The position numbers and the translations under genes were made by a program. From positions 248,001-312,000 of the forward strand of contig NZ_JABWDU010000005.1 of the NCBI RefSeq assembly GCF_013371465.1: a stretch of 64,000 nt of DNA, given 5' to 3'. Numbering within the stretch: the first letter of the stretch is position 1; every line of letters starts with the position of its first letter. Below are positions 1-64,000 of this stretch, piece after piece. The DNA comes from Ensifer oleiphilus. Its GTDB lineage: Bacteria; Pseudomonadota; Alphaproteobacteria; Rhizobiales; Rhizobiaceae. The notes below the pieces were generated by a model, which was given only the letters and a program-made list of their open reading frames with translations, was not told the origin of the DNA and ran no database searches.

Positions 1-280
1 TCGACACAGCAACCTGACCTTCCTTGTCGCCGCCGAACGTGCTGGACATGGGCACACCAATCAGAAAGACGCCCATGGCGTCGCCAGTTGCTGCGTCGTG
101 CTGCTGCTTGGACAGGCTTGAGAGAACTGCGCGCTCTTTAATCAGTTCCTGTGCGAGGCCTTGGCAGCTCTGGTTCGAATAGGCAGCCATCGGAATATCG
201 ACAGGCACGATCGCATCCGGACGCTTGGCGCACGAAGAAGCAGCCAGCACAGTGACCAGCGCGAAATAACGGACTTTCAT
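1..280 (-). CDS. Putative small lipoprotein, 3' end beyond window
   Basis: Minus-strand reading frame starting with ATG at 280 and still open at the window edge, so the C-terminus is missing. An AGGGG Shine-Dalgarno lies about 5 bases upstream of the ATG. The first 17 or so residues are a short lipoprotein-like signal (MKVRYFALVTVLAASSC) with a cysteine that could be lipidated. After it come a conserved-looking AYSNQSCQ segment and a helical stretch (LAQELIKERAVLSSLSKQQ), then a hydrophobic glycine-containing part. The arrangement resembles small envelope lipoproteins common in rhizobial genomes and prophage-like regions, but I do not recognise a function. It belongs to the integrative element that ends near 7050. 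Confidence 0.6.
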   Translation of the reverse strand, partial: MKVRYFALVTVLAASSCAKRPDAIVPVDIPMAAYSNQSCQGLAQELIKERAVLSSLSKQQHDAATGDAMGVFLIGVPMSSTFGGDKEGQVAVS

Positions 281-411
281 GAATTCCCCTCAGCTTTTAC
301 TAAAATACCCCGCACAGACGTAAGCACGCGGTTTTGCGCGCGGGAAGGGGACGATATCCAGAGTTGCTGTTTTTGGGGTTCAATCCACGGTTTTGTGACG
401 ATCGATGGTGC

Positions 412-675
412 CTATAAAATATCCCAGCCGCTCTCCCACCAACGCGCCTGATCGCCGACAGCCTGTGCACACTTCCTAGCGTCGGCACGTGCCTCTTTTT
501 TTGTTTTGTAGAAGCGCTTGCGGCCACTCTCAAGATGCTCGACTAGCCAACGTTCCTTGCGGCCGTACGCACGCGGTAAGCCAGTGGCCTGACCATCCCA
601 GACAACGAACTTACCATTCGGCTGCTCGTCGACGAGTTCAACAAACCCGGGGTCACGAAGTGATGGAGCGAACAT
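412..675 (-). CDS. Hypothetical protein (87 aa)
   Basis: An 87-residue reading frame beginning MFAPSLRDPGF and ending ARWWESGWDIL. The body is hydrophilic, with a basic patch (RKRFYKTKKEARADARK) that could contact nucleic acid; this is only composition, not a recognised domain. The frame can be extended upstream to 771, but the extension is Cys/Arg-rich and does not look like protein, so the internal ATG at 675 was chosen. The ribosome site before it is weak. It lies in the accessory element between the lipoprotein and a tiny membrane protein gene. Function unknown. Confidence 0.45.
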   Translation of the reverse strand: MFAPSLRDPGFVELVDEQPNGKFVVWDGQATGLPRAYGRKERWLVEHLESGRKRFYKTKKEARADARKCAQAVGDQARWWESGWDIL

Positions 676-772
676 TCCGATTCCGCTTGTCGCGTGAACG
701 TGGCGGCAAGCTGCCCCACGGTCGAGAAAGGCGCAACCGCGACTTTGGAGGGGTAATATCGGTAGCCGCACA

Positions 773-922
773 TCATCTTAACAGCGGCACAAACGTCGGC
801 GCTGTCCACGCGCCGATCGCAACCAACCCCAACACAAACGCGAGCACGACAGCAAGCCGGCCGGACGCGGATGCCTCGAACAGCCTCCCGAGCTTGAACA
901 TCAGTTTGTCAGGGTGGTTCAT
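773..922 (-). CDS. Tiny single-pass membrane protein (49 aa)
   Basis: A 49-codon frame on the minus strand, ATG at 922 and TGA at 773-775. A good AAAGGA Shine-Dalgarno sits about 6 bases before the ATG, which is the main argument that it is translated. Residues 1-20 are amphipathic (MNHPDKLMFKLGRLFE) and residues 22-40 are a clear hydrophobic helix (GRLAVVLAFVLGLVAIGAW), followed by a short tail. The stop overlaps a further ATG (TGATG) whose frame does not look coding. Its size and single helix would fit a holin-like or regulatory micro-protein carried by the element, but nothing identifies it. Confidence 0.45.
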   Translation of the reverse strand: MNHPDKLMFKLGRLFEASASGRLAVVLAFVLGLVAIGAWTAPTFVPLLR

Positions 923-1032
923 CGACGGTCCTTTCACCAATGGAATTGATGTGGAATCGCCCTGCGGTATGCGCCTCTGCGGGTCAAGTGCTGCTAAGGG
1001 GGATCAGCGCCGGAGCTGAGCCCCTCGGCACA

Positions 1033-1554
1033 TCACCGCTTTTTCTCTAACTCCTCCATCGCTCTCATCCTCGCCAGTCGAGCCTCACGCTTCTTGCGCA
1101 TCGTCTCTTTCCGCTCAGGTGTCCAATACGCAGGATCCTTCATCTTGTGGCTGATGCGCTTGGATTTCGGGAGATCGGGCGGCGGGACGGGTTCATACTG
1201 AGGCGGTGCAGCGGGGATCACGGCACCTTTCCATGTTCTGTGGAAATCCTCGCGATAAATCGCGCGGACCGTAAGGTCCAATTCACAGAAGTGATCTTCA
1301 TGAAACTGATCAACGACCAAGACCCAGAAGCACCCGTCGTCTCCTCCATTGTCGACGAGGCGCAGGTCTGCCAGGTAGCGTTGCTCGACTTGATAAACGC
1401 CGAGTCCTTCATCGTCTAAATGGAGTGTGAGGCGGTCCCCGATCGACGGAACGACGTTCTTGAGGTGCCGAAGCGACAGACGGTCGTGGTCGAAGTACCC
1501 ATCTCCGCTTCTCATCAGAACGACAATTTCATCACGCACTGTTTCGTCGACCAT
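1033..1554 (-). CDS. Hypothetical protein (173 aa) behind the large recombinase
   Basis: The frame begins MVDETVRDEIVVLMRSGDG at ATG 1554, two bases after the stop of the upstream recombinase gene, so the two are almost certainly co-transcribed. A TTG at 1572 would overlap that gene by 13 bases and is a possible alternative start. Residues 1-100 look globular, with Trp/Phe-rich strands (CFWVLVVDQFHEDHFCELD). The C-terminal third has a proline-rich linker (PPQYEPVPPPDLPKSKR) and a highly charged helix ending EARLARMRAMEELEKKR. No domain is recognised. Its fixed position behind a recombinase suggests, but does not prove, an accessory role in recombination. Confidence 0.65.
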   Translation of the reverse strand: MVDETVRDEIVVLMRSGDGYFDHDRLSLRHLKNVVPSIGDRLTLHLDDEGLGVYQVEQRYLADLRLVDNGGDDGCFWVLVVDQFHEDHFCELDLTVRAIYREDFHRTWKGAVIPAAPPQYEPVPPPDLPKSKRISHKMKDPAYWTPERKETMRKKREARLARMRAMEELEKKR

Positions 1555-1556
1555 CC

Positions 1557-3563
1557 TTAAGCCGCCATCCAAACCTGGTTCAGAATCCGCGCCGCCAGGG
1601 CGGCCTTATCCTCCGGCAGGAACCTGCCGTAATGGCTGCGGATCATCTCTGGAGTGTCTTGGATCGCGTAGCTCGCCTGCTCGTAGGAACCGGTCTTCTT
1701 CAAGATGTGGGTGGCCAGGACGTCGCGCACGTTATGGGGCCCATGAGGCAGCAAGCCCTTGATTGCTCCACGGCCGGTATATGGATTGTAGATGCCGTAA
1801 CGCTGAATGGTGAGACGCCAGACTTCGTAAAACGATGAACTGTCATATGCCGCGTCTTTGGTGTTCGACTTCGTCGTCTTGACGAAGAAGGTTCCCGAAT
1901 CTTTGATCTCACCAATGAGCGCTGCTCTGTGTCGGCTCACGTAGGCGTCGATGTAATGGTAGAGGTCCAGGAGGTCGGGCAACACCAGGCGGAATGGCTT
2001 CTGACCGAAAAACGATGAGCTTGCGTTTTTGAACGCGTTGGCGGGGATCAACACTTCCCAGCCGTTCTCTCGATCGCTCCAACGTAGCTCACCGCATTTC
2101 AAATCCTCTAAGCGGCGTTCGGTGGTTGGAAGTCGGCCTCGAGGACATACGAGCATTTGCCGCAGATTTTTCTGCCTGAGACCTAGATGCAGGCCCAGCC
2201 GCAGCAGGAGGAACGACCGCACGGCTTCTGCCGCGGCTCGCGGATGCCTTTTCTCATCGGGCATCCGAGCGAGGATCTCGTCGGTGATTTTTCGGTACTC
2301 CGAGAGCGGGCTATCGGTTTCAAGCACACACATGATCGGTTCGAACGGATCGCGATGGACCCGCGCGACGCGTTGAATTTCTTTCAAGCGGTTGGTGAGG
2401 TGACGATAGAAATTGTCGCAGTAGCCATGCCAATCACTGGACGCAGCCGTGGTTTCGGATTCGGAGATAAGCCCTGGTACGGGGCGAACCCGCATAAGCA
2501 ACTCGGGGTGCTGCCGAAGCCAGCCCGTCTCCTTGCGCGTCAGGGCAAGAGCGATGGACAGCATGTTCACTTCCCAGGTCGTATAAAACCCTCGGCGACG
2601 CTCGCGCCAGCGCAGGTACCAATCCCAAACGCCAGGAAACGCGAGCAGGCCGAATGTCAGCCGCTCAAAAGGAAGGCCGTAGCCCCGCACACCCTCGTCC
2701 GGCGATGCAGAGAGGGCGCCGAACATCAATCCGAGGTGTTCGATCTTTTGCGCAGCAGTCTCCTCGCCCCAAACGCCATTTCGCTGGAAACCCAAATCAG
2801 TGAGCGTGGTCGTCTTGAACCGGACAAGACTTTCCATCTCGGCCGCCAAGCTTGCGGGTGCATCGAGGCTACCCGAAAGAAGGTCAGGGTCGACGGTGTT
2901 CGGGTCCTCGTCTTCGATATCCCAAACCGGTGAAACCGAACGGCCGGTCAGGGCAGGGAACCGAATCGCATAGCGCTGCTTAATCGCTGCCGCTTGGAAG
3001 CGGCGGTATTCCGTCGTGCCGCTGATGATGACGCGCCGGACCCACTCGATGATTTCCTCTCGCTTCTCAAAAGGAAGAGAGTTGAAGTCGTCGGGCAGGT
3101 GCCAAGCCATCCGACGGCGTTCGGCATCCCCAATTTCGTCACCGACATCGTGGCCCTTAGTCGCACGCATAGGGTTAGGCAGCTTGCTCTTGAAGTAGCC
3201 CGCAGGCAGACGATACCGGCGCTCTATTCGCCCGAGTATCTCCAGGCTCTGGACGCTTCTCGGTGGCTTTTCACCGTTGAACCAGACGACGATCGTTTTG
3301 CGATTGAATGTTTCGCCTGGGCGGATGATAGCGCGATGCAGGTACCAGCACGTGTCGCCGTGGCGGCGCATATGAAGCTGCAGCGCTTCGGCGAACGTTG
3401 AGGGATCATCCCAATCGTCGAACAGAGGTTCTGGGAATTCGACAATCGGCCGCGGCTTCTGCCCGCGCTTCTGTCGGGCGTCTGCGGATTCAGTTAGAGC
3501 TTCGGCATGCGCCTTTGCGGCGGAGCGTTTTGGCTTGGGCTTCTGGGTCGTCTGTTTCGTCAC
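1557..3563 (-). CDS. Large tyrosine recombinase/integrase-like protein (668 aa)
   Basis: Starts at GTG 3563 and is about 1.5 times the length of ordinary phage integrases. The C-terminal catalytic fold is visible: an arginine-box region (LRLGLHLGLRQKNLRQM), then HNVRD as the HxxR motif, and SHYGRF with the likely nucleophilic tyrosine close to the C-terminus. Near residues 55-125 is a segment (TFAEALQLHMRRHGD through RRYRLPAGYF) that reads like a helix-turn-helix module, and the middle 300 residues are not assignable to a known domain by eye. Family knowledge says such proteins cut and rejoin DNA through a 3'-phosphotyrosine. It is on the opposite strand from the second integrase at 5774-6976 and is unlike it. 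Its GTG has only a weak ribosome site. Function in this element (integration, inversion, or something else) is unknown. Confidence 0.8.
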   Translation of the reverse strand: MTKQTTQKPKPKRSAAKAHAEALTESADARQKRGQKPRPIVEFPEPLFDDWDDPSTFAEALQLHMRRHGDTCWYLHRAIIRPGETFNRKTIVVWFNGEKPPRSVQSLEILGRIERRYRLPAGYFKSKLPNPMRATKGHDVGDEIGDAERRRMAWHLPDDFNSLPFEKREEIIEWVRRVIISGTTEYRRFQAAAIKQRYAIRFPALTGRSVSPVWDIEDEDPNTVDPDLLSGSLDAPASLAAEMESLVRFKTTTLTDLGFQRNGVWGEETAAQKIEHLGLMFGALSASPDEGVRGYGLPFERLTFGLLAFPGVWDWYLRWRERRRGFYTTWEVNMLSIALALTRKETGWLRQHPELLMRVRPVPGLISESETTAASSDWHGYCDNFYRHLTNRLKEIQRVARVHRDPFEPIMCVLETDSPLSEYRKITDEILARMPDEKRHPRAAAEAVRSFLLLRLGLHLGLRQKNLRQMLVCPRGRLPTTERRLEDLKCGELRWSDRENGWEVLIPANAFKNASSSFFGQKPFRLVLPDLLDLYHYIDAYVSRHRAALIGEIKDSGTFFVKTTKSNTKDAAYDSSSFYEVWRLTIQRYGIYNPYTGRGAIKGLLPHGPHNVRDVLATHILKKTGSYEQASYAIQDTPEMIRSHYGRFLPEDKAALAARILNQVWMAA

Positions 3564-3705
3564 GTGGGGCGCCTATAGCGATTCTTGGGAGGCGCGGTGC
3601 ATGATCTATCTGGCGATGTGCGTCAACAGTCGAGAGAGGCGAATTTTGACAAATTTGTAGAACAATATCAATGAGGTACTTGGTTTCTTGCTCGGCGCGG
3701 CGACG

Positions 3706-3966
3706 TCAATGCACCGATGGATCAACTTCGAAAAATGATCTGAGCCCGTCCCGCGCGACAGTCGCCAGAAACTCGTTGAAAGCTTCCTCATCGGTCGGAA
3801 ACGGCTCTTCCCAGGTCGTGAGGTCGTCATTTTCGGAGATGACTTCTAGTGACCAGCCTCCATCGGCTCCAGCCGGCCGAAAGATATCGACGAGAACGGT
3901 AATCCCATCGTCCGTGAACTCGCCCGCTAGTTCGGAGTGTTCAAGTTTAGGCTTTTTGGCCATCAT
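3706..3966 (-). CDS. Small acidic hypothetical protein
   Basis: About 86 residues, starting ATGATG at 3966/3963, with the first ATG overlapping the TGA of the upstream XRE regulator gene (ATGA), which implies translational coupling. The protein has a lysine-rich start (MAKKPKLEH), then an acidic body with many Asp/Glu (SENDDLTTWEEPFPTDEEAFNEF would exceed a short quote, so only its character is given) and an aromatic end (SFFEVDPSVH). No domain is recognised. Pairing with an autoregulated XRE repressor gene is a layout seen in phage repressor operons and in some toxin-antitoxin loci, but the protein itself does not look like a known toxin. Confidence 0.6.
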   Translation of the reverse strand: MMAKKPKLEHSELAGEFTDDGITVLVDIFRPAGADGGWSLEVISENDDLTTWEEPFPTDEEAFNEFLATVARDGLRSFFEVDPSVH

Positions 3967-4211
3967 TCAGTTCCTTGTCCAAACTTATCGCGCAGACGAA
4001 CGCCTGGGCCCCCTGACGTCGTTTCGCCGTCGGACAGGAAGATGACGTCCCGCTCAAGGACTGCCTGAAGCGCGTCAAGCGTCGACTGCTTCGCGTCGGC
4101 TCCGTTCTCTATGCGAGTGATGGTGTTGGCCGTGACGCCCGCAAGTTCAGCGAGCTCCCTCACGCCCAGGCCAACAGCAGCGCGGGCCATTTTCAGTTGA
4201 ATAGCTTTCAT
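3963..4211 (-). CDS. XRE-family transcriptional repressor
   Basis: The ATG at 4211 gives an 82-residue protein beginning MKAIQLKMARAAVGLGVREL; an upstream start at 4232 would lie inside the operator repeat and is rejected. Residues 5-60 form a classic XRE helix-turn-helix (LAELAGVTANTITRIENGAD), followed by a short β-type tail (VIFLSDGE) and a polar end. Regulators of this size are usually dimeric repressors of their own and a divergent promoter. The divergent gene at 4317 and the paired GTAC-containing repeats between them fit that. Its stop codon overlaps the start of the acidic gene at 3966. Confidence 0.85.
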   Translation of the reverse strand: MKAIQLKMARAAVGLGVRELAELAGVTANTITRIENGADAKQSTLDALQAVLERDVIFLSDGETTSGGPGVRLRDKFGQGTE

Positions 4212-4214
4212 ATT

Positions 4215-4286
4215 GGTACCCTGTACAAACACGTGTTGACACAGAACCAGAATCGGCTATTGTGTCGGTACAGTGTACAAACACAC
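4215..4286. promoter_or_regulatory. Divergent promoter region with paired operator-like repeats
   Basis: Two near-identical copies of a GTAC-N2-TGTACAAACAC motif lie at 4216-4232 and 4268-4284, 52 bases apart. The first runs into a perfect palindrome, AACACGTGTT, at 4228-4237. Between them is a plus-strand promoter candidate, TTGACA at 4236-4241 with TATTGT at 4258-4263, serving the gene at 4317. The left repeat touches the start region of the XRE gene on the minus strand. The arrangement is typical of operators for a repressor controlling two divergent transcripts; binding by the neighbouring XRE protein is inferred. Confidence 0.6.
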
Positions 4287-4316
4287 TGCTACGAAAGCAA
4301 CATGAGGAGACCAAAC

Positions 4317-4649
4317 ATGACCAACGTTCGCAGATTAAGACCGATGCCGGCGATCGCCGTCGAACACGATGAGGGGAAAAGATTAAGACAGGCCGGCGGC
4401 GAGGCCGGATTAAGCAAAAAGGTGAAGGGCGCCGATGACGGCCGCCCGCACCATCCCTGGCGGAGTGAAGTATACGATCTGCAAATGATGGCCAAGATCG
4501 CAGTCACGCTCGTTGATGAAGTCTTCCGGAACATCCTAGCGATGGAAGATCTTCACGAGACCCAGTTCCGCGACCAGCTTGGGTTTGACGAGCTTTGTTT
4601 CCAGGTTCACGCCATGAGGAACGCTGCAGAAGCCCTGCAGGCCAACTAG
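4317..4649 (+). CDS. Hypothetical protein (110 aa)
   Basis: Begins MTNVRRLRPMPAIAVEHDEG at ATG 4317, preceded by a strong GAGGAGA ribosome site; a longer upstream extension would cross the operator region and is rejected. The N-terminal half is basic and probably disordered. The C-terminal half (about residues 55-105) is a helical segment, DLQMMAKIAVTLVDEVFRNI and following, ending AMRNAAEALQAN. It is the first gene transcribed away from the XRE regulator at 3963-4211, the place where early or regulatory phage-like genes often sit. I do not recognise a family. Confidence 0.6.
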   Translation: MTNVRRLRPMPAIAVEHDEGKRLRQAGGEAGLSKKVKGADDGRPHHPWRSEVYDLQMMAKIAVTLVDEVFRNILAMEDLHETQFRDQLGFDELCFQVHAMRNAAEALQAN

Positions 4650-4674
4650 TTTCCGGCCGTACCTCCGGCCCTTT

Positions 4675-4708
4675 GCCCCTGAGCGCCACTAGGCGACGGG
4701 GCCTTTTA
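4675..4708 (+). terminator. Probable intrinsic terminator
   Basis: About 25 bases after the stop of the 110-aa gene, GCCCC and GGGGC arms enclose a second GC-rich helix (CGCC/GGCG around ACTA), and four T follow. The stem is imperfect in the middle, so it is a moderate candidate. Confidence 0.45.
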
Positions 4709-4852
4709 TCAAGACCCCCGCGGGGGCGATTGCCGCGTGAACCGGCGATCGGGCGGGCGGTCGCGTGTCACAGGCGCGGCCGCTCGCTACCTAATACCAG
4801 TGGCCAGCGCGATCACCACCTGCGCCAACACAAGCAGCGCGCTGGCCGGTCT

Positions 4853-5125
4853 CTACCGATTCTTCTGCTTGATGCCGGTCGGAACGTATTGGCGGGGTGG
4901 GAATTCTCGAAATTCCACCCCCCTTTCCGTGAAGTTGATGCCGGCGCTAGCCAGTTCATTCATGATCACGAAGAGCGACGCTTCGTGCGGATCGCGCTTA
5001 TCGCCTTCAAGGTCGGCGATCGTCGAGCGGCTGACGTTCGCACCTTCTGCCAGATAACCTTGCGACCATCCTAGGAGGGCGCGGGCTGCGCGGACCTGTG
5101 CCGCAAGAAGAGACCCATCAGACAT
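4853..5125 (-). CDS. XRE-family transcriptional regulator (90 aa)
   Basis: ATG at 5125 starts MSDGSLLAAQVRAARALLGW; a longer in-frame extension to 5257 would run through the promoter/operator and is unlikely. Residues 8-60 hold an XRE helix-turn-helix (WSQGYLAEGANVSRSTIADL) and the rest (SAGINFTERGVEFREFPPR) is the short C-terminal β-segment common in small alphaproteobacterial XRE proteins. It is divergent from the operon at 5239 and separated by a region with a strong promoter overlapped by an inverted repeat, so it probably represses that operon, which contains the integrase. It differs in sequence from the other XRE protein at 3963-4211. Confidence 0.85.
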   Translation of the reverse strand: MSDGSLLAAQVRAARALLGWSQGYLAEGANVSRSTIADLEGDKRDPHEASLFVIMNELASAGINFTERGVEFREFPPRQYVPTGIKQKNR

Positions 5126-5149
5126 TTGGACCCATTTCAGACATTTTGC

Positions 5150-5180
5150 TTGACTTATTTGTAAAGTTATCCTACAAAAT
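5150..5180 (+). promoter_or_regulatory. Promoter with overlapping operator for the integrase cassette
   Basis: TTGACT at 5150-5155 and TACAAA at 5173-5178 with a 17-base spacer form a plausible sigma-70 promoter reading toward 5239. ATTTGTA (5157-5163) and TACAAAAT (5173-5180) form an inverted repeat lying between and over these elements, the expected place for a repressor site. The XRE gene at 4853-5125 is the obvious candidate binder. Confidence 0.5.
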
Positions 5181-5238
5181 GACTGATACAGGACGTTTGG
5201 TTTGATGTCTAGGCCTACCAACACGAAGAGGAGAATAC

Positions 5239-5523
5239 ATGACCGATATCCAGACACCGAAATTGCCCCCCGAAGCCGCTACCGCCAATAACGATGAGGC
5301 GCTTGTTGCCTCCATTCTCAAGCAGCAGTTTGATACTCTACGGCCGCTTCTGACCGACCTGTGCGATCAGAAGGTGAACCTCAAAAACATGAAAGAGGAA
5401 GAGTACACCTTCACGTTCACCGCCGAGGAGGGCGAAGCATTGGTGCACGGCCTAGTACGGGCAATCGACGCGCTCGAGACAATGAGCATCCGCGAACAAA
5501 GCCGAGTCTTTGTGGTCGCCTGA
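5239..5523 (+). CDS. Hypothetical protein (94 aa), first gene of integrase cassette
   Basis: ATG 5239 follows a good AGAGGAGA ribosome site. The sequence starts MTDIQTPKLPPEAATANNDE, and residues 22-90 are predicted by eye to be mostly helical (LVASILKQQFDTLRPLLTDL; GEALVHGLVRAIDALETM). It is acidic with no signal peptide. Its stop overlaps the next start as TGATG. Nothing in it points to a known family; position suggests an element regulatory or accessory gene co-expressed with the integrase. Confidence 0.65.
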   Translation: MTDIQTPKLPPEAATANNDEALVASILKQQFDTLRPLLTDLCDQKVNLKNMKEEEYTFTFTAEEGEALVHGLVRAIDALETMSIREQSRVFVVA

Positions 5524-5777
5524 TGCGCACCGCCGCCAACGACAACTCGCCTCTGTATCTTTCTGAGGCCTCTATAGCCGCTCGCGTTCTAGGCCCGAAA
5601 TCCAAGACCCAATGGGCGGCCCTTGCCGCAGTTTGGGAGAAAGATGGGTTGCCACGCATCGATCCGATGACGGGTTGCCGCTACTGGCCGGCCGTTCGTG
5701 AGTTTCTCGATCGGCGCCACGGCTTGGGGCGGCGCTTTCTTCCAACTGCCGCCGACGGAGTGGAGAACTGGAATTGA
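5523..5777 (+). CDS. Small putative DNA-binding protein, excisionase-like by position
   Basis: 84 residues starting MRTAANDNSPLYLSEASIAA at the ATG that overlaps the previous stop (TGATG). The middle contains a segment resembling a winged-helix or MerR-like recognition region (LSEASIAARVLGPKSKTQWA, then WEKDGLPRIDPMTGCRYW and AVREFLDRR): choose a helix, then a short basic wing, then a helix. Proteins of this size directly before a tyrosine integrase are often recombination directionality factors. Its own stop overlaps the integrase start (TTGA). The excisionase role is inference from context and shape only. Confidence 0.6.
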   Translation: MRTAANDNSPLYLSEASIAARVLGPKSKTQWAALAAVWEKDGLPRIDPMTGCRYWPAVREFLDRRHGLGRRFLPTAADGVENWN

Positions 5778-6976
5778 CAGACGCACCTGGTCTCAAGCGC
5801 AAAACCAATAAAGACGGGACAGTCCGAGAATACTGGATGGCTCGTGCCGACTTGGCAAAGCGTGGATATCGACCTTCGAGCATCCGGCTTCACTACCCAG
5901 ACACGCCCGAAGGTCGACTGCAACTTGCGTCGCGATGTCAGATACTGCAGGCGGAGATGCTCGCGTGGGCGGCCAACGGTGGTGCTTCGGCGCCAGGCTA
6001 CGACGGTACAATTAGGAGTGTCTCCAGGCTCTTCCAAGTCAATGAAGACTCGCCACTTCAGACGATGAAGTGGAACAGCCGCATCAACTTCGTGAAGTCG
6101 CTCACGATCATTGAAGCAACCGTTGGGTCGCGGCAAATCGGAAACCTTCTTGGTCCGGATTTCAAGCGATGGCACGCGTCTTGGGGATCTCCAAAGTCGG
6201 ATAATAGAGCTCCACGGCCATGGCGTGCGAAACACACTATGGACGCCCTACGGCAGATCATCGGTTATGGGGTAACGCTCGGGTACGAGGATTGCGTGCG
6301 TGCGGACGTCATCCTGTCGAAGATCCGGTTCAAGACACCTCCTGCACGAGAATCCATTCTGACCGACGAGCATGTCGCGGCTGTCCGCGCCAAAGCTCAC
6401 GAATTGGGGTGGCACTCGATCGCTCTTGCGACCGCGCTGCAGTTCTCGCTCACGATGCGTCAGAAGGACGTAATCGGTGAGTGGGAGCCAATAAGCTCTG
6501 TAGAAGGGGGCATTCGCCATAAAGACACGATCTGGGTCAACGGCCTGCTTTGGACTGACATCGACGAAGATTTTGTGCTCAGGAAGAAGCATGTGAAAAC
6601 CGGCTTCAAAGTTCAGCACGACCTAAAACTACATCCCGCGGTCCTTGAAGAGATCGCGGCTGTTCCGGCAGAGCGTCGCGTTGGTCCGATGATTATCGCC
6701 GAGACGACCGGTGAACCTTACAAGCATCGAAACTTTACACAACGTTGGAGGAACATCGCCAATAAAGCCGGCGTGCCCACGGCCGTTTGGAACATGGACG
6801 CTCGAGCGGGCGCCATTACCGAGGCATACGATTTGGGCGCGGCGGAAACAGACGTCATGAAGTCAGCGGGCCACAAGAACCGACAAACGAGCGCGCGGTA
6901 TAACCGAGGCACACTTGAGCAGACGAGCCGCGTGGCCAAGATGCGCATGACGAAACGTAGCGAGAACACAGAGTAG
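5774..6976 (+). CDS. Site-specific tyrosine integrase (400 aa)
   Basis: Starts with TTG at 5774, overlapping the previous stop, with GGAG 8-10 bases upstream. The N-terminal 180 residues should be arm- and core-binding domains. The catalytic half shows an arginine box (LTMRQKDVIGEW), the conserved ARAGAITEA region corresponding to box II, and AGHKNRQTSARYNRG with the likely nucleophile Tyr. In place of the usual H-x-x-R the sequence reads M-D-A-R, a variation I recall from rhizobial integrases. Its 3' end lies about 40 bases from the radC boundary, the normal place of an integrase next to its attachment site. It is the best candidate for the enzyme that inserted this element. Confidence 0.88.
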   Translation: MTDAPGLKRKTNKDGTVREYWMARADLAKRGYRPSSIRLHYPDTPEGRLQLASRCQILQAEMLAWAANGGASAPGYDGTIRSVSRLFQVNEDSPLQTMKWNSRINFVKSLTIIEATVGSRQIGNLLGPDFKRWHASWGSPKSDNRAPRPWRAKHTMDALRQIIGYGVTLGYEDCVRADVILSKIRFKTPPARESILTDEHVAAVRAKAHELGWHSIALATALQFSLTMRQKDVIGEWEPISSVEGGIRHKDTIWVNGLLWTDIDEDFVLRKKHVKTGFKVQHDLKLHPAVLEEIAAVPAERRVGPMIIAETTGEPYKHRNFTQRWRNIANKAGVPTAVWNMDARAGAITEAYDLGAAETDVMKSAGHKNRQTSARYNRGTLEQTSRVAKMRMTKRSENTE

Positions 6977-7027
6977 GGGACGTCGGAGGGACGTTTGGGG
7001 GACGTTTCAGCTAATCAGTTGAAACGT
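6977..7027. repeat. Putative attachment-site arm repeats and inverted repeat
   Basis: GGGACGT occurs three times at 6977, 6988 and 6999, exactly 11 bases apart (the last two extended to GGGACGTTT). Overlapping the third copy, ACGTTTCA (7002-7009) is repeated as its exact reverse complement TGAAACGT (7020-7027) across 10 bases. The array starts immediately after the integrase stop and ends inside the foreign tail of radC. Helically phased short repeats beside an integrase gene match arm-type binding sites of an att region; that reading is inferred. Confidence 0.55.
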
Positions 7028-7551
7028 AAGCGAAAAAGGAAAGGTGAAAACAGGATGCGAAACTGTTCTTTGGTCTCGTATGCCATCGCCGCATGGCAAT
7101 ACTCGATAACGGCCGACCAGGACGACAGGATATGCTTCTTGCGCAGGTCACTTTTCAGCGTCCGGTGGCCGATCGTTGAGACGAGCTTCAGGTCGAGCGC
7201 TACCGCTTCGCCGACACCCTTGACTTCCTGCAGCAGTGCGAGAGGCGCGCCGAACACGCCGGCGAGCGTGCCGAAACGGGCAAGCAACGCCTTGGCGATC
7301 GGCTTGGTGTCCTTTCGCGGGATCAGCCGAAACAGGAGCATTTCGAGGATTTCATAGTCGGCAAGCGCGGTATCGCCGTGCTCGCGATACCGGGTGCGTA
7401 ACCGGTCGCGGTGGCCAAGGTAATGCGCCTCCGCCGTCACAGAATCCGTGTCGGGTAAAGATGGAGCCTGCGGCAGGAGATCTGCAAAAAACGATCGTTC
7501 ATCCGCCGGCTGCGTCGCATCGCCTGCGGATGAACGGGCGTTTTTCTTCAT
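7015..7551 (-). pseudogene. radC: radC, truncated by element insertion
   Basis: Residues 1 to about 168 match RadC: a variable N-terminus, then the helix-hairpin-helix part ([56 protein letters not shown]) and the conserved [12 protein letters not shown]. At that point normal RadC continues into the JAMM/MPN domain with its HNHPSGD metal motif. Here it switches to a short unrelated tail ([10 protein letters not shown]) and stops at 7015. About 100 residues including all putative catalytic residues are missing. The ATG overlaps the map stop (ATGA), so transcription from map continues into it. The lost 3' portion should lie beyond position 1 at the other end of the element. Confidence 0.85.
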
Positions 7552-8387
7552 GCGGCGCCCATGGCGGCCATATCAGGCTTGAAGAGCCCGGCCGGTGAGA
7601 GGGTAAAGATCTCGCAGCCGTCCGCCGTCACGCCAACCGTATGTTCGTATTGCGCCGAGAGAGACCGGTCGCGAGTGACCGCCGTCCAACCATCGGCGAG
7701 CACTTTCACATGCGGGCGACCGAGATTGATCATCGGTTCGATGGTGAAGATCATGCCTTCGCGCAGTTCTGGCCCTTCGTTGGCGCGGCCATAATGCAGG
7801 ATATTCGGTGCATCGTGGAAAAGCCGGCCGACGCCATGTCCGCAGAAGTCACGCACGACGGAGCAGCGTTCGGCTTCCGCATAGACCTGGATCGCTTCGC
7901 CAATGGCGCCGGTGCGCGCGCCGGGGCGCACGGCTGCAATGCCGCGCATCAGACACTCATGCGTCACGTCGAGAAGCCGCTCGGCGGCACGTTTGATCTC
8001 GCCGACCGGATACATGCGGCTGGAATCGCCGTGCCAACCGTCGATCACATAGGTGACGTCGATGTTGACGATATCGCCGTCGCGAAGCGGCTTGTCGTTG
8101 GGAATGCCGTGGCAGACCACGTGGTTGATCGAAGTGCAGGAGGATTTCGTATAGCCGCGGTAGTTCAGCGTTGCGGGGAGCGCGCCGTTGTCCATGCCGA
8201 ATTCGAAGACGAAGCGATCGATCTCTTCGGTTGTCACACCCGGTCGCACCCGCGACACCAGCTCGTCGAGGCAACGCGCCGTCACCTGACAGGCCTTGCG
8301 CATGCCTTCAAACCCCTCCGGCCCGTAGAGGCGGATGACGCCGGTGTTTTTGTAGGGCGAAGACCCCGCCTCGATGTAAGTCACCAT
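7548..8387 (-). CDS. map: Methionine aminopeptidase type I
   Basis: Removes the initiator methionine from nascent cytosolic proteins. The 279-residue length fits the class with a short N-terminal extension. Metal ligands are visible in order: [16 protein letters not shown] with two Asp, [11 protein letters not shown] with His, [10 protein letters not shown] with Glu, and QYEHTVGV with Glu. NHVVCHGIP contains the substrate-binding His. ATG 8387 was kept because family members begin with a similar YIEAGSSP segment, although the ribosome site is poor. It overlaps radC by four bases and is upstream of it in transcription. Confidence 0.97.
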
Positions 8388-8588
8388 TCCAGAACTTTCA
8401 GTTGTTTCCTGTCTGATTTCATAATGCAGCAGGGGCGGCCTCGTCCACTCCCGCGCACCATGAGGAATTGAGTGCGCGATTCCGAGCTCAGTATTTCGGC
8501 GTGCGGCGCTTTTCCTGGCTCGTCATCAAGCCTACCGCGGAACAATGCCTGCGCCTATCCGTAGATTGTTGCAGGTTGGCAGCATCAC

Positions 8589-9320
8589 TCAGGCTGAGGT
8601 GCAAAGAGTGGCGACATTCGCGTCGTCGACGGCGATCAGGCCGATGGGCGCGATCTCCGTCGGCGATATCAGGCATTTCACCGCATAGGCCTCGACACCG
8701 CGCGCCATGGCGCGATCGAAGGCTGCGGCATATGCGGGGTCATAGTCGCGGCAGATCCTCAGGCTGTCACAATCACTGCGTTGCACGAGGTAGACCATGA
8801 TCGCGCGATGGCCGGCTTCAACCATGTCGCCCAGTTCTTCCAGGTGTTTTGCGCCGCGCGTGGTGGGACTGTCGGGAAACTCGGCCACGCCGCGGGTCCG
8901 GCTGAAATGCACGTTCTTGACCTCGACATAGGCGGAGCCGCGGACCGGATCGCTGAGCAGGATATCGATGCGCGAATTGCGCCCGTACTTCTGCTCGCGA
9001 GAAAGCGACTGGTAACGATGGAGATCGGAAATCAAACCGAGGCGAATGGCTTCTTCCGCCAGGCGGTTGGGCAGGCCGGTGTTGATGCCGACGAGCGTAT
9101 CGTCGGCCTCCACGATCTCCAGCATCTGCCGGTACTTTCGTGTCGGGCTGTCATGTTCCGACATCCAGATCCGCGAACCCGGCGTCGTCAGCCCGCGCAT
9201 CGAGCCGGTGTTGGGGCATGAGCCGGTCAATGCTGTGCCGTCCGGAAGGGTGGCGTCGAAAAGGAAGCGCTTGTAGCGTTGCACAAGTGTCGCGGGCACC
9301 AACGGCCGATCGAAGGTCAA
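8589..9320 (-). CDS. sfsA: SfsA, DNA/RNA nuclease family (sugar fermentation stimulation protein)
   Basis: About 243 residues; the family signature is clear from [18 protein letters not shown] at the N-terminus, then [10 protein letters not shown], the basic RIDILL region, [10 protein letters not shown] and [13 protein letters not shown]. The VEVKNV segment is the PD-(D/E)XK-like core. SfsA binds DNA and has been linked to sugar metabolism genes in E. coli; the physiological role in rhizobia is not established. No ATG fits: the frame extends far upstream into phaC, and TTG 9320 just before FDRP is the most reasonable start. It lies downstream of phaC on the same strand, with phaC's stop 21 bases upstream of the chosen start. 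Confidence 0.92.
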
Positions 9321-9340
9321 GATTGATTTCCGTCTGTTCG

Positions 9341-11191
9341 TCAGGCGCGGGCGCGCACGTAAGAGCCGGGTGCTTCTTCCAGCGTGTTGAGCGTGCCACC
9401 GGGCTTGCGCGCAGGCACGCGCTTCTTGTCGAGCTTTTCGATCCACTGATGCCAATGCGGCCACCAGGACCCAGGCGTTTCCTTGGCCGTCTTGACCCAG
9501 TCGTCGAACTCTCCTTTGGGAGGGCCGCCTGTCCAGAACTGATATTTGCCTTTGTCCGGCGGATTGACGACGCCGGCGATGTGGCCGGATCCGGAAAGGA
9601 CATAGGTGACCTTGCCGCCGAACGACGAGGAGCCGACGAAGACGGACCGCGGAGGAGCGATATGATCTTCCTTCGTTGCGAGGTTGTAGATCGGAATCTT
9701 GACGTCGCCGAGCGACACCTGCTTGCCGGCCAGTATCATCTCGCCCTTCGACAGGCGGTTCTCCAGGTAGCAGTTGCGCAGGTAGAACGAGTGGTTGGCC
9801 GCCGGCATCCGGGTCGAATCGGAGTTCCAGTAGAGCAGGTCGAAGGGCAGGGGCTCCTGGCCCTTGAGGTAGTTGTTGACGAAGTAGGGCCAGATCAGCT
9901 CGGAGGCACGCAGCATGTTGAACGCCGTCGCCATCTTCGAACCGTCGAGATAACCAGTCGCCCGCATTCCCACTTCCATCTGGCTGATCTGGTCTTCATC
10001 GACGAAGACCTTGAGATCGCCGGCATGGGTGAAATCCACCTGCGTGGTAAACAGCGTCGCCGAGCGGATGCGTTCGTCGCCTTCGGCAGCGTGTAGCGCA
10101 AGCGTTGCGGCCAGCAGTGTTCCGCCGACGCAATAGCCGATGGCATTGACCTCCCGCTCGCCGGTCGCCTGTTCGACCGTGTCGAGCGCAAAGCCGATGC
10201 CTTCGCGCGCATAGGCTTCCCAATCCTTGGCCGCGTGCCGCTCGTCCGGGTTGACCCAGGAAATGACGAAGACGGTGTGCCCTTGGTCGACCGCCCACTT
10301 GATGAAGGATTTTTGTGGGTTGAGATCAAGGACGTAGAACTTGTTGATCCAGGGCGGGCAGATCAACAGGGGGTGCTTGAGGACAGTTTCCGTCGAAGCT
10401 TCGTACTGGATGACCTGACAGACGTCGCTCTGCGCGACGACCTTGCCGGGGGTGATGGCTATGTTTTCGCCGATGGCGAATTTGCTGGTATCGGTCTGGC
10501 GCATCTTCAGATCGCCCCGACCGGCAACCACATCCTCGGCAAACATCTGCATGCCCTTGACCAGATTGGCGCCGCTGGTCGCCACTGTTTCCCGGTAGAG
10601 CTGCGGATTGGTGGTGACGAAATTGGTCGGCGAGAGCGCGCTCGAGATCTGCCGGACATAGAAGGCAGCCTTGTGCTTGGTGTGATCGTCGAGGCCCTCG
10701 GCGTCGCGCACCATCTTGTCGGCCCAGTCCGACGTGATGAAATAGGCTTGCCGGACGAAGTCGAAAAACGGGTTCTTGACCCAGTCCTCATCGGTGAAGC
10801 GCTTGTCGGCGCGCTGCAGGCTGGCGGGATCGATGGCAGCCGCATCGCCGGACATGCGATGGAGTGTCCGAGACCACATTTCGAAGAAGCTGCCCATGAG
10901 ATGGGTCTGTGCTTCCAGCGTCCGGCGCGGATCGGAAAGCCAGTACTCGGAAACCCTCGACAGCGTCTTGACCATGTCGGTGACGGGCTCGGCAAAGACG
11001 TCGGATTTCTCGCCGGTTTCGCGCGGCGCAAGCCAGGCGGAAGCCGCCTTGCCAAGCTGTTCCATAGCGCGGGCAAGGTTGACCGCGAGGCCTTCCGGAT
11101 CCTTGACGATGTAGGGTTCAACGGACTTCGGGTCGAAGCCAGCAAAGCCGTCCTTGCCGGCGTGGCCTTCGGCATTCCTGTCTGCTGTCAC
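9341..11191 (-). CDS. phaC: Class I poly(3-hydroxyalkanoate) synthase
   Basis: Polymerises (R)-3-hydroxyacyl-CoA into PHA storage granules. The GTG at 11191, preceded by GGAGGAAA, gives 616 residues, the normal size of rhizobial class I enzymes; a longer frame to 11380 has no protein-like content. Landmarks are [19 protein letters not shown] near the N-terminus, the [16 protein letters not shown] motif, and the lipase-like box GYCVGG with catalytic Cys at about residue 354; the Asp and His of the triad follow further on, the His in [12 protein letters not shown]. The 5' end faces a small lipoprotein gene across 109 bases. Confidence 0.97.
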
Positions 11192-11300
11192 CCGGTTTCC
11201 TCCACAGCATCTTGTTTGTTTTGTATTTTTACATTCTGCCCGAAAATGATTACAAGGGCTAGCGCATCGTCGCGCCACGATAACAGAGGTCTTTGTCAGT

Positions 11301-11609
11301 ATGCTCGCCGTCGGAAAACAGCGCTCCATCACCTGGGTTGCCGGGATCATTCTCCTCGGCACGCTCGCGGGCTGCAACACCCAGAAGACCCCGTTCGAAA
11401 ACTATCCCTCCGTCTACGGTCAGAAGCCGGCGGCGACGCAGCAGATGACCAATGAGGAAGCCGCCGATATGCAGGCGCGGTTGAGCTCGCTCGGTGCCGC
11501 GCGCAAATCCGGTTCCATCTCCGAAGCTGAGTATCAGCGTCGCATGAAGGAAATGCGTGCGCTTGCCGAAGACCACGGCTCCGACACGCTGAAACAGATC
11601 GCGAATTAG
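11301..11609 (+). CDS. Small lipoprotein with SHOCT-like C-terminus
   Basis: 102 residues. A signal sequence (MLAVGKQRSITWVAGIILLG, then TLAGC) ends in a lipobox with Cys at about residue 25, so it should be lipidated and attached to the envelope. The distal half, LGAARKSGSISEAEYQRRMKEM, has the helix-turn-helix rhythm of short SHOCT-type oligomerisation segments. AGAGG lies about 11 bases ahead of the ATG. Function is unknown; the gene is divergent from phaC and precedes the aminotransferase by about 125 bases. Confidence 0.8.
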   Translation: MLAVGKQRSITWVAGIILLGTLAGCNTQKTPFENYPSVYGQKPAATQQMTNEEAADMQARLSSLGAARKSGSISEAEYQRRMKEMRALAEDHGSDTLKQIAN

Positions 11610-11733
11610 CACTTGCGTTTCGGGTGATTTGGACGCAAAGCGTTCAATGGCCGCAGTGACGGCCGTTCACCAAAGCGCATGTTTTCGCGACGGCCAACCG
11701 CTGGCGGAGACGTGCGCCAAACGAGGTTTGGAG

Positions 11734-12951
11734 ATGGAAGAGTTTCACAAAGTCCGGCGTTTGCCGCCTTATGTTTTCGAACAGGTCAACCGTTTGAAAG
11801 CAAGCGCGCGAGCGGCCGGTGCTGACATCATCGACCTCGGCATGGGCAATCCGGATCTTCCCACTCCACAGTCGATTGTCGACAAGCTCTGCGAGGCCGT
11901 TCAGGACCCGCGCACGCATCGTTATTCGTCGTCGAAGGGCATTCCCGGGCTGCGTCGTGCCCAGGCCGCCTATTACGCCCGCCGCTTCGGCGTCAAATTG
12001 AACGCGGACACCCAGGTCGTTGCCACCCTTGGATCCAAGGAAGGCTTCGCCAATATGGCGCAGGCGATCACAGCACCTGGCGACGTGATCCTGTGCCCCA
12101 ATCCGACCTACCCGATCCATGCCTTCGGCTTCCTGATGGCAGGCGGCGTCATCCGCTCGATCTCGGTCGAGCCCGACGAGAGCTTCTTCGGACCACTGGA
12201 GCGCGCCGTTCGCCATTCGATCCCGAAACCGCTGGCGCTGATCCTCAACTATCCGTCGAACCCGACGGCGCAGGTGGCAACGCTCGACTTCTACAAGGAC
12301 GTGGTCGCATTCGCGAAGAAGCACGACATCATCGTGCTGTCGGATCTCGCTTATTCCGAGATCTACTTCAACGATGCTCCGCCGCCATCGGTCCTGGAAG
12401 TTCCGGGTGCGATCGACTGCACGGTCGAATTCACCTCGATGTCGAAGACCTTCTCCATGCCCGGCTGGCGCATGGGCTTTGCCGTTGGCAACGAGCGGCT
12501 GATCGCAGCATTGACGCGGGTGAAGTCCTATCTCGACTACGGTGCGTTCACGCCGATCCAGGTTGCCGCCACCCAGGCGCTCAACGGTGACGGCAGCGAC
12601 ATCGCCGAAGTCCGCAACATCTACAAGCGTCGTCGCGATGTGATGGTCGAAAGTTTCGGCAAGGCCGGTTTCGAGGTGCCGCCGCCGGCAGCCACGATGT
12701 TTGCCTGGGCGAAGATCCCTGAGAAGTTCCGCCATCTCGGATCGCTCGAGTTCTCCAAGCTGCTCGTCGAAAAGGCCGATGTGGCCGTGGCACCTGGCAT
12801 CGGCTTTGGCGAGCAGGGCGACGACTACGTACGTCTGGCACTCGTGGAAAACGAACACCGGATTCGCCAGGCGGCCCGCAACATCAAGAAATTCCTCTCC
12901 ACGGCTGACGAGACGATGCACAACGTCATCTCGCTCAACGCGCATCGGTAA
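11734..12951 (+). CDS. Class I/II PLP-dependent aminotransferase
   Basis: ATG 11734 starts MEEFHKVRRLPPYVFEQVNR and gives 405 residues; a longer frame from 11629 is not protein-like. Fold-type I features are clear: the NPDLPTP region, LGSKEGFANM, NYPSNPTAQ, DLAYSEIYF and SMSKTFSMPGWRMGF with the PLP lysine at about residue 238. Sequence style is that of the alanine/aspartate/LL-diaminopimelate-like group (AlaC type), transferring amino groups between amino acids and 2-oxo acids. The homoserine dehydrogenase gene follows 84 bases later, so a role in aspartate-family amino acid metabolism is likely but the exact substrate cannot be read. Confidence 0.9.
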   Translation: MEEFHKVRRLPPYVFEQVNRLKASARAAGADIIDLGMGNPDLPTPQSIVDKLCEAVQDPRTHRYSSSKGIPGLRRAQAAYYARRFGVKLNADTQVVATLGSKEGFANMAQAITAPGDVILCPNPTYPIHAFGFLMAGGVIRSISVEPDESFFGPLERAVRHSIPKPLALILNYPSNPTAQVATLDFYKDVVAFAKKHDIIVLSDLAYSEIYFNDAPPPSVLEVPGAIDCTVEFTSMSKTFSMPGWRMGFAVGNERLIAALTRVKSYLDYGAFTPIQVAATQALNGDGSDIAEVRNIYKRRRDVMVESFGKAGFEVPPPAATMFAWAKIPEKFRHLGSLEFSKLLVEKADVAVAPGIGFGEQGDDYVRLALVENEHRIRQAARNIKKFLSTADETMHNVISLNAHR

Positions 12952-12956
12952 AAGAC

Positions 12957-13011
12957 GGGGGCGTGCGGCGAGCACGCCCCTTCCACCACGGCCCCGCCGT
13001 TCTGGCGGGGC
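12957..13011 (+). promoter_or_regulatory. Two tandem perfect hairpins between aminotransferase and hom
   Basis: GGGGCGTGC (12958-12966) pairs with GCACGCCCC (12972-12980) across GGCGA. GCCCCGCC (12991-12998) pairs with GGCGGGGC (13004-13011) across GTTCT. They fill most of the 84-base gap. Neither is followed by a T-tract, so they are not simple intrinsic terminators; mRNA processing, stability or partial attenuation before hom are possible. Confidence 0.5.
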
Positions 13012-13035
13012 GCCTTCACATGTTAGGAAATGGCT

Positions 13036-14358
13036 ATGGCAGATGCCCTCAAAATTGGCATTGCGGGCTTGGGTACCGTCGGTGCCTCGCTCGTGCGGAT
13101 CCTCCAGGATCGTCGCGAGATGCTGGCAACGACATGTGGCAGGGCAATCGAGATTACAGCAGTCACGGCGCGTGACCGCTCCAAGGATCGTGGCGTCGAT
13201 CTTTCCAACGCGACCTGGTTCGAGGACGCGGTTTCGCTCGCTGCCAATGCCGATATCGATGTTTTCATCGAGCTGATGGGCGGCTCCGGCGATCCGGCCT
13301 ATGCCGCCGTCAAGACGGCGCTTGGCCGTGGCATCCATGTCGTCACCGCCAACAAGGCGCTGCTGGCAGCCCACGGCATCGAGCTTGCAGCGATCGCGGA
13401 GAACAAGGGCGCGCTGCTCAACTACGAAGCGGCCGTGGCCGGTGGCATTCCGGTCATCAAGGCCCTGCGCGAATCCATGACCGGCAACACGATCTCGCGC
13501 GTCTATGGGATCATGAACGGCACCTGCAACTACATCCTGACCAAGATGGAAAAGGAAGGGCTGTCCTTCGAGGCCTGCCTGAAGGAAGCCCAGCGGCTCG
13601 GATATGCCGAGGCTGACCCGGCTTTCGACATCGAAGGCAATGATACGGCGCACAAGCTGTCGATCCTGACGAGCCTTGCCTTCGGCACTGCAATTGCTGC
13701 TGACGACATCTACCTCGAAGGCATCACCAACATTTCCATCGACGATATCAATGCCGCGGCCGATCTCGGATACCGGATCAAGCTTCTTGGTGTCGCCCAA
13801 CGCACCGAAAGCGGCATCGAGCAGCGCGTGCATCCGACGATGGTCCCCTATGATTCGGTGATCGCCCAGGTCGACGGCGTCACCAATGCGGTGGCGATCG
13901 AATCGGATATTCTCGGCGAGTTGCTGATGGTCGGCCCCGGTGCCGGCGGCAACGCTACGGCATCCGCCGTTCTCGGTGATGTCGCCGATATCGCCAAGAG
14001 CCGCCCGGGTGCCCAGCATGTGCCGGCATTCGGTCGTCCGACCAATGCGCTGCTGCCCTACAAGCGCGCCCAGATCCAGAGCCATGAAGGCGGTTATTTC
14101 ATCCGCCTGAAGGTCGTCGATCGAACCGGCGTGTTCGCAAGCATCGCATCGCGCATGGCCGAAAACGGCATTTCGCTGGAATCGATCATGCAGCATTCCA
14201 AGCATCCGAAAGAATCGGACGAGCCGCAGACGATCATTCTCGTGACGCACGCGACCGCCGAGCATTCGGTGCGCGATGCGATCGTGGCGATCAAGAGTGA
14301 AGGCTATCTGGTCGGTGAACCGCAGGTAATCCGCATCGAGCGGCCGAAGGCGGCCTGA
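13036..14358 (+). CDS. hom: Homoserine dehydrogenase
   Basis: Reduces aspartate semialdehyde to homoserine with NAD(P)H, the branch toward threonine and methionine. The ATG at 13036 (MADALKIGIAG) has AGGA 8 bases upstream; the ATG at 13030 is too close to it. The 440 residues show the nucleotide-binding GLGTVG at the N-terminus, TANKALLAAHG, the catalytic-domain segment YEAAVAGGIPVIKALRES, MNGTCNYILT and GYAEADPAFDIEGNDTAHK, and a C-terminal ACT domain (roughly residues 350-430) expected to bind threonine for feedback. A strong terminator follows, separating it from recJ. Confidence 0.97.
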   Translation: MADALKIGIAGLGTVGASLVRILQDRREMLATTCGRAIEITAVTARDRSKDRGVDLSNATWFEDAVSLAANADIDVFIELMGGSGDPAYAAVKTALGRGIHVVTANKALLAAHGIELAAIAENKGALLNYEAAVAGGIPVIKALRESMTGNTISRVYGIMNGTCNYILTKMEKEGLSFEACLKEAQRLGYAEADPAFDIEGNDTAHKLSILTSLAFGTAIAADDIYLEGITNISIDDINAAADLGYRIKLLGVAQRTESGIEQRVHPTMVPYDSVIAQVDGVTNAVAIESDILGELLMVGPGAGGNATASAVLGDVADIAKSRPGAQHVPAFGRPTNALLPYKRAQIQSHEGGYFIRLKVVDRTGVFASIASRMAENGISLESIMQHSKHPKESDEPQTIILVTHATAEHSVRDAIVAIKSEGYLVGEPQVIRIERPKAA

Positions 14359-14382
14359 TTCCCGGCAAAACTGTTGAGAAAG

Positions 14383-14419
14383 GGCCCCATCGATCACTGG
14401 CATCGGTGGGGCCTTTTTT
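14383..14419 (+). terminator. Intrinsic terminator after hom
   Basis: GGCCCCATCGAT (14383-14394) pairs with ATCGGTGGGGCC (14402-14413) with one mismatch across a 7-base loop, followed by six T. This is a strong rho-independent terminator for the hom transcript. Confidence 0.9.
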
Positions 14420-14474
14420 ATGCCGGGTTTTGCTGGCGCGCGTCGTTCGCTAAGAACGAGAAGATTTTGGACGG

Positions 14475-16286
14475 ATGAGCAGTATGGAAGAACCGGTAGA
14501 TCCGATACAGCGAGCATTCCTGGGCGTGGAACGATCGATCAGCGGTCAACGCTGGGTGTCGCGTCTCGATCAGGCCGGCCAGAACCGGGCGCTGGCGATC
14601 AGCCAGGTCCACGGCTATTCCGATCTGATCGGCCGGGTGCTGGCCGGACGTGGCGTTTCGCTCGACGATGCCGCAACCTTCCTCGACCCGACGCTTCGCG
14701 CGCTGATGCCCGACCCGGACACCTTGACCGATTGCCGCAAGGCGGCAGAACGCCTGTCGTTGGCGATTTCCCGGCGCGAGAAGGTGGTCGTCTTTGGCGA
14801 TTATGATGTCGATGGCGCAGCGTCGTCGGCGCTCATGGCGCGCTTTCTCGCGCATTTCGGGCTCGAAGTCGAGATCTATATCCCCGACCGGATATTCGAA
14901 GGCTACGGCCCCAATCCGCAGGCGATCGAGCAACTGATCGACAACGGGGCGAAGCTGATCGTCACCGTCGACTGTGGCTCGACCAGCCATGAATCACTGG
15001 CCGTCGCCGCGAAGCGCGGCATCGACGTCGTCGTCATCGACCACCACCAGGTTGGCGCGACGCTGCCGCCGTGCCATGCGCTCGTTAACCCCAACCGGGA
15101 GGACGATCTCTCCGGCCAGGGACACCTTTGCGCGGCCGGCGTCGTCTATCTCGTTCTCGTCAACGCGGTGCGCGTGCTGCGCGCCACCGGTGACGCGCGC
15201 GTCGCATCCTTCGATCTGCTGGCGCAGCTCGATCTCGTGGCGCTTGCGACGGTGTGTGACGTGGTGCCGCTAAAGGGGCTCAATCGCGCCTATGTCGTCA
15301 AGGGACTGATTGCAGCGCGACACATGGGCAATGTCGGGCTGGCGGCGCTATTGCGCAAGGCGGCCATCGGTGGTCCGGTGACGCCTTATCATCTCGGCTT
15401 TCTGGTCGGACCGCGCATCAATGCCGGCGGACGCATCGGTGACGCGGCGCTTGGTAGTCGCCTCCTGACGATGGAGGACAGCGCTGCCGCGGAAACGATC
15501 GCAGCTCGGCTCGACGAGCTCAACCGCGAACGGCAGGCAATGGAAGCCGCGATGCTGGCCGAGGCGGAAGCGGAAGTTCTGGCCGAATACGGGACGGGCG
15601 AGGGTGCCTCTGTGATCGTGACGGCGCGAGAGAACTGGCACCCGGGCATCGTCGGGCTGATTGCAGCAAGGATCAAGGAAAAGTTCCGCCGTCCAACCTT
15701 TGCCATTGCCTTTGATCCGAATGGTCGCGGCACGGGATCAGGCCGGTCGATCGCCGGCTTCGATATGGGCAAGATGGTTCGTGCCGCCGTCGATGGCGGA
15801 TTGTTGGTGAAGGGCGGCGGCCATGCAATGGCGGCCGGCTTGACGGTCGAGCGGCCAAACCTCGGCCGGTTGCGGCAATTCTTTGAGGAGAAAGCCGAGG
15901 CGGCTGTCCGTGATCTCGTTGCGGTGCAGACGCTCAAGGTCGATGGTGCGCTGGGTGCGTCGGGCGCAACATTGGAACTGATCGATCTCTTGGAGCAGGC
16001 GGGCCCCTATGGCTCCGCCCATCCACAGCCTGTCTTTGCCTTCCCGTCGCATCGGCTGCGCGACTGCCGTCAGGTCGGGGCCAACCACATCAAGGTGACG
16101 CTTGAGGGCCAGGATGGCAGTCGCCTCGACGGCATCGCTTTCCGGGCAGTGGAAACGCCGCTCGGCGACTTCCTGTTTGCCAGCCGCGGTGCATCGATCC
16201 ACGTTGCCGGCTCGGTTTCAGCCGATCTCTGGCAGGGCCAGCGTCGCGTCCAGCTGCGCGTCAGTGATGCTGCCAAGGCATTCTAG
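14475..16286 (+). CDS. recJ: Single-stranded-DNA-specific exonuclease RecJ
   Basis: 5'-3' exonuclease of recombination and mismatch repair. 603 residues, usual family size. DHH-phosphoesterase motifs are in order: GDYDVDGAAS at about residue 109, the DCGS motif (TVDCGSTSH), and VIDHHQ at about residue 188; the DHHA1 part appears as GHAMAAGLTV, followed by an OB-like C-terminus. Two nearby ATGs (14475 and 14484) are possible starts. The upstream terminator at 14383 suggests its own promoter in the 55-base gap or just inside it. Confidence 0.97.
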   Translation: MSSMEEPVDPIQRAFLGVERSISGQRWVSRLDQAGQNRALAISQVHGYSDLIGRVLAGRGVSLDDAATFLDPTLRALMPDPDTLTDCRKAAERLSLAISRREKVVVFGDYDVDGAASSALMARFLAHFGLEVEIYIPDRIFEGYGPNPQAIEQLIDNGAKLIVTVDCGSTSHESLAVAAKRGIDVVVIDHHQVGATLPPCHALVNPNREDDLSGQGHLCAAGVVYLVLVNAVRVLRATGDARVASFDLLAQLDLVALATVCDVVPLKGLNRAYVVKGLIAARHMGNVGLAALLRKAAIGGPVTPYHLGFLVGPRINAGGRIGDAALGSRLLTMEDSAAAETIAARLDELNRERQAMEAAMLAEAEAEVLAEYGTGEGASVIVTARENWHPGIVGLIAARIKEKFRRPTFAIAFDPNGRGTGSGRSIAGFDMGKMVRAAVDGGLLVKGGGHAMAAGLTVERPNLGRLRQFFEEKAEAAVRDLVAVQTLKVDGALGASGATLELIDLLEQAGPYGSAHPQPVFAFPSHRLRDCRQVGANHIKVTLEGQDGSRLDGIAFRAVETPLGDFLFASRGASIHVAGSVSADLWQGQRRVQLRVSDAAKAF

Positions 16287-16497
16287 CCGGCAAACCTGCG
16301 CGCGAACCTCGATTTCTCTCGATCTGTGGTGCGGCTTGAACGGAACTGTTTCCGCAGGCACGACTCTGCTTGTGAGCCGTGAGGGTACGGCATGGCAGGC
16401 GAGGGAGCACTTTGTTTGCCGGGATTGGAATGCGGACGTTTCCGGCCCCGTGATGGCGGGCAGACCAAATCGCAACAATGTCCGGGAAGGGTCACAG

Positions 16498-16572
16498 TGG
16501 CACGCCCTAGGGGAGTCGAACCCCTCTTCCCAGAATGAAAATCTGGTGTCCTAACCGATAGACGAAGGGCGC
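16498..16572 (-). tRNA. tRNA-Glu (UUC), copy 1
   Basis: Minus-strand cloverleaf, 75 bases including encoded CCA. Acceptor GCGCCCT pairs with AGGGCGT (a terminal G-T wobble); D arm TCGTC... TTAGGAC; anticodon stem CCAGA/TCTGG with loop TTTTCAT, anticodon TTC; T arm GAGGGGTTCGACTCCCCT. Identical to the other two copies. Confidence 0.96.
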
Positions 16573-16589
16573 ACTTGCTGTGTGGGCGT

Positions 16590-16618
16590 CTTATAGTCAG
16601 CACTCTTTCCGGCTGCAA
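16590..16618 (-). promoter_or_regulatory. Promoter of tRNA-Glu copy 1
   Basis: Minus strand TTGCAG (16613-16618), 17-base spacer, TATAAG (16590-16595), which lies about 18 bases ahead of the tRNA 5' end. The same spacing and hexamers precede the other two copies. An AT-rich stretch lies immediately upstream. Confidence 0.8.
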
Positions 16619-16770
16619 GCGCTAATGTTGATATTTTCAAGGTTTTTCTGTGAAAAATGCCGGAAGAATCAAGGGCTAAGAATGCGGCGCTCATCGTCGA
16701 AGCGAAGAGGCGGGCGGTCGCCGCAACCGGGCTAAATCGGAAATAAGTGTGGTGGGGAAGTGGATCACAG

Positions 16771-16845
16771 TGGCACGCCCTAGGGGAGTCGAACCCCTCT
16801 TCCCAGAATGAAAATCTGGTGTCCTAACCGATAGACGAAGGGCGC
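16771..16845 (-). tRNA. tRNA-Glu (UUC), copy 2
   Basis: Sequence identical to the copy at 16498-16572, with encoded CCA and anticodon TTC. It begins 273 bases after copy 1. Confidence 0.96.
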
Positions 16846-16862
16846 ACTTGCTGTGTGCGCGC

Positions 16863-16891
16863 CTTATAGTCAGCGCCATTGTAGACTGCAA
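16863..16891 (-). promoter_or_regulatory. Promoter of tRNA-Glu copy 2
   Basis: Minus strand TTGCAG (16886-16891), 17-base spacer, TATAAG (16863-16868). Same architecture as copy 1. Confidence 0.8.
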
Positions 16892-17054
16892 GCGCTAATC
16901 TGGAAATTCGCGTGCTTTTCCTGTGAAAAAAATCGGAAACCCTGTGGTGCGCTTGCTGTGTCAAGGAGGGGGCTTCGACGAGCGCACATCGGGTTCTCGA
17001 CGCAAAACCCGCCGGTCTCGAACAAGGAAATCATGTAGGGGGAGAGGATCACAG

Positions 17055-17129
17055 TGGCACGCCCTAGGGGAGTCGAACCCCTCTTCCCAGAATGAAAATC
17101 TGGTGTCCTAACCGATAGACGAAGGGCGC
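17055..17129 (-). tRNA. tRNA-Glu (UUC), copy 3
   Basis: Sequence identical to the other two copies, encoded CCA, anticodon TTC, 284 bases from copy 2. It is the most upstream on the minus strand, after the M15-like gene. Confidence 0.96.
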
Positions 17130-17146
17130 ACTTGCTGTGTGGGCGT

Positions 17147-17175
17147 CTTATAGTCAGGCGTTTTGATCACCGCAA
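17147..17175 (-). promoter_or_regulatory. Promoter of tRNA-Glu copy 3
   Basis: Minus strand TTGCGG (17170-17175), 17-base spacer, TATAAG (17147-17152). The -35 hexamer differs at one position from the other copies. Confidence 0.75.
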
Positions 17176-17266
17176 GCGGCAATTTTCATTTTTCTGTAAA
17201 AAATGCACAGGTTGGGGAAAAATACAGAGCGCCTGTGGATTAACTCATGGAAACAAAGGCTTGCGT

Positions 17267-18649
17267 TCAGCCCTTGCCGCGGCGGCAGCGCCAGTTCCAG
17301 TCGCGCTGGGCGCCAATGTCGATATGGACCGATTCCGTATGACAGTAGGTACCGACACCGCCTCGCCCGGGAATGCTGCGTAGAAAATCGGCCAATTCCC
17401 ATTTGCTGACGCCCTGGACCTGAATGTCGGCTGCTTCGCAGCGCGTATGCAGCGACTGCTTGGCGCGGTTGACCTTGATCGGGCGCAGTCCCGACGTCAC
17501 CATGACTTGTCGGCCGTAATGCGTTTCGACCTGCTTCAGCATCTGCATCAGCTCGGGCTTGAAACAGCCCGCATCCACCTTTTCGGTCTGCAGAATAAGG
17601 CCGCTTGGCGCGAGCCGAGCAAGGCCGGAAAGCGATGCGACCTGAACCGGTGCGTCCTCTTCGTCAGCCGCATGGTCTTCATGTGCGACGCTGAACAGCG
17701 GGCTCATCTTGACGCCGGGCAGGCTGCTATAGGCAAGCGACGCCATCTGCGGTTGGCTGGCGTTGCTTGTGGTGATGGTCTTCTTTTCGGCCGGCTGGGC
17801 TGCCCGCGCCGTCTCCTGCTGCTGCTTGTCTTTGCGCTTTCCAGCAAAGAGGCTCGCAAGCGTCCAAGCCTTGGGAACCTCTTTCTTATTGTTTTCGCTG
17901 CTCTTGTCGTCTGGAGATATCGTTGCGGCCTGAGCCAGGTCGGTTGCTGGCTGTGCCTGCTCTGCGGCCTGCACCGGCTGCAGCACACGTGACGTCTTGC
18001 CGCCGATGGCGGCCTGCGCGCTCAAAGGCAGCGGCACCGAGGCGGGAAGGGTGGTTCCTTCCGGGGCGGCGTAAGCCATCACGGCCGTATCGGAAGGCGC
18101 ACCGTCGGTCTCGTTCAGGGCGCCCTGCTTGGGTTGGATGATCGGTTGGGTTTGTGGTTGTGGTTGCAGCTGTGCCGGGCTGGTGCCGAAGAGACTGTTC
18201 GTCGTTGCGTTCACGGTCGGCTGGGCGGCGCCTGTCGCAGGGATCGAGCCCGTTGCCTGCGGCTGAGCGCCCCCGGTTGCCGCCTGTGCGCCAGCTGTCG
18301 GAGCCTGGCCGTAGATGCTGGAAGAGGCTGCACGCAAAGCCGTGCTCTGCATGGCGAGCGGTCCGCCTTGCTGCGCGGGATCTTGCCCTGGAGCGAGGGT
18401 GCCATTGGCTTGCGCTGCCTGCGGACTGCTGCCGACAGCCGACACCTGGGCGTCGCGAACCGCAGCGCCAGCCTGGGACGAATCGGCGACCTGCAGCGAT
18501 TCCTGCGTTTGCTCGACCGTCAGCGCATTTGCCGCTTCACTATCGGCGACAGCAGAGACGCACCCGCCTAGGGCGAACAGTGAAACAGATATCGCGGCTG
18601 CGCGGCTGATAGACGACAGCAGCGCCCTCTTCGTTTCCCGATGTTGCAA
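17267..18649 (-). CDS. Lipoprotein with C-terminal M15/DUF882-type peptidase domain
   Basis: 460 residues. The N-terminus (AAAISVSLFALGGC) is a lipoprotein signal with Cys at about residue 30, so it should sit in the outer envelope. Residues 40 to about 350 are low-complexity Ala/Gln/Pro-rich linker (AAQPTVNATTN, QLQPQPQTQP). The last 110 residues form a D-Ala-D-Ala-carboxypeptidase-like (M15/YcbK) domain: VMVTSGLRPIKVN, SLHTRCEAADIQVQG and ESVHIDIGAQRDWNW give the His, Asp and His expected for zinc. A role in peptidoglycan trimming is inferred. The very long linker is unusual and suggests the domain reaches through the periplasm. Confidence 0.85.
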   Translation of the reverse strand: MQHRETKRALLSSISRAAAISVSLFALGGCVSAVADSEAANALTVEQTQESLQVADSSQAGAAVRDAQVSAVGSSPQAAQANGTLAPGQDPAQQGGPLAMQSTALRAASSSIYGQAPTAGAQAATGGAQPQATGSIPATGAAQPTVNATTNSLFGTSPAQLQPQPQTQPIIQPKQGALNETDGAPSDTAVMAYAAPEGTTLPASVPLPLSAQAAIGGKTSRVLQPVQAAEQAQPATDLAQAATISPDDKSSENNKKEVPKAWTLASLFAGKRKDKQQQETARAAQPAEKKTITTSNASQPQMASLAYSSLPGVKMSPLFSVAHEDHAADEEDAPVQVASLSGLARLAPSGLILQTEKVDAGCFKPELMQMLKQVETHYGRQVMVTSGLRPIKVNRAKQSLHTRCEAADIQVQGVSKWELADFLRSIPGRGGVGTYCHTESVHIDIGAQRDWNWRCRRGKG

Positions 18650-18929
18650 CGTCCTATCCCCGCTCTCCGTGCATGGTCGATGAGATCGTCACCTTTCCAT
18701 GCATTAAGTCCCAGTTCCGAAACATCGCTCAGAACAAACAAACACGAATTTCGCGCAGCGGGCCAAACGGATCGCTGCGGGAAGGATTAGGCCAAATACA
18801 GTCAAGGAGCCATCGCCACGAGCCATCGCGGATAGGACCCCGTATCAACGTTTCGCGCGGAAAGTTACTGAACGATACGTGATTTGTAAACTGGCGCTAA
18901 CCTTGAGCCCACATGCGCCCAGCATGCGA

Positions 18930-18953
18930 AGGCCCGGTGTCGGTGCCGGGCCT
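18930..18953. terminator. Perfect hairpin downstream of gloA, weak terminator candidate
   Basis: AGGCCCGG (18930-18937) pairs exactly with CCGGGCCT (18946-18953) across 8 bases. It lies about 100 bases beyond the gloA stop in a 400-base gap otherwise without genes. There is no T-tract in either direction, so termination is uncertain. The remainder of 18650-19052 shows no coding sequence and should hold the promoter of the 17267-18649 gene. Confidence 0.35.
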
Positions 18954-19052
18954 CGGATCATTCATCATTTCCTGGGATCCGCGACTCGACTGTGCGAAGC
19001 CGGAATTGCCGGCTGCAGACATCAATCATCGGCGGCTAGAATTGTGCGAGGC

Positions 19053-19493
19053 TTACCAGGCGCCGGTGTTGGCCATGGAGGCCCAGGGCTCCTGAGCCGG
19101 CAGGTTGTCGCCCTTCTGCAGGATCTCGATCGAAATGCCGTCGGGCGAGCGCACGAAGGCCATGTGTCCGTCGCGCGGCGGGCGGTTGATGGTCACGCCG
19201 TTGTCCATCAGACGCTGGCAAAAGCCGTAAATGTCGTCCACCTCATAAGCTAGGTGACCGAAGTTGCGCCCGCCTGTATAATCCTCGCTATCCCAATTGT
19301 AGGTAAGTTCGAGGCAGGGGGACAATTCGCCCTTTGCCCGGTCCAGATCGCCGGGAGCGGCCAGGAAGACGAGCGTAAACCGGCCCTTTTCGTTCTCATA
19401 GCGGCGGATTTCGCTGAGGCCGAAGAGCGTGCAGTAGAATTTCAAGGCGTCGTCCAGATTTTTGACGCGAACCATCGTGTGCAGATAACGCAT
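19053..19493 (-). CDS. gloA: Lactoylglutathione lyase (glyoxalase I)
   Basis: 146 residues starting MRYLHTMVRVKNLDDALKFY, with AGGGA 7 bases upstream; the longer frame to 19583 is rejected. The protein is a double-βαβββ metalloenzyme converting the methylglyoxal-glutathione hemithioacetal to S-lactoylglutathione. Metal ligand positions are visible: His in LHTMVRV, Glu in LELTYNW, His in FGHLAYEV and Glu in SIEILQKG. KFYCTLFGLSEIRRYENEKG and FVRSPDGISIEIL are typical of the single-domain enzyme. Confidence 0.95.
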   Translation of the reverse strand: MRYLHTMVRVKNLDDALKFYCTLFGLSEIRRYENEKGRFTLVFLAAPGDLDRAKGELSPCLELTYNWDSEDYTGGRNFGHLAYEVDDIYGFCQRLMDNGVTINRPPRDGHMAFVRSPDGISIEILQKGDNLPAQEPWASMANTGAW

Positions 19494-19690
19494 TGCAATG
19501 TCCCTGTTTCGAAGAAGATGGCGTATACTTATCTGCCAGCAAGCCAGAGGCAAGGCTGTGTCCGTACATTTGACCTGGGCCAAAATACGCCGAGGGTCTT
19601 GCGCATCAGCGGCGGGACGATGTTATTCTGGTCAATAAGAATCAGTTAACCGTAGTCAGTAGTCGCGCGTAAACGAGGGGCTGGGAGAGA

Positions 19691-20269
19691 ATGGCGGATA
19701 GGACATCTTCAAAAGACGTCATGCAGGATGACGACTTTGGCAGCGACGCCCTCGACCTCGTCGAAATCACCGGCGTGATCAAATGGTTCGATGTCGCCAA
19801 GGGCTTCGGCTTCATCGTGCCTGACAACGGCATGCAAGACGTGCTGGTGCACGTGACCTGCCTCAGGCGCGACGGTTATCAGACGGTGCTGGAAGGTGCC
19901 CGGGTCGTGGCGCTCATCCAGAAGCGCGACCGTGGCTATCAGGCCTTCCGGATTCTATCGATGGATCAGTCGACTGCCATTCATCCTTCGCAGCTGCCGC
20001 CGATCAGGACCCACGTGCAGGTCACACCGACGAGCGGTCTTGAGCGCGTGCTGGTCAAGTGGTTCAACCGAACCAAGGGCTTCGGCTTCCTGACGCGCGG
20101 TGAAGGTACGGAGGATATCTTCGTTCACATGGAAACGCTTCGTCGTTTCGGCCTGACGGAGCTGCGCCCCGGACAGGTGGTTCTGGTGCGCTTCGGCGAC
20201 GGTGAAAAGGGTTTGATGGCGGCGGAGATCCACCCAGATGGCCCAACGCCGACGAGCCGCTCGCACTAA
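19691..20269 (+). CDS. Double cold-shock-domain protein
   Basis: 192 residues with two cold-shock domains. The first (about 25-95) shows GVIKWFDVAKGFGFIVPD and DVLVHVTCLRRDG; the second (about 115-180) shows VLVKWFNRTKGFGFLTRGE and DIFVHMETLRRFG. KGFGF and VHV/VHM are the RNA-binding RNP-1 and RNP-2 strands. The N-terminus is acidic. Such two-domain proteins are typical of alphaproteobacteria and bind single-stranded RNA or DNA. A GGGAGAG ribosome site precedes the ATG. The stop overlaps the start of the DUF192 gene (TAATG), so the two are one operon. Confidence 0.93.
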   Translation: MADRTSSKDVMQDDDFGSDALDLVEITGVIKWFDVAKGFGFIVPDNGMQDVLVHVTCLRRDGYQTVLEGARVVALIQKRDRGYQAFRILSMDQSTAIHPSQLPPIRTHVQVTPTSGLERVLVKWFNRTKGFGFLTRGEGTEDIFVHMETLRRFGLTELRPGQVVLVRFGDGEKGLMAAEIHPDGPTPTSRSH

Positions 20270-20751
20270 TGACGATGGTTCGAACCTTTTCTGCAAGAAG
20301 CGCCGCCATGGCGCTTTTTTTGTCGCTCGTATTGTTTGCCGTTGCCGCGCTTGCGGACGTTACGTTCACGACCGACAGGATGCGGCTGGTGACAGCCGAC
20401 AACAAGAGCCACGAGCTGACGGTCGAACTCGCCATCGACGCGGATCAGCGGGAGCAGGGGCTGATGTTTCGCCGTTCGATGGCGCCCGATCACGGAATGC
20501 TGTTTGATTTCGGCGAAACGCGCCGTGTCATGATGTGGATGAAAAACACTCATCTGGCACTCGACATGCTGTTTGCCGACAAGAGAGGTGTCGTTCGCAC
20601 GGTCCATGAGAATGCGGTGCCATTCTCCGAGGCGATCATCGATTCGCGCGTGCCGGTGGCGTTCGTGCTGGAACTCAACGCCGGCACCGTCAAGCGGCTG
20701 GGCATCAAGCCAGGCGACCGGCTGGAAGGCGCTCGAATCGGCGGCAATTGA
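20269..20751 (+). CDS. Secreted DUF192 family protein
   Basis: 160 residues; ATG overlaps the stop of the cold-shock gene. A cleavable signal (MALFLSLVLFAVAALADV) implies export. The remainder is the small DUF192 fold: VELAIDADQREQGLMFRRSM, GMLFDFGETRRVMMWMKNT, LALDMLFADKRGVV and VPVAFVLELNAGTVKRLGIKPGD. The family has no settled function; it is often encoded next to a cold-shock gene in alphaproteobacteria, as here. Confidence 0.9.
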   Translation: MTMVRTFSARSAAMALFLSLVLFAVAALADVTFTTDRMRLVTADNKSHELTVELAIDADQREQGLMFRRSMAPDHGMLFDFGETRRVMMWMKNTHLALDMLFADKRGVVRTVHENAVPFSEAIIDSRVPVAFVLELNAGTVKRLGIKPGDRLEGARIGGN

Positions 20752-20908
20752 TCGACCGCATCAAAGCCCTGATCTCATCCCGCCCGGCTGATCCGATGAT
20801 TTGATTTGGCAGCGCATCTTATTATTCTCGCCCTGTAGCGAGCCTTTTCGGCAGACGCGCCCTACATATGTTGGTAATCTTTCTATCGGACCAACAGGAG
20901 CATCTGTG

Positions 20909-21556
20909 ATGATCAGGCATGTGCTTGTTGCAATCTTTGCCGCTGCCGCTTTTGCGCCGGCTGCGTCGGCTGCTGATCTGACCGAAAACCTTGAGCCTGC
21001 ACCGCTGGTGGAAGCCGCGCCCACCTTCGTGTGGACCGGCGGTTATGTCGGTCTGCAAGGAGGCGGCGGTTGGCTCAATGGCGATTTCAGCGCTGCAGGT
21101 GCAAGCGCTTCGCAGGATTTCAACGGCGGCCTTCTCGGCGCATTTGCGGGCTTCAACTATCAGCAAGGCGACTGGGTCTACGGTATCGAGGGCGATGTCA
21201 GCTACAATTGGAACGACAAGACCTTTGATATCTTCGGCGCTGCTCCGGAGGTTGGAACCGATGTGTCCGGCTCCGTCCGCGGCCGTCTCGGCTACACTGT
21301 CAACGACAAGGCGTTGCTCTATGCGACGGGCGGCTGGGCGATTACGCGCGGCTTCGTCGACGTGCCGGGGGCTTCCAAGGAAAAGGAAACCTTCAATGGT
21401 TGGACGATCGGCGCCGGCGTCGACTACGCCTTCACCGACAGCCTGTTCGGCCGGGCCGAGTACCGATACAACGACTATGGCGACAAGGACATCGGCGGCG
21501 TCAATGTCGACCTCGACCAGCATCAATTCACGGTCGGCATCGGCGTGAAGTTCTGA
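20909..21556 (+). CDS. Outer membrane β-barrel protein, Omp25/RopB type
   Basis: 215 residues starting MIRHVLVAIFAAAAF with a signal peptide cleaved near ASAAD; CAGGAG lies 8 bases before the ATG. Repeated short amphipathic strands rich in Gly, Tyr and Phe follow (FVWTGGYVGLQGGGGWLNG; WVYGIEGDVSYNW; SVRGRLGYTVNDKALLYATG; FGRAEYRYNDYGDKD), ending with a C-terminal phenylalanine (VGIGVKF) as the barrel-assembly signal. The porin-like family is abundant in Rhizobiales outer membranes. No further role can be read. Confidence 0.9.
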   Translation: MIRHVLVAIFAAAAFAPAASAADLTENLEPAPLVEAAPTFVWTGGYVGLQGGGGWLNGDFSAAGASASQDFNGGLLGAFAGFNYQQGDWVYGIEGDVSYNWNDKTFDIFGAAPEVGTDVSGSVRGRLGYTVNDKALLYATGGWAITRGFVDVPGASKEKETFNGWTIGAGVDYAFTDSLFGRAEYRYNDYGDKDIGGVNVDLDQHQFTVGIGVKF

Positions 21557-21767
21557 GGAGAACTGCTGCGTGTTTCCTTAAGTCGTAGCCGGTTTACGGA
21601 TAAAAACATGCCGCAATTCAAAATGCGACAGCGACCTTTGCGCGCCTAGAAGACTCGCGGTGCTGCAGGGGGAAGGAAGGCTCCGATGGCTTCGCAACCC
21701 TCTTCGCGGTGGGGACATCCGCACCATTCACGCCCAGACCGCCGCCGACGCCTCACGCAATCCCTGG

Positions 21768-22394
21768 CTAAGGTCCGGCGCGGCTGAGGATCGCATTGCG
21801 ATCGGCTTCGCTTGCAAGGTCGATGGTGACGCGCATTTCGTCCTTCACCGGCCGTCGCAACGCGTTCTTGCCCGATGGTGTCATGGAAATGCGCCCAGTC
21901 TGTTCAAGCACGGCGATCCGTTTGCGTGACAGGCCGAGTTCCATCGAGAGCAGCCTCTCCGTTCTGAGCATTGTTTTCATTTCCAGGTTGAGAGCGATCT
22001 CCAGGTGCTGGGCTGGTTCGACTGCCGCCTTCAGAATCGTCTTTCGCAAACGGAACTCGGCGAATTCTTCGACACGCCCCGCATCCCGGCGCAATCCGTC
22101 GATATCGAAGGCGACTTTCTCGATCCAGCCGTCATCGTTGTTCTGCAGCGCGTGCAGCGTCGCCTGGTCGATATCGCCGACATGTCGCCGCTCGAAGATG
22201 GGACGGTTCCAGGTGCTGTCGCAACTGCCGCAGCGATAGATCAGCCAGGCGTCCAACCGCCGGCCATTGGCATTGAGGCGCGTCTTGCCGCTCGTCTGGA
22301 ATGGCCGCGTCGTTCGGCAGCGATTGCAGGCGAGCCAGGGACGTGGCGCGATTGTCGGCGTGATGGTCCATTGGACCAGGACTGTGTGAGACAT
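21768..22394 (-). CDS. DUF1062 domain-containing protein
   Basis: 208 residues starting MSHTVLVQWTITPTIAPRPW, with GGAAGA upstream. Two Cys-x2-Cys motifs (LACNRCRTT and YRCGSCDSTW) could bind zinc. LDAWLIYRC and WNRPIFERR belong to the same part. A charged helical C-terminus follows (LEMKTMLRTERLLSMELGLS). The family is found in rhizobia and a few other bacteria; no function is assigned. It is isolated: 200 bases of nothing obvious precede it on its 3' side and 400 bases separate it from ddl. Confidence 0.82.
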   Translation of the reverse strand: MSHTVLVQWTITPTIAPRPWLACNRCRTTRPFQTSGKTRLNANGRRLDAWLIYRCGSCDSTWNRPIFERRHVGDIDQATLHALQNNDDGWIEKVAFDIDGLRRDAGRVEEFAEFRLRKTILKAAVEPAQHLEIALNLEMKTMLRTERLLSMELGLSRKRIAVLEQTGRISMTPSGKNALRRPVKDEMRVTIDLASEADRNAILSRAGP

Positions 22395-22795
22395 GTCGTC
22401 TGGTTCTTCCGATTGGAAGTCCATCAAGACGACGGTTTGAGCACCCGTTCAGGGGACGCGGTCTGGCAGCGTTTTGGTGATGGTTCGATCCGCACGAAGT
22501 TTCATGCAGCGACAGGTCGGCAATGCCATTCCGGTCTCGAACCGTCACCTCGACGAACGCATTGAAATGCGATCCGACAGCGATGATCGCTATCGGGTGT
22601 GCGTGGTGAAACAAGCGAGACCGGGGTTTACAAAGGCAAAGCAGAACTCCAGGAAAGACAGCGTGGTTTGCTGCGCAACCGTCCTAGCCGAATATCTTTG
22701 CTACGGGAAGTAGCGGTCGCGAAAATGGTCGCGTTTTCGGATTTTGGCCATGAGCGCGAAGCGTTACGCCACGCGATGCTGCAGCCTGAAAATGG

Positions 22796-23869
22796 CTAGT
22801 GAGCCGCTTTGGCTCTCGCCAATCCGTGCTCGATCAACAGGCCGACAAGCTCTGGATAGGGGATGCCGCTTGCGGCCATCGCCTTCGGGTACATGCTGAT
22901 ATCGGTAAAGCCCGGCATGGTGTTGACCTCGTTGATCACCGCGCTCATATCGGCACGAACAAAAAAGTCGACGCGAGCGAGCCCTTCGCAGCCAAGCGCG
23001 ATGAACGCTTTTTCGGCCATATCCCGCAAGCGTTGCGTGACCTCATCTGGCAAGACTGCCGGCACGCTGATTGCGGCGCCATCTTCGTCGATGTATTTTG
23101 CCTCGTAGGTGTAAAAACCGTGGCTGGCATTGGCTGCGATCTCGCCCGGAACGGAAACCATCAAGGCTCCGTCCGGCCTTTCGAGCACGGCACACTCGAT
23201 TTCCCGTGCCTTTACGAACTCTTCGATCAGAACCTTCGTATCGAACTTGAAGCCTTCGTCGAGCGCGTCTCGCAGTTCTTCGGCCGAGCGCGCTTTGCTG
23301 ACCCCGACCGACGACCCCTGCCGCGCAGGTTTGACGAACACCGTCTGTCCGAGCGCGGCCGCTATGTCCTCATAGGCTGGACGTTGGCCGGGTCGGACGG
23401 TGACAGAGCGGGCAACCGGCAGTCCCGCTTCGCGCAGCAGTCGCTTGGTCATGTCCTTGTCGATGGCGTTCGCTGATCCGAGGATGCCGCAGCCGACCAA
23501 TGGAATGTTGCAAGCCTGCGCGAGACCCTGCGTCGACCCATCCTCGCCATGCAATCCGTGCAGGACGGGAAACAGGATATCGATTGCTGGCGGATGAGCC
23601 GCCTGCGCAGGCGCGTCGAATGCGAGCAGGCGACCGCGCCCGCCGGGAACCAGGCAAACCTTGGTGCCTGAATAGGCCATGGCGGCGGGCAGGGTGCCTT
23701 GTACCGTTTCTATCAACAGCCATTGACCGGTCCGGTCGATGAGGATCGGCACGACCTCGTATGTGTTCGGGTCTATGGCCTTCACGACGTTACGCGCCGA
23801 AAGAATGGAAACGTCATGCTCTGAGGATTGGCCGCCGAAGAGCACGCCGACACGCAATCTTGAGGTCAT
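22796..23869 (-). CDS. ddl: D-alanine--D-alanine ligase
   Basis: Joins two D-alanines with ATP to form the peptidoglycan precursor dipeptide. 357 residues; ATP-grasp fold with GVLFGGQSSEHDVSILSA at the N-terminus, VLHGLHGEDGSTQGLAQ, VFVKPARQGSSVGVSK, LIEEFVKAREIECAVLE, GLARVDFFV and VINEVNTMPGFTDISMYPKA. These cover the ATP and D-Ala sites. The 400 bases between this gene's 3' end and the DUF1062 gene contain no convincing gene. In some Rhizobiaceae a second ddl sits in the mur-fts cluster, so this may be the DdlA-type copy. Confidence 0.96.
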   Translation of the reverse strand: MTSRLRVGVLFGGQSSEHDVSILSARNVVKAIDPNTYEVVPILIDRTGQWLLIETVQGTLPAAMAYSGTKVCLVPGGRGRLLAFDAPAQAAHPPAIDILFPVLHGLHGEDGSTQGLAQACNIPLVGCGILGSANAIDKDMTKRLLREAGLPVARSVTVRPGQRPAYEDIAAALGQTVFVKPARQGSSVGVSKARSAEELRDALDEGFKFDTKVLIEEFVKAREIECAVLERPDGALMVSVPGEIAANASHGFYTYEAKYIDEDGAAISVPAVLPDEVTQRLRDMAEKAFIALGCEGLARVDFFVRADMSAVINEVNTMPGFTDISMYPKAMAASGIPYPELVGLLIEHGLARAKAAH

Positions 23870-24255
23870 GAAAGGTCCTTTCTCTGAAGGGGAAACAGTC
23901 TATCGACTCAGTTGTACCCGACCAATTGCAACCGAATTGAGATGCTTCCAGCCGCGCTCTATGCGCTGGGCGTTCGCCGAACCGCTGAGCCGGCAGTACC
24001 GCGCTGAGCGTCGGAAGGCATGTTGCTCCTCAAGCCGGGCATCGCCGCGCGTCCCTTCAGGCGCCGACGGCCGCTGCAGCGCATGGAATCATTGCGCGGC
24101 TTTGGCCTTGAAACTGAGACGTTGGCGTCAGCTGCGAGCCAATTGTTATGCGCCAACTCGATCAGGGCTTCCGCGGGCTGCTCGGGCGCCCAGCCAGCCG
24201 CTGGGACCAAGGCAAAAGAGCATCAAATTTGCCACATTGAACCGCACTGATTTGT

Positions 24256-24280
24256 GGAACGGTTTCAGCGATCAGGCGTT
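24256..24280 (+). promoter_or_regulatory. EcfG/RpoE2-type promoter
   Basis: GGAAC (24256-24260), 16 bases, then CGTT (24277-24280). This matches the general-stress ECF sigma (RpoE2 in S. meliloti, EcfG) consensus GGAAC-N16/17-CGTT. The expected start of transcription near 24286 falls at the beginning of a hairpin leader for the gene at 24371. The 23870-24255 stretch upstream shows no gene. Confidence 0.65.
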
Positions 24281-24288
24281 ACTCTTGC

Positions 24289-24352
24289 CAGGCAGCGTAA
24301 GCCCGCGGGCGGAGGCTGCCTGTATCTCGTAAGGCGGGGCTGAAAACCCGCC
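24289..24352 (+). promoter_or_regulatory. Structured 5' leader with two hairpins
   Basis: CAGGCAGC (24289-24296) pairs exactly with GCTGCCTG (24315-24322), and GGCGGG (24333-24338) pairs with CCCGCC (24347-24352). The GGGAG ribosome site (24359-24363) follows directly. Such a leader could protect mRNA or modulate translation; no known riboswitch class was recognised. Confidence 0.45.
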
Positions 24353-24370
24353 GGAGATGGGAGCAACGCC

Positions 24371-24667
24371 ATGAAAATTTCCACGAAGATGTCATGGGTC
24401 GCATTTGTCATCACCCTTGCTGGGACTACGGTGCCGGCTTTTGCCGAGAACGACTATTATGAGCCGGTACCCGGCGGCGTCTATGTTGATCCCATGCCGA
24501 TGGGCAGCGTGTACGTGGAGCCGGTGCCGCTCTACGGTGCATACGGTTACTATCGTCCCCCGGCGCTGACCTTGGGTGACGAAAGGGAACGCTACACGAA
24601 CGAGTACATGGGTGGTGGTGAAGGTGACTACTACCAGGGGATCGCGCATCCGCCGTCAGTTCCCTGA
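24371..24667 (+). CDS. Small secreted protein under an EcfG-type promoter
   Basis: 98 residues. Signal peptide at 1-25 (MSWVAFVITLAGTTVPAFA), then a mature part rich in Tyr, Pro, Gly and Val: NDYYEPVPGGVYVDPMPMGS, VYVEPVPLYGAYGYYRPPAL, then an acidic and glycine-rich tail. The repeated VYV(D/E)P unit suggests a flexible surface or periplasmic protein. No family is recognised. Promoter and leader indicate expression in the general stress response. The ORF ends about 320 bases before the IS element; that stretch shows no gene. Confidence 0.75.
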   Translation: MKISTKMSWVAFVITLAGTTVPAFAENDYYEPVPGGVYVDPMPMGSVYVEPVPLYGAYGYYRPPALTLGDERERYTNEYMGGGEGDYYQGIAHPPSVP

Positions 24668-25014
24668 GCGTCCGATCGTTCAGCGTAACGAAACCAGAGT
24701 TGTGATCTACCGCCAGCCGAGAGCCGGCAATGCTGATGCAAGATCGACGGTCTTGTGCGTTGTAGTCGGCGCCCAACCAGTCTCGGACGGCCACTCTGCC
24801 GGAGCGCCGAGGCGACTAACGGCTCTTGAACTGATTGCGCAGCGCGCCTCGGCAAAATCTACCGGCGACCTGTACGGGATTTTTCCGGGAATATTCGGGT
24901 GATTCTCGGGAGCCTGATTCCGGGACGTCCTGGCTTGTGTCATTCTCTGACGAATCCGAGTCCAGAAAAATTTGCGATTCCATGGATGTCCGACCTGAGA
25001 GATAGGTGACGTTT

Positions 25015-25036
25015 TGTACCTAAGACATGGGTAACA
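25015..25036 (+). repeat. Left inverted repeat core of the IS
   Basis: 22-base core repeated in inverted orientation at 26232-26253 (21 of 22 identical). Confidence 0.85.
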
Positions 25037-25060
25037 CTTTTCGCTTTGCGGGAGGTGTTG

Positions 25061-26248
25061 ATGCCGTGGAGAGAGACTTCGGTTATGGAGGAACGTCTAC
25101 GCTTTGTCGCCCGTCTGCTTGAGGGCGAAGGGATGAGCGATGTGTGCCGGGAGTTCGGCATCTCGCGTAAAACCGGATACAAGATTTTCAACCGCTACAA
25201 GGATGACGGTCTGGAGGCACTGACGGATCGGTCGCGGCGTCCGGTTCGATATGCCAACCAGTTGCAGGCTCAGGTCGAGGCGCTGATCGTGTCTTCGAAG
25301 AAGGACAAGCCGCATTGGGGAGCGCGCAAGATCAGGGAGTTGCTGGTCCGCAGGCTTGCCGGCGACATGCGCATCCCCTCGACGAGTACCGTGCATGCCA
25401 TCCTCGATCGCCACGGGTTGGTTACCCATGCCCGCAGGCGTTGCCGCAGCAAGGCCGAAGGCACGGCGCTTTCACATCCGCTTGCGCCGAACGAACTCTG
25501 GTGTGTTGATTTCAAGGGCGAGTTCAAGCTCGGCAACGGTCGCTACCGTTACCCTTTGACGGTCACCGACCAGGCCTCGCGCTAGCTGCTTGCCTGCGAG
25601 GCTTTCGAATCGACGAAGGAAGCCGCCGTCTTCGAGGCCTTTCGCCGGCTGTTTGCCGAGCGTGGCCTGCCGAACGCGATCAGAAGCGACAACGGCGTCC
25701 CCTTCGCCAGTCCGAACGGCCTCTATAATCTGTCGAAGCTCTCTGTCTGGTGGTTGAGGCTCGGCATTGCCATCGAGCGCATCAGGCCGGGCCACCCGCA
25801 ACAGAACGGCCGGCACGAACGCATGCATCTGACACTCAAAAAGGAAGCCACGCGCCCGCCCCAGACGAACATGCTGCAGCAGCAGGCCCGTTTCGACAGC
25901 TTCCTCAACGAATTCAATAGGGAACGTCCGCATGAGGCACTGGCCATGAAGAGCCCGGCAGACGTCTATTCCGCATCGTCCAAAGCCTATACCGGCCTGC
26001 CTGACATCGACTACCCTTTCCACGACAGGGACGCGCTTGTCACCAATTGCGGACGCATCTGCATGTACCGAAAGAAGATCAACATCTCGATCGTCATGGC
26101 AGGCCAGAGACTGGGAATAAAAGAAGTCGATGACGGCATTTGGCTCGTCAGCTTCATGCACTATGATCTCGGATATATCGACCTGGAACAGAGGACTTTG
26201 CAAACCATCGACAACCCGTTCGGCACGAGGTTGTCACCCATGTCTTAG
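25061..26248 (+). pseudogene. IS481-family transposase with an internal amber codon
   Basis: ATG 25061 follows GGAGGTG. The N-terminal half is a helix-turn-helix region (MEERLRFVARLLEGEGMSDV; EFGISRKTGYKIFNRYKDDG) and an rve/DDE integrase core: WCVDFKG (Asp about 150), RSDNGVPF (Asp about 210) and NGRHERMH (Glu about 253), with PGHPQQNG and FLNEFNRERPHEAL. At codon 175 (25583-25585) the frame reads TAG where relatives have Tyr or Phe (TDQASR-stop-LLACEAFE), then continues intact to 26248. One base change would restore it, so the inactivation is recent or is read through at low level. Confidence 0.88.
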
Positions 26249-26253
26249 GTACA
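26232..26253 (-). repeat. Right inverted repeat core of the IS
   Basis: Reverse complement of the left core at 25015-25036, one mismatch. It overlaps the last codons of the transposase. Confidence 0.85.
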
Positions 26254-26293
26254 AATTGGTACCTATGTCTCCGGTATGGACACAGGAGGTAGG

Positions 26294-26370
26294 TGGCGAC
26301 CCCTGCAGGATTCGAACCTGCGACAACCTGCTTAGAAGGCAGGTGCTCTATCCAACTGAGCTAAGGGGCC
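26294..26370 (-). tRNA. tRNA-Arg (UCU)
   Basis: Minus-strand cloverleaf of 77 bases with encoded CCA. Acceptor GGCCCCT/AGGGGTC; D arm TAGCTCAGTTGGATAGAGC; anticodon stem CCTGC/GCAGG with loop CTTCTAA, anticodon TCT; T arm GCAGGTTCGAATCCTGC. The IS right end is only 12 bases from the tRNA 3' end, so the insertion spared the gene. Confidence 0.96.
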
Positions 26371-26407
26371 GTTGCGGGCAGGGCCCGTCGAAAACGGCTC
26401 GAGGACC

Positions 26408-26713
26408 TCAATGGGTCCAGGGCTGCATCCGGCTGAAACGGAAATTGTCCGGGTAGGACACAGTCTTGCGGGTCGCCTCCTTCGGGGCGATGACGCGGTA
26501 CTCGATGCCGTTGCGCTCGGCATAGGCGATGGCCTGCTCCGCGCTTTCGAAAGTCAGTCGCAACTGCTGCAGCGTATCGCCCGAGCTGGTATAGCCCATG
26601 ACCGGGTCGATGGTGCGCGGCTTTTCCTGATCAAACTCCAGCAGCCACAGATTCGTCTTGGCTTTGCCAGACTGCATGGCGGTCTTTGCTGGACGGTAGA
26701 TCTTTGCGGACAT
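26408..26713 (-). CDS. NDUFS4-like ETC complex I subunit family protein
   Basis: 101 residues starting MSAKIYRPAKTAMQSGKAKT; earlier in-frame ATGs (26731, 26773) are possible. The core matches the NDUFS4 family (supernumerary 18-kDa subunit of complex I): WLLEFDQEKPRTIDPVMGYTSS, LTFESAEQAIAYAERNGIEY and PDNFRFSRMQPWTH. It is found in alphaproteobacteria and mitochondria and is expected at the cytoplasmic membrane-associated peripheral arm. It is a single gene here between two tRNAs. Confidence 0.9.
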   Translation of the reverse strand: MSAKIYRPAKTAMQSGKAKTNLWLLEFDQEKPRTIDPVMGYTSSGDTLQQLRLTFESAEQAIAYAERNGIEYRVIAPKEATRKTVSYPDNFRFSRMQPWTH

Positions 26714-26995
26714 GGTCTCGAACGGCTCCATTATTTCGCTGCTGAAGCGTTTTCTCACCCCAACATGCGTCATCCCATAGCGCAGAATGATTTAAAACGG
26801 AATGACTTTCAGACGGATAAATCTGGCTTTTCGCCCGTATTCTGTCAGCGGTTATCGATGGGGTGCCGGCGCCGAGGTGGCTAATGGCGTCGCTGAGCCC
26901 GACGATCGTGGTACAACAGATGCCGAAAGCGTCCGCAGACCGGCGCATACCAATGCTGCAGTCGACGAATAGATAAATATTTTCGGGGATTTAGT

Positions 26996-27072
<77 letters not shown>

Positions 27073-27292
27073 TGCCAACGGCGCCGGAGATACACGCTTC
27101 ACCCACGCCCTGCAACATGTAATTTCATGCCGGGCGAGCTTCCGGGGAAAATGTCACGCGCTTATGGGATGCCCGCGTGGCCAATATGCCGGAAATTCAG
27201 GCTTTCGCGCCCGATTTCTCATTTTCATTTAGTAATCCCTAAACTCTATGCGGTAGAGGCGCGACGACGAACAACCAGTCCGAGCCGGATCC

Positions 27293-28474
27293 ATGACCGC
27301 CCAACTTGACCTCGCAACTGTGCTGCTGCCTCACAAATCGTCCTTCCTGGTCGGCGCGCTGTGCTTTCTTTACCTCCGGTGGCAATCGCCCCGGAATGAG
27401 GGGCTGGGGATTCTTGCAATCGGGTTTCTTTTTCTCGCCTTGGCATCCACGCTGGCAGGATATGGCGAGCAGAAGCTGCTGCCGGCATTTCTGTGGACGC
27501 TTTCGAGTTTTACGCTCGGCCTTACCGGCTACGCTCTCTTCTGGATCGGGCTAAGCCGCCTCAGTGGTCAAAGGCGGCAACGAACCGATTGGCTGGCGCT
27601 TGCTATTCCTTTGACGGGGGCGGTTGTCGGCTTGATCACGCATTTCCACGTCGTCAACTATGCACGCGCAACCGCCTTCAACACCGGTGCTTTCCTCTTT
27701 CTCGCCGCCTCCGCCTTCAAAGTCGTCTGGGACCGCAGGGATGAGCCGTTGCCGGTACGGGCAATCTTTGCGGCGTCTCTGGCGGTCGGCGCCGCCCTCT
27801 GCCTTGCCGTCGTGGTTGGTCTGCTCAAGCCGGCATTTCTGCCGGTCACCACGACCTACGCCTTCTTTCTGCTGATCATCAGCCACTTCGCCATCGCGCT
27901 CTTTGCGTTGGTGCTCGTCAAGGAGCGTGCGGAGGCGGCGCTGCGGCGGACGGCCGATACGGACATGCTGACTGGGGTGGGGAATCGCCGATGGTTCCTG
28001 TCGCAGTTGCCACGCTACGGCTTCGAGGGCGACGCCCTTGCGGTTATGGACCTCGACTTCTTCAAGCGCATCAATGACCGATTTGGCCACCAGGCAGGTG
28101 ATAAAGCGCTGATCGCCTTTGCCGAAACGGTGCGCGCAAACCTGCGTTCGACCGATTGTTTCGCCCGGCTCGGAGGCGAAGAATTCGGGCTCTACCTCCC
28201 GAAAACGAACGAAGTACAGGCAAAGGCCATCGTCGAACGGCTCCGCCTTGCAATCGAACAACTGGATATCCGTTTCGATGGTCATCGCGTTGCTCTCAGC
28301 GTCAGCATCGGCGTTGTCGCCGGCCGGCGCGGGGAACGTAGCTCGGAGGAACTTTTCAGCATGGCCGATGCCGCGCTCTACCAGGCGAAGGACGCCGGCC
28401 GTAACTGCGTCGTCGCCTATGCCTCGCCACCGGCGTCGTTTGCGACGAACATATCAAGTGCTCGGACAGGTTGA
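27293..28474 (+). CDS. Membrane diguanylate cyclase (GGDEF)
   Basis: 393 residues. About six hydrophobic segments lie in residues 10-215 (FLVGALCFLYLRW; LAIGFLFLALASTLAG; FTLGLTGYALFWIGL; and others), making a membrane sensor part. The GGDEF domain (about 220-375) has the start DMLTGVGNRRWF, MDLDFFKRINDRFGHQAGD, and the active-site signature GGEEF at residues 294-298, so it should make cyclic di-GMP from GTP. RSTD, five residues before GGEEF, is a classical RxxD inhibitory site, implying product feedback. The last 20 residues are non-conserved. No EAL domain. Confidence 0.92.
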   Translation: MTAQLDLATVLLPHKSSFLVGALCFLYLRWQSPRNEGLGILAIGFLFLALASTLAGYGEQKLLPAFLWTLSSFTLGLTGYALFWIGLSRLSGQRRQRTDWLALAIPLTGAVVGLITHFHVVNYARATAFNTGAFLFLAASAFKVVWDRRDEPLPVRAIFAASLAVGAALCLAVVVGLLKPAFLPVTTTYAFFLLIISHFAIALFALVLVKERAEAALRRTADTDMLTGVGNRRWFLSQLPRYGFEGDALAVMDLDFFKRINDRFGHQAGDKALIAFAETVRANLRSTDCFARLGGEEFGLYLPKTNEVQAKAIVERLRLAIEQLDIRFDGHRVALSVSIGVVAGRRGERSSEELFSMADAALYQAKDAGRNCVVAYASPPASFATNISSARTG

Positions 28475-28576
28475 GATCATTGCCAGGCGGCAACGATCTG
28501 CCTGCCTGTGAGCGTCAGCGCTTCTGCGCGGGTGTCAGTAACGCCCTTGCTCCCGGTCTCGTTCAAGGTCGTGGAT

Positions 28577-28617
28577 AAAAAAAACGGGCCGGCGGAAATG
28601 CATCCATCCGGCCCGTT
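28577..28617 (-). terminator. Intrinsic terminator, minus strand
   Basis: AACGGGCCGG (28583-28592) and CCGGCCCGTT (28608-28617) make a perfect 10-bp stem. On the minus strand it is followed by eight T (28584-28577). Nothing annotated on the minus strand upstream explains it, which is the basis for the sRNA call. Confidence 0.75.
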
Positions 28618-28684
28618 CCGGCAATCTCGCGGAAAGGGGAACGTCTCTGCGCGGGGCTGCAGCGCCGCGCGAAGGGAGATCGAT
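28577..28684 (-). ncRNA. Candidate trans-acting small RNA
   Basis: A minus-strand transcription unit predicted from signals only. Promoter TTGGGC (28714-28719), 17-base spacer, TATCAG (28691-28696); expected start near 28684; end at the strong T-tract hairpin at 28577. The transcript would be about 108 nt. Its middle contains C-rich single-stranded-looking stretches (GTTCCCCTTTCC) of the kind that pair with Shine-Dalgarno sequences. No open reading frame of note is inside. It is divergent from the GlxA-type regulator gene at 28755, with direct repeats between the two. Confidence 0.5.
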
Positions 28685-28719
28685 TGCCACCTGATAATGC
28701 CTGAATGCCGCTTGCCCAA

Positions 28720-28749
28720 TTGACATTTTACGCCAAAGATTTGACATTT
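28720..28749. repeat. Direct repeats TTGACATTT between the sRNA candidate and the regulator
   Basis: TTGACATTT at 28720-28728 and again at 28741-28749, exactly 21 bases apart (two helical turns). They lie immediately upstream of the sRNA -35 and just before the regulator's ATG. Possible operator pair for the GlxA/AraC-type protein; alternatively one copy is a -35 element. Confidence 0.45.
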
Positions 28750-28754
28750 CGCGC

Positions 28755-29759
28755 ATGGATGGCGCAGAGAAAATACAATCTGTGATCGATATCGTGGTTG
28801 TCGTTCTGCCAGAATCGTCAATCATGTCGCTGGCTTCTGTGCTCGATCCGATGCGCGCTGCCAATCGGGTCTCGGGTCGCCAGGTCTTTCGCTGGCGGCT
28901 GTTGTCGGGGGACGGTCAGCCAGTCACCCTGACATGTGGCATCCCGATTGCCGTCGACGGCAAGTTCGCCTTGCCGCTCGAAGGCGATGTCCTGCTGGCG
29001 ATCGGTGGCTTCAATCTCGACAGGCATGTCGGAAGCAGGTTTATCGCGACGCTTCAGGAGTGCGCCCGCCATTTTGACGTTGTGGCCGGTATCGAATCGG
29101 GTTGCTGGCTGCTCGGCCGCTCGGGTCTCCTCAACGGCCGCAAGGCGACAGCCCACTGGGAAGAGCTGGAAGATTTCAGCCAGGCATTCCCGGCATTGAC
29201 GGTGCTGGGTGATCGCTTCGTCACCGATGGAAAATTCTGGACCTCCGGCGGCGCATCGCCGACTTTCGACATGATGCTGCATCTCATCACCCAACGGCTC
29301 GGCTCCGCCTTGGCGCTCGATGTCGCCAGCATCTTTGTCTACGACCAGACCCACAGCGCGACGGACGTTCAGCCGGTGGTCTCTCTCGGGCGGATGGAGA
29401 CCCTTGATCCCGGTCTGGCGGGGGCGATCCGCCTTATGGAGCGCACGCTCGAACGGCCTCTCACCGTTTCTGCGCTCGCACGTCGCCTGTCCGTGTCGCA
29501 GCGAAAGCTGGAGTCTCTGTTTTCAAAGGGCCTTTCGACCAGCCCCGGCGCCTATTACCTGCGCCTGCGCCTTCAGGTCGCCCATCGGCTTGTGCGCGAT
29601 TCGGGCAGCCCGATCCGCGAGATCGCGCTTCGCTGCGGCTTCGACAGCCTCTCGGCCTTTTCTCGCGCCTACAGCCGCGAATATGGAACGAGCCCGTTGA
29701 AAATGCGCGGCAGGCATCGTGGCGCGGTTGCGATATCGCAACGCGGCGAGGGGGGCTGA
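28755..29759 (+). CDS. GlxA-type transcriptional regulator (DJ-1/GATase1 plus AraC HTH)
   Basis: 334 residues. The N-terminal half (about 10-195) is a DJ-1/PfpI-like domain (VLPESSIMSLASVLDPMRAA; LAIGGFNLDRH; GIESGCWLLGRSGLLNGRKA with the elbow Cys; TSGGASPTFDMML). The C-terminal 110 residues are an AraC-type double helix-turn-helix (LTVSALARRLSVSQRKLESL; PIREIALRCGFDSLSAFSRA). Family members respond to amino acid or quaternary amine compounds; the ligand here is unknown. The ATG has no obvious ribosome site; the GTG at 28791 region, reading VIDIVVVV, is an alternative start. It may control the divergent sRNA candidate. Confidence 0.88.
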   Translation: MDGAEKIQSVIDIVVVVLPESSIMSLASVLDPMRAANRVSGRQVFRWRLLSGDGQPVTLTCGIPIAVDGKFALPLEGDVLLAIGGFNLDRHVGSRFIATLQECARHFDVVAGIESGCWLLGRSGLLNGRKATAHWEELEDFSQAFPALTVLGDRFVTDGKFWTSGGASPTFDMMLHLITQRLGSALALDVASIFVYDQTHSATDVQPVVSLGRMETLDPGLAGAIRLMERTLERPLTVSALARRLSVSQRKLESLFSKGLSTSPGAYYLRLRLQVAHRLVRDSGSPIREIALRCGFDSLSAFSRAYSREYGTSPLKMRGRHRGAVAISQRGEGG

Positions 29760-29836
29760 AAGGTGGTGAGTGCGCCTGATCCTTCGCTAGCGATTGCTAT
29801 GCTTGGAGGTCGCGCAATCGGACACCTGGTCTGCTG

Positions 29837-30091
29837 TCATTGGCAGCGGGCTTCGTACCGGCGGCCATAGCGATCACGATAGATACAATAGCCTTGGCGA
29901 TCCTGGGAACGACCAATCAGGTTACCCATGAGCCCCCCGGCCACAGCGCCGATAGCCGCACCGCCCCAGCTGTCGCTGACCACTCCCCCGATAAGGGCGC
30001 CGGTACCCGCGCCGATTACGGTCCCTTTCTCTGTCTGAGTGCAGGACGCGAGGGTCGCAATCATTCCAATCGCAATGATAAGGTTTTTCAT
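29837..30091 (-). CDS. Glycine-zipper 2TM lipoprotein
   Basis: 84 residues starting MKNLIIAIGMIATLASC with a lipobox Cys at about residue 17; AAAGGGA lies about 8 bases before the ATG (a longer frame to 30331 is rejected). Residues 23-62 are glycine-rich repeats (GTVIGAGTGALIGGVVSD; AAIGAVAGGLMGNLIG), the glycine-zipper pattern of outer-membrane-anchored small proteins. The tail (YCIYRDRYGRRYEARCQ) has two Cys. Function unknown; envelope stress association is common in the family. The region upstream, 30092-30615, carries no supported gene apart from two TACGTA repeats. Confidence 0.85.
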   Translation of the reverse strand: MKNLIIAIGMIATLASCTQTEKGTVIGAGTGALIGGVVSDSWGGAAIGAVAGGLMGNLIGRSQDRQGYCIYRDRYGRRYEARCQ

Positions 30092-30152
30092 GCTTTCATC
30101 CCTTTGCTCGATGTTAATCTGGACTATCTCGATGGGAGTCTTTGCATTCACG

Positions 30153-30176
30153 CTACGTAACGCAGCATCTACGTAA
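30153..30176. repeat. Repeated CTACGTAA motif upstream of the glycine-zipper gene
   Basis: CTACGTAA at 30153-30160 and 30169-30176, 16 bases apart, each containing the palindrome TACGTA. They lie about 60-85 bases upstream of the ATG at 30091, where a regulator of this gene could bind. Purely a sequence observation. Confidence 0.35.
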
Positions 30177-30615
30177 TGCGCGTAATTGTCGATAGTGGCG
30201 ATTCGTGAAGGGATTCGGCGCGCGGTCTCATGCGGGGGAACGCTGGAATGTCCGCTGGCGGCGTCAGCACTCGCCGACGCTACGCTGCCGAAGATCAGTG
30301 CGGTCAGCCGGCATTCGCTGCGCGTGAACATAACACCCTGAACATCATCTCGCAGGTTGGTTCCGGAGCAGCAGGATCGAGAGCAACGAGCCGCTGGGCG
30401 CCAAGATCGGTCGCGTATGGAAGTTGGATGCGATCGCCACGATCCTTGCGCATCACCGTGCCACCCGAATGCAGAGCAATTCAGGCAAGGTCATCTCGGA
30501 GGGGCTCGGTCGCCTGTTCGTTCATCCGACAAAGAGTTGAATGTCGGAAAAGTCGCAAAAGGTCGGGTAAGAAAGTCGAAAAAACGCAGATAATTCAATG
30601 GGAATAAGATTTAAG

Positions 30616-30691
30616 TGGTGAGCGCGCAGGGATTCGAACCCTGGACCTACTGATTAAAAGTCAGTTGCTCTACCGGCTGAGCTACGCGCTC
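30616..30691 (-). tRNA. tRNA-Lys (UUU)
   Basis: Minus-strand cloverleaf of 76 bases with encoded CCA. Acceptor GAGCGCG/CGCGCTC; anticodon stem CTGAC or ACTGA/TCAGT with loop CTTTTAA, anticodon TTT; T arm CAGGGTTCGAATCCCTG. Confidence 0.95.
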
Positions 30692-30843
30692 CCTGGCCGC
30701 GGCGGTTGAGCCCGGCGGAAGTGGGCGGACATATGCACTTGAGCTTCCCGCCGGTCAACCCAAAAATTTCGGCTTTCGTGAAGAAATGGTGCATGGCGCA
30801 ATGATCGCCAAAAGGTGATTGGTATCGTCGGGGTCATGCGGCT

Positions 30844-31629
30844 ATGGAATGGCCCAAATACCGCATGCCGGAGTTCTTGCCGTTGTCGATTGCCGATATT
30901 TCGATCTGGACCGCCATTCTCGCTGGCGCTCTGTCCTTCCTTTCGCCCTGTGTCCTGCCGCTTGTGCCGCCCTATCTCTGCTATATGGCGGGTGTTTCGG
31001 TCGATCAGTTTCGAAGCGGCGAGGCGGTTTCGGCGCGCAGCACAAGGCGCGCCGTTCTGCCTGCGGCGCTTCTGTTCACGCTCGGTTTCGCGACCGTGTT
31101 CGTGTCGCTTGGTGCCGGCGCATCCTCGATCGGCCTGCTCTTGCGCCAGCACATGGATCTCCTGTCGCGCATTGGCGGCGTGGTGATCATCATCATGGGG
31201 CTGCATTTCCTCGGCGTGTTCAAGATCGGCCTGCTTGCGCGCGAGGCGCGGTTCCAAGGTGGAGGCAAGCCGGCGACGCTGTCGGGCGCCTATATCATGG
31301 GCCTTGCCTTCGCCTTCGGCTGGACGCCATGCATTGGCCCGGTGCTCGGCACGATCCTCGGCGTTGCAGCTGCACGCGACACGGTCACGGACGGCGCCAT
31401 GCTCCTGGCGGTTTATTCTCTCGGACTTGCGATACCGTTCTGGATTGCGGCCGGTTTCTCCGGTGCGTTCATGCGCTTTCTCCTGCGGTTCCGCCGCCAT
31501 CTGGGCCTCGTCGAAAAGCTGATGGGCGCGCTACTGGTTCTGGCGGGCCTGGCCTTTCTGTTCGGCTTCATCAGCTCCGTCGCCATCTGGTTCCAGCAGA
31601 CCTTCCCGATTCTGATGAAGATCGGCTAA
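30844..31629 (+). CDS. ccdA: CcdA-type cytochrome c biogenesis/thiol transfer membrane protein
   Basis: 261 residues with six predicted helices (WTAILAGALSFLSPCVLPLV; AALLFTLGFATVFVSLGAG; IGGVVIIIMGLHFLGVF; and others). The two conserved cysteines are in LSPCVLPLVPP (helix 1) and GWTPCIGPVLGT (helix 4), the pair that carries reducing equivalents from cytoplasmic thioredoxin to the periplasm. The ATG at 30865 (MPEFLPLS) is an alternative start; neither has a strong ribosome site. Single gene, not beside other ccm genes. Confidence 0.92.
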   Translation: MEWPKYRMPEFLPLSIADISIWTAILAGALSFLSPCVLPLVPPYLCYMAGVSVDQFRSGEAVSARSTRRAVLPAALLFTLGFATVFVSLGAGASSIGLLLRQHMDLLSRIGGVVIIIMGLHFLGVFKIGLLAREARFQGGGKPATLSGAYIMGLAFAFGWTPCIGPVLGTILGVAAARDTVTDGAMLLAVYSLGLAIPFWIAAGFSGAFMRFLLRFRRHLGLVEKLMGALLVLAGLAFLFGFISSVAIWFQQTFPILMKIG

Positions 31630-31830
31630 GCCGGACCGCTTACCGGGATCGCCTTTGCCGATTGCGGCTCAACCTATGGGAATCGATCGGGTTGATGCTA
31701 TTGGGTTGAATGGGCCCAATTGCGCGGCAGCGCGAACGTTGCGCTTGAACGGCGCCTGTCGCAGCGGCTGGGCACTGGGTGGGGATCTGTTCCCGCTCAG
31801 CGGATCGCATGCGCGTGGTCGGGGAGTGGC

Positions 31831-32793
31831 ATGACGGAAATTGCTGGTCTGGTACTGCCGTTCTTCGGGCTGATTTTTCTCGGTTATCTCACTGCCCGTT
31901 TCGTCGAGCATCCCGGCGAGGCGATGGGGTGGCTGAACACCTTCATCATCTATCTCGCTTTGCCGGCGTTGTTCTTCAAGCTGGTGTCGCGAACGCCGAT
32001 CGAACAGCTGACGCGCGCCGATTTCATCCTGACGAGCGTCGGCGCGACCTACGTCGTCTTTTCGCTGATCTTTATTGTCGGCCTTTACGTTCGGCGCAAC
32101 TCCGTCGGCGAAGCGACCATCCAGGGCTTCGCGGCCGCCTATGGCAATATTGGTTACATGGGACCTGGGCTTGCCTTGCTGGCGCTGGGCGACGCCGCGG
32201 CGGTGCCGGTGGCGCTGATCTTCTGCTTCGAAAATGCGGCGCATTTCACCGTGGCGCCGGCGATGATGGCGCTTTCGGGCGGGCGAAAGCAAAATCCCGC
32301 GGCGCTCGCTGTCGGGATTGCCCGCAAGATCATCCTGCACCCATTCATTCTGTCGACGCTCGCCGGCGTGGTGGCGGCATTCTTCGCCGCCCAGCCGCCG
32401 TTGCCCGTGCAGCGCTTGATCGACTATCTGGCGCAGGCGGCAGCCCCTTGTGCGCTGTTTGCCATGGGTGTCACGCTGGCGCTGCGGCCAGTCAAGCGCA
32501 TCCCGGTGGAGATCGGATATATCGTGCCGGCCAAGCTGATCCTGCACCCGGTATTGGTGTTCACGGCGCTCAGCCTGACGGGCAGCTATGATCCGGTCTG
32601 GGTGCAGACGGCCGTCCTTCTGGCAGCCTTGCCGACCGCGACCAACGTCTTTGTCATCGGCCATCAGTATGGTGTCTGGCAGGAGCGTGCCTCGGCGACG
32701 ATCCTGATCACCACGCTTCTTTCGGTCGCAACCGTGACCGGGCTGCTCTATCTGATCCGCTCAGGCGCTCTTCCGGCCGATCTTTTCCCGTAG
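31831..32793 (+). CDS. AEC family transporter (auxin efflux carrier-like)
   Basis: 320 residues from ATG 31831 (GGGGAG upstream); an upstream extension to 31720 is not protein-like. About ten hydrophobic helices; the N-terminal half includes VLPFFGLIFLGYLTARF and NTFIIYLALPALFFKLVS, and the family's central break appears at AAAYGNIGYMGPGLALLAL. The C-terminal half has AAPCALFAMGVTLAL and LPTATNVFVIGHQYGV. AEC proteins export small carboxylates or amino-acid-like acids; substrate unknown. Its last 33 bases overlap the end of the convergent UbiH-like gene. Confidence 0.88.
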   Translation: MTEIAGLVLPFFGLIFLGYLTARFVEHPGEAMGWLNTFIIYLALPALFFKLVSRTPIEQLTRADFILTSVGATYVVFSLIFIVGLYVRRNSVGEATIQGFAAAYGNIGYMGPGLALLALGDAAAVPVALIFCFENAAHFTVAPAMMALSGGRKQNPAALAVGIARKIILHPFILSTLAGVVAAFFAAQPPLPVQRLIDYLAQAAAPCALFAMGVTLALRPVKRIPVEIGYIVPAKLILHPVLVFTALSLTGSYDPVWVQTAVLLAALPTATNVFVIGHQYGVWQERASATILITTLLSVATVTGLLYLIRSGALPADLFP

Positions 32794-33972
32794 GCCGTCC
32801 TTCAGTGCGTGCAACGCGCTGCCCGGGTGCACGCCTTCGCGCATCAAGAGGCTGCGCAGCGGTCCTGCAGCCGAGAGGATGTGCAGCCCGACGGCGCGCA
32901 GCGCCTGTATCGGCAGGAAGCCCGACAGCAGCGACCGGTTGAGGAGGTCGACGCTGGCCGTGCGGCTGAGGATGTCGGGGCGGCGACGGCTGTCGAATCT
33001 GTCGCCGATATCACCCGGAAGATTGTCGTCCGTTTTTGCACCGATCAGATCGACCAGCGTCATTGCATCGCGAAGGCTCAAGTTGAGGCCCTGGGCGCCG
33101 ATCGGCGGGAACGCGTGCGCCGCTTCGCCGACAAGCGCGACGCGGCCCTTGCCGAAGCGATGGGCGCTCATGCCGGATAGAGGGAAGGATTGCGGCGCAG
33201 CCTCGACGGTGACCTTGCCGAAGATCGACTGCATCCGGTCTTCGACGGCGCGAGACAGTGTGGGGAGGTCGAGCGCCAGGGTGTTTGCGGCATCTTCGGG
33301 CTTGCGCACCCAGACGAGGCTCGAGCGATTGCCGGGCAGGGGCACCTGGGTGAAGGGGCCGCTCTCGGTGTGAAATTCGGTCGACGTGTCCTGGTGCGGA
33401 AGTTCGTGCGCAAAGTTGAGGACGACGGCGGTCTGCGGATAGGACCAGGTGCTGACGGCGATCTTGGCCGCTTCGCGCACCGGCGAACGGCGACCATCGG
33501 CGCCGACGAGCAGATCGGCCGTGATATCGCGTCCGTCATCCAGCGAAACCCGCGCCTTCTCGTCGGAGAGGTCGAAATCGACCGCCGACATCGTCAGGCG
33601 GTCGAGCGTTGCTGTTTCGGAGGCGCGCTGGCGCAGGATATCGAGGAAGGGGGCATTTGGAATGTTATAGCCGAAAGCCGCAAGTCCCACTTCCGAGGCA
33701 CGAAAGTTCACGGTCGGCGCGCGCAGCAGACGGTTGGTGCCATCAAGAATGCGCATCGTCGACAGCGGCGCCGTCAGCGGCTGAACCTTGTCCCAGAGGC
33801 TCAGCTTCTTCAGATACTCGATCGACTGGTCCATCAGCGCGGTCGTCCGTCCGTCGGACGATACGGGCTCCGGCCCGATCAGCGCAACGCGGTAGCCAGC
33901 CTCGGCAAGCGCGATCGCTGCCAGGGAACCCGCGAGACCGGCGCCGACGACGGCAATGTCGTAATGTTCCAT
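32761..33972 (-). CDS. UbiH/UbiF/COQ6-family FAD-dependent hydroxylase
   Basis: 403 residues. FAD-binding Rossmann start IAVVGAGLAGSLAAIALAEA; the second flavin motif GADGRRSPVREAA; and the UbiH signature GRVALVGEAAHAFPPIGAQGLNLSLRDAMTL split across the ~285-310 region. It hydroxylates a ring carbon of an ubiquinone intermediate in most relatives. Which position cannot be read. The 3' end overlaps the AEC gene by 33 bases on the opposite strand. Confidence 0.9.
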   Translation of the reverse strand: MEHYDIAVVGAGLAGSLAAIALAEAGYRVALIGPEPVSSDGRTTALMDQSIEYLKKLSLWDKVQPLTAPLSTMRILDGTNRLLRAPTVNFRASEVGLAAFGYNIPNAPFLDILRQRASETATLDRLTMSAVDFDLSDEKARVSLDDGRDITADLLVGADGRRSPVREAAKIAVSTWSYPQTAVVLNFAHELPHQDTSTEFHTESGPFTQVPLPGNRSSLVWVRKPEDAANTLALDLPTLSRAVEDRMQSIFGKVTVEAAPQSFPLSGMSAHRFGKGRVALVGEAAHAFPPIGAQGLNLSLRDAMTLVDLIGAKTDDNLPGDIGDRFDSRRRPDILSRTASVDLLNRSLLSGFLPIQALRAVGLHILSAAGPLRSLLMREGVHPGSALHALKDGLREKIGRKSA

Positions 33973-34252
33973 GATGGGAAGAACCCTTTTGCTCGCGCCA
34001 TAAAGCGCCTGCTGCTTTCATCTCGATCTTACTTCTAGTCCTCGGCAAGTGCGAAATAAATGGGTTGAATCAGCGCAGAAGCAATTTGGAAGTGTCCACA
34101 GAACAATCTTCACCGGACAAAGTGATTGCTTGAATTTTGCTGGCGATACGTTGCAAAGGGTGCATATTACGCGCAATGCGCCGCCAAAGCGGTTGGGGTG
34201 GGGTCACAGCCCCGTCTGGCGAAGTGCACAAGGGGATAGGCGGCGTTCGCAG

Positions 34253-34978
34253 ATGAAGTTTTTCAACTATAAAAGAGTCCCTTACGCTGAGATTCGCGCC
34301 TTCTCCGTGCACATACTGACCGCTTCCGGGTCGTTTCTCGCATTTCTCGGCGTCGTTGCTGCGGCCGAACACCGCTTCGTCGATATGTTCTGGTGGCTGG
34401 GCCTGGCCTTGCTAGTGGACGGTATCGACGGTCCGATCGCCCGGAAGGTGCGGGTCAAGGAAGTGCTGCCCAATTGGTCTGGCGACACGCTCGACAACGT
34501 CATCGACTATGTCACCTACGTGCTCTTGCCGGCTTTTGCGCTCTATCAGAGCGGCATGATCGGCGAGCCGTGGTCCTTCGTGGCCGCGGGTGCGATCGTT
34601 GTCTCGAGCGCGATCTACTACGCCGACATGGGCATGAAGACCGACGAGTATTTCTTCTCGGGCTTTCCTGTCGTCTGGAACATGGTGGTCTTTACGCTCT
34701 TCGTTGTCCAGGCGAGCGAATTGACCGCCTCTATCGTCGTTTTCGTGTCGGTTGTGCTGACCTTCCTGCCGATCAACTTCCTGCATCCGGTGCGCGTCCA
34801 GCGGCTGCGGGCGCTCAATCTCGGCGTCTTTTTTGTCTGGTCGGCGCTCAGCATGTACGCGCTGCTGCTGCATTTCGTGACGCCGGCCTGGGTGGTGACC
34901 GGTGTTCTTGCAACAGGCATCTATCTCTACGTGATCGGTTTCGTCCTGCAGATCTTCCCCAAGCTCGGCCGGACCTAG
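34253..34978 (+). CDS. pcs: Phosphatidylcholine synthase
   Basis: Condenses CDP-diacylglycerol with choline to make phosphatidylcholine in one step, the Pcs route typical of rhizobia and other host-associated bacteria. 241 residues starting MKFFNYKRVPYAEIRAFSVH; frame extension upstream to 34049 is not conserved-looking. About eight hydrophobic segments. The CDP-alcohol phosphotransferase signature is present as DGIDGPIARKVRVK followed by WSGDTLDNVIDYVTY, supplying the metal-binding Asp residues. A qor-like gene follows after 10 bases, so the two are probably one transcript. Confidence 0.95.
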   Translation: MKFFNYKRVPYAEIRAFSVHILTASGSFLAFLGVVAAAEHRFVDMFWWLGLALLVDGIDGPIARKVRVKEVLPNWSGDTLDNVIDYVTYVLLPAFALYQSGMIGEPWSFVAAGAIVVSSAIYYADMGMKTDEYFFSGFPVVWNMVVFTLFVVQASELTASIVVFVSVVLTFLPINFLHPVRVQRLRALNLGVFFVWSALSMYALLLHFVTPAWVVTGVLATGIYLYVIGFVLQIFPKLGRT

Positions 34979-34988
34979 GAGCTCCTCG

Positions 34989-35966
34989 ATGGCACAGGCA
35001 ATTGTCGTACGCGAACTCGGTGGACCTGAAGTCCTGAAGCTGGAGGGCGTGACGCTCTCGCCGCCGGGGCCGGGCGAAGTGCAGATCCGCCAGGTGGCTG
35101 TCGGGCTCAACTTCATCGACGTCTATTTCCGCACCGGGCTCTACAAGTCCGCCTCGGGCCTGCCCTTTATTCCCGGCAAGGAAGGGGCTGGGATCGTGAC
35201 GGCTGTTGGTGATGGCGTCAGCCTTTTGGGCGTCGGCGATCGGGTGGCCTATGCTTCCTCGGATGGCGCCTATTCCAGCGAACGCAACGTCGAAGCCTCG
35301 CAACTGGTCAAGGTGCCTGACGGCATCTCGCTCGAGACGGCAGCTGCGATGATGCTCAAGGGCATGACCGCGCAATATCTGCTCAACCAGACCTTCCAGG
35401 TAGGCCCGGAAACGACGTTGCTCTTCCATGCGGCCGCCGGCGGCGTCGGCTTGATTGCCGGCCAGTGGGCAAAGGCCCTCGGCGCAACCGTCATCGGCAC
35501 GGCCGGATCTCAGGAAAAGATCGATCTGGCGCTTGCCCATGGCTACGACCACGTCATCAATTACCGCACCGACGATTTCGTCGCCCGGGTCAAGGAACTG
35601 ACCGACGGCAGGGGTGTCGATGTCGTTTATGATTCGGTCGGCAAGGATACCTATCCTGCCTCGCTCGATTGCCTGAAATCGCGCGGCCTTTGGGTGAGCT
35701 TCGGCAACTCGTCCGGGCCGGTCGATGCCTTCAGCATTGGCATTCTGGCGCAGAAGGGATCGCTATTTGCGACGCGTCCGACACTCTTCGGTTATGTGTC
35801 GACGCGACCTGCGCTTGAAGCGTGTGCAAAGTCCCTCTTTGATATTGTGCAAAGCAACAAAGTGCGTATCAATATAAATCAGACTTATCCGCTTGCAGAC
35901 GCCGGTCGCGCGCATACGGATCTGGAGACAAGAAAAACGAGTGGAACAACACTGCTGATTCCTTGA
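34989..35966 (+). CDS. Zinc-free NADPH:quinone oxidoreductase (MDR superfamily)
   Basis: 325 residues; ATG 34989 is 10 bases after pcs. The groES-like N-terminus shows GEVQIRQVAVGLNFIDVYFR and PFIPGKEGAGIVTAVGDGV; the Rossmann part shows LLFHAAAGGVGLIAGQWAKA with the AxxGGVG dinucleotide motif, ATVIGTAGS and GVDVVYDSVG. The zinc-binding cysteines of alcohol dehydrogenases are absent, as in quinone reductases. It reduces quinones or related enones with NADPH. Confidence 0.93.
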   Translation: MAQAIVVRELGGPEVLKLEGVTLSPPGPGEVQIRQVAVGLNFIDVYFRTGLYKSASGLPFIPGKEGAGIVTAVGDGVSLLGVGDRVAYASSDGAYSSERNVEASQLVKVPDGISLETAAAMMLKGMTAQYLLNQTFQVGPETTLLFHAAAGGVGLIAGQWAKALGATVIGTAGSQEKIDLALAHGYDHVINYRTDDFVARVKELTDGRGVDVVYDSVGKDTYPASLDCLKSRGLWVSFGNSSGPVDAFSIGILAQKGSLFATRPTLFGYVSTRPALEACAKSLFDIVQSNKVRININQTYPLADAGRAHTDLETRKTSGTTLLIP

Positions 35967-36015
35967 TCGAGGCCTTAAGGCGGACGGGGATCGACAGAGG
36001 GGAAAAGAGGGCAGC

Positions 36016-37590
36016 GTGCCTGTTGAGGGAGCAACTGCGAACAGTCCGTTGTTGACTGTGAGCAACCTGACGAAATTGTTCGGCTCGTTTGCAGCCTGCA
36101 ATGACATCAACCTGCAGATAGACCAGGGCGAAATTCACGCCCTTCTCGGCGAAAACGGCGCCGGAAAATCGACGCTGGTGAAGATGCTGTTCGGCGTCCT
36201 CGCACCGACGGCGGGCGAGATCGTGTGGCAGGGGCGCAGTGTGCGCATTGCTAGCCCCGCGGCCGCGCGCAAGCTCGGCATCGGCATGGTCTTTCAGCAT
36301 TTTTCGCTGTTCGAAGCCTTGACCGTCGCTGAGAACATCGCCCTGTCGATGGACGGCAACATATCGCTCGCGAAGGTCGCTGAAGAAGCTTCGCGTCTGT
36401 CCCACGCCTATGGCCTGCCACTCGATCCGAAGGCGCACGTGGCCGATCTTTCCGTCGGCGAGCGCCAGCGCATCGAGATCGTCCGTGCACTGTTGCAGAA
36501 CCCGCGCCTGATCATTCTCGACGAGCCGACCTCGGTGCTGACGCCGCAGGAAGCCGATCGCTTGTTCGAGACCCTCAACAAGCTCAAGGCGGAAGGACGC
36601 TCGGTCCTCTACATCAGCCACCGGCTGGAGGAAGTGCAGCGCATCTGCGACCGCGCAACCGTGCTTCGCCATGGCAAGGTCACAGGTGCTTGCGACCCGA
36701 AGGCCGAGACGCCGGCGTCTTTGGCGCGCATGATGGTCGGAAGCGACGTAGCGGCCGTTACCGCCGAAGGAACCAGCACCAAGGGTGACGTGCAGCTGGA
36801 GGCGCGGCATCTTTCCGTGTCCGCACGCACGCCATTCGCCGTCTCTCTCAAGAACATCTGTCTCAAGGTGCGTGCCGGTGAAGTGCTGGCGATTGCCGGG
36901 GTGGCGGGCAACGGCCAGGGCGAGCTTTTCGATGCGCTTTCCGGTGAATACCCGGTTGCCGACGATGCGGCCGTCCAGATCAGGCAGAAGCCGGTTGGTA
37001 ACAGGAACATCAATGCGCGACGGCTGATGGGCGCCGGTTTCGTTCCGGAAGAGCGTCACGGTCATGCCGCCGTTTCGGCCATGCCGCTCTCCGACAATCT
37101 CTTGCTGGCCCGAAGCCGATCCGATGCCAAAGCCTTTCTCGGTGGCGGGTTCCTCAAAATCATCCGCCGAGACGCGGTCGCCACGGCGACCAAGCGCATC
37201 TCCGAAGCGATGGACGTGCGCAAGAGCGGGGAAGACCCACCGGCAGGTTCGCTTTCGGGCGGTAACCTGCAGAAATTCATCGTTGGTCGTGAACTCGACC
37301 GCCAGCCGGCAGTGCTGATCGTCAACCAGCCGACCTGGGGGGTGGATGCAGGGGCTGCCAGTCGGATCCGGCAGGCGCTCGTCGACCTCGCCAAGGCAGG
37401 GTCCGCGGTGCTGGTGATCAGCCAGGATCTCGATGAGATCTTCGAGGTGGCAACCGAAATCGCGGTAATCAGCGAAGGGCGGCTCTCCGATCCCTATCCG
37501 GCACGCGAGCTTTCGCGTGAAAAGATCGGTCTGCTGATGGGCGGCATGTACGGCAAGACGGAAGGCACGGGGGCTGTGCATGCGCATTGA
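36016..37590 (+). CDS. BMP-type ABC importer, duplicated ATPase subunit
   Basis: 524 residues with two ABC modules, as in RbsA/YufO-like ATPases. Module 1 (about 10-255): Walker A GENGAGKST, signature LSVGERQRIEIVRAL, Walker B RLIILDEPTSVLTP, His-loop ISHR. Module 2 (about 260-510): degenerate Walker A GVAGNGQGE, signature LSGGNLQKFIVGREL, and degenerate Walker B AVLIVNQPTWGVD. GTG 36016 has AGAGG 6-9 bases upstream. It overlaps the first permease gene by 11 bases. The operon continues with two permeases and a BMP binding protein. Confidence 0.94.
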   Translation: MPVEGATANSPLLTVSNLTKLFGSFAACNDINLQIDQGEIHALLGENGAGKSTLVKMLFGVLAPTAGEIVWQGRSVRIASPAAARKLGIGMVFQHFSLFEALTVAENIALSMDGNISLAKVAEEASRLSHAYGLPLDPKAHVADLSVGERQRIEIVRALLQNPRLIILDEPTSVLTPQEADRLFETLNKLKAEGRSVLYISHRLEEVQRICDRATVLRHGKVTGACDPKAETPASLARMMVGSDVAAVTAEGTSTKGDVQLEARHLSVSARTPFAVSLKNICLKVRAGEVLAIAGVAGNGQGELFDALSGEYPVADDAAVQIRQKPVGNRNINARRLMGAGFVPEERHGHAAVSAMPLSDNLLLARSRSDAKAFLGGGFLKIIRRDAVATATKRISEAMDVRKSGEDPPAGSLSGGNLQKFIVGRELDRQPAVLIVNQPTWGVDAGAASRIRQALVDLAKAGSAVLVISQDLDEIFEVATEIAVISEGRLSDPYPARELSREKIGLLMGGMYGKTEGTGAVHAH

Positions 37591-38674
37591 ACTGGAAAAA
37601 CGGGCCAAGATTTCGACGCTGTTTTCGATCCTGTCTCCGTTTATCGCCTTCCTGCTGATGATCATCTTCGGCGGCATCATGTTTGCGCTTCTCGGCAAGA
37701 ACCCGGTCACAGCGCTCTACAGCTTCTTCGTCGAGCCTTTGAGCGAGGTCTGGTCGCTGCATGAACTGGCGATCAAGGCCGCACCGCTGATCCTGATCGC
37801 CGTCGGCCTCTCCGTCTGTTTCCGGTCGAACAACTGGAATATCGGCGCCGAAGGGCAGTTCATCATGGGGGCTATCGCCGGCTCCATCCTGCCGGTTGTG
37901 TTCTACGACTGGCAGTCGCCTCTGGTGCTGCCGCTGATGATGCTGATGGGCATGCTGGGTGGCGCGCTGTTTGCCGCCATTCCCGCCTTCCTCAAGGCGC
38001 ACATGAATACCAACGAGATCCTGACGAGCCTGATGCTGGTCTATGTCGCCCAGCTGTTTCTCGATTGGCTCGTGCGTGGACCCTGGCGCAACCCGGGTGG
38101 CATGAACTTTCCGGAGACGCGCACCTTTGCGGCGGATGCAATCCTGCCGGAAATGATCGCATCGGGGCGCACGCACTGGGGCTTTGCCTTCGCTATCATC
38201 GCGGCGATCCTCGTCTGGTTCATGATGCGCTACACGCTGAAGGGTTTCGAGATCTCGGTTCTCGGCCAGTCCGAGCGGGCAGGGCGCTTTGCCGGCTTCT
38301 CGTCCCGGCGGATGATCTGGTTTTCGATGCTTTTGTCTGGTGCGCTTGCCGGTCTTGCCGGTATTTCCGAAGTCAGCGGCGCGATCCAGCAGTTGCGCCC
38401 GGTGATCTCGCCCGGTTATGGCTTCACGGCGATCATCGTGGCGTTTCTCGGCCGCCTCAATCCACTTGGCATTATTGCTGCCGGTCTCGTTCTGGCGCTG
38501 ACCTATCTTGGCGGTGAGGCGGCCCAGCTGTCGCTCGGCGTTTCGGACAAGGTTACCCGCGTTTTCCAGGGCCTGCTCCTGTTCTTCGTGCTCTCCTGCG
38601 ACACGCTCATTCACTATCGCATCCGGCTGGTTTGGTACCGGTTCACTGCGTCAGATCTGGACGGGAGCCGCTGA
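37580..38674 (+). CDS. BMP-type ABC importer, permease 1
   Basis: 364 residues, a branched-chain/ribose-type permease (BPD_transp_2). About eight to ten helices (FIAFLLMIIFGGIMFALLG; PLILIAVGLSVCFRSNNWN; LVLPLMMLMGMLGGALFAAI). The conserved NIGAEGQFIMGA segment marks the family. ATG 37580 lies inside the ATPase gene, implying coupled translation. Its stop overlaps the start of the next permease (TGATG). Confidence 0.92.
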   Translation: MRIELEKRAKISTLFSILSPFIAFLLMIIFGGIMFALLGKNPVTALYSFFVEPLSEVWSLHELAIKAAPLILIAVGLSVCFRSNNWNIGAEGQFIMGAIAGSILPVVFYDWQSPLVLPLMMLMGMLGGALFAAIPAFLKAHMNTNEILTSLMLVYVAQLFLDWLVRGPWRNPGGMNFPETRTFAADAILPEMIASGRTHWGFAFAIIAAILVWFMMRYTLKGFEISVLGQSERAGRFAGFSSRRMIWFSMLLSGALAGLAGISEVSGAIQQLRPVISPGYGFTAIIVAFLGRLNPLGIIAAGLVLALTYLGGEAAQLSLGVSDKVTRVFQGLLLFFVLSCDTLIHYRIRLVWYRFTASDLDGSR

Positions 38675-39594
38675 TGGGCATTGTCGAAGCCATATTGCTG
38701 AGCGTCATCACCGCCGCGACGCCGCTCGTCATTGCCGCTCTCGGCGAGCTGGTCACGGAACGCTCCGGCGTGCTCAACCTCGGTGTCGAAGGCATGATGG
38801 TCATGGGCGCCGTCAGCGCCTTTGCCGCCACCCAGATCACCGGTTCGCCCTATCTCGGGATATTGGCCGGCATCGCCTGCGGCGCCGTGTTCTCCCAGCT
38901 CTTTGCATTCCTGACCCTGACGCTTGTTGCCAACCAGGTGGCGACGGGTCTGGCGCTGACGCTGCTTGGCCTCGGTGCTTCAGGCATGCTCGGCGAGAGT
39001 TTCCTCGGCATACAGGGCATCAAATTGCAGCCGATCGCCATCCCGGTGCTGGCGGATATCCCGGTCATTGGGCCACTGCTGTTCCGGCAGGACATCATTT
39101 TCTATCTGTCGATCGCGCTGGTCGCTGGTGTGCACTGGTTCCTGTTCAAAAGCCGGGCCGGCCTGAAGCTGCGCGCCGTCGGGGACAGCCATGCGTCGGC
39201 CCATGCCCTTGGCGTCAACGTCATCAGGACGCGCTATCTCGCGGTGATGTTCGGTGGCGCCTGTGCAGGCCTGGCGGGCGCTCAGCTGTCGCTCGTCTAC
39301 ACGCCGCAGTGGGTGGAGAACATGTCGGCCGGGCGCGGCTGGATCGCGCTTGCGCTGGTGGTGTTTTCGTCATGGCGTCCGTGGCGGCTCATCGCCGGTG
39401 GTTACCTCTTCGGCGCCGTATCCATCAGCCAGCTTCACGCGCAGGCCTTCGGTCTCGGCATTCCCTCGCAGCTTCTGTCGTCGCTTCCCTATCTCGCGAC
39501 GATCATCGTCCTCATTCTCATTTCACATAACCGGCGCACGACCCTGATCAACACGCCGGCATCGCTCGGTAAGCCGTTTGTGCCAGATCGGTGA
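38674..39594 (+). CDS. BMP-type ABC importer, permease 2
   Basis: 306 residues from ATG 38674, which overlaps the previous TGA. Same family as permease 1 but shorter: ITAATPLVIAALGELVTERS, the family motif VLNLGVEGMMVMGAVSAF, then VATGLALTLLGLGASGMLGE and ALALVVFSSWRPWRL. It pairs with permease 1 to form the membrane channel. Confidence 0.93.
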   Translation: MGIVEAILLSVITAATPLVIAALGELVTERSGVLNLGVEGMMVMGAVSAFAATQITGSPYLGILAGIACGAVFSQLFAFLTLTLVANQVATGLALTLLGLGASGMLGESFLGIQGIKLQPIAIPVLADIPVIGPLLFRQDIIFYLSIALVAGVHWFLFKSRAGLKLRAVGDSHASAHALGVNVIRTRYLAVMFGGACAGLAGAQLSLVYTPQWVENMSAGRGWIALALVVFSSWRPWRLIAGGYLFGAVSISQLHAQAFGLGIPSQLLSSLPYLATIIVLILISHNRRTTLINTPASLGKPFVPDR

Positions 39595-39642
39595 CAATAA
39601 CAATCCAGACGGACGTTTCTCAAACCGACAGAGGTCAAGAAA

Positions 39643-40713
39643 ATGAAAAAACTACTGCTCGCTCTCGCAAGCACAGCCGCCGTCATCGGCTTTGCCAGTG
39701 CTGCCGCCGCCCAGGAAAAGGCCAAGGTCTGCTTCGTCTATGTCGGTTCGAAGACCGACGGCGGCTGGACCCAGGCACACGATATCGGCCGTCTGGAGCT
39801 GGAAAAGGCGCTCGGTGACAAGATCGAGACGCAGTTCCTCGAAAGCGTTCCGGAAGGCCCGGATGCCGAGCGTGCGATCGAGCGTCTGGCCCGTTCCGGC
39901 TGTGGTCTGATCTACACGACGTCCTTCGGCTTCATGGACGCAACGATCAAGATCGCCCAGAAGTTCCCGGACGTGAAGTTCGAACACGCAACCGGCTACA
40001 AGACCGCGCCGAACGTCGCGACCTACAACAGTCGCTTCTATGAAGGCCGCTACATCCAGGGCGTGATTGCCGCCAAGATGTCCGAAAAGGGCGTTGCCGG
40101 TTACATCGCGTCGTTCCCTATCCCTGAAGTGGTCATGGGCATCAATTCCTTCGTCATCGGCGCGCGCTCGGTCAACCCCGACTTCAAGATCAAGGTCGTA
40201 TGGGCGAATACCTGGTTTGACCCGGGCAAGGAAGCCGATGCCGCCAAGGCGCTCGTCGACCAGGGCGTCGATATCCTGACCCAGCACACCGACACGACTG
40301 CGCCGATGCAGGTTGCCGCGGAGCGCGGTATCAAGGCCTTCGGCCAGGCTTCGGACATGATTGCCGCCGGTCCGAAGACCCAGCTCACCGCGATCGTCGA
40401 TACCTGGGGCGCATACTACATCAAGCGCACGCAGGCCTTCCTGGATGGCAAGTGGGAAACCACGTCGAGCTGGGACGGCCTGAAGGATGGCATCCTGACG
40501 ATGGCGCCATACACCAACATGCCTGACGACGTGAAGAAGCTGGCCGAGGAGACCGAGGCCAAGATCAAGTCCGGCGAGCTGAAGCCGTTCACTGGTCCTC
40601 TGAAGAAGCAGGACGGCAGCGAGTGGCTGGCGGCGGGCGCATCGTCGGATGACGGTACGCTGCTGGGCATGAACTTCTACGTCGAAGGCGTCGACGATCA
40701 GCTGCCGAAGTAA
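39643..40713 (+). CDS. BMP-family substrate-binding lipoprotein/periplasmic protein
   Basis: 356 residues; signal peptide 1-24 (MKKLLLALASTAAVIGFASA AAAQ), then the BMP/PnrA fold: KVCFVYVGSKTDGGWTQAHD, FGFMDATIKIAQKFPDVKFE, YIQGVIAAKMSEKG, VKVVWANTWFDPGKEAD-like and DILTQHTDTTAPMQVA. There is no lipobox cysteine, so it is a soluble periplasmic binding protein rather than a lipoprotein. BMP proteins mostly bind purine nucleosides or related compounds. GAGG lies 7-10 bases before the ATG. A strong terminator follows. Confidence 0.93.
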   Translation: MKKLLLALASTAAVIGFASAAAAQEKAKVCFVYVGSKTDGGWTQAHDIGRLELEKALGDKIETQFLESVPEGPDAERAIERLARSGCGLIYTTSFGFMDATIKIAQKFPDVKFEHATGYKTAPNVATYNSRFYEGRYIQGVIAAKMSEKGVAGYIASFPIPEVVMGINSFVIGARSVNPDFKIKVVWANTWFDPGKEADAAKALVDQGVDILTQHTDTTAPMQVAAERGIKAFGQASDMIAAGPKTQLTAIVDTWGAYYIKRTQAFLDGKWETTSSWDGLKDGILTMAPYTNMPDDVKKLAEETEAKIKSGELKPFTGPLKKQDGSEWLAAGASSDDGTLLGMNFYVEGVDDQLPK

Positions 40714-40741
40714 ACCCGATCGTAAGATCGAGACTAAGTGC

Positions 40742-40766
40742 AAACCCCGCCGCCAAGGCGGGGTTT
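40742..40766 (+). terminator. Intrinsic terminator of the BMP operon
   Basis: AAACCCCGCC (40742-40751) pairs perfectly with GGCGGGGTTT (40757-40766) across GCCAA. The stem ends in T's. The 280 bases from here to the regulator start show no gene. Confidence 0.88.
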
Positions 40767-41044
40767 GTCGTTCTCGTCGGCTGAACGCGAGACCCCGCGG
40801 CGGCCCGTCTGCAACTGTGAACTGGTGTTGTTCTCCTCGCGGAGACTGATGCAATTCATGGTCGTGAGGGCCGATTTCAACACTAGTGCAGCCTGCCTGC
40901 ATTTCGTGTAATGCTCTGAGGAATCGGTTGGCCGTTTAGGTGCCCGCCCGTCCAGTTCTCGGGGATGAGGGGATTGACGGCGAACCGCATGTTGAGGCGC
41001 CGCATCCGGCGCTGTCAGGCAAGGGAGTGCCTGGAGGAGGTGGG

Positions 41045-41791
41045 TTGAACAGGAGTTTGCTGGAGACGGTCCTTTCCGGGACGCGGAAGCGCACCAGTCA
41101 TGCGCATGTGGTCGACCATCTCGGCAAGGCGATCGTTTCAGGCGAGTTCCCGATCGGATCGATCTTGCCTGGAGATCCGGAGCTTGCAGCGCGCTTCAAG
41201 GTGTCGCGCACGGTTCTTCGCGAAGCCATGAAGACGCTTGCCGCCAAGGGCCTCGTCGTTCCGCGCGCCCGCATCGGCACGCGCGTCACGCCCCGAAACG
41301 ACTGGAACCTCTTCGACAACGATATCCTGACCTGGCATTTCGAATGCGGCGTGGACGAGGCGTTCCTCTACCATCTGAGCGAAGTGCGTCTGGCCTTCGA
41401 ACCGCATGCAGCGGCCCTTGCGGCAAGGAACGCGTCCGACGCCGAGATCAGCCGCATGATGCGCCTGGCCGTGGCCATGGGCGAAGCCGGCCACACGGCG
41501 GAAAGCCTTGCCTATGCCGACCTGAAATTTCATCTGTCGATCGCCGAGGCTTCAGGAAATCCGTTCATGCGCACCGTCGGCGGCCTGATCGAGGCGGCGC
41601 TCGTCGGCATCTTCAAGCTGAGTTCTCCGGTTGCCGAAAAGGGTGGCGTCGACGAAGTCGCTCGCAATCACATCCGGATCGTCGAAGAAATCGGCCGCCG
41701 CGACGAAGCGGGCGCGCGTGCTGCCATGGAAAATGTCATCAAGATCGGACGCGAGCGCGTGCGTGGTGCCCTCCGGTCGAGCGAAAGCTGA
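41045..41791 (+). CDS. FCD-domain GntR-family regulator
   Basis: Starts at TTG 41045 with an excellent GGAGGAGG ribosome site; 248 residues. N-terminal winged helix: HVVDHLGKAIVSGEFPIGSI, LAARFKVSRTVLREAMKTLAAKG. C-terminal FCD ligand-binding domain (about 90-235) with the metal-binding pattern: EVRLAFEPHAAALAA, YADLKFHLSIAEASGN, and VARNHIRIVEEI. The Asp and three His needed for a metal/carboxylate ligand are present. WNLFDNDILTWHFE is typical of the sugar-acid regulators of the group. It follows the BMP operon, which it may or may not control. Confidence 0.9.
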   Translation: MNRSLLETVLSGTRKRTSHAHVVDHLGKAIVSGEFPIGSILPGDPELAARFKVSRTVLREAMKTLAAKGLVVPRARIGTRVTPRNDWNLFDNDILTWHFECGVDEAFLYHLSEVRLAFEPHAAALAARNASDAEISRMMRLAVAMGEAGHTAESLAYADLKFHLSIAEASGNPFMRTVGGLIEAALVGIFKLSSPVAEKGGVDEVARNHIRIVEEIGRRDEAGARAAMENVIKIGRERVRGALRSSES

Positions 41792-41966
41792 GCCGGTGTG
41801 TCTAAAAGAAGCGACTTAGGCCGGGTATTTCCTCGCGAAATACGGGTGAAGCGCATTTGGTGACACGGATTTCGAGACTTGCGCTTGCTCGGATCGTCCG
41901 CTGGCCTTATTTGGTGAACGGTCGCTCTCGATTGGGCGACTTTTCGTCAACGGTGACCTGGAGACC

Positions 41967-43259
41967 ATGTCCGAATTTTTTGTCATTTTCGTCCTGCTTT
42001 TGATCAACGCATTTTTTGCTCTCTCGGAAATGGCAATCGTCTCGGCAAGCAAGCCATTGCTTCGCCAGATGGCAAAACAGGGAAATCTCCGCGCCGATGC
42101 GGCACTGAAGCTGGCGGAAGATCCCGGCAAGTTTCTTTCCACCGTCCAGGTGGGCATCACTTTGGTCGGCACGCTCGCCGGCGCCTATGGTGGCGCGACC
42201 ATCGCAGCCAAGTTCGCGCCGTTCTTCGACAGCATCGCCTGGATCAACCCCTACGGCCATCCGGTCGCCGTCGCGATCGTGGTCACACTGATCACATTCC
42301 TCTCCGTCGTTATCGGCGAGTTGATCCCCAAGCAGCTGGCACTGAAGAATTCGGAGGGCTTCGCGATGTTCGTCGCCCGGCCGATGACGCTTTTGTCGCG
42401 CATCGTGGCGCCGGTCGTCTATCTCTTCGAAACCTCCGCTGCCCTGATGATGCGTCTGCTCGGCATCCGCCCCGATGACCCGGACCATGTGACCGAAGAG
42501 GAAGTTCACGCGATCATGGCTGAGGGCGTGGAAAGCGGTGCGATCGAAAAGTCGGAGCACGAGATGCTTCGCCGCATCATCCGCCTCGGCGACCGCAACG
42601 TGAAGTCGATCATGACGCACCGCACCGAGATGAGCTTCATCGACATCAACGACAGCCTGGAGACCATCGGCGAGAAGATCCGCCAATATGGTCACTCCCG
42701 TTATCCCGTCGTCGACGGACCGAGTGGCGACGTTATCGGCGCGGTTCTGGCCAAGGAAATCCTTAACGCGCCGACGTCGGTTCCGCTCGACGTGCGCAAA
42801 TATGTGCGCGAGATCCACACTCTGCCGGAAACAGCGTCCTGCCTGAAGGCGCTCGATGCCTTCAAGTCGTCAAGCATCAACATGGCGATGATCGTCGACG
42901 AATACGGCAGCACCGAAGGCATCATCACCATCGCTGATATCCTCGAGGCGATCGTCGGCGTTTTGCCATCGAACTATGACGATCTGGAGCATGCGCTGAT
43001 CCGCCAGCGCGAGGATGGCACCTACCTGGTCGACGGACGCACGCCGATCGATGAAATCCACCTGACCATCGGCATCGAAGGCATCGATGCCGACGGAAAC
43101 TTTGAAACGATAGCGGGCTTTCTGGTTCAGCAGCTGCGCAAGACGCCGGAAGAGGGCGATATCGCGATTGCCCATGGATATCGCTTCGAGGTGATCGACA
43201 TGGATTCCCGTCGCATTGACAAGATCCTCGTCAGCCGCTGCGAGAGCACCGCTGCCTGA
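41967..43259 (+). CDS. CNNM/CorC-type membrane protein (DUF21-CBS-transporter-associated)
   Basis: 430 residues. N-terminal DUF21 domain with three to four helices (FFVIFVLLLINAFFALSEMA; GITLVGTLAGAYGGATIAAK; VVTLITFLSVVIGELIPKQL), the tandem CBS domains around 205-330 (IMTHRTEMSFIDINDSLETI; RYPVVDGPSGDVIGAVLAKE; MAMIVDEYGSTEGIITIADI), and a C-terminal CorC_HlyC domain (GTYLVDGRTPIDEIHLTIGI). The family is linked to magnesium/cobalt efflux; the old hemolysin name is misleading. Confidence 0.93.
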   Translation: MSEFFVIFVLLLINAFFALSEMAIVSASKPLLRQMAKQGNLRADAALKLAEDPGKFLSTVQVGITLVGTLAGAYGGATIAAKFAPFFDSIAWINPYGHPVAVAIVVTLITFLSVVIGELIPKQLALKNSEGFAMFVARPMTLLSRIVAPVVYLFETSAALMMRLLGIRPDDPDHVTEEEVHAIMAEGVESGAIEKSEHEMLRRIIRLGDRNVKSIMTHRTEMSFIDINDSLETIGEKIRQYGHSRYPVVDGPSGDVIGAVLAKEILNAPTSVPLDVRKYVREIHTLPETASCLKALDAFKSSSINMAMIVDEYGSTEGIITIADILEAIVGVLPSNYDDLEHALIRQREDGTYLVDGRTPIDEIHLTIGIEGIDADGNFETIAGFLVQQLRKTPEEGDIAIAHGYRFEVIDMDSRRIDKILVSRCESTAA

Positions 43260-43369
43260 TGTGCCGATGAGGACGCGGCGCCGCTTGGGCGTCGCGGGCC
43301 AGACATTTGTTACTGGCGTTATGGCTGATGCAGTCGTCGTTCGGGAAAAGCGGATAGGCTGAAAAAGCA

Positions 43370-43394
43370 AAAGGTCGGGCAATACCCGACCTTT
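43370..43394. terminator. Bidirectional intrinsic terminator
   Basis: AAAGGTCGGG (43370-43379) and CCCGACCTTT (43385-43394), perfect 10-bp stem, loop CAATA. Lies between the CNNM gene (plus) and moeA (minus), which converge; T-rich sequence on the minus side. The rest of 43260-43597 shows no gene. Confidence 0.85.
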
Positions 43395-43597
43395 CCCTCA
43401 AATCATCACGGCGCCTGCTAGTACATCCGTAGTCATTCGCCTTGAGCGATGATTGAATAATTGCGTTATTAAAGAGTTACTGTGTCGGGCATATGACAAT
43501 CCCGCCACAAATATTCCTTGTGTCCGATGCGCTGCAATGAATACGATGTCCGGCGCGTCGAGTGCATGCAACATGTCGTGCGACCGCGCAGACGGAG

Positions 43598-44809
43598 CTA
43601 TCTGAGCCGGAGGACCTGGCAGCGCGAGCCTGCGGGCGCCTCTTCGGCGTTCGGCGCGCGAACGATCAGGCAATCGGACTGTGCGAACACCTTCATCATC
43701 GACGAATCCTGCCGCGGGAAGGGATGGGCCAAAAGGGAACCGTGCCCATCTTTCGAAAGCCGCGCACGCACATAGTCCTGGCGCTTGTCGTTGGCAGGCA
43801 AGGGCGAGGCGAGGCGGGCGGTGGTAAGACGGTCGCGCGCCGCCAGGCTCGCCAGCTTTCGGGTCAGGGGCTCGAGAAATAGGAGCGCGCAAACGAGGCT
43901 GGACACAGGATTGCCGGGCAGGCCGAGCACAGCCATGCCGTCGAGCTGCCCGACCATCAGGGGCTTTCCGGGCCGCATGGCGATGCGCCAGAAATCGAGT
44001 GTCATACCGTTTGCAAGCAATGTCGACTGAACGAGATCATGATCGCCGACGGAGGCGCCGCCAAGGGTGACGAGTACGTCAGCTTCCGCGAGCCTTGCCT
44101 GTTCTACGGCCGTTGAAATCGCCCGGCTGTTGTCCGGGACGATGCCGAGGTCGAGGACATCGGCCCCATTGTCGCGCGCGATGGCAGCAACACCGAAGGT
44201 ATTGGAGGCTATGATCTGATCGGCGCCGGGTACGCTGCCGGGTGTTAGCAATTCGTCACCGGTGGCAAGTATCGCTATCAAAGGCTTCTTGAAGACCGGC
44301 AGGGTCGCATGGTTCATGCCGGCGGCGACAGTCAGCCGGCCGGCATCCAGCACGTCGCCCGCATGCAACACCGTCTCGCCGGCTGCAAAATCCTGGCCGG
44401 ACAACCTGATATGCCGCCCCTTGCCGGGTGCAAACGAGGTGCGAATTCTGCTATCCGCAAGCTGCTCGGTGTCTTCCTGGATAATGACGGTATCGGCGCC
44501 CACAGGAAGCGGCGCTCCGGTAAAGATGCGAACGGCCTGCCCGGCCTTTACTTCCCCACCGAAGCCATGGCCTGCAGCGGATTGGCCGATGACGCCGAGT
44601 TCGGCGCCGACGGCGCTGACATCTTCGTGACGCACGGCATAACCATCCATCGCGGAATTGTCGAAGGCGGGGTGGGTGACGCGCGCAGCGACATCCTTCG
44701 CCAGGACACGACCGAGGCCGTCATGCAGGCCGATCTCTTCGATTGCCTGCCGCGGGCTGGCACTTCCGAGGATCCTTTCAAGCGCATCTTCGACGGAAAG
44801 CAGCGACAT
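43598..44809 (-). CDS. moeA: Molybdopterin molybdenumtransferase
   Basis: Inserts molybdate into adenylated molybdopterin. 403 residues with the MoeA markers FDNSAMDGYAVR, EDTEQ region, ILATGDELLTPG and VLGLPGNPVSSLVC, and the C-terminal LRPGKPLMVGQLDG-type segment. The gene ends a minus-strand run with moaC 6 bases upstream, so they are co-transcribed. Confidence 0.96.
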   Translation of the reverse strand: MSLLSVEDALERILGSASPRQAIEEIGLHDGLGRVLAKDVAARVTHPAFDNSAMDGYAVRHEDVSAVGAELGVIGQSAAGHGFGGEVKAGQAVRIFTGAPLPVGADTVIIQEDTEQLADSRIRTSFAPGKGRHIRLSGQDFAAGETVLHAGDVLDAGRLTVAAGMNHATLPVFKKPLIAILATGDELLTPGSVPGADQIIASNTFGVAAIARDNGADVLDLGIVPDNSRAISTAVEQARLAEADVLVTLGGASVGDHDLVQSTLLANGMTLDFWRIAMRPGKPLMVGQLDGMAVLGLPGNPVSSLVCALLFLEPLTRKLASLAARDRLTTARLASPLPANDKRQDYVRARLSKDGHGSLLAHPFPRQDSSMMKVFAQSDCLIVRAPNAEEAPAGSRCQVLRLR

Positions 44810-44815
44810 CGTCCG

Positions 44816-45307
44816 TCAGGCTCCCCGACGCTGGTAGTCGCCCGATCGTCCGCCGGATTTGCTGACGAGCTGGATACCGCCGATCTCCATCTCCCGGTCG
44901 GCAGCCTTCGCCATGTCGTAGATCGTCAGGCAGGCGATGCTGACGGCGGTCAGCGCCTCCATCTCGACGCCGGTCTTGCCGGTCAGCTTGGCGAGCGCTT
45001 CGACCCGCAAGCCCGGAAGCGCCGGATCCGGCACAATGTCCACCGACACCTTGCTCAGCATCAGCGGGTGGCAGAGCGGGATCAGGTTAGATGTCTGCTT
45101 GGCGGCCATGATGCCTGCAAGTCGCGCCGTGCCGATGACATCGCCCTTCTTGGCGTCGCCTTCAAGAATCAGGGCAAGCGTTTCAGGGCGCATGCGCACG
45201 TGGCCCTCGGCCGTTGCAGTGCGCACGGTTTCGGCCTTGTCGCCGACATCGACCATGTTTGCTTCGCCGCTGCTGTCGAGGTGCGTGAGCGTGGTCTTGC
45301 CCATCAT
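44816..45307 (-). CDS. moaC: Cyclic pyranopterin monophosphate synthase
   Basis: Converts the cyclised GTP derivative from MoaA into cPMP, the first pterin intermediate of molybdenum cofactor. 163 residues: [33 protein letters not shown], and [22 protein letters not shown] are the family blocks. Starts ATGATG at 45307, overlapping the trpC stop (ATGA), so its translation is coupled to trpC. Confidence 0.97.
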
Positions 45308-46119
45308 TCCGCCGCCAGCACGCTTTCGGAGCCGGTCAGGAGTGCGCGTGTTGCCGTCTCGACATCGCTCTTGCGCATCAGGCTTTCTCCAACGAGGAAA
45401 GTTGTGATGCCGCTCAATTCCAGGCGCTTGCAGTCGTCATGGGTGAAGATTCCGCTTTCGCCGACGAGCAGCCGATCGGACGGAACCATCGATGCCAGCT
45501 GTTCTGAAACGGCGAGATCGACGTCGAATGTTCGCAGATTGCGATTGTTGATGCCGACCAGCGGCGAGGCAAGCTTGAGCGCCCGCTCCATCTCTTCGGC
45601 GTCGTGCACCTCGATGAGAACGTCCATGCCGAGAGAAAAGGCAGAATCCTCCAGGCGCCGGGCGTCGTCGTCGCTGAGCGAAGCCATGATCAGCAGGATG
45701 CAGTCCGCACCCCAGGCGCGCGCCTCGAGCACCTGATAGGTGTCGAACATGAAGTCCTTGCGCAAGGCCGGAAGCGCGCAGGCCGCACGGGCAGCCTCAA
45801 GAAATGCCGGAGCCCCTTGGAAGCTCGGGCCGTCGGTCAGTACGGAAAGACAGGCGGCACCGCCAGCCTCATAGGCCTTCGCCAGGGCTGGCGGATCGAA
45901 ATCGGGGCGGATCAGGCCCTTCGACGGGCTCGCCTTCTTGATTTCGGCGATCAGGCCGAAGCGGCCCTCTTTCTGGCGCGCAGCCAACGCCGCATGGAAC
46001 CCGCGCGGAGCGGACTGATCGGTAATGCGGGCCTTCAGGTCTTCGATCGACGTTTGCGATTTGGCCGCGGCGATCTCGTCGCGCTTATAGGCTTCGATCT
46101 TGCGCAGGATGTCCGTCAT
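45304..46119 (-). CDS. trpC: Indole-3-glycerol phosphate synthase
   Basis: Closes the indole ring of tryptophan. 271 residues, (βα)8 barrel with [48 protein letters not shown] and [12 protein letters not shown]. It is monofunctional (no TrpF domain). Located 14 bases after trpD and overlapping moaC. Confidence 0.97.
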
Positions 46120-46133
46120 GTTGCTTTCCTATC

Positions 46134-47147
46134 TCACGCAGCGTTCGAAACGCTGACCAGGCGCAGCAGCGCTGCCTTGGCACTGCCGCTTGCGAGCGAT
46201 TGGCGGGCGAGCGTCATGCCTTCACCAAGATTTGCAGCCTTGCCGGCAATCATCAGCGATGCGGCCGCATTGGCAAGCGAAATGTCCCTGTAGGCGTTTT
46301 CAGCGCCATCGAGCACAGCCTGGAGCGCAACGGCATTGTGGGCGCCGTCGCCGCCCTTCAAGGCGTCGAGGGTGACCGTCTGCAGGCCGAAGTCTTCAGG
46401 CGTGAGGTTGAAGGCGCTGATCTTGCCGTTTTCAAGAGCGGCAACCTGCGTTGTGCCGGTGGTGGTGATCTCGTCGAGACCTTCGCCATGCACGACCCAG
46501 ACATTTTCGGATCCGAGGTCGCGCAGCACCTCCGCCAGCGGCTGCACCCATTGCGGCGCGTAGACGCCAACCAGTTGCCGCTTGACGCCGGCGGGATTGG
46601 AGAGCGGGCCGAGCAGGTTGAAGATCGTGCGGGTTCCGAGTTCGACGCGCGTCGGGCCGACATGACGCATGGCGGAATGATGCTGCTGGGCAAACATGAA
46701 GCCGACACCGGCTTCGCTTATGCAGCGCGAAATTGCCTCAGGGCCGATATCGAGCTTGACGCCAAGGCAGGACAGCGCGTCGGCCGTTCCGGACTTGGAG
46801 CTCAGCGCGCGGTTGCCATGCTTGGCGACAGGTACGCCCGCGCCCGCAACGATCAGCGAGGCGAGGGTCGAGATATTGTAGGTGCCGGCGCCATCGCCAC
46901 CAGTGCCGACGATATCGACGGCATTGGCCGGAGCATCGACCGGAAGCATGCGGGCGCGCATGGCGGCAACCGCGCCGACGATTTCGTCGACGGTTTCACC
47001 ACGGACGCGAAGAGCCATCAGGAAGCCGCCGATCTGCGATGGCGTCGCCGCACCCGACATGATGATCTCGAAAGCCGCTCGTGCGTCTTCGCGGTTGAGT
47101 GCCTCGCCGGCGGCGACTTTGGCGACAAACGGTTTCAGATCACTCAT
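46134..47147 (-). CDS. trpD: Anthranilate phosphoribosyltransferase
   Basis: Transfers phosphoribose from PRPP to anthranilate. 337 residues from ATG 47147, preceded by AAGGAAAA. Family blocks: [38 protein letters not shown] (PRPP site), [39 protein letters not shown], and [10 protein letters not shown]. It begins 20 bases downstream of ppiD on the same strand. Confidence 0.97.
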
Positions 47148-47166
47148 CGGTTGTTTTCCTTGCCGC

Positions 47167-49059
47167 TTATCTCTGTGCCAAAGCCGTTTCGGCAAGCGTC
47201 TGATTGATCGAAACACCGTAGGCCGCCTGCAGGGTCGAGACCATCTGGTCAAGAATGTCGTCGCCGCTGGCACGGGCCATGGCCTGGATCTGGCGGCTGT
47301 CGTCTTCGAGCGCGTCGGTCGGGCCGCTGTTCTCGATTGCGGTTACCTTCAGAAGGATCTGGCCGTCACCACCGATACCGGCAGCGTTGGCAACGTGACC
47401 GTCCGGACCGCTGAAGGCGGCAGCGACGGCGGCCGGGCTCAGGGCCGCATCCGACGTCGACCGGGTCAATCCGGCCTTCGTTTCGACGGCAAGCCCAAGT
47501 TCCGTCGCGATATCGGCGAGTGTCGCGCCCTTTTCGATACGCTGCTTCAACTCTGTGGCCTTCGTGGCGAGAGCCGCGCGCTGCTGCTCTGCGGTCCAGT
47601 CCGCAGCCACTTCGTCGCGTGCTTCGTCGAGCGTGCGATCACGTGCCGGAACCACTTCGTCGAGGTCGAACCAGACGTAGCCGTCACGGCCGATGTTCAC
47701 CGGCAACGTCTCGTCACCCATCTGGGCCTTGAAAACTTCCTGCAGCAGTGCGTTCGGCTCTGGCAGCCCGGCGACATCATCGCCGTTCATGTCCTTGCCG
47801 GTTGCGTCGATACCATCGACGGTCGCAACCTTCAGCTTGAGGGTCTCAGCCAGGTCCTTGAGCGAGGCGCCGGAAGCGCGCTCGTCCTCGATCTTGTCGT
47901 GAAGGCCGATGATTTCGTTCTGCGCGTTGGAAAGGGCGATCTCCTTGCGCAGTTCTTCCTTCACCTCATCGAAGCTGCGAACCGTTTCCGCGCGGATGTT
48001 CGTTGCGCGCAGGATCACCGGTCCGAAGGCGCCATCGATGACAGGCGACGTGCCACCATTGGCGGCGATCGCAAAGGCGGCTTCACCGATCTTTGGGTCC
48101 GGAACGTTTGCAGCGGTGAACTCACCCAGCAAAACGTCGGCAGGTGTCTTGCCTTCGGCTTTGACGAGGTCATCGTAGGAGGTGCCGGCGGCAAGCTTGG
48201 CTGCCGCAGCGTCCGCTGCCTCACGCGACGGGAAGGCGAGTTGTTCAATCGTGCGCACGGCTTCGGTGCGGAAATGGTCCTTCCGCTTGTCGTAGTCGGC
48301 GCGAACGTCGGCATCGACCACGGTCGTCACGTCGGCGATATCCTCGGGGGCGAGCTTCAGATAGGTGATCTTGCGGTATTCCGGCGCGCGGTAGTTTGCC
48401 TTGCGGCTGTCGTACCAGGGGGCAAGAACGTCATCGCCCGGCGCCTTGACCGGATCGATATTGGCATTGGACAGGAGGATGTAGTCGATCGAGCGCTTTT
48501 CGTGACGGTAGGACGCGATCGCGTCGCTGAGCACTTTCGGCGCGACATAACCGTCGGACATCGCGTCGACGATCTGCGAGCGCACGGCGACCTGGCTGCG
48601 GTTGTTGATGTAGTCTTGTTCGCGAAGGCCGGCGTTGCGCAGAACGCTGGAGAACGTCAGGCGATCGAACTGGCCGTTGACGCTATGGAAGGCCGGATCT
48701 TCGGCGATGAGCTTGGCCAGCCGGTCTTCCGAAAGGCCGAGGTTCATGTCGCCGGCGAGCTGATCGAGGGCTGCACCCGCAACAAGCTGAGAATAGACCT
48801 GCTGCTCGATGCCGAACGCCTTTGCCTGCTGCGGCGTCAGGCGGGTTCCGAGCTGGCGCGAAACGAGCGCGAGCTGACGCTCGTAAGCGAGACGGAAGTC
48901 AGGGGCCTTGACCTTGACGTCACCGACGACGACGACGGCATCCGACTGGTTCGCGATCATCGATGTCGATGCGCCCCACACCATGAATGACAGCACGAGA
49001 ATGACGAGCAGGCCTTTGACGACCCAGGTCTGGGCGGCTTTTCTCAGGAATTCGAGCAT
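47167..49059 (-). CDS. ppiD: PpiD-type membrane-anchored peptidyl-prolyl isomerase
   Basis: 630 residues. A single N-terminal anchor ([19 protein letters not shown], about residues 14-32) places the rest in the periplasm. Residues 35-160 are the SurA_N-like chaperone region ([19 protein letters not shown]), and about 245-365 a parvulin (PPIC-type) domain ([40 protein letters not shown]). It assists folding of outer-membrane proteins. It is first in the run with trpD-trpC-moaC-moeA, which otherwise is a biosynthetic set; the 374 bases upstream, 49060-49433, hold no gene and face the Na/Pi transporter. Confidence 0.92.
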
Positions 49060-49433
49060 GGGGGCAGAAACCTCGTTGCAGTGCGGTGGCTGTTGGCCAA
49101 ACGAGTTCGTTCCTTAAAACAAACGAAACAGGAAATGAAGGGCGCAATGGCGCAAATTGCGCGCCACCCGCAGATCACGGCAAATCAAGTGATTCGTACG
49201 AACTTCGGGCCGTCGGCAGCCGAGAGGCTCGGGCGAGCTGTTTGCGATGCTGATAGCGATCGATGCGAAGACGCGAATGACAAAATTGGCGTCGGATTTG
49301 TTAGCCGGCAACAGAAATTTGGCCGTCATACTTGGGAATTCGCCGTCGCTGGATTGAGATCGAAAACACTTCGGAACTATGGTTGTGTGTATCGGGCGGG
49401 GCGACTCATGCGGCCTCCGTGGAAAGACATGCC

Positions 49434-51080
49434 ATGCAATCGACAATCGTTATGGTCAATTTGTTTGGAGCGGTGGCGCTGCTGCTGTTCGGCCTTTCCC
49501 TGGTCAAGGAAGGGGTCACGCGCGCCTTCGGGGCGAAGCTGCGGGCCGGCCTTGCTCGGGGCACGAGCGGACCGACGCGATCGTTCCTGACGGGGCTGTT
49601 CGCCACCCTTGCCCTGCAGAGCTCCACCGCAACGGCTCTGATGACCGCGTCCTTCGTGGAAAAGGGGCTGATCCGCTCACGCATGGCGCAGATCGTCTTG
49701 CTCGGCGCCAATGTAGGCACGGCAGTCACCGCCTGGATCGTGGCGACCGGCATCGAATGGCTGTCGCCGATGATCATTCTGGTCGGTGTGATACTGCATC
49801 GCGTCAGCCGGTCGAACGCGCGACAGGGCCTCGGCGCGGCTTTCGTTGGCATCGGCCTGATGTTGCTGTCGCTGCATCTGCTTGGCCTTGCGACCGAGCC
49901 GATGCGCGAATCGGCGGCGCTGGCCGCATTTCTCGGCATGCTCGACAGTGCCTGGCCGGTGGCCTTGATCATATCGGCGGGTCTTGCCTTCGCATCGTCC
50001 TCCAGCCTTGCAGTGGTGATGCTGGTGCTCTCGCTTTCTGCCGCCGGCGTACTCTCCGTCGGGCTGACGGTGGCGCTGGTGCTCGGCGCCAATCTCGGGG
50101 GCGCGATCCCGCCTGTGATGGCAACACTGTCTTCGGCGCCGTCGGCCCGACGCGTGACGCTCGGCAACCTGGTGGTTCGCGCTATCGGCTGTCTGATCGC
50201 GCTGCCTCTGACCGGTGCCAGCGTCGAGTTCCTGCAAAGCTTGCCTTTGCCGAAACAGAACCTGCCGGTGGACATCCATCTGGCGTTCAATCTTGCCATG
50301 GCCATCCTTGCCTGGCCGTTTGCCGGGCTCCTGTCGCGGCTGATGACCCGCTTCATTCCCGACAGCGAGACCGACGAAACCGGTCCGCGCTATCTCGACG
50401 AGAACGTCCTGCACACGCCGGTCATGGCCCTTTCGGGCGCGACGCGCGAAGTGCTGCGCGTCGGCGACCTGATCGAGATGATGCTGATCCGCGCCCAGAC
50501 GGCTTTCAACAACAACGAACTTTCCGAGATCCGCGATGTCGGCAAATTCGAGAAGCAGGTCGATCTGCTGCAGCAGGAGGTGAAGATCTTCCTGTCTCGC
50601 CTGGGTCGTGATGGCCTGAGCCCGGAAGATGGGCGTCGCTCGATCGTCATCATCGACTATGCGATCAATCTCGAGCACATGGGCGATATCATCGAGAAGG
50701 GTCTGTGCGAACAGATCGGCAAGAAGGTCAACAACGGCCTGAAATTCTCCGAAGACGGCTATCAGGAACTCAAAAGTCTGTTCGACCTGACGATCGACAA
50801 TCTGCGCGTCGCCCAGACGATTTTCGTCACACGCAACGCCGATCTCGCCCGGCAATTGATCGAGGTGAAGGTCAATGTTCGGCACATGGAAAAGCGCTCG
50901 GCCGAACGTCATATCGAGCGGCTGCGCGACGGACGGCTCGAAAGCCTGCAGACGAGTTCGCTGCATCTCGACATGCTGCGCGACTTGAAGCGCATCAACG
51001 CCCATATCGCCTCGGTCGCCTATCCGATCCTCGAGGAAAACGGGCTTCTGACCGAGAGCCGCTTGCGGCCGCAGGCGTAA
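49434..51080 (+). CDS. Na/Pi cotransporter family protein
   Basis: 548 residues from ATG 49434 with GGAAAG upstream. Residues 1-325 are the membrane part with the two QSS-type repeats of the family: FATLALQSSTATALMTASF and AGLAFASSSSLAVVMLVLSL (the second shows SSSS instead of QSSS). Residues about 350-540 are a PhoU-like helical domain (REVLRVGDLIEMMLIRAQTA; NLEHMGDIIEKGLCEQIG). It moves phosphate with sodium across the inner membrane. Confidence 0.93.
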   Translation: MQSTIVMVNLFGAVALLLFGLSLVKEGVTRAFGAKLRAGLARGTSGPTRSFLTGLFATLALQSSTATALMTASFVEKGLIRSRMAQIVLLGANVGTAVTAWIVATGIEWLSPMIILVGVILHRVSRSNARQGLGAAFVGIGLMLLSLHLLGLATEPMRESAALAAFLGMLDSAWPVALIISAGLAFASSSSLAVVMLVLSLSAAGVLSVGLTVALVLGANLGGAIPPVMATLSSAPSARRVTLGNLVVRAIGCLIALPLTGASVEFLQSLPLPKQNLPVDIHLAFNLAMAILAWPFAGLLSRLMTRFIPDSETDETGPRYLDENVLHTPVMALSGATREVLRVGDLIEMMLIRAQTAFNNNELSEIRDVGKFEKQVDLLQQEVKIFLSRLGRDGLSPEDGRRSIVIIDYAINLEHMGDIIEKGLCEQIGKKVNNGLKFSEDGYQELKSLFDLTIDNLRVAQTIFVTRNADLARQLIEVKVNVRHMEKRSAERHIERLRDGRLESLQTSSLHLDMLRDLKRINAHIASVAYPILEENGLLTESRLRPQA

Positions 51081-51083
51081 CCG

Positions 51084-52847
51084 TTACGAACCTGCGGCCG
51101 TTTCGCCAGGCCGCAGGCCGTTGCGGACGAATGCGTCGTAGCATGGCGTCAGTTTGATGCGCGTGTGGCCGGTCTCAAGGCTCGGCAGGTAGAGTGCCAA
51201 AAGCGTCCTGTTGACGTTCGTCGTCGGGCAGGTTGGCACGAGTGCGATATCGACGGCGGCGACAGCCGCGCGCACGCTTTCGTCCGGCGGCGGAATGGCG
51301 CGGAAAGGATCTGCGCCGATGGCGACGCGCCTTGGCGCGTGGCGATCCATCAGCCAGGGAAACGGATTGGCGAAGTCGATGTTGAAGATCGTGTCGAAGC
51401 GAACGCCATTGGCATTCTCATAGGCGCGCAGTGCATCGATCGCATTATCGACATTCGCCAACCAACCCGTTTGAAAGTCGAAGTCGCTATAGAGCAGGAA
51501 TGAAGGCAACTCACCTTCATCCGCCAGGGCCTCGAAGGCGCCCGGCTCGGTGATGTAGATGTTGCGCATTCGCCCGGCCCGCACGGCGAGGATCGGGCGG
51601 ACGTTGACGGCCCCCATGGTTTTCAGGTTGCGGCTTTCGATCCTGATATTGTTGACGGCGCCGATCCAGGCGCGTGCACTCTTCTGGACAACGATAGTCA
51701 CCGGTGGAAGTGCGGCAGCGATGGCGAGCAGCCAAACCGCGATTGTCAGCTGCTTAGGCTTGCCCTTCGTGGCGTAGTCGAGAGCGATCCGCAGAAGCAA
51801 TGGATAGAGGAAGATGAAAGCCTGGCTGCCGGTGTTTTGGCTCTCGAACAGGATGCCTGCCACGACAAAGGTGCCAAGCCAGAAGAAATCCTGATCGAAA
51901 ATCCTGCCGAGAGCCGCGATCGAAGGCCGCCGGCATGCATCCTTCAGTAGCGCGACGAAAGAAGGCCGGTCGGCAAAGAACAGGGTGAGGCAGAGAACGC
52001 CTGCCGGCAGCAGCAGACCGGAATTCAGCGATGCGGCCTGTAGCAGGCGCGTCAGCAGGATCCCGTCATTAACGTCGAGCAGTGCAAGAATGTCGCCTAT
52101 ATAGGCCGACACTGCGCCGAGCGACAGTTCGATAACGGCAAGAATGCCAAAGAAGATCAAGGCTGCGGCGACCGCTGAGCGCAGGCTGAACCGTCCGGCA
52201 GCAAACGCGGTCAAGCAGAGGATGACGCCGGCGACGGCTCCCGTGACCTTTACGAAGAAAAGCGCGATCATAGCGCCGGCGGCAACTGCGATGAGGATGC
52301 GTGGATTGCGGACGTAGATGAGCGCTGCGGCCAGCACATAAAGAAGCTGGCACACCTGGCGATTGTAGATGCCGAACCCATCCGACCCCGGATAGGGGTA
52401 GAAGTCGCCGGTGTTGAACGGGAAGATGGAAAAGAGAAGGAAGGGCAACAGAATGGCGTAGGCCAGTGGTCGCGAACGCTTCTGGAGGTCGAACGTGACC
52501 AGGCCGATCAACGGCCCGGTGACGGTGAGAAGGCACCAGCTGGCCAGCAACAGGGGGTGGCCGCTCGGAAAGACCGACTGCAAGCCCGCGAAGAGATAGT
52601 AGCCCAGCGCACCGACCGGTGCGAAGAAGTCGACCGATGGAATCTGGCCGTCGCCAAGCCGGTTGGCGGCGTCGAGATAGAGATAGTGATCCCAGAACAT
52701 TGGCCCTATCGGCTGCGGGATCGTGACGGTCAGAAGCAACGAGAGCAGGACAAGCGCCAGAGCGAGTGCCGCGAGTGGCGAGCGGACGGCAGCCACAATG
52801 GTATTGACCGGCTTTACCGCTGCGTCGAGATCGGTGCTGACATGCAT
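51084..52847 (-). CDS. Polytopic membrane protein, GT-C-like, unknown substrate
   Basis: 587 residues. Ten to twelve hydrophobic helices in residues 15-400 (LAALALALVLLSLLLTVTIP; PLAYAILLPFLLFSIFPFN; ILIAVAAGAMIALFFVKVTG; LLLRIALDY), then a soluble C-terminal portion of about 190 residues. The first loop has FWDHYLYLDAANRLGDGQIP, an acidic and aromatic loop after helix 1 as in GT-C glycosyltransferases and O-antigen-type enzymes. I cannot place it in a family. The gene stands alone, convergent with the Na/Pi gene (stops only 3 bases apart) and divergent from glmU. Confidence 0.75.
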   Translation of the reverse strand: MHVSTDLDAAVKPVNTIVAAVRSPLAALALALVLLSLLLTVTIPQPIGPMFWDHYLYLDAANRLGDGQIPSVDFFAPVGALGYYLFAGLQSVFPSGHPLLLASWCLLTVTGPLIGLVTFDLQKRSRPLAYAILLPFLLFSIFPFNTGDFYPYPGSDGFGIYNRQVCQLLYVLAAALIYVRNPRILIAVAAGAMIALFFVKVTGAVAGVILCLTAFAAGRFSLRSAVAAALIFFGILAVIELSLGAVSAYIGDILALLDVNDGILLTRLLQAASLNSGLLLPAGVLCLTLFFADRPSFVALLKDACRRPSIAALGRIFDQDFFWLGTFVVAGILFESQNTGSQAFIFLYPLLLRIALDYATKGKPKQLTIAVWLLAIAAALPPVTIVVQKSARAWIGAVNNIRIESRNLKTMGAVNVRPILAVRAGRMRNIYITEPGAFEALADEGELPSFLLYSDFDFQTGWLANVDNAIDALRAYENANGVRFDTIFNIDFANPFPWLMDRHAPRRVAIGADPFRAIPPPDESVRAAVAAVDIALVPTCPTTNVNRTLLALYLPSLETGHTRIKLTPCYDAFVRNGLRPGETAAGS

Positions 52848-53052
52848 TGCTGCTTCTCTCCCCGGGGGAGCGATGCACGCGCATGGGTTGTCGGGGCAGG
52901 CTCCGCTTCTCCTTATGCCATCATCGGGTTTTAAGCGGGTTAACGGGACGTGATTGTGCGAGTTATGCTTCCCGCAATATGTTGCTGATACACGAGGGTC
53001 GAATCGGGCGACCCGTTTGGCCCTTCAAGAAAAAGACCAAGGAGATCATTGG

Positions 53053-54423
53053 ATGGAACGGAGTTGCCTGGCGATTGTACTGGCTGCGGGTGAAAGCACG
53101 CGGATGAAATCGTCGATGTCGAAGGTGCTGCATCCGGTGGCCGGTCGGCCGATGATCGCCCATGTGGTTGCAGCGCTTTCGTGTGCCGCGATCTCCGACG
53201 TGGCTCTCGTTGTCGGTCGTGACGCTGATGCCGTTTCGAGCGCGGCCGCGATCGGTGGCGTATCGATCGCCTCGTTTCTCCAGAAGGAGCGCCTCGGCAC
53301 AGGGCATGCGGTTCTCGCGGCGCGCGAAGCAATATCCAAGGGATTTGACGACATCCTGGTCATCTTCGGCGATACGCCGCTGATCACGCCTGAGCCGCTC
53401 AAGGCGGCACGCGACGGCCTGGCCGCCGGCAACGATGTCGTCGTCATCGGTTTCGAAGCTGCCGACCCTTCCGGCTATGGCCGGCTGATCGTCGAGGACG
53501 GTGCGCTGGTCGCGATCCGCGAGCACAAGGATGCGACCGAGGAAGAACGCCGTATCACCTATTGCAACGGCGGCCTGATGGCGATCAATGGCAGCAAGGC
53601 GATCGATCTGCTCGACCGCATCGGCAACGACAACGTCAAGGGCGAGTACTACCTGACCGACCTGGTCGAGATCGTGCGGGCGATCGGCGGCCGCGCCATT
53701 GCCGTCGAAGCGCCCGAGGAAGAGCTGACCGGCTGCAATACCCGCGCCGAACTTGCCTATATAGAACGGCTCTGGCAGGAGCGCCGCCGTCACGAACTGA
53801 TGTTGTCGGGGGTGTCGATGATCGCGCCGGAGACCGTTTTCCTCGCCTGGGACACCGAGCTGCAACAGGACGTGCTGATCGAACCGAATGTCGTGTTCGG
53901 CCCAGGCGTTCGCGTCGAGAGCGGCGCCATCATCCACGCGTTCTCGCATCTTGAGGGCGCGACGGTGCGGGCCGGCGCGACTGTCGGTCCCTACGCGCGC
54001 CTGCGGCCCGGTGCCGATCTCGGAGAGAAGTCGAAGGTCGGCAATTTCTGCGAGGTCAAGAAGGCGGAAATCGGGGCAGGCGCCAAGGTCAACCACCTGA
54101 CCTATATCGGTGATGCCTTCGTGGGTGCCGGAACCAACATCGGTGCGGGCACGATCACCTGCAACTATGACGGCGTGAACAAGCATGAAACCCGTATCGG
54201 CGAGAATGCCTTTGTCGGCTCGAATTCTTCGCTGGTGGCGCCGGTGAAGATCGGCGACGGCGCGCTGGTTGCCTCCGGCAGCGTCATCACCGAGGATGTG
54301 CCGGCCGATGCCGTTGCCTTCGGCCGCGCGCGCCAGGAGATCAAGCCGGGCAGGGCACGCGTCCTGCGTGAGCGCTACGAGGCGTTGAAGGCTGCGAAAA
54401 AGGCGGCCAAGGCGGCCGGTTAG
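53053..54423 (+). CDS. glmU: Bifunctional UDP-GlcNAc pyrophosphorylase/GlcN-1-P acetyltransferase
   Basis: 456 residues from ATG 53053, with AAGGAGA 9 bases upstream. N-terminal uridyltransferase: [54 protein letters not shown]-terminal left-handed β-helix acetyltransferase of hexapeptide repeats ([59 protein letters not shown]). Makes UDP-N-acetylglucosamine for peptidoglycan and lipopolysaccharide. glmS follows after about 150 bases. Confidence 0.98.
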
Positions 54424-54569
54424 GTTGCGCGTTAAATACTGAAACCGAAAGTGAAATCGGGGCGGATTGCCTCGTCCGGCAAATGCGTTACCAAGGCAAC
54501 GCGCCGGGCGGGACTTCCGCCCTGTCGATTGGGGCGTCGAAACGGCGCGGGACGAATTCGGAGACGACT

Positions 54570-56396
54570 ATGTGCGGAATTGTTGGCATCGTTGGGAACC
54601 AGGCGGTCTCGGAGCGACTGGTCGATGCGTTGAAGCGGCTCGAATACCGCGGCTATGATTCGGCCGGCGTCGCGACCATCCATGCCGGCGTGCTGGAGCG
54701 CCGCCGTGCCGAAGGCAAGCTGGTCAATCTGGAGACACGCCTGCGTGAAGAACCGCTCGCAGGCACGATCGGCATTGCCCACACCCGCTGGGCGACGCAT
54801 GGCGCCCCGACTGAGCGCAATGCGCACCCGCATTTTACCGACGGTGTTGCCGTGGTTCACAACGGCATCATCGAGAACTTCTCCGAGCTGAAGGACGAAC
54901 TGATCGCCGGCGGCGCCAAGTTCGAGACGCAGACCGACACCGAAGTCGTGGCGCATCTCCTGGCAAAGTTTCGTCGCGACGGCCTTGGTCGGCGCGAGGC
55001 CATGCATGCGATGCTGAAGCGGGTGACCGGCGCCTACGCGCTGGCCGTCCTCTTCCAGGACGATCCCTCGACCATCATGGCTGCCCGCAACGGCCCGCCG
55101 CTGGCGATCGGCCATGGCAAGGGCGAGATGTTCTTAGGCTCCGACGCGATCGCGTTGTCGCCCTTTACCAACGAGATCACCTATCTGGTCGATGGCGACT
55201 GGGCGGTGATCGGTGTCAATGGCGCCCATATCTTCGATCTCACGGGCAATGCCGTCGATCGCCCGAGACAGATCTCGATGGCGGCCGCCTACATGATCGA
55301 CAAGGGCAATCACCGGCACTTCATGGAAAAGGAGATCTATGAGCAGCCCGAGGTGATCTCCCATGCGCTCGGCCACTACATCGACTTTGCCGAAAACCGG
55401 GTGAAGGCGGCCACGGGTGCGATCGACTTTGCTGGCGTACCCAGCCTCGCGATCTCTGCCTGCGGCACCGCCTATCTCGCCGGTCTCGTCGGCAAGTACT
55501 GGTTCGAACGTTACGCCCGCCTGCCGGTCGAAATCGACGTCGCTTCCGAGTTCCGCTACCGCGAAATCCCACTGTCGGCGCAGTCGGCGGCGCTGTTCAT
55601 CTCGCAGTCGGGCGAAACCGCCGATACGCTGGCGTCGCTTCGCTACTGCAAGGATCACGGACTGAAGATCGGTGCGGTCGTCAACACCCGCGAATCGACC
55701 ATCGCGCGCGAATCCGATGCCGTCTTTCCGATTCTTGCCGGGCCCGAGATCGGGGTCGCCTCGACCAAGGCGTTCACCTGCCAGCTGGCGGTGCTGGCGG
55801 CGCTTTCGATCGGCGCCGGCCGGGCCCGAGGCACGGTTTCTGCCGATGAGGAGCAGGCGCTCGTTCGTCACCTCACGGAAATGCCGCGGATCATGGGCCA
55901 GGTGCTGAACGCCATCCAGCCGAAGATCGAGATGCTGTCACGCGAGCTGTCGAAGTGCCGGGACGTGCTTTACCTCGGTCGTGGCACCAGCTTCCCGCTG
56001 GCGATGGAAGGTGCGCTGAAACTCAAGGAAATCTCGTACATCCACGCCGAAGGTTATGCCGCCGGCGAGCTGAAGCACGGGCCGATCGCGTTGATCGACG
56101 AAAACATGCCCGTCATCGTCATCGCCCCGCATGACCGCTTCTACGAGAAGACCGTGTCGAACATGCAGGAAGTGGCAGCTCGCGGTGGCCGCATCATCCT
56201 GATCACGGACGAGAAGGGCGCAGCCGCTTCGAAGCTCGAGACGATGGCGACGATCGTGCTGCCGAACGTCGACGAGATCATCGCGCCGATGATCTTCTCA
56301 CTACCGATCCAACTGCTCGCCTATCACACCGCCGTGTTCATGGGCACCGATGTCGACCAGCCCCGTAACCTCGCAAAGTCGGTCACGGTCGAATGA
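54570..56396 (+). CDS. glmS: Glutamine--fructose-6-phosphate aminotransferase
   Basis: 608 residues. MCGIVGIVGN places the catalytic cysteine directly after Met. Glutaminase landmarks: GIAHTRWATHGAPTERNAHP and VVHNGIIENF. Two SIS domains follow (ISACGTAYLAGLVGKYWFER; ISQSGETADTLASLRYCKDH; LYLGRGTSFPLAMEGALKLK; YAAGELKHGPIALID) and the C-terminus ends LAKSVTVE. No glmS ribozyme lies upstream. A 6-bp hairpin (GGGCGG/CCGCCC, 54506-54522) lies between glmU and glmS. Its TGA overlaps the next start. Confidence 0.98.
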   Translation: MCGIVGIVGNQAVSERLVDALKRLEYRGYDSAGVATIHAGVLERRRAEGKLVNLETRLREEPLAGTIGIAHTRWATHGAPTERNAHPHFTDGVAVVHNGIIENFSELKDELIAGGAKFETQTDTEVVAHLLAKFRRDGLGRREAMHAMLKRVTGAYALAVLFQDDPSTIMAARNGPPLAIGHGKGEMFLGSDAIALSPFTNEITYLVDGDWAVIGVNGAHIFDLTGNAVDRPRQISMAAAYMIDKGNHRHFMEKEIYEQPEVISHALGHYIDFAENRVKAATGAIDFAGVPSLAISACGTAYLAGLVGKYWFERYARLPVEIDVASEFRYREIPLSAQSAALFISQSGETADTLASLRYCKDHGLKIGAVVNTRESTIARESDAVFPILAGPEIGVASTKAFTCQLAVLAALSIGAGRARGTVSADEEQALVRHLTEMPRIMGQVLNAIQPKIEMLSRELSKCRDVLYLGRGTSFPLAMEGALKLKEISYIHAEGYAAGELKHGPIALIDENMPVIVIAPHDRFYEKTVSNMQEVAARGGRIILITDEKGAAASKLETMATIVLPNVDEIIAPMIFSLPIQLLAYHTAVFMGTDVDQPRNLAKSVTVE

Positions 56397-56893
56397 TCAC
56401 CATCCGGTCGGAAAGAGTGGGCGACGAGCAGGCGATCCACGATGTGACGGCCGCCGCCTTCAAGGATCACCCGCACAGCGACCAGAGCGAACCGTTCATC
56501 ATCGAGCGCCTTCGGGATCAAGGCGCTCTGTCGCTCTCGCTCGTAGCCGAAGACGAAGGCCACATCGTCGGCCACGTCGCCTTCTCGCCGGTGACACTGA
56601 CGCCGCCGGTGACCGGCTGGTTCGGGCTCGGTCCCGTCGCCGTTTTGCCCGACCATCAGACGAAGGGCGTCGGCAGCCGGCTGATCCGCGAGGGGCTCGC
56701 AATGCTTTCCGGCGACGGCGCGGCTGGCTGCGTGGTCATGGGTGACCCCGACTATTACCAAAAGTTCAGATTCGGACACGAATCTTCACTTGTATTCCCG
56801 GGTTGTGCGCCGCAATATTTCATGGCGCTGGCCTTCTCCGGCGCAGTGCCTGAAGGCACTGTTGCCTATCATCCGGCTTTCGGCGCCGAGTGA
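56393..56893 (+). CDS. GNAT-family N-acetyltransferase
   Basis: 166 residues; ATG overlaps the glmS stop (ATGA). The acetyl-CoA motif GLGPVAVLPDHQTKGVGSRLIREG and GDPDYYQKFRFG are visible, with a YFMALAF strand near the end. Substrate unknown. Coupling to glmS might hint at an amino sugar substrate, but the sequence does not say. Confidence 0.88.
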   Translation: MITIRSERVGDEQAIHDVTAAAFKDHPHSDQSEPFIIERLRDQGALSLSLVAEDEGHIVGHVAFSPVTLTPPVTGWFGLGPVAVLPDHQTKGVGSRLIREGLAMLSGDGAAGCVVMGDPDYYQKFRFGHESSLVFPGCAPQYFMALAFSGAVPEGTVAYHPAFGAE

Positions 56894-56911
56894 GGTTTAA
56901 ACGGACGAGGC

Positions 56912-57604
56912 ATGAGCGAAAATTCGAAGAGCGGCTATATCGCGACCCGGTTGCGGAACTATTTCCTCACGGGGCTGATCATCTGCGCGCCGCTGGCGAT
57001 TACCGTCTGGTTGGTTCGCACCTTCATCGAATGGGCCGATGGATGGGTGAAGCCCTATCTTCCGAATTTCTATAACCCCGACACCTATTCGCCGGTGGCG
57101 ATACCCGGTTTCGGGCTTCTGGTCGCGCTCATTGTCATCACGCTGGTCGGATTCCTCACCGCCAATCTGGTCGGGCGCTCGATCGTTGCCTTCGGCGAAT
57201 CCCTTGTCAGCCGGACGCCACTGGTTCGCACCATCTACAAATCGCTGAAGCAGATATTCCAGACGGTGCTGCAGGAGCAGTCGTCCTCGTTCAAGAAGGC
57301 AGGCCTGATCGAGTATCCGAGCCCCGGCCTCTGGTCGCTCGTCTTCATCGCCACGGACGTCAAAGGCGAGGTCGCCGCCAAATTCTCTGAGCGTGGTATG
57401 GACATGGTGACGGTGTTCCTGCCACCGACGCCGATCCCGACAGCCGGCTTCCTTTTGTTCGTTCCCCGCGACAAGATCATCCCGCTTGAAATGAGCGCCG
57501 AGGATGCGGCCAAGCTTTTGATTTCCGGCGGCCTCGTTGCACCGGATTACAAGCCGCTCGCCAACGCGCCGCCGCGCAAGATTGCCCAGCAGAAGTCTGC
57601 CTGA
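56912..57604 (+). CDS. DUF502 membrane protein
   Basis: 230 residues. Two hydrophobic segments (LTGLIICAPLAITVWLVRTF near residues 15-35; GLLVALIVITLVGFLTANLV near 66-85) then a conserved soluble part: VSRTPLVRTIYKSLKQIFQT, LWSLVFIATDVKGEVA, VFLPPTPIPTAGFLLFVPRD and SAEDAAKLLISGG. Function unsettled. Convergent with recG. Confidence 0.88.
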   Translation: MSENSKSGYIATRLRNYFLTGLIICAPLAITVWLVRTFIEWADGWVKPYLPNFYNPDTYSPVAIPGFGLLVALIVITLVGFLTANLVGRSIVAFGESLVSRTPLVRTIYKSLKQIFQTVLQEQSSSFKKAGLIEYPSPGLWSLVFIATDVKGEVAAKFSERGMDMVTVFLPPTPIPTAGFLLFVPRDKIIPLEMSAEDAAKLLISGGLVAPDYKPLANAPPRKIAQQKSA

Positions 57605-57643
57605 CGTCATTGTCTTCACGCGTTTCCTGCCAGAAAACCGCTT

Positions 57644-57664
57644 CGCATTTTTCCTGGAAATGCG
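57644..57664. repeat. Palindromic intergenic element between DUF502 and recG
   Basis: CGCATTT (57644-57650) and AAATGCG (57658-57664), loop TTCCTGG. With the flanking AAAACCGCTT it resembles the short palindromic repeat scattered in Rhizobiaceae intergenic regions, as I recall it. It sits between convergent genes and may serve as a bidirectional terminator. Confidence 0.5.
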
Positions 57665-59770
57665 TTAGCCGGCGCGCAGGAAGCGGATCGCTTCGTCGCG
57701 ACGGTGCAGATAGAGCAGGGTCCTCAACGCCTCGCCGCGTGGTGACGTCAGGTCAGGATCTCGCTCGATCATATAGGCCGCATCCTTGCGGGCGATCTCG
57801 AGCAGGTCCCCATGCGCTTCGAGACTGGCGATGCGAAAGCCCGGTGTCCCGGATTGCCGCGTTCCCAGCAATTCGCCTTCGCCCCGCAGTTTCAGGTCCT
57901 CCTCGGCGATCAGAAATCCGTCCTCGCTGTCGCGCAGGATCGAAAGCCGCGCCCGACCGGTCTCCCCGAGCGGGCTCTTGTAGAGCAGGATGCAGGTCGA
58001 GGCCTCGTCGCCACGTCCGACCCGGCCACGCAACTGGTGCAATTGCGCCAGGCCGAAGCGTTCCGCATGTTCGATCACCATGATCGTGGCATCCGGCACG
58101 TCGACGCCGACTTCGACGACCGTGGTGGCGACGAGCAGCCGGATCTCGCCATTCTTGAAGGCGAGCATGACGGCGTCTTTTTCCGCCCCGTTCATGCGGC
58201 CATGCACAAGGCCGACATCCCTGCCAAAGCGTTTGGAGAGACCCTGGTAGCGCTCGTCCGCCGACATGACGTCGATCGCTTCGGATTCTTCGACGAGCGG
58301 GCAGATCCAGTAGGCCTTCTTGCCTTCCTTGAGCGCCGCAGCCAGACGATCGACGATCTCGTCGGTCCGCTCAGTGGGGATGGCGACCGTCTGGATCGGT
58401 TTTCGCCCCGCCGGCTTTTCCGTCAGCTTGGAAACATCCATGTCGCCGAAGGCGGCGAGCACCAGCGTGCGCGGGATCGGTGTGGCGGTCATCACCAGCA
58501 TATGGGGCGAGATGCCCTTGGCAGTCAGGCGCAGGCGCTGATGGACGCCGAAACGGTGCTGCTCGTCGACGACCGCAAGGGTGAGTTCCCTATAGCTCAC
58601 GGTGTCCTGGAAAAGGGCATGGGTGCCGACCACGATCCGCGTCTCGCCGGAGGCGATGCGTTCCAGGATCGCATCTCGCTCCTTGCCCTTGGTGCGCCCG
58701 GTCAGAACATCCATGGTGATGCCCGCAGGAGCTGCCATTTTCGCCAGCGTGGCGAAATGCTGCCGCGCAAGGATTTCCGTCGGGGCCATGAGCACGGCCT
58801 GGCCGCCCGATTCGACCGCCGCCAGCATTGCCATCAGCGCGACCATGGTCTTGCCGGAGCCGACGTCACCCTGCAGCAGGCGAAGCATCCGCTCGTCCCC
58901 GGCCATGTCCTTGAGGATGTCGGCAATCGCGGTCGATTGGCTCGCCGTCAGCGAGAAGGGCAACGCCGAGATAACAGGGCTGGAGAGCTTGCCTGTCGCA
59001 TGCACCGGCGTGCCGGCTACCTTTCGGAGACGCTGGCGAACGAGGGCGAGAGAGAGCTGGCCGGCAAGGAATTCGTCATAGGCGAGACGCCGACGCGCCG
59101 GCGCCTGCGGGTCGATGTCCGTGGCGTCGCGCGGCTCGTGCAGGGCACGAAAGCTGTCGGCTGCACTTTGGAAGCCCTGCTTGCCTGCAAGTGTTTCGTC
59201 AATCCACTCGGGCATCTCAGGGACGCGGGCAACCGCCGCTTCGATCGATTTGCGCAGGATGCGGGCGGATAGCCCGGCCGTCAGCCCGTAGACCGGTTCG
59301 ACAAGCGGCAAGTTTTCCGCCTCGCTCGCCTTGACCATATAGTCCGGGTGAACCATCGACGGCCGGCCGTTGAACCAGTCGACCTTGCCGCTGACGATCA
59401 CGGTCTCGTCGACCGGCAGTGATTTTTCCAGCCAATTGCCTTTGACACGGAAGAAGGTAAGCGCCAGTTCCCCGGTGTCGTCATGCAGGAAGATGCGGTA
59501 GGGCAGGTTCTGCTTGCCCGGCGGTGGTGGCTGATGGCGATCGACGCGGCCGGTGATCGTCACGACGACGCCCTGTGGGGCATTGGCGATCCCAGGCTGC
59601 TGCCGCCGATCGATCAGCGAATGCGGGGCGTGGAAAACCAGGTCGACGACCCGGCAGTCTTCGATGGTTTCCCGGCCAAGAAGTCGGGCATACAGCTCGC
59701 CGATCTTCGGCCCGATGCCGGGCAAAGTGTTGAGCGGTGAAAAGAGCGGGTCGAGCAGGGCAGGGCGCAT
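57665..59770 (-). CDS. recG: ATP-dependent DNA helicase RecG
   Basis: 701 residues. The N-terminal wedge region (about 1-240) shows NTLPGIGPKIGELYARLLGR, VVVTITGRVDRHQPPPP and NWLEKSLPVDETVIVSGKVD, the OB fold that handles fork junctions. The helicase motor has Walker A GDVGSGKT at about residue 301, Walker B VVDEQHRFG, SAT-like TATPIPRTL, and the C-terminal QLRGRVGRGDEAS. Regresses stalled replication forks. Confidence 0.97.
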   Translation of the reverse strand: MRPALLDPLFSPLNTLPGIGPKIGELYARLLGRETIEDCRVVDLVFHAPHSLIDRRQQPGIANAPQGVVVTITGRVDRHQPPPPGKQNLPYRIFLHDDTGELALTFFRVKGNWLEKSLPVDETVIVSGKVDWFNGRPSMVHPDYMVKASEAENLPLVEPVYGLTAGLSARILRKSIEAAVARVPEMPEWIDETLAGKQGFQSAADSFRALHEPRDATDIDPQAPARRRLAYDEFLAGQLSLALVRQRLRKVAGTPVHATGKLSSPVISALPFSLTASQSTAIADILKDMAGDERMLRLLQGDVGSGKTMVALMAMLAAVESGGQAVLMAPTEILARQHFATLAKMAAPAGITMDVLTGRTKGKERDAILERIASGETRIVVGTHALFQDTVSYRELTLAVVDEQHRFGVHQRLRLTAKGISPHMLVMTATPIPRTLVLAAFGDMDVSKLTEKPAGRKPIQTVAIPTERTDEIVDRLAAALKEGKKAYWICPLVEESEAIDVMSADERYQGLSKRFGRDVGLVHGRMNGAEKDAVMLAFKNGEIRLLVATTVVEVGVDVPDATIMVIEHAERFGLAQLHQLRGRVGRGDEASTCILLYKSPLGETGRARLSILRDSEDGFLIAEEDLKLRGEGELLGTRQSGTPGFRIASLEAHGDLLEIARKDAAYMIERDPDLTSPRGEALRTLLYLHRRDEAIRFLRAG

Positions 59771-59886
59771 GGCGATGAAATTGCGACGACAATTCGGAGT
59801 TTGGCAAGGCTGACAATCACCTATTCAGCGTTTATAGAGCCCATGGACACAAACCGTACCCCCGCGGACGGCAGGAAGGAAACCCC

Positions 59887-60192
59887 ATGACTGGCATTTC
59901 ACGCACCAGCGCTGATCTCGATCCGCGTCGTCGCCGGATCCTGTTTCGCGCCTGGCACCGCGGCATTCGCGAGATGGACCTCATTCTCGGACAATTCGCC
60001 GAAGCAGAATTATCCAGCTTGTCGGAGGCCGAGTTGGACGAGCTTGAGATCATCATGGCCGAGGAAGACAACGACCTTGTCAAATGGTTCATCGGCGAGC
60101 AGCCGGTGCCCGAGCGTTACCAGACGCCGATGTTTACACGCATCGCCGCCTACCGTCCCGATTTCGAGCGGCTCCCCGAAGAGATGAAGTAG
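59887..60192 (+). CDS. sdhE: Succinate dehydrogenase assembly factor SdhE/SDHAF2
   Basis: 101 residues. RRRILFRAWHRGIREMDLIL holds the conserved RGxxE-type motif (here RGIREMD), followed by SLSEAELDELEIIMAEEDND. It helps flavinylation of succinate dehydrogenase and related enzymes. It begins 116 bases from the divergent recG start and ends 4 bases before mfd. Confidence 0.95.
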   Translation: MTGISRTSADLDPRRRRILFRAWHRGIREMDLILGQFAEAELSSLSEAELDELEIIMAEEDNDLVKWFIGEQPVPERYQTPMFTRIAAYRPDFERLPEEMK

Positions 60193-60196
60193 ATCG

Positions 60197-63100
60197 ATGC
60201 TGGCTGGCCTTGACCCGAAGAAGATTGTAGCGGCAACGCGTGAAGTCACGATTGGCCCGGTTCCTTCAGGCGCTGAGGCGCTGGTACTGGCGGATCTCGC
60301 CCGTGCCGGTACGCCGGTTGCCTATATTCTGTCCGACGGCCAGCGGATCGCCGATCTGGAGCAGGTTTTGGGCTTCGTCGCCCCCGACATTCCGGTGCTG
60401 ACGCTGCCCGGTTGGGATTGCCTTCCTTATGACCGGGTATCCCCAAGTGCCGACACGTCGGCCCGCAGGCTTGCGGCGCTCAGCGCCCTGATCGCCCACC
60501 GCAAGAAGCCGCATGCCGCCATCGTGCTTGTAACGGTCAATGCGGCTCTGCAGAAGATTTCGCCGCAGGACGTGATCGAGAGCCTCGCCTTCTCGGCGCG
60601 TCCCGGCAACCAGGTTCGCATGGACGACGTCGCAGCGCGTCTGGAGCGCAATGGCTTCGAGCGCGTGGCGACCGTGCGCGAAGTCGGCGAATATGCCGTG
60701 CGCGGCGGCATCCTCGATGTCTTCGTTCCTGGCAGTGGCGATCCGTTGCGGCTCGATTTCTTCGGCGATACGCTGGAGACGATCCGCTCCTTCGATCCGG
60801 CCAGCCAGCGCACGACCGGCCAGGTACGCTCCCTCGATCTCAATCCGATGAGCGAAGTGTCGCTGACGCCGGAAACGATCAGCCACTTCCGCACGCGATA
60901 TCTATCGCTGTTCGGCGCCACGACCCGTGATGATGCGCTCTATCAGGCCGTCTCCGAAGGGCGCCGTTATGCGGGCATGGAGCATTGGCTGCCGCTCTTC
61001 TACGATCGTCTCGAGACCGTGTTCGACTATCTCGCTGGCTTTCGCATCGTTACTGATCATGTGGCGCGCGAGGCCGCAGCGGAACGGTCGAAGCTCATTC
61101 TCGATTACTACGATGCCCGCCACACGGCGGCATCGCCCGGCAAGTCGCTGGCGACCCAGGGCACGCCCTATAAGCCGGTGCCGCCGGAATTCCTGTATCT
61201 GAACTCTGAAGGATTCGCGGCCGCACTCGCTGAGCGCAACGCCGTTCGCCTTACGCCCTTCAGCGAGCAGGAGGGAGAAGCCCGCCAGGTCGTGACCGTC
61301 GATGCGCGTCAGGGCGTGCGCTGGGCAAAGACGGCCGCTGAGGGCGAAGCTGAAAGCGATCGCGTCAACGTCTTCGACCAGGCGGTGAAGTACATCGCCG
61401 AGAAGCGGTCCAAGGGCTCAAAGGTTATCGTCTCCGGCTGGAGCGAGGGCTCCCTCGACCGCTTGCTGCAGGTGCTTGTGGAGCACGGTCTCGGCAACAT
61501 CCGCCAGATCAAGGCGATGGCCGACATCAAGACCCTGAAGCCGGGGGAAGCGGCGTCTGCTGTTCTCAGCATCGAGGCCGGCTTCGAGACGGGGGATCTC
61601 GTCGTTATCGGCGAGCAGGACATTCTCGGCGACCGCATGGTGCGCCGGTCCAAGCGGCGCAAGCGCGGCGCCGATTTCATTGCCGAGGTCGCCGGTCTCG
61701 ACGAAGGCAGCTACGTCGTGCACGCCGAACACGGTATCGGCCGGTTCGTGGGGCTGCGCACGATCGAGGCGGTCGGTGCACCGCACGATTGCCTCGAGCT
61801 CGTCTATGCCGACAACGCCAAGCTCTTCCTGCCGGTCGAAAACATCGAACTCCTGTCGCGCTACGGCTCTGAGGGGACGGATGCGATCCTCGACAAGCTC
61901 GGTGGCGTCGCCTGGCAAGCCCGCAAGGCAAAGCTCAAGAAGCGCCTGCTAGACATGGCGGGTGGCCTCATCCGTATCGCTGCCGAGCGCCACACCCGGC
62001 ACGCTCACGTCCTGGTGGCTCAGGATGGCGTCTATGACGAATTCGTCGCGCGCTTCCCCTATGACGAGACCGAGGACCAGCTGAATTCGATCGACGCCGT
62101 GCGCGAGGATCTCGGCAGCGGTCGGCCGATGGACCGCCTCGTTTGCGGCGACGTCGGCTTCGGCAAGACGGAGGTTGCGTTGCGCGCGGCCTTCATCGCC
62201 GCCATGAATGGGGTCCAGGTCGCCGTTGTCGTGCCCACGACGCTGCTTGCGCGGCAGCATTTCAAGACGTTCACCGAACGGTTCCGCGGCCTGCCAATCC
62301 GCATCCAGCAGGCTTCGCGCCTTGTTGGTTCCAAGGAACTGGCGCTGACCAAAAAGGAAGTGGCCGAGGGCAAGACCGACGTCGTGGTCGGCACCCACGC
62401 CTTGCTCGGAACGTCGGTCAACTTCGCCAATCTCGGCCTGCTCATCATCGACGAGGAGCAGCATTTCGGCGTCAAACACAAGGAACGGCTGAAGGACCTG
62501 AAGTCGGACGTGCATGTGCTGACACTGTCGGCGACACCGATTCCTCGTACTCTGCAGTTGGCGTTGACGGGTGTGCGCGAGCTGTCGCTGATCACCACGC
62601 CGCCTGTTGACCGCATGGCGGTGCGTACATTTATCTCACCGTTCGATGCGCTGGTGATCCGTGAGACCTTGATGCGCGAGCATTATCGCGGCGGCCAGAG
62701 TTTCTATGTCTGCCCGCGCCTCAGCGACCTCTCGGAGATCCACGATTTCCTGAAGTCAGACGTGCCGGAGTTGAAGGTCGCTGTCGCCCACGGCCAGATG
62801 CCCGCGACCGAACTCGAAGACATCATGAACGCCTTCTATGAGGGGCGTTACGATGTGCTGCTATCGACGACCATTGTCGAATCCGGTCTCGATGTACCAA
62901 CGGCCAACACCCTGATCGTGCATCGCGCTGACATGTTCGGCCTGGCACAGCTCTACCAGCTGCGCGGCCGCGTCGGGCGGTCGAAGGTGCGTGCCTTTGC
63001 GCTGTTTACGCTACCGGTTAACAAGACGCTGACGGCAACCGCCGAGCGGCGGCTGAAGGTGCTGCAGTCGCTCGACACACTCGGCGCCGGCTTCCAGCTG

Positions 63101-63706
63101 GCAAGCCACGACCTCGACATCCGCGGAGCCGGCAATCTGCTCGGAGAAGAACAGTCCGGCCATATCAAGGAAGTCGGCTTCGAACTCTATCAGCAGATGC
63201 TCGAAGAGGCCGTCGCCGAACTCAAGGGCGAGGAAGAGGTTCACGATACCGGCTGGTCGCCGCAGATCTCCGTCGGCACCCCGGTGATGATCCCGGAACA
63301 CTACGTGCCGGACCTGCATCTTCGACTTGGCCTTTACCGCCGCCTGGGCGAACTGACGGATCTCAAGGAAATCGACGGCTTCGGCGCGGAGATGATCGAC
63401 CGCTTCGGCCCGCTGCCGATCGAGGTGCAGCACCTCTTGAAGATCGTCTATATCAAGTCGCTCTGCCGCACAGCCAATGTCGAAAAGCTCGATGCCGGGC
63501 CGAAGGGTGTGGTCGTGCAGCTGCGCAACAGGGAGTTTCCGAACCCGGCAGCACTTGTCGGCTATATCGCCAAGCAGGGCACCCAGGCGAAGATCCGGGC
63601 GGATCACAGCATCTTCTTCCAGCGCGAGCTGGTGACGCCGGAAAAGCGCCTCTCGGGCGCGGCGATGGTGATGACGCAACTGGCAGGGTTGGCGAAGCAG
63701 GCTTAG
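60197..63706 (+). CDS. mfd: Transcription-repair coupling factor Mfd
   Basis: 1169 residues; starts 4 bases after sdhE. N-terminal UvrB-like part (LPGWDCLPYDRVSPSADTSA), RNA polymerase interaction domain around 500-560 (AGLDEGSYVVHAEHGIGRFV), then the RecG-like translocase with Walker A GDVGFGKT at about residue 651, IIDEEQHFGVKHKERL, LSATPIPRTL and YQLRGRVGRSKVRAF, and a C-terminal TRCF domain. Removes RNA polymerase stalled at lesions and recruits UvrA. Confidence 0.98.
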   Translation: MLAGLDPKKIVAATREVTIGPVPSGAEALVLADLARAGTPVAYILSDGQRIADLEQVLGFVAPDIPVLTLPGWDCLPYDRVSPSADTSARRLAALSALIAHRKKPHAAIVLVTVNAALQKISPQDVIESLAFSARPGNQVRMDDVAARLERNGFERVATVREVGEYAVRGGILDVFVPGSGDPLRLDFFGDTLETIRSFDPASQRTTGQVRSLDLNPMSEVSLTPETISHFRTRYLSLFGATTRDDALYQAVSEGRRYAGMEHWLPLFYDRLETVFDYLAGFRIVTDHVAREAAAERSKLILDYYDARHTAASPGKSLATQGTPYKPVPPEFLYLNSEGFAAALAERNAVRLTPFSEQEGEARQVVTVDARQGVRWAKTAAEGEAESDRVNVFDQAVKYIAEKRSKGSKVIVSGWSEGSLDRLLQVLVEHGLGNIRQIKAMADIKTLKPGEAASAVLSIEAGFETGDLVVIGEQDILGDRMVRRSKRRKRGADFIAEVAGLDEGSYVVHAEHGIGRFVGLRTIEAVGAPHDCLELVYADNAKLFLPVENIELLSRYGSEGTDAILDKLGGVAWQARKAKLKKRLLDMAGGLIRIAAERHTRHAHVLVAQDGVYDEFVARFPYDETEDQLNSIDAVREDLGSGRPMDRLVCGDVGFGKTEVALRAAFIAAMNGVQVAVVVPTTLLARQHFKTFTERFRGLPIRIQQASRLVGSKELALTKKEVAEGKTDVVVGTHALLGTSVNFANLGLLIIDEEQHFGVKHKERLKDLKSDVHVLTLSATPIPRTLQLALTGVRELSLITTPPVDRMAVRTFISPFDALVIRETLMREHYRGGQSFYVCPRLSDLSEIHDFLKSDVPELKVAVAHGQMPATELEDIMNAFYEGRYDVLLSTTIVESGLDVPTANTLIVHRADMFGLAQLYQLRGRVGRSKVRAFALFTLPVNKTLTATAERRLKVLQSLDTLGAGFQLASHDLDIRGAGNLLGEEQSGHIKEVGFELYQQMLEEAVAELKGEEEVHDTGWSPQISVGTPVMIPEHYVPDLHLRLGLYRRLGELTDLKEIDGFGAEMIDRFGPLPIEVQHLLKIVYIKSLCRTANVEKLDAGPKGVVVQLRNREFPNPAALVGYIAKQGTQAKIRADHSIFFQRELVTPEKRLSGAAMVMTQLAGLAKQA

Positions 63707-63713
63707 TCGCCTT

Positions 63714-63741
63714 CGCGCCGCCGTTTTTGGGTGGCGGCGCG
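63714..63741 (+). terminator. Perfect hairpin after mfd, probable terminator
   Basis: CGCGCCGCC (63714-63722) pairs with GGCGGCGCG (63733-63741) across GTTTTTGGGT; only a weak T signal follows. Confidence 0.5.
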
Positions 63742-63826
63742 AGAAGACTTTCCGTATTGTTTCAGATCGGCGCAATGCGCCGGTAGGCGCGCTGGATAAC
63801 GTCTTAGATCAATGTCATCCGGGGGA

Positions 63827-64000
63827 TTATGCCGTGGCTTTCATCTGCGCGATTTCGCGCAGCGCATTGCTGAGCACGTCGACCGATTGCGCACCCATAA
63901 CGGCATATTGCCCGTCGATGATGAAACAGGGTACGCCGGTCACACCCATCTCGCGCGCCATGCCGATCTCTTCTTTGACGGCATCCTTGTCGGCATCCGA
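63827..64000 (-). CDS. DsbA-family/FrnE-like oxidoreductase, 5' end beyond window
   Basis: The last 57 codons of a minus-strand gene, stop TAA at 63827-63829, open to the window edge. The visible end reads AREMGVTGVPCFIIDGQYAV then GAQSVDVLSNALREIAQM, matching the cis-Pro region (GVPCFIID) and C-terminal helices of DsbA/2-hydroxychromene-2-carboxylate isomerase-like (FrnE) proteins. The active-site part lies outside, so the exact family member is uncertain. Confidence 0.75.
   Translation of the reverse strand, partial: SDADKDAVKEEIGMAREMGVTGVPCFIIDGQYAVMGAQSVDVLSNALREIAQMKATA

Follow-up and report, generated by a model that had tools for sequence, protein, structure and literature searches.

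In the 64,000-nucleotide stretch of DNA analysed here (the window), the radC gene is broken in mid-frame, and the break very probably reflects the integration of a temperate siphovirus-type phage, 41,949 bases long from repeat to repeat, into an attB site inside radC by means of its own tyrosine integrase. In the proposed mechanism, the tyrosine integrase encoded at the end of the element would recombine attP with attB inside radC, the attB core being 19 bases that encode QFRILF and that would be duplicated at both ends of the element on integration; the two halves of radC would thereby be separated, with the phage lying between them. In a sister clade of elements, the same core has the opposite polarity relative to the integrase, and these elements lie in radC in the reverse direction. 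Judged by att repeats, ORFs and PHROG matches, window positions 1..7047 hold the right-hand part of the prophage, and the remainder extends over contig C28:213099-248000, contig positions being window positions plus 248000.

The 5′ half of radC (168 codons including the att core) occupies 7048..7551 on the minus strand, as identified by its ORF and an NCBIfam RadC match, and runs on into an element-derived end read from the sequence (7015..7047, minus strand; ten residues and a stop). The resulting ORF (7015-7551, minus strand; 178 aa) is RadC sequence up to ...EQFRILF, after which ten foreign residues are followed by the stop at 7015, exactly as the original prediction had described. The loss of the JAMM/MPN domain that it had also claimed is borne out by the NCBIfam RadC models, which match the N-terminal part of the truncated ORF only (NF000642 positions 1-117 of 212; TIGR00608 positions 2-123 of 218), the JAMM part being missing from the matches. 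The 5′ half is 94.6% identical to the intact RadC of a locus from the same genus (L198). Directly upstream of radC and overlapping it by 4 bases, the flank of the element carries an M24 metallopeptidase gene (7548..8387, minus strand; Pfam Peptidase_M24 1.2e-52), which we take to be of the methionine-aminopeptidase type. On the other side, the integrase ORF ends 38 bases from the stop of the truncated radC frame; the close adjacency predicted thus stands, with the spacing corrected from 40 bases. Insertion into a conserved codon block had also been proposed, and the break does lie just before the FRILF block, a placement that can be refined to about 20 positions inside PF04002, rather than at a domain boundary.

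The missing 3′ half, predicted to lie at the far end of the element, was located 42 kb leftward on the contig. This second RadC piece (C28:212811-213119, minus strand) matches NF000642 positions 112-208, so that the two pieces, one covering positions 1-117 and the other 112-208, are complementary; they lie 42 kb apart on the same strand of one 361-kb contig (C28). A search of the whole 6.76-Mb genome with PF04002 gave one match only (C28:212826-213119, minus strand; profile positions 21-118 of 121) and no second RadC domain in the assembly, and a backup RadC elsewhere in the assembly or a phage-borne RadC was rejected on the grounds of this single match.

Both breaks in radC bear the same 19-base direct repeat, AAACAGGATGCGAAACTGT, whose right copy lies at 7048..7066 and whose identical left copy lies at contig positions 213099-213117, where a repeat of the sequence around 7045-7075 had been expected. 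On the radC strand the core reads ACAGTTTCGCATCCTGTTT, that is, the QFRILF codons plus the last base of the preceding codon. The chance expectation of an exact 19-mer shared by stretches of 1400 and 1200 bases is about 6e-6 under equal base frequencies, and no further copy with up to four mismatches was found in contig stretch 209001-257000 (L002, L003, L004) beyond these two. When the flanks are joined with a single repeat copy, they align with the uninterrupted locus L198 (G270, same genus) over 2442 bases at 91.8% identity with 0 gaps; the alignment runs through the junction, and the joined flanks give a 263-codon radC frame of the same length as that of L198. Such gap-free joined flanks and the 263-codon frame are the signature of site-specific integration, and with the repeat at both breaks they substantiate the claim of site-specific insertion into radC. 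Precise excision would be expected to restore radC unchanged. Within the window's core, inverted arms, AACAG and CTGTT, surround nine bases, and the integrase may use these arms symmetrically; in the attB deduced for each of the five further elements having both ends, the arms are imperfect.

The interior of the element is that of a phage. PHROG scans of 20 of its proteins identified a helicase-like protein, an HNH nuclease, the small and large terminase (TerL, 1e-160), portal (3e-97), head maturation protease (5e-64), major head protein (3.2e-77), head-tail connectors, tail terminator, tape measure, tail proteins, tail fibres and endolysin, as well as the integrase. The head and packaging set of a siphovirus-type prophage (terminase, portal, protease and capsid) is present, along with the tape measure, connectors, tail fibres and lysis gene, and the element is bounded by the integrase and direct att repeats. 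Nineteen of the 20 scanned proteins are encoded on the plus strand, the exception being a 668-residue protein on the minus strand. Two helix-turn-helix proteins are encoded at 4853..5257 (minus strand; Pfam HTH_3, 2.2e-7) and 3963..4232 (minus strand; Pfam HTH_31, 4.6e-9), and no conjugation or relaxase genes were found among the prophage proteins scanned with Pfam, PHROGs and NCBIfam, which are a subset of the ORFs. By its gene content the element would therefore pass as a complete-looking temperate prophage of siphovirus type. In the phage collection its terminase is matched by 2274 records and its integrase by 4, all at less than 60% identity. Two compared stretches (7,203 and 8,004 bases) are 100% identical to the IMG/VR record IMGVR_UViG_2920785022_000002 (41,638 bases), by which measure this provirus, or an identical one, is already catalogued there; it extends as far as the stop codon of the integrase gene, and no part of radC was detected in it.

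The 668-residue protein (1557-3563, minus strand) is without a Pfam, PHROG or NCBIfam match, a PDB search with it returned nothing useful (best E 0.11), and its structure model, at pLDDT 37, is unusable. By eye, an R (463), an HxxR (610-613) and a Y (645) in it are spaced like those of a second tyrosine recombinase, and these residues are invariant in four aligned sequences (its own and three phage relatives). The prophage also encodes an SRAP-family (SOS response associated peptidase) protein (C28:245812-246561, minus strand; PF02586, 3.1e-24), and its tape measure protein (C28:229885-232917, plus strand) contains an endolysin-like stretch at residues ~680-830.

The same site is occupied in other hosts. 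Related integrases were collected from 50 loci in genomes and 80 in viral records; six of these loci (L005, L006, L007, L008, L056 and L057) have a radC piece in the examined flank, and a seventh radC-linked locus, G047, came from the family search. These seven further radC-linked integrases are 60-85% identical to that of the window, and the N-side piece of radC breaks at the same codons in all eight cases (the seven loci and the window). Both radC pieces were found in G394 (L005), G396 (L007), G397 (L008, on two contigs), G047 and G400 (L057), those of G400 being cut by the record ends, and the N piece only in G395 (L006) and G399 (L056). Three other loci in the integrase clade (L055, L058 and L059) have no radC match in their records. 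The named hosts are Bosea thiooxidans, Bosea sp. Root483D1, "Rhizobiales bacterium AFS011725" and a Hyphomicrobiales MAG. Comparison with relatives, proposed earlier as a check, agrees with an insertion: within the genus, one of 16 genomes has the integrase at E 1e-50 and the other 15 have no match, a single full-length RadC domain is present in 13 of the 16, and in the window's genome the domain is split at this site. Neither of the observations named beforehand as refuting the insertion turned up. Two further members of the genus differ in other ways, G409 having two RadC pieces separated at the JAMM motif, of which the second contains stops, and G406 having the 3′ piece of radC in two copies and no match to the 5′ piece. 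In the same-genus genome G379, locus L201 (910-1410) holds an otherwise full-length radC with an in-frame TAG near its start, and this gene may begin further downstream. Five genomes with integrases 41-48% identical to the window's (G138, G153, G229, G324 and G390) have an intact RadC domain, and G178, with a degenerate integrase fragment (60%, residues 287-377), has one strong PF04002 match (8.0e-44).

These relatives bear on the idea that the prophage is dead and frozen in radC, with the gene permanently lost, which we consider unlikely. The inverted relatives with both radC pieces on one contig are indeed short, at ~9.8 kb (G047), 16.5 kb (G394) and 17.8 kb (G396), and by eye G394 shows a tape-measure-like ORF and no large terminase, portal or capsid ORF, while the G396 element has a capsid gene (Pfam 2e-55). 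The window element, however, has head, tail, packaging, lysis and integration genes, its two att copies are identical and neither radC half contains a stop or frameshift ahead of the junction; the record of G400, an element oriented as in the window, spans 39.8 kb with radC pieces at both ends.

The presumed agent of this integration is a putative tyrosine recombinase of 400 aa (5774..6976, plus strand) with a match to PF00589 (E 4e-5) and a PHROG integrase match (1.1e-11); the PF00589 score of 23.9 bits lies under the Pfam cut-off of 27.1, and there is no NCBIfam match. Read by eye, the protein presumably has a methionine where the box-II histidine is usual. Directly behind its gene lie three GGGACGT direct repeats 11 bases apart (6977-6983, 6988-6994 and 6999-7005, plus strand), which are candidate arm-type integrase sites. 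A GGGACGT/GGGACGC triple with a spacing of exactly 11 bases follows the integrase stop in all eight radC-linked loci, the third copy in G047 being GGGATGT, and the offsets of the repeats from the stop codon are equal in both orientation groups described below. In a repeat scan with shuffles, 13 of 131 loci carried three repeat copies 11 bases apart that agreed in at least 6 of 7 columns; the GGACG-type unit occurs in eight of these 13 (L005-L009, L056, L057 and the window's own copy, L135), and the remaining five (L043, L081, L085, L149 and L154) have more distant integrases and different repeat units, the G047 copy (L136) scoring 5 of 7 columns. At L009 (1-1300), an integrase with 56% identity across residues 98-398 is accompanied by 11-base-spaced repeats of this type and followed by a superoxide-dismutase-like ORF (named by eye), and no radC was found in the 4 kb downstream of it. 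Since L009 has the arm repeats and no radC was found beside it, specificity for radC may have arisen later than the arm sites, and core specificity may be able to change while arm sites stay.

The radC-linked elements fall into two orientations. The 3′ end of the integrase gene adjoins the 5′ half of radC, which lies on the opposite strand, in one group (the window, G395, G399 and G400), and the 3′ half, which lies on the same strand, in the other (G047, G394, G396 and G397). Because tail-like genes (recognized by eye in the ORF list) lie on the integrase strand in G394 and G396, the whole element seems to be inverted there, and not the integrase alone. A maximum-likelihood tree was built from 70 of the 143 integrases that passed, omitting 17 loci with too short an integrase match, the viral loci L063-L134 and the own-genome copy L135. 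In it, eleven radC-associated or unflanked integrases form one clade (100/99), within which those of inverted orientation form a sub-clade (100/95) with the unflanked L059, and the window-like ones a second sub-clade (100/97) with the unflanked L055 and L058; L006, which has the window orientation, branches outside both. The simplest reading is one reversal of insertion direction.

On the radC strand, YCGCATYCT is shared by the six elements with both ends, the two core ends differing at one base in G047, G396 and G397, and because the core is common on the radC strand, the two groups have it in opposite polarity with respect to the integrase. The direction of insertion may be set by the asymmetric centre of the core. 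A by-eye idea that inner core arms track the integrase in both orientation classes was not favoured by ungapped comparison, in which the best matches were 12-15 of 31 in the integrase sense versus 15-19 of 31 in the radC sense, the latter scores being raised by the shared core centre.

A second break point in radC recurs across the family. PF04002 was found in 380 of 394 sampled family genomes; four genomes of one genus (G006, G111, G182 and G240; 1.0-1.5 Mb genomes) were seen to have no RadC domain match. The 27 of the 394 that were re-examined had been chosen for a best PF04002 E weaker than ~1e-30. In at least 20 of the 394, PF04002 lies in two pieces that meet at profile positions ~60-78, a count that is a lower bound because a few genomes with a best E between 1e-34 and 1e-38 fell outside the re-examination; by the numbering of the window-genome match, these positions correspond to the LxHNHPSGDP metal-site motif. 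Among the other re-examined genomes, five have one such piece, one is cut at a contig start and one has a full-length, divergent domain. The N-side flanks of 16 JAMM-split genomes were compared: in 11, an integrase of 413-455 aa, always from one family, borders the break; in one there is a 102-aa fragment of such an integrase, and in four the examined stretch contains none (example JAMM-split loci are L204-L223). Three of the 11 were run against Pfam and all match PF00589, one of them under the cut-off. This integrase family has no significant BLASTP similarity to the window integrase (best E 0.13).

One broader interpretation combines these observations: a clade of integrases from alphaproteobacterial phages would have become specialised on one near-palindromic radC codon block, the core polarity would have been reversed once while integrase and arm sites stayed fixed, sister elements thereby entering one site in both directions, and the elements, including those at the JAMM hotspot, would gain from the inactivation of RadC. 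Taken as a whole, we regard this interpretation as rather improbable.

As regards the effect on the protein, the break falls at residue 163 of RadC, and PF04002 in the 3′ piece begins at profile position 21. The solved RadC domain 2qlc_A aligns from residue 148, and a low-confidence model of intact RadC (pLDDT 54) shows a helix at 145-159 and a strand at 164-169. By this model, the strand would remain in the JAMM-bearing piece, since the core encodes it on both sides, and the helix would be missing from that piece together with the N-terminal region. The product of the 5′ half in the lysogen would be 178 residues long and lack the JAMM domain, and RadC activity is probably lost, as the 3′ half is without its own start, the upstream region and part of the domain. 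In all four inverted elements, the reading frame of the 5′ half meets a stop no more than one codon beyond RIL.

RadC might instead be under a reversible switch, inactive while the phage is integrated and regained once it excises (active lysogeny), possibly with a JAMM-only product made during lysogeny, a proposal to which we assign a low probability. The precise, gap-free insertion site and the undecayed radC halves would suit it, as would the in-frame ATG, GTG or TTG that closely precedes the 3′ half in each of the six elements examined and the E, HxH, S and D of the JAMM motif, which this half keeps. The start codons, however, have no clear ribosome site before them in these six elements by eye, and an in-frame start before a stop is, by our own estimate, expected about half the time per element; moreover, the 3′ half is without the predicted helix 145-159 of the low-confidence model, which lies largely within the stretch aligned to 2qlc_A. 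A JAMM-only protein made from a start codon supplied by the element is thus at best weakly suggested. Both radC halves are conserved relative to L198, with dN/dS of about 0.03-0.04 (5′ half, last 122 codons: 0.0148/0.4419; 3′ half: 0.0089/0.2098), and such low values would fit a recent insertion but also retained function.

A rival reading, in which radC is short through an ordinary inherited frameshift or as a natural form of RadC and the integrase lies nearby by coincidence, can be dismissed with near certainty. Broken radC frames do exist, as in L201 of the same genus. Here, however, the missing half lies 42 kb away with the 19-base repeat at the exact break, the domain is full-length in 13 of 16 genomes of the genus, and in the window and seven other loci radC is interrupted at identical codons next to integrases of a single clade.

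Phage integration into radC, the reading favoured here, has counterparts in known systems. Both comK and comM are examples of mid-gene insertions in conserved genes. As with these, precise removal of the window element could repair the conserved gene that it interrupts midway, but the element is not known to undergo regulated excision. comM is also mentioned in PMC4774983. radC is itself already a published target of prophages, ICEs and transposons. Prophages in radC of Enterococcus faecalis and Bacillus subtilis are described in PMC4774983; these are likewise temperate phages with radC as the integration gene, but in Firmicutes hosts, whereas the phage of the present case comes from an alphaproteobacterium, is of siphovirus type and has its 19-base core at the codons of FRILF. 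Mesorhizobium, from a related host group, has ICEs and IMEs that use radC for attachment (PMC8627217), but they are conjugative or mobilisable, whereas the window element is a phage. The JAMM-site elements described above may belong to the same class as these Mesorhizobium elements. In staphylococci and macrococci, transposons and islands in radC are described in PMC9037201, PMC11217367 and PMC6008420, among them Tn554/Tn558/Tn559-type transposons and RIfosY in staphylococcal radC (PMC9037201, PMC11217367). Tn554-type elements and RIfosY have the same preference for radC but are transposons or an island with other end sequences, and the hotspot in CC398 is given as the 3′ end of radC, whereas the window site is at the mid-gene FRILF codons. 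No paper describing this phage was found in a literature search that was thin on subscription journals, nor one on orientation reversal at this radC site with search terms that were not directed at orientation.

The present element adds a clean alphaproteobacterial phage case to the genes interrupted in mid-frame by mobile elements, and one for which the core is defined, arm repeats are proposed and an empty site is available. Its opposite-orientation sister clade provides natural material on how a tyrosine integrase sets the polarity of insertion, and the presence of two break points in radC, whose function is unclear, raises the question of whether loss of the gene is neutral or something that mobile DNA favours. 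A modest surprise lies in the reversed sister clade and in how repeatedly radC is chosen. Elsewhere in the window, three tRNA-Glu (TTC) genes stand in a row at 16498-17129 on the minus strand, their starts ~270-285 bases apart.
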